Source of the DNA: a virus
Strand: one strand, 5' to 3'
DNA length: 24,545 nucleotides
IMG/VR virus record: IMGVR_UViG_3300050821_003827
Span: 1 to 24,545 of that record
Shown here: positions 1-24,545 of the stretch, piece by piece
How positions within the stretch are numbered: position 1 is the stretch's first letter
Layout of the letters: every line of letters starts with the position of its first letter
Program-made: the position numbers and the translations under genes
Notes under the pieces: generated by a model
The model's input: only the letters and a program-made list of their open reading frames with translations
Database searches by the model: none
Told to the model about the DNA's origin: nothing

Positions 1-482
1 TGTTCGGCTTTCATTCTCCAAACAACATCAACCCACTCTTCGTCTATAGGTTTACCATTCCGATGTTCTTCCTGTGTCACTAAGGTATCCGCAAACTCAC
101 GCATCGACATGGTTGCAGCCGCTTCAATGATTTTTGGATCATAGCGAACCTCTTCCGGTTGTCGGCTGAGTCTGTCAGCATTTTCCATAAGCATTGAAAG
201 AAATATCTCTTTATCGAGTTTTTGAAATCGGTCTGCAATTCCAAGGACGCGATACCAATTACTGCGTCCGATCCCGACCGCTATCCGGTATTCATGCTGA
301 TGCTTAAAACCGAGAGTCTCCCAACCATTGTTACGTTCGATAAAGGCTCCCTCCCAGCCGATCACCATCGACATTTTTGTGACACTCGTCCACGCCCTCC
401 GGATAGAGCGATCACTCGCAACAATCTTTTCTTTCAATTCTGCGTCCGGAATCTGGACAGAATTTTCCATTACCTCAGACAT
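1..482 (-). CDS. Hypothetical phage protein, 3' end cut by window edge
   Basis: The reading frame starts at ATG 482-480, behind AGGAGAG six bases upstream, and stays open to base 1, so the C-terminus lies outside the window (about 160 residues visible, beginning MSEVMENSVQIPDAEL). I recognise no domain. The visible part is mixed helical, with a hydrophilic N-terminus and a tryptophan- and arginine-containing middle. It is the last visible gene of the replication operon, 32 bases after the winged-helix gene. An imperfect copy of the genome's 13-bp palindrome (445-457) lies within codons 9-13. The start and the existence of the gene are well supported; its function is unknown. Confidence 0.75.
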   Translation of the reverse strand, partial: MSEVMENSVQIPDAELKEKIVASDRSIRRAWTSVTKMSMVIGWEGAFIERNNGWETLGFKHQHEYRIAVGIGRSNWYRVLGIADRFQKLDKEIFLSMLMENADRLSRQPEEVRYDPKIIEAAATMSMREFADTLVTQEEHRNGKPIDEEWVDVVWRMKAE

Positions 483-514
483 ATTGCTCTCCTTTTGTCC
501 TCTCCCGGAAGACG

Positions 515-778
515 CTACTGCGTAAGCCTGTATTCATACGCTGTCGATTCTTGGCGACGGCGTTTCTCGACGATATGGCCACCATATTTCGCCTTACGAA
601 GATCTCTCAGACGAGCACTCGATGATGAATCACTAATGAGCACCCCTGTTCGCCTTTTGACTTCAGCGCAAAGCTCCCATGGCATGTACCAATTTCCATC
701 TGACATAATCGTAAGCACCAATGCATTGAGAGTTCCAATAGTTGGTGTTTTTTCAAATTCCAATGTTGGTTGTTCCAT
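515..778 (-). CDS. Small winged-helix DNA-binding protein
   Basis: The product is 87 aa. The start is ATG 778 behind GGGAGGGGAACC, which itself follows the TAG stop of the primase-helicase gene. The sequence pattern, with helices around residues 14-30 and 33-62 (IGTLNALVLTIMSDGNWYMPWELCAEVKRR... SSARLRDLRKAKYGG) and a basic wing HIVEKRRRQ, fits a winged helix-turn-helix of the type found in phage replication operons. It is probably a regulator or replication accessory protein. The fold is inferred by eye from sequence; target and role are unknown. The gene is translationally close-coupled to the primase gene. Confidence 0.7.
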   Translation of the reverse strand: MEQPTLEFEKTPTIGTLNALVLTIMSDGNWYMPWELCAEVKRRTGVLISDSSSSARLRDLRKAKYGGHIVEKRRRQESTAYEYRLTQ

Positions 779-789
779 GGTTCCCCTCC

Positions 790-2493
790 CTAATCCTCGT
801 CATACAATGGCCGTTGCTCATCCCGTTTGCGTGTCCGTTTAGCTGTCGTTACAGTTGTTGTTGGTCGATCATTTGAATATGAAGGCACAATCGAAATCGA
901 TTCGCCCTCAGATATAAACTCAATCGTCAACGCCGCATGCGCTGCTACAGCTTTTGATCCAAAATAAACTTGCTTTACCTTCTCATCGTCCTGTTTTGGC
1001 GAAATACTGACTTTCCACTCCCACCACGAATCAATCGCAGATGCGCCACGTGGCTTCTTACTTCCTTCAGTAGAATCTTTCTTGTCGTGATGAACGATTG
1101 CGAGATCCACACCTGTCGCATCTTTAATAGAATCGAACCGTTTCATCACTTGAGTCATTGCCGTGTTGCTGTTCTCGTCCGAGCCGTGTAAAACGTTTAA
1201 CACGTCGAAGATACAAAGTTCAATCTCTTCCTGCTTGATCCACTTAATCACTTCTTCGAGATCGGAATCGCTCTGGATCGAAAAAGAATTTTTTTGCTCA
1301 TACGTGTTAAACCGTATCCACTTATCAAGCAAATCCCATGTCAAACCTCTGGCGGTTACAAATTGACCAACGCGGCGCTTGGTCATAGCAGGACCATCTT
1401 CTCTACTCACGACTGCGGTACGAACCTGTCGAGATAATATTGGCTGTCCCAACCATGACTGTTGCGACGCCAGTGCGACAGCAAGGTCCACCGCAAGAAG
1501 ACTTTTACCCGCCTTTGGCGCTGCAACAATCAAACCCTTACCGCCCTTATGGATAATTCCCGGCACCAACCACTCCACGTCTGGCTGACCACGCATAATT
1601 TCCGATGGGGGGACAAAGAATGGTCTAATTTCTTTAACAACCTGTACCTCTGGCGTCCAGTGTGATGTAGATTTAATGATTGTCATTAAGTCAGAGACAG
1701 AATGGTCAGCAATATAGTCTGAAACGTCACCATGCTCTTCCAGTCCCGGCAATTCAACAACTTTCACGCTGTGAGCATATCGAGCAACCGACTTCGCTAC
1801 TTCTTTCGCGTGGATACGTCCCGGCTCATCGTTATCTGGGAAAATAACAGTAATTCTCCCGGCAAAATATGGCGCATATTCGTCCTTCCATTTTCCTGGA
1901 CCCGCTCCATCAAAATTGCAGGTTGCCGACACCACTGGCATCGGCTTTCCGTTTGCCAATGATGCCCACGGCAGTGCTTTTAGCGCGTCTGCATCTTTCT
2001 CTCCCTCGGCTACCATCGCCACTTGGCATGTAATTAGCTCTGGAAGATGGTAAAGCGGCTTCGTGATGCCTGTCAGACGATAATCCCATCCACCCTTCGC
2101 ATTTGGTTTTCTTTGTAGGAAGTTCTTTGGTTCATAGCGCAGCTTTTGAAATACAAGTTTTCCGGTTGCATCTTGGTAATCGTAGGTTGCCACCAGCGTT
2201 CCAAGATTACGCTCACCACGCTTGTTTGGCTCCAGCCCACAAATCTTGGTAATCGTTGCCCACCATGAATCAAGATCCCCTCCCGGAAACATCATGCGTT
2301 CAAAATCTAGAATCCCCCCAGATCCACATCCTGCATGACACATCCATACAGCTTCTGAAAGTTTAATGGCCATGCTGGCAGTACGGTCTGCGTGAAATGG
2401 ACAGCGCACACTGATGGAATCACGAGCCGGTATCTTCTCATCAGGCAACCGATATTCGAAATACTTGCGGGCTTGCTCAAATGTGAAGATCAC
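790..2493 (-). CDS. Primase-helicase (CHC2 zinc finger, TOPRIM, RecA-like ATPase)
   Basis: The 567-aa product has three recognisable parts. First is an N-terminal CHC2-type zinc site (C31, H34, C52, C56). A TOPRIM segment follows, with AEGEKDADAL and the acidic DNDEPG motif (roughly residues 160-235). Last is a RecA-like ATPase with Walker A APKAGKS (about residue 320) and a Walker B-like LCIFDVLNV. This order is typical of phage and plasmid bifunctional primase-helicases or RepA-like ATPases that prime and unwind at the origin. The start is GTG 2493, with GGAGG upstream, and GTGA overlaps the stop of the initiator gene. The C-terminus is basic (KRTRKRDEQR). It works with the winged-helix initiator just upstream. 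Confidence 0.93.
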   Translation of the reverse strand: MIFTFEQARKYFEYRLPDEKIPARDSISVRCPFHADRTASMAIKLSEAVWMCHAGCGSGGILDFERMMFPGGDLDSWWATITKICGLEPNKRGERNLGTLVATYDYQDATGKLVFQKLRYEPKNFLQRKPNAKGGWDYRLTGITKPLYHLPELITCQVAMVAEGEKDADALKALPWASLANGKPMPVVSATCNFDGAGPGKWKDEYAPYFAGRITVIFPDNDEPGRIHAKEVAKSVARYAHSVKVVELPGLEEHGDVSDYIADHSVSDLMTIIKSTSHWTPEVQVVKEIRPFFVPPSEIMRGQPDVEWLVPGIIHKGGKGLIVAAPKAGKSLLAVDLAVALASQQSWLGQPILSRQVRTAVVSREDGPAMTKRRVGQFVTARGLTWDLLDKWIRFNTYEQKNSFSIQSDSDLEEVIKWIKQEEIELCIFDVLNVLHGSDENSNTAMTQVMKRFDSIKDATGVDLAIVHHDKKDSTEGSKKPRGASAIDSWWEWKVSISPKQDDEKVKQVYFGSKAVAAHAALTIEFISEGESISIVPSYSNDRPTTTVTTAKRTRKRDEQRPLYDED

Positions 2494-3233
2494 AGATCAT
2501 CCTCCACCACTTGTGCGGCAAGCCAATCAGCCGGGTTGCGTGGATCGCCAGCCCGGTACTTACGGACCTTTGGTCTTATCGGTTGACCATCGTCACCTTT
2601 TGGAAGATAAAGCCCTTGCCAATTTCCAAACGTCGCGGCGTCCAGAATCTGGACGAGGTCGTATCCCTCTTCATACCACTTTTCCAGTTTGTTTAACGCA
2701 ATCATTCTTGATCTCCCTATGACTGGAGATTTTTTCTTCTTGCGATTAGCTAGCCATCCATTCCAAGCCTCTAGAGGAACCCATTCAGGAACTTCGTCTA
2801 TTTCTTCCTTTTTAAAATCATTCTTGTTATTGTCGCTATTGGCGACAAGGGGTAGTGGCTGTGAGCGACAACCCTTGTCGCTGTCCGCGACAACCGTAAC
2901 GCTGTCAGCGGTACCCTTGTCGCTATTAGCGACAGGTATAGGCAAGAGATTATATACACTGGATTGGTTGTTCCCTTCATCAATTCTGCGGTCAACCCGA
3001 ACTAAACCAGCAGCCTCTAAATCCTTTATTCCTCGAATGATAGTGTCTTTCGACGTTCCAACCTGTTCTGATAGTTTCTTCAGGCTTGGAAAACATGAAT
3101 GGGTTTCGTTGTTCAAAAAGAAGACGATCCCCATATAGGCAAGGTTGGCCTTCCATCCAAGATTCATTCTCAGAACGGCTTTTCCAAACCAAGCCCAGTC
3201 CCCACCGCGAAGATCACGAACCGAATCGCTCAT
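2490..3233 (-). CDS. Winged-helix replication initiator with iterons in its gene
   Basis: The 247-aa product has an N-terminal helix-turn-helix of the HTH_36 / phage replication-initiator type: CFPSLKKLSEQVGTSKDTIIRGIKDLEAAGLVRVDRR at about residues 47-83. A low-complexity middle follows, with repeated VANSDKG / VADSDKG / VANSDNN peptides, then a basic C-terminal domain. The repetitive middle is the coding image of about five DNA repeats (2831-2935), the arrangement seen for lambda O and many phage initiators, whose origin lies inside the gene. The start ATG overlaps the previous stop as ATGA and has CTGGAGGA upstream. One 13-bp palindrome (2641-2653) also lies in this gene. Role as initiator: inferred from domain, neighbours and iterons. 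Confidence 0.85.
   Translation of the reverse strand: MSDSVRDLRGGDWAWFGKAVLRMNLGWKANLAYMGIVFFLNNETHSCFPSLKKLSEQVGTSKDTIIRGIKDLEAAGLVRVDRRIDEGNNQSSVYNLLPIPVANSDKGTADSVTVVADSDKGCRSQPLPLVANSDNNKNDFKKEEIDEVPEWVPLEAWNGWLANRKKKKSPVIGRSRMIALNKLEKWYEEGYDLVQILDAATFGNWQGLYLPKGDDGQPIRPKVRKYRAGDPRNPADWLAAQVVEDDL
2641..2653. promoter_or_regulatory. 13-bp palindrome TCCAGAATCTGGA inside the initiator gene
   Basis: An exact copy within codons for VQILDA of the initiator. Coding position shows the family is not confined to leaders. Imperfect copies also lie at 445-457 and 7992-8004. Confidence 0.65.
2831..2935. other. Putative replication origin: five iterons with ~22-bp period
   Basis: Five copies of a repeat with dyad form TGTCGC-n5-GCGACA begin at about 2831, 2854, 2876, 2898 and 2919, so the spacing is 21-23 bp, two helical turns. 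Those at 2831, 2876 and 2919 are perfect dyads; those at 2854 and 2898 are degenerate. An extra dyad, AGCGACAA-CCC-TTGTCGCT, joins two copies at 2864-2882. They lie inside the initiator gene between the HTH and the C-terminal domain. Iteron arrays in initiator genes are a known origin layout; origin function here is inferred. Confidence 0.7.
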
Positions 3234-3532
3234 GCATCCTCCAGTTCGGGATCATCACTCTCATCCTCTTCTGGGATAAATGTACCGGTGAAAAATTGAG
3301 CAACTGTGTCAATTTGGCTCCGTGTCATACCCTCTGCCTTCCGATGACATTTCCGACACATCAGAAGGACGTTCTCTTCTATATACTCGCCGCCATTTTT
3401 GCCAGATACTAGACGATGCATATCAAAGTGCTTGCCGTACTCGTACTCAGGAAGCTCGCAAATATAACAACACGCCTTCTGTCTCTTTTTCAGCTTCCAG
3501 TACAAATCGGTCTTTGGATTTCCATGTCTCAC
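3230..3532 (-). CDS. HNH endonuclease, small
   Basis: The 100-aa product has an HNH core: a CYIC zinc knuckle, DMHRLVSGKNGGEYIEENVLLMCRKCH with its His, Asn and C-x2-C-H, and an acidic tail (EEDESDDPELEDA). The start is GTG 3532 behind GGAGGGGAAA, and GTGA overlaps the stop of the next HNH gene. It is probably a nicking or double-strand endonuclease. Small HNH proteins like this also act in phage packaging, but the place in a replication operon favours a homing or recombination role. Metal-binding residues look complete, so it should be active. Confidence 0.88.
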   Translation of the reverse strand: MRHGNPKTDLYWKLKKRQKACCYICELPEYEYGKHFDMHRLVSGKNGGEYIEENVLLMCRKCHRKAEGMTRSQIDTVAQFFTGTFIPEEDESDDPELEDA

Positions 3533-3945
3533 TTTCCCCTCCCTTTCTGGCTAATCCATTCATGGCATTCACGACACAACACAGTAAGGTCGTCAAGATG
3601 ACGCCATTCATCCCCTCGGTGTTTATATGTACGGTGATGAACCTCTAGTGGTCCGGCAAAAGGTTCACAACATAAAGCACACCATGGGCGTCTTGTTTTA
3701 ACATGATCAGAAACCGCTATCCAGTACGGTGTTTGAAGAAATTCCGAGTACGGCATCGAGCTAAGTTGATCGGCGTCGAGTATACCCAACCAAAAGAGCA
3801 TTGGAAGTGCGTCCCACGCATCCTGTAGAGTCACTTTTGGATATTTCGTGATGGTATTACGCAGACGATTTAACGCCGCTTCGTCGTCCTCAAATGATTT
3901 TCCAACCGCACGCATTGCCTCATCGATACGTTCCTGAGTAGTCAT
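3529..3945 (-). CDS. HNH endonuclease, first gene of the replication operon
   Basis: The 138-aa product has a helical N-terminal part and a C-terminal HNH domain: WCALCCEPF zinc knuckle, VHHRTYKHRGDE, then DDLTVLCRECHEW. The start is ATG 3945 after GGGG, at the end of a structured leader of about 165 nt read from the promoter at 4119-4146. Its stop overlaps the next HNH gene. Two adjacent, dissimilar HNH genes at the head of a replication operon are unusual. The HNH assignment is firm from motifs; the biological role (homing, nicking for replication, or recombination) is open. Confidence 0.87.
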   Translation of the reverse strand: MTTQERIDEAMRAVGKSFEDDEAALNRLRNTITKYPKVTLQDAWDALPMLFWLGILDADQLSSMPYSEFLQTPYWIAVSDHVKTRRPWCALCCEPFAGPLEVHHRTYKHRGDEWRHLDDLTVLCRECHEWISQKGRGK

Positions 3946-4118
3946 TCAAACCCCGCATCGAATACAAAGGCACAATTCTCCCGTCGTCACGGACCCATAA
4001 AATTACGTGGAGAAAGTTGCCAGCGAATCACCAGCCGCCTTAAAGTTTCGCGGGGCCGTTTGAGAACGACCCCGGAACTTTACGCTGGCGGTGGCAGGGT
4101 GATCAAGCCCTGCAAAGA
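3946..4118 (-). ncRNA. Long structured 5' leader of the replication operon
   Basis: The RNA would start near 4112 with a terminal hairpin (stem GCAGGG/CCCTGC, 4094-4113). A long imperfect hairpin follows at about 4029-4093, with nested stems CCGCC/GGCGG, AAAGTT/AACTTT, GGGG/CCCC and CGTT/AACG. An alternative pairing GCCAGCG/CGCTGGC (about 4019-4092) would compete with the CCGCC/GGCGG base. Two exclusive folds in a leader suggest a riboswitch, a protein-bound leader or an attenuator. No known riboswitch class is recognised. After about 4018 the leader is unstructured until the start codon at 3945. Confidence 0.5.
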
Positions 4119-4146
4119 ATCATAATGATTATTTCGATGCTGTCAA
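4119..4146 (-). promoter_or_regulatory. Sigma-70-type promoter of the replication operon
   Basis: A perfect -35 TTGACA (4146-4141) is followed after 16 bases by TATGAT (4124-4119). Expected transcription start is about 4112, at the first hairpin of the leader. It reads into the HNH, initiator and primase genes. Confidence 0.8.
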
Positions 4147-4177
4147 GATGTTTATACTCTGCGCTTTATGACTTCAC

Positions 4178-4258
4178 AGCGGGTCGGTAACCGGAATGAA
4201 ACCGACCCGCCGAGATTCTGGCCCGCTTCTCAACCTTGGAGGGGAAAGGGAGCGGGCC
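4178..4258. terminator. Two strong hairpins after the coiled-coil gene
   Basis: Two inverted repeats stand between the 4309 stop codon and the promoter at 4146: GGCCCGCT/AGCGGGCC (about 4222-4258) and GCGGGTCGG/CCGACCCGC (about 4178-4210). Neither is followed by a good T run, so factor-independent termination is uncertain. They may insulate the recombination operon from the replication operon or stabilise the 3' end of the message. A degenerate relative of the 13-bp palindrome (CGAGATTCTGG, 4211-4221) lies between them. Confidence 0.45.
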
Positions 4259-4308
4259 ACGCGCAGCAGGGGCGCTAGCCTTGATTAGACTTCAGATCTA
4301 AGCCAGCG

Positions 4309-5019
4309 TCAAGACTTCCTTTTTCTGCTGGCTCCCTTTGCTGGCGGCGACATTGGCGGCAGTTCTGTGGCCGCTACAGCGCTCTGTGCTGACAGCATGG
4401 CCTCATACTCTTCCTGAGAGCCTTGCCAGTCTACAGGGGGCTCTGGGTGCTCTACGTGAGCCGTTGCTGCTAGGATCTCCTTCTCCTCAGCATCAGCGTC
4501 AAGGTCCGCTTCTGTCGGCTCGCCGGGCGGAACAACCACAACCTTCTCTTCGACCGGCTGAGCTTTGTCCGCAGTGTCAAAAAATTCACTGATGGCTGCT
4601 GCGGACTTCTCCACAGACTTTTCCACCTGTTGTGGAAATTCCAGCAGTTGAGGACCGCCATTGCCTTCGAGGGGTAAATCTAATTGCCTCTCCGCGACCG
4701 TCTGAGCGCGTACCTTAACCAACTCGCCAGTGTCTTTGCGAAAATACGAAATTTCTCCGACTGACGGCTGATCCCATCCCAAGGAACACTCGATTTGGCG
4801 AATCTCGAAACCAGTGTTAAGGGTTCTCGAAAGAGAACCAATTTTGAGTTCCAACGCTGACTTGCGCTCTTTGATTTGCGCCTTCATCGCGGACTCTTCT
4901 TCGTCAAGAGACTGCTTCTCTTGGTAGATGCCGCCGATTTGTTTACCCATATCGGCCAGTTCTCTATCAGAAAATTCGTACCTCAACGCAACCGTTTCCA
5001 TCATGATTCTTGCTGGCAT
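4309..5019 (-). CDS. Conserved phage protein with coiled coil, function unknown
   Basis: The frame could extend to a TTG at 5037, but ATG 5019 has GGGAGAG at proper distance and is chosen, giving 236 aa. An N-terminal heptad-like coiled coil (about residues 15-70) precedes a conserved segment RQIECSLGWDQPSVGEISYFRKDTGELVKVRAQTVAERQLDL. I associate this segment with uncharacterised proteins in phage recombination modules. The long C-terminal half is acidic, proline-rich and probably disordered, ending in a basic KGASRKRKS. It lies downstream of the SSB and Sak4 genes, with a terminator, a 13-bp palindrome and the GGYNN tract in between, so it has its own regulated unit. Confidence 0.75.
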   Translation of the reverse strand: MPARIMMETVALRYEFSDRELADMGKQIGGIYQEKQSLDEEESAMKAQIKERKSALELKIGSLSRTLNTGFEIRQIECSLGWDQPSVGEISYFRKDTGELVKVRAQTVAERQLDLPLEGNGGPQLLEFPQQVEKSVEKSAAAISEFFDTADKAQPVEEKVVVVPPGEPTEADLDADAEEKEILAATAHVEHPEPPVDWQGSQEEYEAMLSAQSAVAATELPPMSPPAKGASRKRKS

Positions 5020-5044
5020 CTTCTCTCTCCCGGACAACTAAATT

Positions 5045-5073
5045 AGAGAGGGACGATTAAAGCGTCCCTCTCC
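5045..5073 (-). promoter_or_regulatory. Leader hairpin just upstream of the coiled-coil gene
   Basis: A ten-base-pair inverted repeat (GAGAGGGACG/CGTCCCTCTC, seven-base loop) ends about 20 bases before the ribosome site of the 5019 start. It has no T run, so it is more likely a leader or processing hairpin than a terminator. Confidence 0.5.
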
Positions 5074-5130
5074 CCACGCCAAACCTCGCCTAGCCCGACC
5101 GCGCCGAACCACGCCATACCTCACCGTGCC
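5071..5130 (-). repeat. Pentamer-period tract, (GGYNN) x 12 on the minus strand
   Basis: Read on plus it is twelve consecutive NNNCC units in exact 5-base register (tcccc, acgcc, aaacc, tcgcc, tagcc, cgacc, gcgcc, gaacc, acgcc, atacc, tcacc, gtgcc). On the transcribed strand this is GG, usually a pyrimidine, then two free bases. A 5-base period cannot be coding constraint. It lies in the leader of the coiled-coil gene, directly after a 13-bp palindrome. The same pair of elements occurs at 18994-19114. Confidence 0.8.
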
Positions 5131-5144
5131 ATACAACACTTGCG

Positions 5145-5157
5145 TCCAGATTCTGGA
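5145..5157. promoter_or_regulatory. 13-bp palindrome TCCAGATTCTGGA
   Basis: This is an exact member of the palindrome family found about every 2-3 kb in the window. It lies between the terminator of the SSB gene and the GGYNN tract, so at a transcription-unit border. Confidence 0.7.
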
Positions 5158-5162
5158 TTGTT

Positions 5163-5196
5163 TAAAAAAGGGGAGCATGTTTTCACGCTCCCCTTT
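5163..5196 (-). terminator. Factor-independent terminator of the recombination operon
   Basis: A ten-base-pair G+C-rich stem (GGGGAGCGTG pairing with CATGCTCCCC) is capped by AAAA and followed by TTTTTT on the minus strand, six bases after the SSB stop codon. Confidence 0.9.
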
Positions 5197-5201
5197 GTAC
5201 C

Positions 5202-5783
5202 TCAGAAGGGAATGTCGTCGTCGCTAATACCGGGATCAGATGAATCCTCTTCCGGAGGTCCTTCTTGATTTACATTCTCTTCCTTGACGGGCGCTGATCG
5301 CTGTTTGGTTGAGACATTGCTTTGAGGTTTGTTCTTGAGGGCCTTCCCAAACAACGTATCGAGTTGCCGAATCTCTTTCGTAGTCAGAGCTTCCGTCTGC
5401 ACGCCTTTTAGGCCGGTGGAAATATCCCACTTTTCTCTTAACTGGCCGTCTTGGCCGGTTTCATGCTTACACCATAGATCAACTTGCTGACCAACCAAAT
5501 TGACAGACTGTGCATGTGCTGGGTCGATTTGTCCAAAACTGGACCCCGTAAAGCCGATGGCTTCCAGTTTCGGTATGACAAAATCAATCGTCTTGTCTGT
5601 GATCGTAAGGTAGATAGTTCTCGCGTTTTGAAACTTATGCGGATCATAGCTACCATCCTCGTTTGGAATACCGAGAATCTTGACTCCCAACACAACTTGG
5701 TAGTTGCCGGTCTTCGCTTTGGAGAGTGCCTGATTCTTGATCTCTCCGATATGCACGCCTTCTTGGTACTGAGGTCCACTCAT
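5202..5783 (-). CDS. Single-stranded DNA-binding protein (DUF669-like) with SSB-type tail
   Basis: The 193-aa product has a beta-rich N-terminal region (residues 1-125, with NYQVVLGVKILG and ARTIYLTITDKTIDF), a polar linker, and an acidic C-terminus ending in DDDIPF. That tip is the canonical SSB tail that docks partner proteins. It lies directly behind the Sak4-like ATPase with an ATGA overlap, the usual place of the phage single-strand binding protein in recombination modules. The exact family is inferred (DUF669 or OB-fold SSB-like); the tail makes the role strong. Its stop is followed by a terminator. Confidence 0.85.
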   Translation of the reverse strand: MSGPQYQEGVHIGEIKNQALSKAKTGNYQVVLGVKILGIPNEDGSYDPHKFQNARTIYLTITDKTIDFVIPKLEAIGFTGSSFGQIDPAHAQSVNLVGQQVDLWCKHETGQDGQLREKWDISTGLKGVQTEALTTKEIRQLDTLFGKALKNKPQSNVSTKQRSAPVKEENVNQEGPPEEDSSDPGISDDDIPF

Positions 5784-6673
5784 TGCTGCACAGCCTTTCT
5801 GCTCTCTTTGAGGGCGGTTGCAAAGCTATTCCATCCATCCTTGGCTGTTTCACCCAACTCGATCTCTTCCGGCAACCCAAGTCTGTTCTTGGCGTCGTAG
5901 GTTGGATTATCTGAGTTGGTGTACAGAATGCGCGGAGCTACATCGGCAACCTTCCCCTTCTTCATCGGATCAACCGCCTTTCCTCCACCGCGAACTGTAA
6001 CCTCAAAGTTGCCAAAGAGAATGCAGTCAAGCCACCCTTTCGTAAGGCTCCATGTCTTCTCGTGAAGTTCGGGAGCGTAACGGTCGAAATCTGGACCGGC
6101 TGGGTTCTTGAAAGTCTTCACGCGAGAATGGAACAAAAACACAATCGTCATCCCGCGTTCTCTCTGTAATTCATCAAGAGAGTTAAGGAACATACGCCAG
6201 TCCGCAAGAGAGACCTCGTAGCCGCGCATGTAACCCATAAACCCACGGTCGGTCCAGTCGCCTGAAAAGTCGCGCTCACACACAAACTCATGCATAAGAC
6301 GCTCGGCACCGTTGGCTGTATCGAGCACCATTGTTTTGAATGAGTGCTCTTCTTTGCGAAGGAAGGTTACGGCAGCAAGCACGTCAGCCCAAGTAAGTAA
6401 TTCTGGAAGGTGGGGTATTTCTGGAAGTTGACCTGTTTCAATCAACTTTTGGAGCCCGGTTTCGCCGCGTGTTGTCAAAAATATCGGCGATGGCGAATAG
6501 GCGAAGAGTGAAGTTTTTCCAAAACCGATAGGGGCATAGCACCCATAACGATTCGGTGTGTTCACTTTACTCGTCACATCCGTAAGCGAAAATACTCTTG
6601 CGGCAATTGATTGTGTGTTTGCGACTGTTCCCAACTGCGGTAGCCGGGGAGCACGCGGTTCTGCAATAGCCAT
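5780..6673 (-). CDS. Sak4-like RecA-fold ATPase (AAA_24), phage recombinase
   Basis: The 297-aa product has Walker A PIGFGKTS at residues 48-55 and a Walker B-like TMVLDTAN at about 114-121. The general layout (YAPIGFGKTSLFAYSPSPIFLTTRGETGLQKL... VFLFHSRVKTFKNPAGPDFDRYAPEL) is that of phage nucleotide-binding proteins called Sak4 or AAA_24, short RecA relatives that promote single-strand annealing together with the phage SSB. The start ATG has AAAGGAGAAGT upstream; the stop overlaps the SSB gene. With the PD-(D/E)XK nuclease upstream and the SSB downstream it forms a complete exonuclease, annealase and SSB set. Confidence 0.88.
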   Translation of the reverse strand: MAIAEPRAPRLPQLGTVANTQSIAARVFSLTDVTSKVNTPNRYGCYAPIGFGKTSLFAYSPSPIFLTTRGETGLQKLIETGQLPEIPHLPELLTWADVLAAVTFLRKEEHSFKTMVLDTANGAERLMHEFVCERDFSGDWTDRGFMGYMRGYEVSLADWRMFLNSLDELQRERGMTIVFLFHSRVKTFKNPAGPDFDRYAPELHEKTWSLTKGWLDCILFGNFEVTVRGGGKAVDPMKKGKVADVAPRILYTNSDNPTYDAKNRLGLPEEIELGETAKDGWNSFATALKESRKAVQQ

Positions 6674-6685
6674 ACTTCTCCTTTG

Positions 6686-7747
6686 TTATGTTGCTTTCTC
6701 CTGTTGACGCTTCATTTCCAAGAAAAACTGCTCAGTGGATGAGTGCCAAAGAGATCCAAACCAAAGAGCCTCCCGCTCCTCTTCATCCATCTTTTCAACC
6801 CCGAGTTCATATTTCAATTGAAACTTGCGACGACACGTTTGGAAGCATCTGATTCGACTGTTCGTCAAAATCTCCGTACCACGCCCGTCATTCAATACCG
6901 GCAGTTCAGGATGAACCCACTCTTTCGTAGTCCATTTCCCACTCTCAAGATCATCGTGTCCGCTGCACAACCCAAGGTAAGTGCATGGCGAATTATAGAG
7001 AAAACATGCCCCAGAATTACGTGGCCACCGACCACTGTTTCTCGCCGCAAGAATGTCTAGGGAGTGCCCCCACAATTCAATACCGTACTCTCTGATTTCA
7101 GCATCAAGACGTGGAATACGTCTACGCTGAAAATACCACTCAGGACGCTCCTTAGAGCAATCATAAGCGAGACGCGCCGAGTACATCATGTCGGTTTCTC
7201 TGCCGTCCTTGCCTAGAGAATCAAGGTCTGAGTCGCCGAGTGCGTATTCGCAATACACTTTGCTTTCAAGAACCGCTTTTGCATCAGCTTTCGACAGTGC
7301 TTTCGGGCTGATACCGGGCTTCCGACATACATCCCATAAAGCATAGTCAACTTTCTCGCCGTTGAGCCACGACAGAAGCATATAGTGTGTCGCTTGTCCC
7401 TCAACAACGAGTTGTCGCCAATAAGGGCCATTCGGATCGGTGATATCTTGCGAGGCAGTCTTGTGGTCTGGAATGACCTTTTCGCCAGTCTTGATGTCCG
7501 TCATGCGAACATCAAGTTTGCCTGCAAGCGTAAACGAACGACTCCTCCGCTGGGTTTCTGGATTATAGAGATCACTCGTAATAACTGTTTCTACAGAATC
7601 GATTTTGTATGGAGCTTCGCGCCATCTCGCATCATATCCAATAAGCAAACCAAGACATTTTGCAGCGATCAGACGTTTGCTTGGATCGGCATCTTCAAGG
7701 ACAGGCGACAGGACTTCACGGCCTGCATTTAATGGAAAATCGTTCAC
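6686..7747 (-). CDS. PD-(D/E)XK (RecB/Cas4-like) nuclease with permuted motif order
   Basis: The 353-aa product has a nuclease core, AGKLDVRMTDIKTGEKVIPDHKTAS (about residues 75-100, catalytic D and K of D-x-K), followed by the conserved WRQLVVEGQATHYMLLSWL helix. Cysteines in CFLYNSPCTYLGLC suit an iron-sulfur cluster of the Cas4/AddB kind. The block that normally opens this family, NSRIRCFQTCRRKFQLKYELG followed by LWFGSLWHSSTEQFF, is at the C-terminus instead (about residues 298-345). Either the protein is circularly permuted or it is built from a shifted domain. The start is GTG 7747 behind GGAGGGGAAC. It probably resects DNA for the Sak4-like annealase. Confidence 0.82.
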   Translation of the reverse strand: MNDFPLNAGREVLSPVLEDADPSKRLIAAKCLGLLIGYDARWREAPYKIDSVETVITSDLYNPETQRRSRSFTLAGKLDVRMTDIKTGEKVIPDHKTASQDITDPNGPYWRQLVVEGQATHYMLLSWLNGEKVDYALWDVCRKPGISPKALSKADAKAVLESKVYCEYALGDSDLDSLGKDGRETDMMYSARLAYDCSKERPEWYFQRRRIPRLDAEIREYGIELWGHSLDILAARNSGRWPRNSGACFLYNSPCTYLGLCSGHDDLESGKWTTKEWVHPELPVLNDGRGTEILTNSRIRCFQTCRRKFQLKYELGVEKMDEEEREALWFGSLWHSSTEQFFLEMKRQQEKAT

Positions 7748-7779
7748 GTTCCCCTCCGGTTGATGATAATATTACGCGC

Positions 7780-7968
7780 ATGGGCTCGAAAAAGAAATCC
7801 GAAAAACTATCTAAATCAGATCCTGCGTTTTATGCAACGATTGCGCGGATTGCAGGAGAAAAACTACTTAAAGAACGTGGGACCTCATATTTTAGTAAAC
7901 TTGCGGCCAAGAGCCACCCGAGATCGGAATATAGAGGCGGCAGACCTAAGAAGACCCCTGACGCTTAG
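7780..7968 (+). CDS. Small basic protein on the plus strand
   Basis: The 62-aa product (MGSKKKSEKLSKSDPAFY... GTSYFSKLAAKSH... GGRPKK) belongs by pattern to small basic bacterial and phage proteins with the spaced motif RG-x-YF-x2-L-x2-KSH and a GGRPKK tail. It is one of very few plus-strand genes. It diverges from the nuclease gene, 32 bases away, and its 3' end overlaps the convergent 7946 gene by 23 bases. No Shine-Dalgarno is seen; a TAATAT at about 7768-7773 close to the ATG allows a leaderless message. The function is unknown; nucleic-acid binding is plausible from charge. Confidence 0.6.
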   Translation: MGSKKKSEKLSKSDPAFYATIARIAGEKLLKERGTSYFSKLAAKSHPRSEYRGGRPKKTPDA

Positions 7969-8188
7969 CTTTGTACACCTTCGTTTCCCTGTCCAGAAAC
8001 TGGACGATATCCATAAGGCACTTTGACTCGAAAATCTTCCCTCCAGTGACGAAGAACGAATACTTTCGCCACGGACCATACCAGCCGATTACTCCCAACT
8101 CCGCACCATCTTGAACAGAGACAACTTTCCAGACATCCGTCTTACGACCGGGCAGCTTTTTGCCAAGGATGAAGTCGATGTAGCTCAT
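7946..8188 (-). CDS. Conserved small phage protein (WYGPWR motif)
   Basis: The product is 80 aa from ATG 8188, which overlaps the upstream stop as ATGA; longer starts are less likely. The central stretch TDVWKVVSVQDGAELGVIGWYGPWRKYSFFVTGGKIFESKCLMDIVQFL resembles a conserved phage/bacterial family with the WYG-x-WR-x-Y-x-F core. The fold is probably a small beta sheet. An imperfect palindrome (7992-8004) lies within the codons for QFLDR. Function unknown. Confidence 0.72.
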   Translation of the reverse strand: MSYIDFILGKKLPGRKTDVWKVVSVQDGAELGVIGWYGPWRKYSFFVTGGKIFESKCLMDIVQFLDRETKVYKAKRQGSS

Positions 8189-8358
8189 TCCACTTTTTTC
8201 CCGCACTGCTCTTTCGCATTCGGGCAGATCCACAATCCTTCTCGCGCCTGCCGTAACATCTCATCCTCAACTCTGAACTTCTTGGCGTGCTCCAAGCACT
8301 CTTTACAGAAGCGCAGTTTCGGAATCTTGGCTGCGATATTACGACACCGCTTCACCAT
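8185..8358 (-). CDS. Small cysteine-rich protein
   Basis: The 57-aa product starts at ATG 8358, inside the end of the 8352-8633 gene, with AGAGG eight bases upstream. It contains a helical basic region and four spaced cysteines (CRN, FCKECLEH, ICPNAKEQC), so it may bind zinc. The reading frame continues upstream to 8487, but that would overlap a well-supported gene by 135 bases, so the short form is preferred. Function unknown. Confidence 0.6.
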   Translation of the reverse strand: MVKRCRNIAAKIPKLRFCKECLEHAKKFRVEDEMLRQAREGLWICPNAKEQCGKKVE

Positions 8359-8633
8359 TTCTCGTACCTCTTTGATGCAGGCTTTCGCCTTGGCTTGTAT
8401 CGTTGAAATGTGAATACTCTCTGCCCTCCGTTCCGTTCTGCACTTCTGGCAAGGTTCACCCGCATCTCGACTTCGAGTTCCCACCATCTTCCCATTAATA
8501 CCTTATAGCGTCCTTCGCGGATCTTGTGAGAGTTAATTACAAGCCATGTTCGCTCCCGTTTATCCCCTACATTGGTCTGGACGAGATCCCCACGCTTGGG
8601 GCCGGGACCGTCCAGTACGTCCATGGTGATCAT
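8352..8633 (-). CDS. Conserved phage protein (RGDLVQTN... MGRWWELE)
   Basis: The 93-aa product starts at ATG 8633, overlapping the stop of the small membrane protein as ATGA. The sequence GDLVQTNVGDKRERTWLVINSHKI... RYKVLMGRWWELEVEMRVNLARSAERNGGQRVFTF matches a small family known to me from phage genomes, of unknown function. It has a basic C-terminus. It belongs to a chain of four coupled small genes (8779, 8633, 8358 and 8188 starts). Confidence 0.75.
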   Translation of the reverse strand: MITMDVLDGPGPKRGDLVQTNVGDKRERTWLVINSHKIREGRYKVLMGRWWELEVEMRVNLARSAERNGGQRVFTFQRYKPRRKPASKRYEKW

Positions 8634-8779
8634 CCCTTACGTTCTCTGAATGCCTTCTCCATAGATCCGCGAATCCAACTTGCCGGAAGAAATAGTACAG
8701 CCAGCGCTAGTACAATTCGGACACGCCATAGGGCAATGGCCGCGCCAATCAATACCCATATCCACCAGTGATAAATCAT
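8630..8779 (-). CDS. Small membrane protein (49 aa)
   Basis: This is a 50-codon frame beginning MIYHWWIWVLIGAAIALWRV, with one or two hydrophobic segments (residues 5-18 and 22-34) and a basic C-terminus ending RERKG. The start ATG 8779 has AAGGA six bases upstream, supplied by the end of the preceding gene, and the stop overlaps the next start as ATGA. The coupling on both sides makes it a real gene. It is probably an inner-membrane peptide; a holin or spanin-like role cannot be claimed. Confidence 0.65.
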   Translation of the reverse strand: MIYHWWIWVLIGAAIALWRVRIVLALAVLFLPASWIRGSMEKAFRERKG

Positions 8780-8781
8780 CG

Positions 8782-9240
8782 TCATCCTTTACGCTTCAGC
8801 CGGTCGATCTCGGCGGCACATAATGCGGCTCCACGTTTGAGGTTCTTGATTGGATCAGGGGACGGCTTCCACCACTCAGCCGACCACGGCCACTGTAGGG
8901 GAGTCCCTCCACCGGGATTCGCTCCTGCAAGCTGATCGGTCGCAAACGCTACGTAGCACTCTGCTGCTGCGGCAAGTTCACCTTTGATGTGCTCGTCATC
9001 GTGTTCTGGTGAGAAGCCTTCCTCGCGAATCTGCCGGTTACGCTCAAGCGCGATTATGTCAGCCCCACTTGTCGGGTCCTTAATGGGCTGAGTCAACGTG
9101 TGTTCCGAAGGTCCTTCTTGCTTCCGCCACACACCCTCACTGAAAACAAGAAAGTATATCTCACCATAAGAACTGAGAGCCCAAATGGCTGCACGAAGAT
9201 TCTTGGTTTCGTTTTGAACTGCGATTTGCGTAAATCTCAT
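8782..9240 (-). CDS. Conserved phage protein with HDDEH... WPWSAEWWKPSPDP motif
   Basis: The 152-aa product starts at ATG 9240 (GGAGG four bases upstream; TGATG overlaps the upstream stop). The C-terminal part, ERNRQIREEGFSPEHDDEHIKGELAAAAECYVAF... WPWSAEWWKPSPDPIKNLKRGAALCAAEIDRLKR, is a compact helical domain common in phage proteins. Its acidic His/Asp/Glu cluster could bind a metal, in the way of all-alpha nucleotide pyrophosphohydrolases, but that is only a guess. The N-terminal 70 residues look like a separate beta segment. Confidence 0.75.
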   Translation of the reverse strand: MRFTQIAVQNETKNLRAAIWALSSYGEIYFLVFSEGVWRKQEGPSEHTLTQPIKDPTSGADIIALERNRQIREEGFSPEHDDEHIKGELAAAAECYVAFATDQLAGANPGGGTPLQWPWSAEWWKPSPDPIKNLKRGAALCAAEIDRLKRKG

Positions 9241-9434
9241 CACCCCTCCGATATTGGTCTATATCCCATCTTCCGATACGTTGACCGCCATCCCTTGAAC
9301 CGTTCTACGGCCCGGTCGGCAGATTCTTCTTTCTTGTAGACGTGGTACGGCTGATAAATTGCCCAAGTCTTACCACCATCACGAGACTCTTCGATGATCC
9401 AGATCGGTCGCTGGCCAGTGACGAACTTGGGCAC
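9240..9434 (-). CDS. Small hypothetical protein
   Basis: The frame is open from TTG 9464, but that codon overlaps the -10 of a promoter at 9453-9481. GTG 9434, preceded by GGAGGGG, is therefore the likely start, giving 64 aa (VPKFVTGQRPIWIIEESRDGGKTWAIYQPYHVYKKEE...). The sequence looks like a small beta-hairpin plus helix protein. Its stop overlaps the start of the next gene. Function unknown. Confidence 0.6.
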   Translation of the reverse strand: MPKFVTGQRPIWIIEESRDGGKTWAIYQPYHVYKKEESADRAVERFKGWRSTYRKMGYRPISEG

Positions 9435-9452
9435 TTCCCCTCCATGCTCGCA

Positions 9453-9481
9453 ATTATCCGTCAAGCGCAGAGTATGCGCAA
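9453..9481 (-). promoter_or_regulatory. Promoter with TCTGCGC spacer motif
   Basis: -35 TTGCGC (9481-9476), 17-base spacer containing CTCTGCGCTT, and -10 GATAAT (9458-9453). It reads into the small-gene operon 9434 to 7946. A 13-bp palindrome lies 12 bases upstream of the -35. Confidence 0.6.
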
Positions 9482-9492
9482 GTTCTATTTTA

Positions 9493-9505
9493 TCCAGATT
9501 CTGGA
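9493..9505. promoter_or_regulatory. 13-bp palindrome TCCAGATTCTGGA
   Basis: An exact copy of the palindrome, just upstream of the promoter at 9453-9481 and next to a CCGGG/CCCGG hairpin with TTTT (9512-9532, plus-strand reading). Confidence 0.7.
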
Positions 9506-9547
9506 CAGGCCGGGATTTCCACCCGGTTTTGCCAGCTAGGAGTGAGG

Positions 9548-9625
9548 ATGGTTTGGTTTAAACGGGGATTTACTTCAAGGTGGGAACAGAAACTACGTAG
9601 AAGATTCGAAGGGACTGGCGATTGA
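9548..9625 (+). CDS. Possible 25-aa basic peptide
   Basis: ATG 9548 has a strong AGGAG five bases upstream and encodes MVWFKRGFTSRWEQKLRRRF and five more residues. It is very basic and tryptophan-containing. It is on the plus strand and convergent to the 9655 gene. The ribosome site is the only strong support. Confidence 0.3.
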   Translation: MVWFKRGFTSRWEQKLRRRFEGTGD

Positions 9626-9629
9626 GGTA

Positions 9630-9658
9630 ATGATGCGCTCAAAAGCGCAGAATGTCAA
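9630..9658 (-). promoter_or_regulatory. Promoter-like TTGACA with TCTGCGC motif
   Basis: A perfect TTGACA overlaps the stop of the 9655 gene and is followed by TCTGCGCTTTTGAGCG. The expected -10 position reads only CATCAT, so strength is doubtful. No gene follows for about 200 bases on this strand. Confidence 0.4.
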
Positions 9659-9921
9659 GATTCTTCTTTTCCTAAAATTTCATCCATCATGGCGTCCATA
9701 TCGCGACGCCACTCCATTAGTGCTTTGCTATCTGGAGAGGCATCATATTCTGCACGGCTGGCGTTATAGATAGCGCGAAACTTCTTTACGGTTTCAGCAA
9801 TTCTTTGCTCACGCTGTTCTGGTGTCTCTTTCCGATGTGTCCATCGAAACCATAAAGTACGAGGGAATCGACATATATCAAACCACAACCACCAAAGACG
9901 AGATGGATAATTTATGGCCAT
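9655..9921 (-). CDS. Small hypothetical protein, aromatic N-terminus
   Basis: The 88-aa product has an N-terminal Trp/Arg-rich amphipathic stretch (LWWLWFDICRFPRTLWFRW), then charged helices (EQREQRIAETVKKFRAIY) and an acidic end. The start ATG 9921 lies 20 bases after the tRNA-Gly 3' end and lacks a clear ribosome site, so the message is probably released by tRNA processing. The N-terminus may sit on the membrane surface. Function unknown. Confidence 0.6.
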   Translation of the reverse strand: MAINYPSRLWWLWFDICRFPRTLWFRWTHRKETPEQREQRIAETVKKFRAIYNASRAEYDASPDSKALMEWRRDMDAMMDEILGKEES

Positions 9922-9941
9922 GGAAGTAATCTACCAGAAGG

Positions 9942-10025
9942 TGGAGCGGGGGACGGGACTTGAACCCGCTTGTCTCACGACGGCAGCTTGGAAGGCTGCT
10001 GATCTACCAGTTGATCATCCCCCGC
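9942..10025 (-). tRNA. tRNA-Gly(TCC)
   Basis: Acceptor GCGGGGG/CCCCCGC, D-stem GATC/GATC, anticodon arm GCAGC-CTTCCAA-GCTGC, a longer variable loop of 12 bases, T-loop TTCAAGT, encoded CCA. Confidence 0.93.
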
Positions 10026-10030
10026 AACTT

Positions 10031-10104
10031 TGGTGCTCCTCGCAGAAGTCGAATCCGCATCAACCGCTAATCGGGCGGTGGTCTTGCCATTAGACGAGAG
10101 GAGC
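10031..10104 (-). tRNA. tRNA-Ile(GAT), loop CCGATTA
   Basis: Acceptor GCTCCTC/GAGGAGC, D-stem GTCT/AGAC, anticodon stem ACCGC/GCGGT, T-loop TTCGACT, encoded CCA. Position 33 is C instead of the near-invariant T. Confidence 0.88.
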
Positions 10105-10105
10105 A

Positions 10106-10180
10106 TGGTTCCCCGACGCGGGCTCGAACCGCGATAGACGGCTTACCATGCCGTTCCTCTGCCAATTGAGGTATCAGGGC
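10106..10180 (-). tRNA. tRNA-Thr(GGT)
   Basis: D-stem CCTC/GAGG, anticodon arm ACGGC-ATGGTAA-GCCGT, T-arm CGCGG-TTCGAGC-CCGCG, encoded CCA. The acceptor GCCCTGA/TCGGGGA has a G1-A72 mismatch. Confidence 0.9.
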
Positions 10181-10191
10181 ACTACTAACCT

Positions 10192-10265
10192 TGGTGCCGG
10201 GTGCAGGAGTCGAACCCGCGTGAGATGCTTGTAAGACATCCGATCTACCGTTGATGTAACCCGGC
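10192..10265 (-). tRNA. tRNA-Val(TAC)
   Basis: Acceptor GCCGGGT/ACCCGGC, anticodon arm GATGT-CTTACAA-GCATC, T-loop TTCGACT, encoded CCA. Confidence 0.93.
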
Positions 10266-10272
10266 GATACTA

Positions 10273-10348
10273 TGGAGCAAGCGAACGGACTCGAACCGCT
10301 AATTAAGCCTTCGGAGAGCTTTGTGATCTCCAATTTCACCACGCCTGC
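10273..10348 (-). tRNA. tRNA-Arg(CCG)
   Basis: Acceptor GCAGGCG/CGCTTGC with one G-T pair, D-stem GTGA/TCAC, anticodon loop CTCCGAA, T-loop TTCGAGT, encoded CCA. Confidence 0.92.
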
Positions 10349-10354
10349 AAAACT

Positions 10355-10430
10355 TGGTCAACCCGCCCGGATACGATCCGGGAACTATGCTTTAGGAGAG
10401 CATTGTGATCTCCAGTTTCACCACGGGTTG
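10355..10430 (-). tRNA. tRNA-Arg(CCT)
   Basis: Acceptor CAACCCG/CGGGTTG, D-stem GTGA/TCAC, anticodon loop CTCCTAA, T-loop ATCGTAT (first T changed to A), encoded CCA. Confidence 0.9.
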
Positions 10431-10431
10431 A

Positions 10432-10507
10432 TGGGGCAGCCGGGGTGAGTCGAACACCCTTTGAACGCTTTAGAGGAGCGCCACATAATCCGTTCTGTCA
10501 CGGCTGC
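10432..10507 (-). tRNA. tRNA-Arg(TCT), loop CCTCTAA
   Basis: Acceptor GCAGCCG/CGGCTGC, anticodon stem GCGCT/AGCGT, T-arm GGGTG-TTCGACT-CACCC, encoded CCA. C at position 33. The stop codon of the upstream HNH frame (10498) lies inside this tRNA. Confidence 0.9.
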
Positions 10508-11301
10508 AAACTGGTGCAAGCGGAGGCGCTCGAAGCCCCATCCTGAGATTTAAAAGATCTCTGCTCGTCCTCTTGAGCTACGCTTGCGAAACGCTTCTTT
10601 TTGGTACCACAATGCCAATCATCTAGCATTCCCAACTTCTGTGCTTTTCTCAACCCAGGAACCAATAACATCCACGCCTCATAAGGCATGTCGCGACGGA
10701 AATAATTACACCTGTAACAAGCTGGAACCACATTCATTTTAATGTGACCCCTCTTGTTATCGATTCTATCGAGGGTCATCATCAATTGGGTTTCGGCACA
10801 GTAAGAGCATGGGCGCACGATCAATGCTTCAATGAATTCTCTGTCAAGGTCGTTATCTAGCCCACGTTTCTTATCGCTGCGCTGCGAATCTCGCATGATG
10901 TACGTAGCCCTATTATTCCTGTCGGCTCTTCGAAGCGCTGCTCGAACAGCACGATCACTACTTACTTCAGGGCTCCTTTTTCCGCGTGGAAATCGTTTTT
11001 TGTATTCAACCTCGCAATCCCTGCACAAGAAGCGCCGATAATAGCGGTTGCCTTGCTTCTTAATCGCAAATTCAACTTCAGGTTCACCTTTACCGCATAC
11101 TTTACATTTGTGAATTTTGCGAGGTGTCTTATCGTGTTCCCGAACATATTCACAATGCTTTTCCCGATTTGCCTCATACCAACGATGACTATACTCAGTA
11201 GTGCATTCTCTACACCAAGGCTGTTTACCGTCTTTTTGGCGACTGTTCGCGTTAAAGTTCTCGTCTTCACGATACTTCTTGCAGCGATTACAGTATCTCA
11301 T
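10498..11301 (-). CDS. HNH homing-type endonuclease running into tRNA-Lys
   Basis: The 267-aa frame starts at ATG 11301. Two N-terminal zinc-ribbon units (YCNRCKKYREDENF... WCRECT and HKCKVCGK... LCRDC) precede a basic helical region and an HNH core, CSYCAETQLMMTLDRIDNKRGHIKMNVVPACYRCN. The nuclease ends near residue 236; the remaining 30 residues are encoded by tRNA-Lys and part of tRNA-Arg(TCT), because no stop precedes the tRNAs. Cutting by RNase P would leave a stopless message. It is probably a mobile endonuclease inserted between tRNA genes. No good ribosome site is seen. Confidence 0.85.
   Translation of the reverse strand: MRYCNRCKKYREDENFNANSRQKDGKQPWCRECTTEYSHRWYEANREKHCEYVREHDKTPRKIHKCKVCGKGEPEVEFAIKKQGNRYYRRFLCRDCEVEYKKRFPRGKRSPEVSSDRAVRAALRRADRNNRATYIMRDSQRSDKKRGLDNDLDREFIEALIVRPCSYCAETQLMMTLDRIDNKRGHIKMNVVPACYRCNYFRRDMPYEAWMLLVPGLRKAQKLGMLDDWHCGTKKKRFASVAQEDEQRSFKSQDGASSASACTSLQP
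10512..10587 (-). tRNA. tRNA-Lys(TTT)
   Basis: Acceptor GCAAGCG/CGCTTGC, D-stem GCTC/GAGC, anticodon arm GAGAT-CTTTTAA-ATCTC, T-loop TTCGAGC, encoded CCA. The 3' part of the HNH frame runs straight through it. Confidence 0.93.
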
Positions 11302-11331
11302 TTACTTTTAAGAATATCACACACACCAATA

Positions 11332-11407
11332 TGGTGGGTCGCCGGGAAGTCGAATCCCGTCAGGATGGGTAAGAGCCATCTATGCTACCGTCAACATCTG
11401 CGACCCA
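11332..11407 (-). tRNA. tRNA-Lys(CTT)
   Basis: Acceptor TGGGTCG/CGACCCA, anticodon arm GATGG-CTCTTAC-CCATC, T-loop TTCGACT, encoded CCA. Confidence 0.92.
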
Positions 11408-11501
11408 TGGTAGGGGATGTAGGTGCCGAGCCTACCCGTCGCTCTAGTCCAGAACTTTCAGTGGGTTATAAATCCACTCCGCACAGCCGGTGCTATCCCC
11501 C
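11408..11501 (-). tRNA. Class II tRNA, anticodon probably TAT (uncertain)
   Basis: Acceptor GGGGGAT/ATCCCCT, long variable arm, T-arm GTAGG-CTCGGCA-CCTAC, encoded CCA. The anticodon arm is GTGGA-TTTATAA-CCCAC with an A31-C39 mismatch, or AGTGG/CCACT with a nine-base loop, so the anticodon (TAT by position) and identity are not certain. The short D-arm is also unusual. Confidence 0.7.
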
Positions 11502-11510
11502 ATAAATTCG

Positions 11511-11560
11511 TTTCACGGCGGGATGGCGTTGCACCACCGTCTCTAGGCTAACGCCGCCGT
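11511..11560 (-). ncRNA. tRNA-like minihelix 1 (acceptor plus T-arm only)
   Basis: This 50-nt element fits exactly between two tRNAs. Acceptor ACGGCGG/CCGCCGT is joined by a 15-base connector to a T-arm-like hairpin GGTGG-TGCAACG-CCATC. D-arm and anticodon arm are missing. The last bases read GAAA rather than an encoded CCA. An alternative fold (GGCGTT/AACGCC) is possible. Confidence 0.55.
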
Positions 11561-11565
11561 GAACT

Positions 11566-11634
11566 TGGTAGCACGTCTGGACTCGAACCAGTTTACGGCA
11601 TTATGAGAGCCGCTTCCCGCCTTGGGTACGTGCC
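11566..11634 (-). tRNA. tRNA-Met(CAT)
   Basis: Acceptor GGCACGT/ACGTGCT, anticodon loop CTCATAA with a T31-T39 mismatch, short D-arm CCC-AAGGC-GGG, T-loop TTCGAGT, encoded CCA. Whether it reads AUG or, after modification, AUA cannot be told. Confidence 0.85.
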
Positions 11635-11639
11635 TTGAA

Positions 11640-11716
11640 TGGCGAGGGTGGCACGATTCGAACGCGCAAGTTCGGAGTTGGAAACCGACAGTTTGGCCAG
11701 TTAAGCTTACACCCTC
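11640..11716 (-). tRNA. tRNA-Trp(CCA)
   Basis: Acceptor GAGGGTG/CACCCTC, discriminator G (as in tryptophan tRNAs), anticodon loop TTCCAAC with T31-T39 mismatch, T-loop TTCGAAT, encoded CCA. An alternative register would read Gly(TCC); G73 favours Trp. Confidence 0.8.
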
Positions 11717-11733
11717 AAAATTTCAAAGATCCA

Positions 11734-11760
11734 ATAAAAAACTCCCGCCTAAGCGAGAGT
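11734..11760 (-). terminator. Terminator upstream of the tRNA-Trp cluster
   Basis: Eight-base-pair stem ACTCTCGC/GCGGGAGT, TTAG loop, then TTTTTT on the minus strand. It separates the zinc-protein unit from the tRNA cluster. Confidence 0.85.
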
Positions 11761-11860
11761 CATTGTGCCGCGTATGCACTCAGACCCTCATGACACAACT
11801 CCCCAGACCCGCTTGGTCCCGGTCATCGATTTGGAAGTTCTTATCTGCACGAAAACCACT

Positions 11861-12043
11861 TTACTCCTCTTCTATTTTTGACGCAAGCACAATCTTGCAA
11901 TCTCTTAATTCTTTACATGGTGTACAGATTCCAAGACACCGTGGTCCTGCTGTTTTTCCATCAGCCCGACATAGATGACCCAATGAAAAGCAGACCGCAC
12001 ACCACACCTGATTGGGTGCCTTCTGCACGTTCTTTTTGTGCAT
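11861..12043 (-). CDS. Small cysteine-rich (zinc) protein
   Basis: The 60-aa product from ATG 12043 (MHKKNVQKAPNQVWCAVCFSLGHLC...) has six or more cysteines in C-x2-C and C-x4-C spacings, consistent with one or two zinc sites. The frame opens further upstream to 12088, but that part crosses a terminator hairpin, so the internal ATG is preferred. The ribosome site is weak. Function unknown. Confidence 0.5.
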   Translation of the reverse strand: MHKKNVQKAPNQVWCAVCFSLGHLCRADGKTAGPRCLGICTPCKELRDCKIVLASKIEEE

Positions 12044-12062
12044 GATCAAAGATACCGCAGAA

Positions 12063-12093
12063 CAAAAAGAAAGGGTGCCCGAAAGCACCCTTG
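12063..12093 (-). terminator. Terminator after the AP2/HNH gene
   Basis: Stem AAGGGTGC/GCACCCTT, loop TTTCGG, then TCTTTTTG on the minus strand. The 13-bp palindrome is five bases upstream of the stem. Confidence 0.88.
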
Positions 12094-12098
12094 TTGTA

Positions 12099-12111
12099 TC
12101 CAGATTCTGGA
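12099..12111. promoter_or_regulatory. 13-bp palindrome TCCAGATTCTGGA
   Basis: An exact copy between the stop codon of the 12115 gene and its terminator. Confidence 0.7.
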
Positions 12112-12114
12112 CGG

Positions 12115-12783
12115 TTATGCGCCAACTGTCTCGCCAAGTGCGGCAAACTCCTTAAAGCATCTTGCGTCATCCCATCCATCCCGTTTTCTTCTCAAGAGAA
12201 GTTCATACTTAATTTTTGTGCGCCTCGACCATTCGGCGGCGCATAATGTTTCACCACGAAAAGTAAGGAGGACACTATTCCGCTTATTTTGTGCCTGAAC
12301 TTCAACCGTTGCCCATACGCAATTATCTGGCGCGTAATTTCCGTTTACATCACATCTTTCTATACTGTGAGATACACTTGGTTTTCTTCCCATATCAGCT
12401 AAGAAATTTTCAAAAGACTGCCAGCGCTCACAAACAATAATGCCACGTCCTCCGTAATGTTTGTAGTATCTAGATGATGGCTTAGTGCAACGGCTCCTCA
12501 TCGCAACCCACGCCCTCCACTCTGGAGACGATGGCATACCTATACGCTTGCTTTCGCCATGCCGAACTAATGTTTCTATGGTGCGTTCTGTACGGTAGCA
12601 GCCACATGACTGCGTATGTCCGTTGAGTAGATTTGCTTGGCGAACGCAAACACTGATACCGCATTTACAGAGACATTGCCAATACGGTTGCCGACCCCAT
12701 TTGTTGTTGCGATATAGGGGACCACTAACGGTGGTCAGATATCCAAACGTTTGTTCTGGAGTTACTAGTTCTAGCGAATGCAT
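12115..12783 (-). CDS. AP2/HNH-type homing endonuclease
   Basis: The 222-aa product starts at ATG 12783 (MHSLELVTPEQTFG). It has a zinc-finger-like N-terminus (CLCKCG... SCGC), then the family core EWRAWVAMRSRCTKPSSRYYKHYGGRGIIVCERWQSFENFLADMGRKPSVSHSIERCDVNGNYAPDNCVWAT, with the GGRGI, C-x-RW, DMG and NC-x-W marks of phage homing proteins with AP2-like DNA-binding parts. A C-terminal ETLCAAEWSRRTKIKYELLLRRKRDGW helix-turn-helix suits DNA binding. It is a paralogue of the 13237 gene. There is no ribosome site; TATAAT stands 10 bases before the ATG, so the message may be leaderless. Confidence 0.85.
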   Translation of the reverse strand: MHSLELVTPEQTFGYLTTVSGPLYRNNKWGRQPYWQCLCKCGISVCVRQANLLNGHTQSCGCYRTERTIETLVRHGESKRIGMPSSPEWRAWVAMRSRCTKPSSRYYKHYGGRGIIVCERWQSFENFLADMGRKPSVSHSIERCDVNGNYAPDNCVWATVEVQAQNKRNSVLLTFRGETLCAAEWSRRTKIKYELLLRRKRDGWDDARCFKEFAALGETVGA

Positions 12784-12802
12784 AGTATCAATTATAAGAG
12801 GA

Positions 12803-12836
12803 AAGTAAAAGGCGCACCACAAATCAGTGCGCCTCT
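12803..12836 (-). terminator. Terminator after the coiled-coil gene 12851
   Basis: Stem AGGCGCAC/GTGCGCCT with a nine-base loop, followed by TTTTACTTT on the minus strand. Confidence 0.8.
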
Positions 12837-12850
12837 TGTGTTGAATTTAG

Positions 12851-13138
12851 TTATGCCTGTAACTCGGCAAGTTCCTTCTCTAGAGACTCTCTCTTCTCCT
12901 CGCGGGACTTGAGACCTTCCAGCGTACTCTTGATCTCGCGCTTACGTGCCTCGCGACGATCTGCCATCCGAGCATCGATTTCACGGGAAATGGAATTCAA
13001 GTTATCCGAAACGTACTCCGGCACCTGAACCTTCTGAGCCTCGAACTCGCCACGAAGCATCTTCCCGAAGGCTGACAGCGCAACTAGCTCTTCGATTTCG
13101 GATGCCTCAACATTGAAGTTTTTAAACTCCTGAAGCAT
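12851..13138 (-). CDS. Conserved small phage coiled-coil protein
   Basis: The 95-aa product starts at ATG 13138 behind a perfect AAAGGAGG; the open frame reaches 13240 but the short form is chosen. It begins MLQEFKNFNVEASEIEELVALSAFGKMLRGEFEAQKVQVPEYV and continues as a charged helix (REIDARMADRREARKREIKSTLEGLKSREEKRESLEKELAEL). I know similar small proteins from phage genomes, but not their role. It ends just before a terminator. Confidence 0.75.
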   Translation of the reverse strand: MLQEFKNFNVEASEIEELVALSAFGKMLRGEFEAQKVQVPEYVSDNLNSISREIDARMADRREARKREIKSTLEGLKSREEKRESLEKELAELQA

Positions 13139-13236
13139 GGTTTTCCTCCTTTCCGCCGATCTCTTGCGAGGATCGACAAAGATGTTCGGGCTTCTCTTGC
13201 GCCCCTTCGGACTGAAATTCTTCATGTGGCCTGCCA

Positions 13237-14028
13237 TCATGCACCAACCAATTCTTCGCTCTTACTTTTGCGATAGTCTCTCATCGCCTTAGCCCTTGCG
13301 TCTTTGCAAACATCGCATCGACAACCGTGATACGAATATGCAGACGATGTTCCGTGTGTGACCATTCCGCGCGGTAATAAGTTCGGCGTGGTCAAGGTGT
13401 CTTCCAATGTCCATCCATTCTGTATTCGCACAAGAATAGTAGACTTATGAAGCCCTAGTTTTCTTGCCCATTCGACAACCGGGAGAGTTACATCACCAAA
13501 CGTCAAATTGATCGTAGAAGACCTATTCTGCGCCTGTTCTCGTTTCGTAGACCACTTACAATTCTCAGGAGAATACCCTTTTGAGCCATCAACACGATCA
13601 ATCGTGTGTTGAGGAGTAGGCTTCCGCCCCATGTCACTCAGAAACGTTTCATAGGAATGGAGCCATTTATCGCAGACTGTTATACCAACCGCTCCATATC
13701 GCAAGTAGCTGGCACTTTGCGGTTTGAGGCATCTTTCTTTCATTGAAATCCAACTCCTATATTCCGAGGTTGGATGTTTGGACTCTCCGTGAACCAACGG
13801 AAAACATTCACTATTGCCCGGTTGTTCGCGCCTCAAACAACCACACGATTTGGAATGGCCTCTTCGCAGCATCTTAGGTGTTTCAAATTTCCGATTGCCG
13901 CAATCACAAAGACATTCAACCACTCCCTGATTGCGTCCTCCGAGCTTCATCATCTGAAGCTCGGAGATAACAGTCCATTTTCCGAATCGCTCACCCAGCG
14001 ACACTGTATGCAGTCTTAGTGGATGCAT
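13237..14028 (-). CDS. AP2/HNH-type homing endonuclease with C-terminal zinc module
   Basis: The 263-aa product starts at ATG 14028 behind AAAGGGGA. Its N-terminus has a cysteine module (CLCDCGNRKF... SCGCLRRE). The core EYRSWISMKERCLKPQSASYLRYGAVGITVCDKWLHSYETFLSDMGRKPTPQHTIDRVDGSKGYSPENCKWST matches the 12115 paralogue. After a helix-turn-helix, the C-terminus is a separate zinc unit, HGTSSAYSYHGCRCDVCKDARAKAMRDYR. Its start overlaps the end of the Ro60 gene by 38 bases, as expected for a mobile gene placed against a host gene. It is probably an active DNA-binding nuclease. Confidence 0.85.
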   Translation of the reverse strand: MHPLRLHTVSLGERFGKWTVISELQMMKLGGRNQGVVECLCDCGNRKFETPKMLRRGHSKSCGCLRREQPGNSECFPLVHGESKHPTSEYRSWISMKERCLKPQSASYLRYGAVGITVCDKWLHSYETFLSDMGRKPTPQHTIDRVDGSKGYSPENCKWSTKREQAQNRSSTINLTFGDVTLPVVEWARKLGLHKSTILVRIQNGWTLEDTLTTPNLLPRGMVTHGTSSAYSYHGCRCDVCKDARAKAMRDYRKSKSEELVGA

Positions 14029-15508
14029 TGGTCCCCTTTATGGACGTGAGTACATCGCTCAAGCTAAGAAGCGGTGTGCTCAATATTTCGTCACATAAAG
14101 AATACTGATTAGATCGCAATGTGGCAACTGTATTCGGCAGAGAATAGTAGTCCACCGCACCACGACGCAGATCGAACGTGGTCATCTCGATTCCAGCCTG
14201 CTGCATCCGTGCCGACAGGTAGTCCGGGTCTCCCGCCAACTGGTAGAAGTACACCGGGACGTCCTTGTCGATCATCTTCGCGTACTTCTTATATACGTCT
14301 GCAAAGTACGGTGCGTGGCCCTCGCCGCCGTCCGAGATGATGGCGATGCCATCGACCTCAGTCTTCTCGACAAGGAGCCGGTTCAAACCGCAGCCAATGG
14401 ACGTTCCACCACCAGCGCTGATGTGCTGCGTCGCCTTCTTGATCTGATCGAGCGACGAGCCGGTCACTTCCACCGACATCGGAGCCGTATCGAAGAACAC
14501 CAGCCAGACCTTACCCTTCACGTACTGGGCAAGAGTTGCGGAGACGTGCCGCGAGATCTCGATAGCGTCACGCATGCTACCGCTCTTGTCGGCCAAGACC
14601 AGCCAGTTGCCGTCCGGTCCGCCTGCCGCCGCGATCTGCTTCGCCTGTACTGCGCGGAGCTTGTCCTTCAAGCCTTCGTCATCGACAGCATCGATAGCCG
14701 CAGTCGTCTTCAGCGTGGTCTGCTTGGACGTGGCCACCTTCTTCAGTCCTTCCTCGAAGGCCGCGCGCAGCGCCGGGTTGGTCTTCATACCCAGCTTCTC
14801 TAACATCTTCACGTTGGTCTGCAACTCGGTCGCCGACATGCGCGCCATCAGTGCCAGCACGAGATCGGTGTCCTTTGCCTTGGCACCCAGAGCGCCCATG
14901 GCGATCAGAAACGGGATCTTGTATTTCGAGATCGCGCCCGCCGCCTCAACCGGTGCCATGTCCTTCAGGTGAGCAACCACCTCAAAGACACTGCCCTTCG
15001 GCAACGGAGCCTTGGTCTTGTCGAAATTGCGACCGTACAGCACGACGTTGGTACGCTCCTTCTCCGGCTTCGCGTGCGCAAGGGCATAAAGCTCTTTCAG
15101 TGTGCTACGGTGCTGTACTGCGAGATGGTCCCAGCCGCGATCCTGCTCCTTCTGGTGAAGATATCCCTCCACCAACCGGCGAAGCTGCCGCATCTTACCC
15201 GGCAACCGCAGTTCCAGAGCAAACCTGTAGGCACGCGCCAACTCGCGCGGTCCCAAGAGAGCAATATGCGCCAGCGAGTTGTCCGCCAGTTCGGCGTCCT
15301 TCTCGTAGGCAAGGCCGATGACCGGCAGCGCTACCTTGCTGTCGCGAACCTGGCCATGAGTGCGATCCCACGCAATCAGGTGCTGGAAGAACTCGCCTTC
15401 CTGTAGGACGGCCTTGAGGCCGATGTCGAGGTACTCCTTGAGAGCACCGTGAGATGACTTGGAAAGTTCAGCGACGATACGCTGACGTGTTACGCCCTGC
15501 TCTGCCAT
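13991..15508 (-). CDS. rsr: Ro60 / Rsr-type TROVE-vWA RNA-binding protein
   Basis: The 505-aa product starts at ATG 15508 (GGGAGG nine bases upstream; an in-frame ATG at 15517 is too close to it). The N-terminal two thirds are HEAT-like helices of the TROVE domain (EYLDIGLKAVLQEGEFFQHLIAWDR... RFALELRLPGKMRQLRRLVEGYL). The C-terminal part is a vWA domain with a complete MIDAS: LADKSGSM (about residue 310), GGGTS, and ISDGGEGH. Ro60 proteins are rings that hold misfolded RNA ends and bind Y RNAs, which can link them to PNPase. The gene is markedly richer in G+C than its neighbours. Upstream on the same strand lie an endonuclease VII gene and six tRNA-like RNAs that are candidate Y RNAs. Confidence 0.92.
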   Translation of the reverse strand: MAEQGVTRQRIVAELSKSSHGALKEYLDIGLKAVLQEGEFFQHLIAWDRTHGQVRDSKVALPVIGLAYEKDAELADNSLAHIALLGPRELARAYRFALELRLPGKMRQLRRLVEGYLHQKEQDRGWDHLAVQHRSTLKELYALAHAKPEKERTNVVLYGRNFDKTKAPLPKGSVFEVVAHLKDMAPVEAAGAISKYKIPFLIAMGALGAKAKDTDLVLALMARMSATELQTNVKMLEKLGMKTNPALRAAFEEGLKKVATSKQTTLKTTAAIDAVDDEGLKDKLRAVQAKQIAAAGGPDGNWLVLADKSGSMRDAIEISRHVSATLAQYVKGKVWLVFFDTAPMSVEVTGSSLDQIKKATQHISAGGGTSIGCGLNRLLVEKTEVDGIAIISDGGEGHAPYFADVYKKYAKMIDKDVPVYFYQLAGDPDYLSARMQQAGIEMTTFDLRRGAVDYYSLPNTVATLRSNQYSLCDEILSTPLLSLSDVLTSIKGTNASTKTAYSVAG

Positions 15509-15534
15509 GGTGTTCATCCTCCCGTGATGAAAAG

Positions 15535-15975
15535 TTAGGCCGCTTTACTTTTATGCCGTCTTAGGTACTCAATGGCGCACAACAAATTTTCTTCATCGTC
15601 CATAAATAACCCTAGAGCGCAATTACAACGCTGGCATAGAAAACCTCTAAATTTTCCGGTTTCGTGATCGTGGTCCCACTGAAATCCTTTTGAAGTTGGA
15701 CCACATCCACAAATCTCGCATACCTGAACCGACTTCTTTGCCTCGCGCCTTTTCTTAGATTCAGACGTGGCCCAATATGGCGACTCACCATCCTTGGATT
15801 TACGAATTCGACTACCGGTACGCTTCTGCCCCTTAAACCTATTTTCGGCAAGAGAACAAGCAAAGCGCATCCCTCGGTTTTTCTTCTTGACGCGCACTAG
15901 ACCACAATGGGCACATTCACCCATCATTGCGTTTTCGTCCACGTTGATTATTTTGTGAATTCGTTGACCACGCAA
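15535..15975 (-). CDS. Recombination endonuclease VII homologue
   Basis: The product is up to 146 aa. The core VCEICGCGPTSKGFQWDHDHETGKFRGFLCQRCNCALGLFMDD is diagnostic of the endonuclease VII family (T4 gp49): zinc knuckle, DHDH, TGKFRG, LC-x2-CN, ALG. An extra zinc pair is at CAHCG. Members resolve branched DNA, or act as homing nucleases when free-standing. The start is probably TTG 15975 with AGGA upstream, directly after RNA unit 6; an internal ATG at 15927 is possible. It separates the RNA array from the Ro60 gene, and all are on one strand. Confidence 0.88.
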   Translation of the reverse strand: MRGQRIHKIINVDENAMMGECAHCGLVRVKKKNRGMRFACSLAENRFKGQKRTGSRIRKSKDGESPYWATSESKKRREAKKSVQVCEICGCGPTSKGFQWDHDHETGKFRGFLCQRCNCALGLFMDDEENLLCAIEYLRRHKSKAA

Positions 15976-15993
15976 GGCGTCTTCCTTTTGTTG

Positions 15994-16105
15994 ACGGGGA
16001 ACCCCGGTTTTGAGCCGAGATTACCGAGCCGAAGCCCGATTAAGCATGTATCCAACGACAGTGAGCATTTCTGCTAAGTCGTTTGGAACCTCTTAGGTTC
16101 CCCGT
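15994..16105 (-). ncRNA. tRNA-like RNA unit 6 (acceptor-open form)
   Basis: 5' ACGGGGAACC pairs with 3' GGTTCCCCGT. In order come a degenerate D region, a stem CCAA(A)CGAC/GTCGTTGG closed over an AGCA-GAAA-TGCT hairpin in the anticodon-arm position, the shared GGATACATG, a variable arm GGGC-TTCG-GCTC, and a T-arm-like hairpin CTCGG-CTCAAAA-CCGGG. No CCA is encoded. It is directly upstream of the endonuclease VII and Ro60 genes. Confidence 0.6.
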
Positions 16106-16113
16106 AACTTTAT

Positions 16114-16236
16114 GGCGTTAAGGCTTGCTGGATGTTTACGCGTGCTGCCGCTGCACCACGAGAAGCTAGGCTTCTCGGCGGGATTCGAACCCGCGTCTCG
16201 GTCGCCAAAGGACATGTACCCAACAAAATAAACGCC
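16114..16236 (-). ncRNA. Permuted tRNA-like RNA unit 5 (Y-RNA-like)
   Basis: The ends pair (GGCGTT/AACGCC, then GTTGG/CCAGC). Inside, order is GGGTACATG, T-arm GCGGG-TTCGAAT-CCCGC, acceptor-like stem CGAGAAGC/GCTTCTCG closed by only CTA, then D-arm GTGC-AGCGGCA-GCAC. So T-arm precedes D-arm and the acceptor has no free end: a circularly permuted tRNA body on a long stem, as in tRNA-mimicking bacterial Y RNAs. Confidence 0.7.
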
Positions 16237-16243
16237 AATCTAG

Positions 16244-16364
16244 TGGAGCCGGGTGCTGGAGTTGAACCAGCGTGTTCAGGACTATGCGACCTGTGCATGT
16301 ATCCACTTGGGTTATACGGTTGCCCGTAAAGGTGCTAGTGGCGTTACCGTTTTGCTAACCCGGC
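16244..16364 (-). ncRNA. tRNA-like RNA unit 4 with CCA, anticodon arm replaced
   Basis: 121 nt. Acceptor GCCGGGT/ACCCGGC with discriminator T and encoded CCA. After a D-loop-like GCAAAACGGTAACGC comes a stem CCACT/AGTGG closed over an ACGG-GCAA-CCGT hairpin, then GGATACATG, a CAGG/CCTG variable arm, and a T-arm GCTGG-TTCAACT-CCAGC. No normal anticodon arm can be formed. Confidence 0.65.
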
Positions 16365-16372
16365 TCATCTTA

Positions 16373-16493
16373 TGGTGGAGGGCCTGCGATTCGAACGCAG
16401 TAGAGTTACAACCAAATGTTACTCTTTGCCATGTAGCCAAGAAAAGTGTCCGTCGAAACGGAAAGTCGATCTCGGTTTGTTTTTTAGCCCCCC
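16373..16493 (-). ncRNA. tRNA-like RNA unit 3 with CCA, anticodon arm replaced
   Basis: 121 nt. Acceptor GGGGGGC/GCCCTCC, discriminator A, encoded CCA. No D-stem (AAAAACAAA instead). Stem CCGAGA/TCTTGG encloses a TCCG-TTTCGA-CGGA hairpin, followed by GGCTACATG, a long variable arm AGAGT/ACTCT and T-arm CTGCG-TTCGAAT-CGCAG. Same plan and same length as unit 4. Confidence 0.65.
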
Positions 16494-16503
16494 ACAACTT
16501 AAT

Positions 16504-16639
16504 GGGTTGAAGTCTCTCAGGTAGCATCCCTTTCGGGAATGCCTGATTTGAAGTCAGGTGCCTAACCATTCGGCTAATTCACCTCACGGTGAATCTTGGA
16601 TTCGAACCAAGATAACATGTAACCTGAAACGTACAACCC
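16504..16639 (-). ncRNA. Permuted tRNA-like RNA unit 2 (Y-RNA-like)
   Basis: 136 nt. Long closing stem: GGGTTG/CAACCC, then GTTTCAGGT with ACCTGAGAGAC. Inside: GGTTACATG, T-arm CTTGG-TTCGAAT-CCAAG, acceptor ATTCACC/GGTGAAT closed by GTGA (a GNRA loop), TA, D-arm GCC-GAATGGTTA-GGC, a full anticodon-like arm CCTGA-CTTCAAA-TCAGG (TCA in the anticodon place), then a TCCC-GAAA-GGGA hairpin. A whole tRNA body in permuted order with no free acceptor end. Confidence 0.75.
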
Positions 16640-16658
16640 AAACTTATTGCGTCAAGAC

Positions 16659-16759
16659 GTTGAGCGATTCCCTTTCGGGAACGGAATCGGAATTGAACCG
16701 ACTACCCTCAGATTACAAGTCTGATGCTCTACCAAATGAGCTATCCATGTACGCTCAAC
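16659..16759 (-). ncRNA. tRNA-Thr(TGT)-like RNA unit 1 on an extra stem
   Basis: An eight-base-pair end stem GTTGAGCG/CGCTCAAC is followed by TACATG, then a standard tRNA body (D-stem GCTC/GAGC, anticodon arm TCAGA-CTTGTAA-TCTGA, T-arm GTCGG-TTCAATT-CCGAT) and a TTCCC-GAAA-GGGAA hairpin before the 3' stem strand. The acceptor can form only about GGA/TCC, no CCA is encoded, and a normal tRNA-Thr(TGT) exists at 18330. It could be a degenerate tRNA, but the shared TACATG and GAAA hairpin put it in the array. Confidence 0.55.
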
Positions 16760-16867
16760 AATAGACGCAAACTCAAAAACTCTCAAAGAACTTTCTTGGG
16801 CCTGAGCCCAACTTCACAACTCTACATCAGTTTCGCGATGCGCGCAATTAAAATCTGCGCTTTTTTA

Positions 16868-16946
16868 TGGAAGGGCTGACAGGACTTGAACCTGCTACCT
16901 CCGAGTTCGTAGCTCGGCGCTCTCTATCCAGATGAGCTACAGCCCC
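16868..16946 (-). tRNA. tRNA-Arg(ACG)
   Basis: Acceptor GGGGCTG/CAGCCCT, D-stem GCTC/GAG, anticodon arm CCGAG-CTACGAA-CTCGG, T-loop TTCAAGT, encoded CCA. Between it and unit 1 (16760-16867) there is no gene; two hairpins are seen (TTGGGC/GCCCAA and GCGCA/TGCGC, the latter followed by T6 on the plus strand). Confidence 0.93.
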
Positions 16947-16955
16947 TAAAAGGGA

Positions 16956-17029
16956 TGGTCGGGGTATGAGGATTTAAACCTCAGATGCCGCGTCCCAGGC
17001 GCGGAGTGTTTTCGCTACACTATACCCCG
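16956..17029 (-). tRNA. tRNA-Pro(TGG), loop CCTGGGA
   Basis: Acceptor CGGGGTA/TACCCCG, D-stem GTGT/ACAC, anticodon stem CCGCG/CGCGG, T-arm TGAGG-TTTAAAT-CCTCA, encoded CCA. C at position 33. Confidence 0.9.
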
Positions 17030-17033
17030 ATAT

Positions 17034-17147
17034 TTAATTCCAATTTGCTACTACGGCCACAATGCACAAAATCCCAACCAATGCGAGGTAGACGCAGATA
17101 CTAAATTTTCCAAATGCTTCCAGCGTTTCAATTCTCGAATCACGCAT
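17034..17147 (-). CDS. Small membrane protein (37 aa)
   Basis: The frame MRDSRIETLEAFGKFSICVY and 17 more residues contains one clear transmembrane helix (about residues 15-34, FSICVYLALVGILCIVAVVA) with a charged N-terminus. ATG 17147 overlaps the end of the 17140 gene and has GAGG five bases upstream. It ends five bases before tRNA-Pro. Probably a single-pass inner-membrane peptide; function unknown. Confidence 0.6.
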   Translation of the reverse strand: MRDSRIETLEAFGKFSICVYLALVGILCIVAVVANWN

Positions 17148-17343
17148 CGCAACCTCGTTTCTCTTCCTTCACAACATAATGCCGCTCAGGACCATTTTCC
17201 GCCGCCGAGTTGAGTACGTCCACAAGTTGACCCGGCTCGATAAATGCAACATCCGGACCCATCGGACAAAACGGAAACAGTGCAGCCTTTCGCTTTTCAG
17301 ACTTGTGATAGCACTCTTCGGTCTGTACGTAAACCTGTGACAT
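17140..17343 (-). CDS. Small hypothetical protein
   Basis: The 67-aa product starts at ATG 17343 behind a strong AGGAGG. It contains three cysteines and a basic helix (YHKSEKRKAALFPFCPMGPDVAFIEPGQLVDVLNSA) and is coupled to the small membrane protein that overlaps its 3' end. No family recognised. Confidence 0.65.
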   Translation of the reverse strand: MSQVYVQTEECYHKSEKRKAALFPFCPMGPDVAFIEPGQLVDVLNSAAENGPERHYVVKEEKRGCDA

Positions 17344-17356
17344 GTCGCCTCCTATA

Positions 17357-17432
17357 TGGTGCCAACTAAGCGAATCGAACGCTTTGCTCTCGCTCTTCAG
17401 GCGAGCGTAATAACCATACCTACGCAGTTGGC
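17357..17432 (-). tRNA. tRNA-Phe(GAA)
   Basis: Acceptor GCCAACT/AGTTGGC, anticodon arm CTCGC-CTGAAGA-GCGAG, T-loop TTCGATT, encoded CCA. Confidence 0.92.
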
Positions 17433-17439
17433 AAAACTA

Positions 17440-17514
17440 TGGTGGAGGTGCGGGGAATCTAACCCCGAACTGAACTTTGCAAGAGTTCTGTGATCACAGT
17501 TTCACCACACCCCC
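17440..17514 (-). tRNA. tRNA-Ala(TGC)
   Basis: Acceptor GGGGGTG/CACCTCC with the G3-T70 pair that marks alanine tRNAs, anticodon arm GAACT-CTTGCAA-AGTTC, T-arm CGGGG-TTAGATT-CCCCG, encoded CCA. Confidence 0.93.
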
Positions 17515-18060
17515 GTGTTTTCCCTCCAGAATACATTCCATCTCCCTTAAGAAAATGCTCCAAATCGTGGCAAGTCGGACAAAGAATTTCTAAATTACAT
17601 GGATCGTTATTTGAACGGTTTCGGTCCTTGTGATGCACTTTCAACATCCCATATACTGATCAAATCCACACCTATTACATTTGTGTGGGTGGTGTCTGAA
17701 GGCAATCTCCCGATAAGGTCCTTCCCTAGTTCCATAATGAGAAGGATGAATACTGGGAAAGTTACTTTCAAGCCTCTGTGCCTTGTCTTTGCACTCCCTA
17801 GAGCAGAAATACAAACCACTCTTTGAGTTGCCAAATGAAGAAGGTTTTTTCTTAAATTCCTTCTTACAAAGATCGCAAATCACAGATGTCTTTGTACGCC
17901 CACCAATTTGAGCACATCCCGCACAGCAGTATTTTCTGCTCCTGTATTTTGGCCCATCGTACTTAGGAGCAAGAAATGGCCACTTGCATGTTAGACAGTT
18001 AAACCAATACAACTTCCTTTGCTTACCATCGTAAGCATCACAGACAATGAAATCCTCCAT
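17459..18060 (-). pseudogene. HNH homing endonuclease split by a frameshift
   Basis: Frame 1 from ATG 18060 (AGGA upstream) encodes three zinc knuckles (FNCLTCKWPF, CCAGCAQ, VICDLCKKEF... FCSRECKDKA) and KCNRCGFDQY, then hits TGA near 17641. The HNH end, LKVHHKDRNRSNNDPCNLEILCPTCHDLEHFL, continues in the -1 frame from about 17647. The intact paralogue at 23419 carries both parts in one frame, so one base appears gained or lost. The second frame has no stop before tRNA-Ala and ends inside it at 17459. No slippery sequence is obvious, so a mutation or sequencing error is likelier than programmed frameshifting. Confidence 0.75.
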
Positions 18061-18176
18061 TACCCAGTCCTATCTGGGCGCAAAAGCTAATAGGATGCGG
18101 TATCCACCACCTGTAGAATTTCTACGCTACAGAACGTTACCACGCCGAGTTTAGCGTCCTCGACACTTGCCCAAAT

Positions 18177-18253
18177 TGGGGGGAAAGCCGGAACTCGAAT
18201 CCGGGTAAAACTTGATCCACAATCAAGCGCCTTACCTCTCGGCCACTTTCCCC
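18177..18253 (-). tRNA. tRNA-His(GTG)
   Basis: Acceptor GGGAAAG/CTTTCCC with the histidine-specific extra G(-1) opposite C73, D-stem GCC/GGC, anticodon arm CTTGA-TTGTGGA-TCAAG, T-loop TTCGAGT, encoded CCA. Confidence 0.93.
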
Positions 18254-18329
18254 ATGAAACTTTGCGCAACCGGGATACGTTAAGAATGGGCGACATCGCG
18301 GCCTACTCATACAGCGTATCCCAGTAACT

Positions 18330-18404
18330 TGGAGCACTCGCAGAGATTCGAACTCTGTTCTCTCGGATACAAGCCGAGGGCATCTCCGACTATGCTTCGA
18401 GTGC
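18330..18404 (-). tRNA. tRNA-Thr(TGT)
   Basis: Acceptor GCACTCG/CGAGTGC, D-stem GCAT/ATGC, anticodon arm CTCGG-CTTGTAT-CCGAG, T-arm CAGAG-TTCGAAT-CTCTG, encoded CCA. Confidence 0.93.
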
Positions 18405-18430
18405 AATGGTTAAAATTCAGGATCGCCTTC

Positions 18431-18982
18431 CTAGTGCAGCACGTACTGAAATCTCGTGTCACCCGTACTGTCATTCCATAAATACGGGGCCCACGCATTG
18501 ATTTCTGCGCCGAGCATTTTCAAGATAAATCGCGGCGTATGGATACTTGAAGGCAGCGGCTTATGAATCAGTTTCATTCCAGCTTCTTCCGGCGTCATAT
18601 CGCGCTTCTTCTGATTACACGACCTGCATGCCGAACAGAGGTTGTCCCACGATGACAAACCGCCACGGCTTCGCGGGTAAATGTGCTCAAGTTCGAGCGT
18701 CACCTTCGAAGCAGGAGCGCCGCAGTACAGACACTTGAAACCGTCTCTCGTGAAAATATTTCTCCGTGACGGAATCGGTCTTTTGTGCGGTACCTTGGCA
18801 TAATGGCGCAATCTGATCACGCTCGGCAGGAAGATATGCGGATAGACTTGAATGTTGGTTGACACTTCAGTCGTCGCAATACCTTTCGTGATCAACGTCA
18901 ACGCCTTTTTTGCGCTGATAATTCTGAGTGCTTCTAGTGAGGCGTTGAGTTGCAGCACTGGTTGTTTCATCAGATTTGCCAC
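18431..18982 (-). CDS. HNH endonuclease of the common phage/bacterial family
   Basis: The 183-aa product starts at GTG 18982 behind GGAGG. The N-terminus VLQLNASLEALRIISAKKALTLITKGIA is the family's leading domain; the nuclease is RRNIFTRDGFKCLYCGAPASKVTLELEHIYPRSRGGLSSWDNLCSACRSCNQKKRDMTPEEAGMKL, with both zinc pairs, the catalytic EH and the Asn present. Its leader contains the second GGYNN pentamer tract and a 13-bp palindrome, so it is expected to be specially regulated, unlike the other HNH genes. Confidence 0.92.
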   Translation of the reverse strand: MANLMKQPVLQLNASLEALRIISAKKALTLITKGIATTEVSTNIQVYPHIFLPSVIRLRHYAKVPHKRPIPSRRNIFTRDGFKCLYCGAPASKVTLELEHIYPRSRGGLSSWDNLCSACRSCNQKKRDMTPEEAGMKLIHKPLPSSIHTPRFILKMLGAEINAWAPYLWNDSTGDTRFQYVLH

Positions 18983-18993
18983 TCAACGCCTCC

Positions 18994-19074
18994 TTTCCCA
19001 TGCCATACCAAGCCAAGCCATTCCTTGCCACGCCCGACCGAACTGGACCGAACCCGGCCTGACCATACCTAGCC
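18994..19074 (-). repeat. Second pentamer-period tract, (GGYNN)n
   Basis: Fourteen consecutive 5-base units at 19005-19074 (plus: atacc, aagcc, aagcc, attcc, ttgcc, acgcc, cgacc, gaact, ggacc, gaacc, cggcc, tgacc, atacc, tagcc), thirteen of them ending in CC, with one or two looser units before. It is in the leader of the HNH gene at 18982 and follows a 13-bp palindrome, as in the first tract. Confidence 0.8.
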
Positions 19075-19254
19075 TGATGGATTCATATTACATCCTTCTT
19101 GTCCAGAATCTGGAGCCGATGGCGAGGTATTAGCTCGCGTGTTCTCCCTTACGAGGGGAGCGCTATGATCAGCCACATCGGCCTTACGCTTGGCCGACAG
19201 CCGCGCATATACTTCGCGCATATCGGCACTCATCAAAAACATCTCGTGCTGCAT
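19069..19254 (-). CDS. Small hypothetical protein
   Basis: The 61-aa product starts at ATG 19254 behind AAGGAG. It has a helical charged N-terminal half (MSADMREVYARLSAKRKADVADH) and a disordered polar C-terminus. The palindrome 19102-19114 encodes APDSG residues near the end, and the coding region just enters the pentamer tract. No family recognised. Confidence 0.6.
   Translation of the reverse strand: MQHEMFLMSADMREVYARLSAKRKADVADHSAPLVRENTRANTSPSAPDSGQEGCNMNPSG
19102..19114. promoter_or_regulatory. 13-bp palindrome TCCAGAATCTGGA
   Basis: An exact copy, inside the 3' end of the 19069 gene and 28 bases upstream of the GGYNN tract. Confidence 0.7.
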
Positions 19255-19268
19255 ATCGGCTCCTTTCT

Positions 19269-19342
19269 TGGAGCGAGCGAGCAGATTTGAACTGCCATAG
19301 TCACGTCGGCAACGTGATGCTCTACCATTGAACTACGCCCGC
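19269..19342 (-). tRNA. tRNA-Gly(GCC)
   Basis: Acceptor GCGGGCG/CGCTCGC, D-stem GTTC/GAGC, anticodon arm TCACG-TTGCCGA-CGTGA, T-loop TTCAAAT, encoded CCA. Confidence 0.93.
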
Positions 19343-19347
19343 AAACT

Positions 19348-19421
19348 TGGCTGGGAGTGAGTGAATCGAACACTCGTAGCGAGGACCAAAATCTCGCGTC
19401 CTACCATTGAACGAACTCCCA
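19348..19421 (-). tRNA. tRNA-Gln(TTG)
   Basis: Acceptor TGGGAGT/ACTCCCA, discriminator G, D-stem GTTC/GGAC, anticodon loop TTTTGGT with A31-C39 mismatch, T-loop TTCGATT, encoded CCA. Confidence 0.88.
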
Positions 19422-19429
19422 TCAAAACT

Positions 19430-19504
19430 TGGCTGCCCGTCGAGGTTACGATCCCCGGATTGCTGAGTCAGAGTCAGCCGTGATTCCAATTTCACCAACG
19501 GGCA
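19430..19504 (-). tRNA. tRNA-Gln(CTG)
   Basis: Acceptor TGCCCGT/ACGGGCA, discriminator G, D-stem GTGA/TCAC, anticodon arm GCTGA-CTCTGAC-TCAGC, T-loop ATCGTAA, encoded CCA. Bases 19505-19595 after it hold no gene; only a possible TCTCAC/GTGAGA hairpin inside a GTACG/CGTAC pair is visible. Confidence 0.9.
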
Positions 19505-19595
19505 ACTTACAGCGCTACCACCGTACGTTAAAAGCTCTCACACCGGAGGCACGCACATTGGCCAAGAAGTGAGATTCAGCGTACAGCAGTGGACT

Positions 19596-19670
19596 TGGCT
19601 GTGCAGGTGGGAGTCGGACCCACATCGTCCTGATTAACAGTCAGGTGTAATTCCGTTATACGACCGCACA
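19596..19670 (-). tRNA. tRNA-Asn(GTT)
   Basis: Acceptor TGTGCGG/CTGCACA, discriminator G, anticodon arm CCTGA-CTGTTAA-TCAGG, T-arm GTGGG-TCCGACT-CCCAC, encoded CCA. Confidence 0.92.
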
Positions 19671-19684
19671 ACATAAACTTTCCC

Positions 19685-19725
19685 AAAACAAAACCCCCAG
19701 CTTTGCTTTCGCTCGGCTGGGGGCT
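19685..19725 (-). terminator. Terminator
   Basis: Stem CCCCCAGC/GCTGGGGG with an inner small hairpin (GCGAAAGC), followed by TTTTGTTTT on the minus strand. It ends the short transcript that begins near 19846. Confidence 0.88.
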
Positions 19726-19756
19726 TCTCTCATTTGCTACGTTGTAGCAGTTGAAT

Positions 19757-19840
19757 CTAAGCCGGGCCGCACGAAAGCGTATTACCCTGCGGTTGCGCTG
19801 GGGTAAACGTACGTGTCGAATTGGCTCGGTTAAATTTCAT
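19757..19840 (-). CDS. Possible 27-aa peptide in a short transcription unit
   Basis: ATG 19840 opens MKFNRANSTRTFTPAQPQGN and seven more residues, ending CGPA before TAG. There is no ribosome site, but the expected transcription start of the promoter at 19853-19880 is only about six bases upstream, so a near-leaderless message is possible. Equally the unit (about 160 nt, promoter to terminator) could be a small RNA. Confidence 0.3.
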   Translation of the reverse strand: MKFNRANSTRTFTPAQPQGNTLSCGPA

Positions 19841-19852
19841 GTCGTTTTCTAC

Positions 19853-19880
19853 GTTATGACAAGTTGGCGCAGAATGTCAA
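19853..19880 (-). promoter_or_regulatory. Promoter with TCTGCGC spacer motif
   Basis: TTGACA (19880-19875), 16-base spacer starting TTCTGCGCC, CATAAC (19858-19853). It begins five bases after the vWA stop codon and drives the short unit ending at the 19685 terminator. Confidence 0.6.
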
Positions 19881-19884
19881 CTAC

Positions 19885-20673
19885 TTATTTCCATTTTTTG
19901 TTTGGATCGGACGTTCTTGTCGGTATCGGGCGGCGCGGAGCAGCAGGCTTGGCTGGAATACCGCCACTATGCGGAATACGGCTTGTCACAGTACCAACGC
20001 CAACAGTTTTATCGTCGTCATCAGCGGTCTTCATTCCAACAGATGCGCGCATTGACCGAGTGGTATTTTCACTCATGAAGCTGCGCGATCCTGATGCTTG
20101 TGCTCTTCCCATACTCATGGTCGCCGCTGCCATAGTGGCGTAAGTTGCATGTGCGTTGTTCGCATTATAGGAAGCAGATGCACCAACACCTATACCCAGA
20201 GACTGCGCGTCATCCCATGTCTCCGGCTGTGTGCCGAGATATGTAAACGTCCAGTTGCCTCTTTTCACGCGCTCGTCAATTGCAGAGTGTAGCGCATCCT
20301 TTGACCACTCGCGGCTGGAGTTCTCCTGTCCATCGGTGACGATCACAACAATGGCCTTGTCAAAGGTCAGCGACTTGTTGTCGTCAATAGCCTGCAACGT
20401 CTTTCCGACAGCATCATAGAGAGCGGTTGCGTTTCTTGGGCCATGCTTCTTGAGGATCGTTCCATCTACGTTCGCGATCTTATCGCCGATATGCGGGGTT
20501 TCGATCACGGTGTCAAATGTGGTCAACGAGAACAAGTACTCAATCTCGTCATCTTTCTTTTCGTCCGCTTGCAGATTCTCGACATAAGTCTTGAATCCGT
20601 TAAGCGTCTCATCCCACACCGTTGCCATACTCCCCGACCGATCCTGAATAAATGAAACAAGAACCTTCTTCAT
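19885..20673 (-). CDS. vWA-domain protein (MIDAS intact)
   Basis: The 262-aa product starts at ATG 20673 (GGAG six bases upstream; ATGA overlap with the HTH gene; the longer frame is unlikely). The vWA domain begins at once, MKKVLVSFIQDRSGSM, with the other MIDAS parts at ATALYDAVG and IVTDGQENSSREWS. After residue 160 comes a small helical part rich in Ala, Met and Ser, then a proline- and arginine-rich disordered tail (AKPAAPRRPIPTRTSDPNKKWK). Such phage vWA proteins are common and unexplained. Its coupling to a regulator is notable, and it is the second MIDAS protein in the window besides Ro60. Confidence 0.85.
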   Translation of the reverse strand: MKKVLVSFIQDRSGSMATVWDETLNGFKTYVENLQADEKKDDEIEYLFSLTTFDTVIETPHIGDKIANVDGTILKKHGPRNATALYDAVGKTLQAIDDNKSLTFDKAIVVIVTDGQENSSREWSKDALHSAIDERVKRGNWTFTYLGTQPETWDDAQSLGIGVGASASYNANNAHATYATMAAATMSMGRAQASGSRSFMSENTTRSMRASVGMKTADDDDKTVGVGTVTSRIPHSGGIPAKPAAPRRPIPTRTSDPNKKWK

Positions 20674-20882
20674 CTCCATCTCCTCTTGACATAAATTTTT
20701 GTGACCGTGGTTTGGCACTCAAGATCGAGATGGTCAAGCAGCTTTGGTCCGGGCTCGCGTTTGTCGCTGTACACATCGCTTAGATAAGCAGCAGAACAGC
20801 CTATTGTCTTTGCATAAGTACGCAGAGAACGAGTCCCCTGCTTCTCCCGGAGTTTCTTGATTACATCCTCTTTGCGCCACAT
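20670..20882 (-). CDS. XRE/Cro-type HTH regulator, apparently leaderless
   Basis: The 70-aa product carries a helix-turn-helix of the lambda-repressor class: RSLRTYAKTIGCSAAYLSDVYSDKREPGPKLLDHL. There is no ribosome site. The promoter TTGACA-17-TACAGT places the transcription start on the A of ATG 20882, so the message should be leaderless, like lambda cI from PRM. Its size and form suit a Cro-like repressor. It is coupled to the vWA gene. A possible target is the 13-bp palindrome family, one copy of which lies 106 bases upstream, but this is inference. Confidence 0.8.
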   Translation of the reverse strand: MWRKEDVIKKLREKQGTRSLRTYAKTIGCSAAYLSDVYSDKREPGPKLLDHLDLECQTTVTKIYVKRRWR

Positions 20883-20889
20883 GAGAAGG

Positions 20890-20918
20890 ACTGTAAGCTA
20901 ATATTGCGAACATGTCAA
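20890..20918 (-). promoter_or_regulatory. Promoter of the HTH-vWA operon
   Basis: TTGACA (20918-20913), 17-base spacer, TACAGT (20895-20890). Predicted start at 20883-20882 coincides with the start codon. Confidence 0.75.
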
Positions 20919-20975
20919 GAGGTATACTGTTCTCACCTTACGAGGGTACGGCTCTGTCTGCCTGTGCTCACCAAC

Positions 20976-21018
20976 AAAGATGGCCAGTCCAGATTCTGGA
21001 TTGGCCATCGGCTTTTTA
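20976..21018. terminator. Bidirectional terminator whose stem is built on the palindrome
   Basis: GATGGCCA and TGGCCATC flank an exact palindrome (20988-21000), so the whole 31-base segment folds into a stem of about 15 bp with one G-T pair. It is followed by GGCTTTTTAG on plus and TTTGTTGG on minus. It lies between the 21016 gene and the HTH operon; the stem on the minus strand directly follows the 21016 stop region. Confidence 0.75.
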
Positions 21019-21294
21019 GTTCATTAAGGCTGTATCCAGAAACTTCGTGCTCACCACTTCATGGCCGCATTCAAGACACCGATAGGTGTAGGTCGTCACT
21101 TCAACGGGCTCTGTGCAGGGTGGATAGCCGTTCTTGACGTTGTGCTCATTGATCCATTCCGGACAAAGCGCATACTTGGTTTCGGCATCATGCAACAGTA
21201 GCCGACCGGGACACGGATAGAGAGCGCATAACCCTTCATCTAGCCGTTTGAATAAATCGTTAGGACCACCAACCACATGTCTCGGAGCGTTCAT
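21016..21294 (-). CDS. Small zinc-ribbon protein
   Basis: The 92-aa product has an N-terminal segment NAPRHVVGGPNDLFKRLDEGLCALYPCPGRLLLHDAETKYALC and a C-terminal C-x2-C ribbon (YRCLECGHEVVSTKF). ATG 21294 has AGGAG 12 bases upstream, a rather long distance. Function unknown. Confidence 0.6.
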   Translation of the reverse strand: MNAPRHVVGGPNDLFKRLDEGLCALYPCPGRLLLHDAETKYALCPEWINEHNVKNGYPPCTEPVEVTTYTYRCLECGHEVVSTKFLDTALMN

Positions 21295-21321
21295 GTGAAG
21301 AGTGTACTCCTAACATTATCT

Positions 21322-21594
21322 TTACTTGGTCGCCACCCACTCAAACTCACCGCTGTCTTGGATGCGATATATATCGATCACGTCATGCTCTGGCATCATG
21401 AACGTGTGCGATGGCGTCACTGGAGACGCATCTGAGGAACAGCCTGTCACAATATTCCGATAAACGTACCGGTAGGTGTATATGCCAGCGCTGGGAACTA
21501 TAAACGGTGTCGTATACGTTTGGATCTTCGACTTCGGTAGAATCGCTGCCGCTACAGCACCAACCAATGTCGAAAGAAAGTTTCTACGATTCAT
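21322..21594 (-). CDS. Small exported protein with twin-arginine signal
   Basis: ATG 21594 (AGGA six bases upstream) gives 90 aa starting MNRRNFLSTLVGAVAAAILP, a typical Tat signal (RRNFL followed by a weakly hydrophobic helix). The mature part TPFIVPSAGIYTYRYVYRNIVTGCSSDASPVTPSHTFMMPEHDVIDIYRIQDSGEFEWVATK reads as a beta sandwich, Fn3-like, similar in flavour to phage decoration or tail proteins. A Tat signal on a phage protein is unusual; it may be a moron gene acting on the host envelope. Confidence 0.7.
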   Translation of the reverse strand: MNRRNFLSTLVGAVAAAILPKSKIQTYTTPFIVPSAGIYTYRYVYRNIVTGCSSDASPVTPSHTFMMPEHDVIDIYRIQDSGEFEWVATK

Positions 21595-21611
21595 CTGCAT
21601 TCCTAAAGTTA

Positions 21612-21685
21612 TGGTACTCCCGACGAGATTTGAACTCGCACCAAGTGGGTTAGGGCCACCTACTCTGCCATTGAGCTACGGGAGT
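21612..21685 (-). tRNA. tRNA with anticodon CTA (putative amber suppressor)
   Basis: Acceptor ACTCCCG/CGGGAGT, D-stem GCTC/GAGT, anticodon arm GGTGG-CCCTAAC-CCACT, T-arm GCGAG-TTCAAAT-CTCGT, encoded CCA. By canonical counting bases 34-36 are CTA, which would read UAG. Position 33 is C. Confidence 0.75.
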
Positions 21686-21717
21686 ACAAAGCGCAGATTA
21701 ACAATACCACGAAACTT

Positions 21718-21767
21718 TGGTGGGCGGCTTCAGATTTAAACTGAATACATAGCCGAACTAACCGCCC
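21718..21767 (-). ncRNA. tRNA-like minihelix 2 with CCA
   Basis: 50 nt: acceptor GGGCGGT/GCCGCCC, 15-base connector TAGTTCGGCTATGTA, T-arm TTCAG-TTTAAAT-CTGAA, discriminator A, encoded CCA. There is no D-arm or anticodon arm. The connector begins like a tRNA D region (TA-GTTC), which suggests a deletion derivative of a tRNA. Confidence 0.65.
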
Positions 21768-21768
21768 T

Positions 21769-21817
21769 TGGAGCGCGAGCGATGGTCTACCCCTCTGCAT
21801 CGTCAAGCGACTCGCGC
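21769..21817 (-). ncRNA. tRNA-like minihelix 3 with CCA
   Basis: 49 nt, one base from minihelix 2: acceptor GCGCGAG/CTCGCGC, inner hairpin CGATG/CATCG with a 13-base loop, discriminator T, encoded CCA. The T-arm is not conserved here. The stop codon of the PTH2-like frame lies in its connector. Confidence 0.5.
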
Positions 21818-22135
21818 ATCTTGGTACCCGCCAGAGGGCTCGAACCTCTGACCTCCGTCAGACTGCAACGGCGCTCTACCAACTGAGCTAGGCGGGTGTG
21901 AAACTTCTTTCCAAACTTTGTAATTACGCAGCGGCGCACGCTGCTCTTCTGTGAGCGGTACGGTTGCGACCGCCGTCAAGCAGAGATCGCCATCCGGCTC
22001 ATTGAACGCAGAAAACTCGATGCGATGCAGATTGAGCTTATCGATGACGCGGAGGAGTGCTTTCTGGGAAGAAACCCCGATCAGAACAATCGAGGGCACA
22101 AGATCTTCGACGCTCTGAGAGAGCGTATAGGCCAT
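21803..22135 (-). CDS. PTH2-like protein running into a tRNA
   Basis: The 110-aa frame has a core MAYTLSQSVEDLVPSIVLIGVSSQKALLRVIDKLNLHRIEFSAFNEPDGDLCLTAVATVP. The NEPD-x-DLCLTAVAT signature resembles small phage proteins related to peptidyl-tRNA hydrolase 2 (F-x-EPD... LTAIA). The natural end is near KVWKEV; from SHPPSSVGRAP on, the codons are those of the tRNA at 21822-21897, and the frame stops only in minihelix 3. A hydrolase of peptidyl-tRNA would suit a tRNA-rich phage, but the family call is by eye. A promoter at 22236-22264 reads towards it. Confidence 0.6.
   Translation of the reverse strand: MAYTLSQSVEDLVPSIVLIGVSSQKALLRVIDKLNLHRIEFSAFNEPDGDLCLTAVATVPLTEEQRAPLRNYKVWKEVSHPPSSVGRAPLQSDGGQRFEPSGGYQDARVA
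21822..21897 (-). tRNA. tRNA with aberrant anticodon loop (AGT, Thr?)
   Basis: Acceptor ACCCGCC/GGCGGGT, D-stem GCTC/GAGC, T-arm AGAGG-TTCGAGC-CCTCT and encoded CCA are perfect. The anticodon arm CCGTT-GCAGTCT-GACGG places AGT at 34-36 but has C33 and C37, so decoding is doubtful. Confidence 0.8.
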
Positions 22136-22235
22136 TTCAAATGTGGCGTGGGATGACTGAATAATCTGCTGAGCTAGCGAGATATCCTGTCGGATAAAGA
22201 TAAACGAGTGTGTGGGGACCTAATGCATGAATAGT

Positions 22236-22264
22236 GTTATCTCATAGAAGCGCAGAGATTGCAA
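22236..22264 (-). promoter_or_regulatory. Promoter with TCTGCGC spacer motif
   Basis: TTGCAA (22264-22259), 17-base spacer TCTCTGCGCTTCTATGA, GATAAC (22241-22236). It lies just after the large tRNA-like element and reads to the PTH2-like gene through a leader of about 95 bases (22136-22230) with no other feature seen. Confidence 0.6.
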
Positions 22265-22274
22265 CATTTATTTT

Positions 22275-22393
22275 TGATGCGTCCGAGAGGGAGCCCATCC
22301 CCACCGACCTCTCCATTAGAATGGAGCGCTCTGACCTACCGAGTTCGGGCGCTGCGCACACACGCACAACAACCCGGCCTGAGCTACGGACGC
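22275..22393 (-). tRNA. tRNA-like element with enlarged D-loop
   Basis: 119 nt. Acceptor GCGTCCG/CGGACGC is perfect and D-stem GCTC/GAGC is present, but the D-loop carries an extra hairpin (GCCGGGTT/AACTCGGT, eight pairs, about 40 added bases). The anticodon arm CTCCA-TTCTAA-TGGAG has a six-base loop with CTA or TCT; the T-arm is weak. A TCA stands where CCA is expected. Either an inserted tRNA or a tRNA-like regulator. Confidence 0.6.
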
Positions 22394-22400
22394 AATATTT

Positions 22401-22480
22401 TGGTGCCGCCGACGAGAATCGAACTCGCGATCAACGCTGTGAAAGAGCGTGCTGAGATAACCATCACCCAGAACGACGGC
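22401..22480 (-). tRNA. tRNA-Glu(TTC)
   Basis: Acceptor GCCGTCG/CGGCGGC, anticodon arm ACGCT-CTTTCAC-AGCGT, T-arm GCGAG-TTCGATT-CTCGT, large D-loop, encoded CCA. Confidence 0.9.
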
Positions 22481-22487
22481 ACAAACT

Positions 22488-22567
22488 TGGTGCGGCAGAC
22501 CGGAGTTGAACCGGCGAATTCCTGCTTGAGAGGCAGGTGAGAGATAACCGACACCCTCTACTACCGC
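22488..22567 (-). tRNA. tRNA-Glu(CTC)
   Basis: Acceptor GCGGTAG/CTGCCGC, anticodon arm CCTGC-CTCTCAA-GCAGG, T-arm GCCGG-TTCAACT-CCGGT, encoded CCA. The 160 bases upstream (22570-22730) hold no gene but several strong hairpins: GCCGG/CCGGC, GGAGC/GCTCC, GCCGCGA/TCGCGGC and CCCGG/CCGGG. Confidence 0.92.
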
Positions 22568-22730
22568 GTAAACTGTGCCGGTCTTTCCCGGCTGTCACCT
22601 GAGTTCTGGTACAGGAGCCTCGCCCTTTTGCTCCGTCTTGGCCAATCAGCTTCAGATCGGTACTGCGCGGAGGGCGCTAGGAACTGTGCCGCGATACGCT
22701 CGCGGCTGGCGGCGGGGTGCAACCACCCGG

Positions 22731-22895
22731 TTAGACCGGGACTTTACGATTCAGCTTATCGCAGAGATCATACGCTGTCTTGCCCGCATCCGGAAGATCC
22801 ACGGCAAACTGCGCGCCGGGGGCATTGCGTTGTGTATCGATGATGACCCACCACGCGTATCCACCTTCAACCGGCTTCGTGACAATGTAGCGCAT
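22731..22895 (-). CDS. Small conserved-looking protein (54 aa)
   Basis: The frame MRYIVTKPVEGGYAWWVIID... GAQFAVDLPDAGKTAYDLCDKLNRK starts at ATG 22895 behind GAGGGAAT, eight bases after the stop of the 22904 gene. The pattern, a beta hairpin followed by a helix carrying DKLN, is typical of tiny phage proteins. Its stop codon lies in the loop of a CCCGG/CCGGG hairpin. Function unknown. Confidence 0.65.
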   Translation of the reverse strand: MRYIVTKPVEGGYAWWVIIDTQRNAPGAQFAVDLPDAGKTAYDLCDKLNRKVPV

Positions 22896-22903
22896 ATTCC
22901 CTC

Positions 22904-23257
22904 TTACTCACAGGGCGTCAGATCAACATAATAGTTCTTGCCAATCTGAAACCCGCCAATTACTGCTGGGTTGGAAACATAAAACTTCAGTTCCCCACTC
23001 GGCGTTGCTTCCATAAAGCGCTGATCTTCTGGAATGGATGGATCGTACTGAGCAGCCAACCGGATGTTCTGCGCGGTGCCAAGAAGCCGGTTTCTATACT
23101 GCTGCCCCTTACGCTTCCCGTCGTAACTCTCAGTCCACTCTTGACCGCCGAGCGCTTCGTACTCTTCGGCACTCACATCATTTTTCCAGACCCTCGAAAA
23201 AATGGAGTGATTAACGTTTTCGATTCCAACCACACGGAACTTGCAACGAGTACGCAT
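22904..23257 (-). CDS. Hypothetical phage protein
   Basis: The 117-aa product starts at ATG 23257 behind AAGGAG (eight bases). MRTRCKFRVVGIENVNH... is followed by RLLGTAQNIRLAAQYDPSIPEDQRFMEATPSGELKFYVSNPAVIGGFQIGKNYYVDLTPCE, a pattern I associate with a small phage family in which F-MEATP-G and FQ-GK-YYVD recur. It is probably all-beta. Function unknown. Next upstream is tRNA-Asp. Confidence 0.72.
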   Translation of the reverse strand: MRTRCKFRVVGIENVNHSIFSRVWKNDVSAEEYEALGGQEWTESYDGKRKGQQYRNRLLGTAQNIRLAAQYDPSIPEDQRFMEATPSGELKFYVSNPAVIGGFQIGKNYYVDLTPCE

Positions 23258-23337
23258 CTAGATTCTCCTTAATCGGCTAGATGCGCTGGTCATCGTGCCA
23301 GCCCGTTGAGACAGATCAGTTCGCGTCTCGAAACTTA

Positions 23338-23413
23338 TGGCGATCACGACGGGAATCGAACCCGCGCCGACTTCCTAGACAGGGAAGCATCCTTCCAATT
23401 AGACGACGTGACC
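23338..23413 (-). tRNA. tRNA-Asp(GTC)
   Basis: Acceptor GGTCACG/CGTGATC, discriminator G, anticodon arm CTTCC-CTGTCTA-GGAAG, T-arm GCGGG-TTCGATT-CCCGT, encoded CCA. The 65 bases downstream (23270-23337) hold two hairpins, GAGAC/GTCTC and GCTGG/CCAGC. Confidence 0.93.
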
Positions 23414-23418
23414 GATTC

Positions 23419-23946
23419 CTACATCATCTCTCGTGCCTCATCTGTTGTCAACCTGCTCCATCGTACTACCAATTCTCCATCTTTTACCACAAGATGGCGA
23501 CAGACATGGCAATTCCAACAGAGTGTTATTTTATTGTCTCCATTATTGGAGTTACGATCTCCATTACGATGATGAACCACAAGAAGATAATAGCGAGATT
23601 CGCCGCATTCCTCACATTTATCTCCTATTGAATTACGGTAGCAAGATTTTCCATTCGTATATTGCGGATGATTTTCTCCCCATCGCTGCTGTCTTTCAAC
23701 ATTGTCTTGCGCTGCGCATCGTTTTGAACAGAATTGAAGTCCACTCTTGCTATTCTTTAGCCTCGACGGGCTTCTCTTCGCAATCTTCCCACATCTGTGG
23801 CAAATAATGGAATGCGATTCTTTTACCATCACACATTTGTGACTGCAATAGGTACGAAAATTTCCTCCGCCTATTCTGAAATCCTTAATGGGGCGTTGGA
23901 ACATTTTCTCGCATGTGTAGCATCTGAGATTAAGTATCGTAGCCAT
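23419..23946 (-). CDS. HNH homing endonuclease with zinc ribbons
   Basis: The 175-aa product has three N-terminal zinc units (LRCYTCEKMF... YCSHKC; IICHRCGKIAKRSPSRLKNSKSGLQFCSKRC) and a C-terminal HNH core, KCEECGESRYYLLVVHHRNGDRNSNNGDNKITLCWNCHVCRHL. It is an intact paralogue of the frameshifted gene at 17459-18060 (same knuckle order, NSKSGL-FCS, VHH-x2-GDRN). There is no ribosome site at ATG 23946; TATATT five bases earlier hints at a leaderless message. The gene is flanked on both sides by tRNAs (Asp and Met), a typical homing position. Confidence 0.87.
   Translation of the reverse strand: MATILNLRCYTCEKMFQRPIKDFRIGGGNFRTYCSHKCVMVKESHSIICHRCGKIAKRSPSRLKNSKSGLQFCSKRCAAQDNVERQQRWGENHPQYTNGKSCYRNSIGDKCEECGESRYYLLVVHHRNGDRNSNNGDNKITLCWNCHVCRHLVVKDGELVVRWSRLTTDEAREMM
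23423..23451 (-). promoter_or_regulatory. Promoter of tRNA-Asp inside the HNH gene end
   Basis: TTGACA (23451-23446), 17-base spacer, GATGAT (23428-23423). The predicted start is about three bases before the mature tRNA 5' end. Confidence 0.6.
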
Positions 23947-24029
23947 GGTTTAATATATTCAAGCGTAAACTACGGTTTCGTAAATAATTACAGGGGAGCA
24001 TTTTACGTTAAGCTACAACCCCGTTTGAA

Positions 24030-24100
24030 TGGTTGCGGAGCGCGGAATCGAACCGCGAAGAAGGAGGTTATGAGCCTCTTCGGAACCCTGTCTCCCCGCC
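24030..24100 (-). tRNA. tRNA-Met(CAT), short D-arm
   Basis: Acceptor GGCGGGG/CTCCGCA with a G1-A72 mismatch, anticodon loop CTCATAA on GAGG/CCTC, T-arm CGCGG-TTCGATT-CCGCG, encoded CCA. The D-arm is reduced. The unpaired position 1-72 recalls initiator tRNA but is not proof. Bases 23947-24029 hold nothing I recognise. Confidence 0.82.
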
Positions 24101-24105
24101 CAAAT

Positions 24106-24134
24106 ACTTTAGCATTGTCCAGATTCTGGAGCAA
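24106..24134 (-). promoter_or_regulatory. tRNA-Met promoter overlapped by a palindrome
   Basis: TTGCTC (24134-24129), 17-base spacer, TAAAGT (24111-24106); the predicted start falls on the first base of tRNA-Met. The exact 13-bp palindrome 24118-24130 covers the end of the -35 and most of the spacer, an operator position. Confidence 0.6.
24118..24130. promoter_or_regulatory. 13-bp palindrome TCCAGATTCTGGA
   Basis: An exact copy, inside the tRNA-Met promoter and six bases after the TAG stop of the 24136 gene. Confidence 0.72.
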
Positions 24135-24135
24135 G

Positions 24136-24545
24136 CTAATTTGCGCTCATCGTATACCCGATACTCCCGAATTTCACTGAATATGCGCCTCCACCCGGAG
24201 TCCCGTTGATTACCTGCTGAAGCTGGGTCACGATCTGCGATGGTGCCCATCCTTGTTTCTTGGCCGGAATCTTCTGAAGAGAGGGACTGACCAGTGTCTT
24301 GGTACCGTTTACCGTGACCGCCAAGACAGAGCTTGTTAACCCAACGAAGTCCAACGCATAATCGATCTGCACCGGTACCCACATGTTCGGAGTTGGGATG
24401 GTTCCGATCTTGATGCCGGTATCGGTCCAAGATCCGGCTGCATTGTCGATCTGAAACATCCAGCCCTCGTTAAGATTCCACTGTGCTGAGAGGTCGTAGG
24501 TGTTTCCAGCAGCGTCTGTGATCTTCGAGTCTGTCTCGATTACCT
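24136..24545 (-). CDS. Probable structural protein with lectin-like fold, 5' end outside
   Basis: The frame is open to the window edge (about 136 residues visible, upstream part VIETDSKITDAAGNTYDLSAQWN), so the ATG at 24459 is internal. The sequence GWMFQIDNAAGSWTDTGIKIGTIPTPNMWVPVQIDYALDFVGLTSSVLAVTVNGTKTLVS has the alternating strands of a concanavalin/laminin-G-like jelly roll. It may be a phage surface or tail component, or a carbohydrate-binding moron. It ends with TAG immediately before the palindrome and the tRNA-Met promoter. Confidence 0.65.
   Translation of the reverse strand, partial: VIETDSKITDAAGNTYDLSAQWNLNEGWMFQIDNAAGSWTDTGIKIGTIPTPNMWVPVQIDYALDFVGLTSSVLAVTVNGTKTLVSPSLQKIPAKKQGWAPSQIVTQLQQVINGTPGGGAYSVKFGSIGYTMSAN

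What the first reader, a model, noticed from the sequence alone, without database searches (positions are those of the whole stretch)
13991..16759. Phage-encoded Ro60 next to a tandem family of six tRNA-like RNAs sharing UACAUG
Seen: six elements in 766 bases upstream of the Ro60 and endonuclease VII genes, same strand. Each has one exact TACATG, five as GGNTACATG, right after one strand of a helix; each has a T-arm or T-like arm, and most have a GNRA or UUCG-type hairpin near the helix. The hexamer positions on plus are near 16046, 16212, 16292, 16430, 16616 and 16746. Known: Ro60 proteins bind Y RNAs, and many bacterial and phage Y RNAs near Ro60 genes carry tRNA-like modules. Inferred: these are an expanded Y RNA set of this phage, with GGNUACAUG and its helix as the Ro60 site. 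The motif does not match the Y RNA helix sequences I remember, so this would be a new subclass.
Basis: partly seen in the sequence, partly recalled or inferred. Interest (0 to 1): 0.94.

Follow-up and report, generated by a model that had tools for sequence, protein, structure and literature searches.

The report
Phage Ro60 with six Y RNAs
A soil phage carries a gene for the ring protein Ro60 next to six small RNAs built from tRNA-like parts around one shared handle, and related phages keep the arrangement while handle and protein vary together, which suggests that each phage makes its own set of Ro60 adapter RNAs.

Summary
In detail: six TACATG on the minus strand within 707 bases, each beside a helix in a tRNA-like RNA, upstream of a Ro60-like gene. 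The protein has the Ro60 fold. All six RNAs share one core: helix 1, internal loop, helix 2, UACAUG. Three units begin and end at this helix, like YrlA; in three it is a capped hairpin inside a tRNA-like RNA, a circular permutation. In 37 of 56 related Ro60 loci at least two units share a core loop. The helices covary. Cores found without the hexamer lie only on the Ro60 strand (44 against 0), and 43 of 44 carry UACAUG or UACACG. Three loop bases beside helix 1 are mostly shared within a phage and differ between phages; Ro60 pairs with different loops show excess divergence at residues 141-165 (the permutation test is lenient), around the equivalent of vertebrate H187, needed for Y RNA binding. 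So this is very probably an expanded Y RNA set read by the phage Ro60: a new variant of a known kind. Binding and function are untested.

The parts
16645..16772 (-). Y-like unit 1, open: helix 1, loop (UAUUG against GUCUU), helix 2, UACAUG, then D-, anticodon- and T-like arms and a GAAA hairpin. ARAGORN calls its inside tRNA-Thr(TGT), 16677-16750.
   Evidence: covariance model R1, window not in training, E 2.8e-6; z -5.95
16503..16640 (-). Y-like unit 2, open: core, UACAUG, T-like arm, then by hand hairpin, D- and anticodon-like arms, GAAA hairpin (tRNA parts in permuted order; D and anticodon arms not in the minimum-energy fold)
   Evidence: z -5.44
16372..16495 (-). Y-like unit 3, closed: the ends form a tRNA-like acceptor helix and the 3' end reads CCACCA; the core is an internal hairpin capped by UUCG, then UACAUG, hairpin, T-arm
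   Evidence: z -4.59
16244..16366 (-). Y-like unit 4, closed: acceptor-like helix, core hairpin capped by GCAA, UACAUG, anticodon-like hairpin, T-arm
   Evidence: z -3.74
16113..16237 (-). Y-like unit 5, open, most like YrlA: core, UACAUG, T-arm, closed hairpin, D-like arm
   Evidence: Rfam YrlA 32.9 bits, below the 69-bit cut-off; z -3.27
15994..16105 (-). Y-like unit 6, closed: acceptor-like helix, core hairpin capped by GAAA, UACAUG, UUCG hairpin, T-like arm
   Evidence: z -5.63
13991..15517 (-). Ro60-like protein, 508 aa: HEAT-repeat ring plus VWA domain with MIDAS residues D310, S312, S314, T372, D396
15535..15975 (-). Endonuclease VII-like gene between array and Ro60; a neighbour, probably not part of the system

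Best explanation
The six units are Y RNAs of this phage, bound by its own Ro60. Each has a Ro60 handle (helix 1, an internal loop of roughly YACU against GANNN, helix 2), UACAYG at the top of the handle, and an effector part made of tRNA-like arms in various orders. Shown here: the shared core, its covariation, its link to this clade of Ro60 genes, and the within-genome sharing of the three loop bases beside helix 1. Supported but not proved: a Ro60 segment that diverges with those bases. Inferred: Ro60 reads the internal loop. Inferred with less confidence: as for bacterial Ro60 and YrlA, the RNAs gate the Ro60 ring and their tRNA-like parts tether it to other RNA enzymes or substrates, giving one ring a set of interchangeable adapters for structured or damaged RNA during infection. 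The confidence below is for 'Y RNAs read by this Ro60'; for the adapter role I would give about 0.45.
For: Fold: the 13 best Foldseek matches in PDB are all Ro60 or TROVE entries; Z is 15.6-19.2 for the ten Ro60 entries against 12.8 for the next, VWA-type, entry. A profile of 39 phage proteins finds Thermus phage phiLo Ro60 (E 2.6e-5) and human Ro60 (E 1.1e-4). Core: at 212 TACATG sites in 53 loci the best pairing score has median 32.0, against 23.0 when the 5' strand is combined with a site of another locus, p 1.7e-46; covariation score 0.724 against 0.219 shuffled and at most 0.334 slid. Place: cores with loop CTT, CTA or CAC at 126 of 215 TACATG in the array zone, 8 of 91 elsewhere on that strand, 8 of 102 on the other strand. 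Without the hexamer: 44 strict cores on the Ro60 strand, 0 on the other. Sharing: 134 of 209 sites carry their genome's commonest loop triplet against 35.5 on average (maximum 40) in 20 shuffles. Reader: excess divergence at Ro60 141-165 between phages with different loops. Phage H148 aligns with human H187 (counted by hand), and the mouse H187S mutant does not bind Y3 RNA (PMC11277228, passage).
Against: No binding or expression data exist. The label permutations (0 of 300; 0 of 200) ignore the tree and are lenient: two of three fake-label splits were also beaten by only 5 and 8 of 200 permutations, and one of these peaked close by, at 171-190. H148 is not strictly tied to the loop: it is D or R in three CTT/CTC phages. 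Model R1 finds only one of the six window units, so the family rests partly on my own core finder. On alignment A3 one of five covariation measures (pairs with double changes, 12 against 10.6 shuffled) is not exceptional. Three of six units are permuted, a form I know from no described Y RNA. The vertebrate site (7-bp helix, bulged C, 3-nt bulge) is absent. RtcB, found beside Ro60 in some bacteria, was found in 1 of 22 related contigs. Loop sharing is imperfect: L035, L071 and L075 mix CTT and CTC, and 75 of 209 sites do not carry their genome's commonest triplet.
Confidence: 0.8

Rival explanations
1. They are Ro60-bound Y RNAs, but their main job is to act as decoys: the tRNA-like parts occupy host anticodon nucleases or other tRNA-binding defence proteins, with Ro60 as a stabilising holder. 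(This rivals the adapter role, not the Y RNA identity.)
For: The window has 27 ARAGORN tRNA calls; phage tRNAs have been proposed to counter tRNA-cutting defences (PMC10264068, abstract); a competitive-inhibitor role for YrlA has been suggested (PMC7790460, passage). Anticodon-like loops of the units called as tRNA differ between relatives (TGT, TCA, AAT).
Against: 19 of 120 open units have at most 40 nt beyond the handle, too short for a tRNA; unit 5 has no anticodon-like arm.
Confidence: 0.3
2. They are permuted, split or decaying tRNA genes inside a tRNA cluster, and the shared helix is an intron-like or processing element; the neighbouring Ro60 is incidental.
For: They sit in a tRNA cluster; ARAGORN and Rfam call some of them tRNAs; closed units keep an acceptor-like helix, and unit 3 ends in CCACCA.
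Against: Arrays stay near Ro60 even where the order changes: downstream of it in L065, about 5 kb upstream in L073. Mini units are too short for a tRNA. Loop bases are shared within genomes while the helices are not.
Confidence: 0.08
3. The core is a shared signal for another protein (an RNase or an antiterminator), not for Ro60.
For: One reader for all units is implied, but its identity is only correlative.
Against: The excess divergence lies in the Ro60 segment that holds the H187 and R174 equivalents. No other gene was tested in this way.
Confidence: 0.12

Closest known systems
YrlA Y RNA (Rfam RF02553) of Salmonella and other bacteria
   Same: Two-helix stem formed by the ends, tRNA-like T- and D-arms, gene close to Ro60, an ACUU on the 3' side of the internal loop (RF02553 consensus as printed)
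   Different: Several units per phage, UACAYG after helix 2, YACU/GANNN loop, circularly permuted and mini forms; best scores 32.9 bits in the window and 36.8 in L073 against a 69-bit cut-off
Vertebrate Y RNAs
   Same: Stem-loop RNAs bound by Ro60 through a distorted helix
   Different: The site there is a 7-bp helix with one bulged C and a 3-nt bulge (PMC4726728, passage); here a larger internal loop between two helices, and tRNA-like effector parts
Ro60 / Rsr and Thermus phage phiLo Ro60 (PDB 9l5y)
   Same: HEAT ring plus VWA fold
   Different: 12-18% identity in the Foldseek alignments; no Pfam TROVE match listed for the window protein
TROVE genes in archaeal tRNA gene clusters
   Same: A TROVE gene in 20 of 29 archaeal tRNA clusters (PMC6333295, passage)
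   Different: No Y RNAs in the passages I saw; archaeal chromosomes, not these phages

Membership tests
Ro60 protein | HEAT-repeat ring plus VWA domain fold | tested here: met
   ranks 1-13 all Ro60 or TROVE entries; Z 19.2 human Ro60, 18.8 Deinococcus Rsr
Ro60 protein | MIDAS motif DxSxS...T...D | tested here: met
   D310, S312, S314, T372, D396 invariant in the 39 sequences of A4
Ro60 protein | Pfam TROVE model (PF05731) above its cut-off | tested here: not met
   only VWA models listed for the window protein, at a limit of E 10 (HMMER's filters drop most matches above about 0.1). Filed as Ro60-like by fold, not as a Pfam TROVE member
Ro60 protein | Residues needed for Y RNA binding (H187, R174) | tested here: met
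   window H148 and R137 align with human H187 and R174 (counted by hand in a stretch of modest alignment accuracy; the role of R174 is recalled). H148 varies in relatives
Y RNA (broad sense) | Bound by Ro60 | not testable with these tools
   needs pull-down or gel shift
Y RNA (broad sense) | Stem with bulge or internal loop formed by the RNA ends | tested here: inconclusive
   met in three open units; in three closed units the same stem is a capped hairpin
Y RNA (broad sense) | Encoded near Ro60 | tested here: met
YrlA (Rfam RF02553) | Score at or above the gathering cut-off (69 bits) | tested here: not met
   32.9 bits in the window, 36.8 in L073
YrlA (Rfam RF02553) | tRNA-like domain | tested here: met
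   T-loop GTTCRA in the module of 72 of 120 open units against 90 of 1060 random 75-nt segments of the same loci
Vertebrate Y RNA | 7-bp helix, single bulged C, 3-nt opposite bulge | tested here: not met
   the six window units have an internal loop of several bases on both sides

The most novel reading that the evidence does not exclude
One Ro60 ring is served by a phage-specific set of interchangeable adapter RNAs, made by circular permutation of tRNA parts around a common handle. The three loop bases next to helix 1 are a private key that coevolves with Ro60 residues around the H187 equivalent, so that each phage's ring accepts its own set and not those of the host or of rival phages.
Probability: 0.48. 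Interest if true: 0.93.

Novelty: new variant of a known kind. Interest (0 to 1): 0.86.

Why it matters
Functions of bacterial Ro60 and Y RNAs had been studied only in Deinococcus radiodurans as of 2020 (PMC7790460, passage). This clade offers 137 recognised units (120 open, 17 closed) in 37 loci, with handles that share one plan and effector parts that differ, and a natural mutagenesis of both sides of the presumed Ro60-Y RNA contact. Two open questions become directly testable: what in a Y RNA a bacterial or phage Ro60 reads, and what the tRNA-like part does. It also suggests that tRNA arms are reshuffled by circular permutation into adapter RNAs, and warns that some phage 'tRNA' calls (the tRNA-Thr at 16677-16750, for instance) may not be tRNAs.

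Tried and rejected
The covariance-model search of 101 relatives of the Acidobacteriaceae MAG was empty, but the MAG that holds the L026 array was itself silent, so it shows nothing. hhalign of the phage profile with one bacterial TROVE protein aligned only the VWA part. Weak YrlA-like matches in the huge phage LR756511 and its TACATG without cores gave no array there. Other Rfam matches in the array (snoRNA, RAGATH-25, plastid, tmRNA) are weak and rejected. A hunt for loop-specific Ro60 residues in three groups gave 19 positions, all at residues 67-170; three of the four CAC-specific ones are shared with CTA, and the CTA ones could be mere clade marks, so I used the scans instead. Promoters and terminators were not scanned. 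UACAUG as a dimerisation site (CAUG) was considered and left open.

Rows dropped before counts: 13 loci judged near-copies or fragments from their match tables (L009, L013, L014, L041, L043, L044, L049, L052, L059, L062, L067, L069, L070); one search used 17 loci plus the window. L017 and L076 (distant TROVE) were left out; sites too near a locus end were left out there too. Three of 29 short units were left out of alignment A3 because they lack the GANNN loop. One search covered 43 chosen loci, 11 of them controls without arrays; 21 of its 63 matches are training rows of model R1. L072 was left out of alignment A4. The loop label of each genome was set by hand; CTT and CTC were pooled. One search used loop triplets learnt from UACAUG units, so it is independent of the hexamer but not of those triplets.
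Full report
What is there. The window is a 24.5-kb virus record with 27 ARAGORN tRNA calls. On the minus strand, between tRNA-Arg (16868-16946) and the pair endonuclease VII / Ro60, lie six TACATG at 16746, 16616, 16430, 16296, 16213 and 16045. Six on one strand in 707 bases compare with 0.12 expected. Each belongs to a folded unit of 112-138 bases (z -3.3 to -6.0, none of 200 shuffles as low for any unit).

The common core. Reading the units by hand and with a pairing-only search gives one plan: helix 1; a 5' loop that begins UA or CA; helix 2; zero or one base; UACAUG; and on the returning strand helix 2, a loop ending in CUU, helix 1. Units 1, 2 and 5 are open: their ends form helix 1. Units 3, 4 and 6 are closed: helix 1 is capped by UUCG, GCAA or GAAA, and the ends form a tRNA-like acceptor helix. 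The minimum-energy folds show both core helices, but not every tRNA-like arm: units 2 and 4 lack clear D- and anticodon-like arms, and in unit 6 part of the loop is paired. Unit 5 is the YrlA-like one (Rfam RF02553, 32.9 bits, cut-off 69).

The protein. No Pfam TROVE match is listed for the window protein at a limit of E 10 (HMMER's filters drop most weak matches); PHROG 850, 'RNA-binding protein', matches at E 6.7e-11. The predicted model (mean pLDDT 74, pTM 0.58) matches Ro60 structures first, and a 39-sequence profile reaches phiLo and human Ro60 by sequence.

Relatives. Protein searches found 68 viral loci, down to 27% identity, one Acidobacteriaceae MAG contig, and among 50,697 phage records only LR756511 (29%) and a partial match in KX853510. 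After dropping 13 near-copies and adding the window, 58 loci remain, 56 without the distant L017 and L076. Fifty of 56 have at least two TACATG in the array zone, usually upstream of Ro60, downstream in L065, about 5 kb upstream in L073. Counting only loops CTT, CTA and CAC, cores are found at 126 of 215 TACATG in the array zone, 8 of 91 elsewhere on the same strand and 8 of 102 on the other strand. Other phages use other triplets: CAT, TTT, CTC, CGC, ATC, TCT, TCC, CCT.

Is the core real? Three tests. (1) Swapping: own pairing median 32.0 at 212 sites, 23.0 with another locus (636 swaps), 24.4 within the same locus (209 swaps). (2) Covariation on 26 mini units: score 0.724, shuffles 0.219, slid at most 0.334; 98 cells with double changes against 36.5; but the count of pairs with a double change (12 of 12) is not itself exceptional (10.6 in shuffles, 56 of 500 as high). 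The mini units were chosen by pairing, which favours the structure. (3) Without the hexamer: a strict search for the two helices and a known loop triplet gave 44 cores on the Ro60 strand in 26 loci and 0 on the other; 36 are followed by UACAUG, 7 by UACACG, 1 by UACAUA. UACACG units with cores fill in loci that seemed poor, such as L030, L046, L047, L056 and L058. L042, L066 and L068 remain without a clear array; L055 has one core, with UACAUA; L072 is doubtful. L214 has one unit with UCCAUG.

Held-out check. Model R1, built without the window, finds unit 1 at E 2.8e-6 but none of the other five. In 43 chosen loci it gives 63 matches at E 0.05 or better, 21 of them training rows, all on the plus strand of their locus, none in 11 control sources.

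Array without Ro60? The scan gave 32 stretches: 22 in Ro60 contigs, L214 at a contig end (its last unit ends 99 bases before it), nine in which I recognised no array. No clear case was seen. Conversely, the distant TROVE loci L017 and L076 have no array.

A loop shared within each phage. In 50 loci with at least two sites, 134 of 209 sites carry their genome's commonest triplet, against 35.5 on average in 20 shuffles (maximum 40); in 37 loci at least two units share it, in 24 at least three. The helices differ between units of one phage, so gene conversion is an unlikely cause. On the Ro60 tree (quick method, many weak forks) CAC needs two origins (L011; L019 with L021) and CTA one. L035, L071 and L075 mix CTT and CTC.

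Which protein reads it? Comparing Ro60 pairs of similar overall divergence, those with different triplets differ more at residues 141-165 (excess 0.17-0.21, 0 of 300 permutations). Without CTA the top window is 141-160; without CTA and CAC it is 161-180, then 141-160. Fake labels within the CTT/CTC phages peak at 36-55, 101-120 and 171-190, and the first and third of these also beat most permutations (only 5 and 8 of 200 as high). So the permutations, which ignore the tree, are lenient; what supports the reading is where the peak lies. In the printed alignment to human Ro60, counted by hand, phage H148 falls on H187 and R137 on R174; the mouse H187S mutant lacks Y3 binding (PMC11277228, passage); the roles of K170 and R174 are recalled. 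H148 is R in all four CTA phages, S in the CGC phage and R in the CCT phage, but also D or R in three CTT/CTC phages (L034, L051, L056) and R in L042, which has no clear array. In the three TC-loop phages the KP after H148 is KA, ER or KR, a post hoc remark.

Function. D. radiodurans Y RNA tethers Rsr to PNPase (PMC7790460 and PMC8394870, passages). I take the same adapter role as most likely, and a decoy role against tRNA-cutting defences as the main rival. RtcB is in 1 of 22 related contigs, so a phage-encoded RtcB partner is not general in these contigs, which may be incomplete.

Known or new? Searches of the open library for Ro60 with Y RNA, tRNA and phage, Y RNA with Rsr and Deinococcus (43), tRNA mimicry with Y RNA (51), YrlA or Ro60 (23, 25 of 1,335 papers listed), Ro60 with Thermus and phage (42), UACAUG with phage (55) and TROVE with phage and tRNA (56) showed no title or abstract start describing Y RNA arrays or this motif. 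A jumbo-phage survey notes TROVE proteins in a small subset of phages (PMC7824862, passage), and a Vibrio phage paper a Ro60-like protein, citing reports of YrlA in phages (PMC7765460, passage). The key Y RNA papers (Chen 2014, Sim and Wolin 2018, Wang 2018, Sim 2020) are not held, so earlier mention there cannot be excluded.

Noticed in passing
window 10432-10507 and 21612-21685, minus: Two tRNAs with a CUA (amber-reading) anticodon; yet 3 of 16 checked ORFs end in TAG, so wholesale TAG recoding is not evident.
   Followed up: partly
window 19885-20718, minus: PHROG 7371 protein of unknown function (E 2e-36); its sequence reads DRSGSM, like a VWA metal site, but it has no Pfam match.
   Followed up: no
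window 10498-11301, 13237-14028, 15535-15975, 18431-18982, 23419-23946: Several HNH or endonuclease VII genes scattered between the tRNAs, perhaps homing elements of the tRNA cluster.
   Followed up: no
G039 (contig of L073) 29069-30151: RtcB RNA ligase in the only one of 22 related contigs.
   Followed up: no
L228 (G002, contig of L203): A distant TROVE-like protein in an open frame of 553 aa on a 116-kb viral contig.
   Followed up: no
L236-L243: Pfam TROVE proteins in 17 of 200 genomes of the Acidobacteriaceae MAG's class; only 0-2 TACATG per strand in the eight short loci looked at.
   Followed up: partly
L073 1126-1190 and 970-1043: Two stretches score as YrlA at 36.8 and 31.2 bits, below the 69-bit cut-off.
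   Followed up: no
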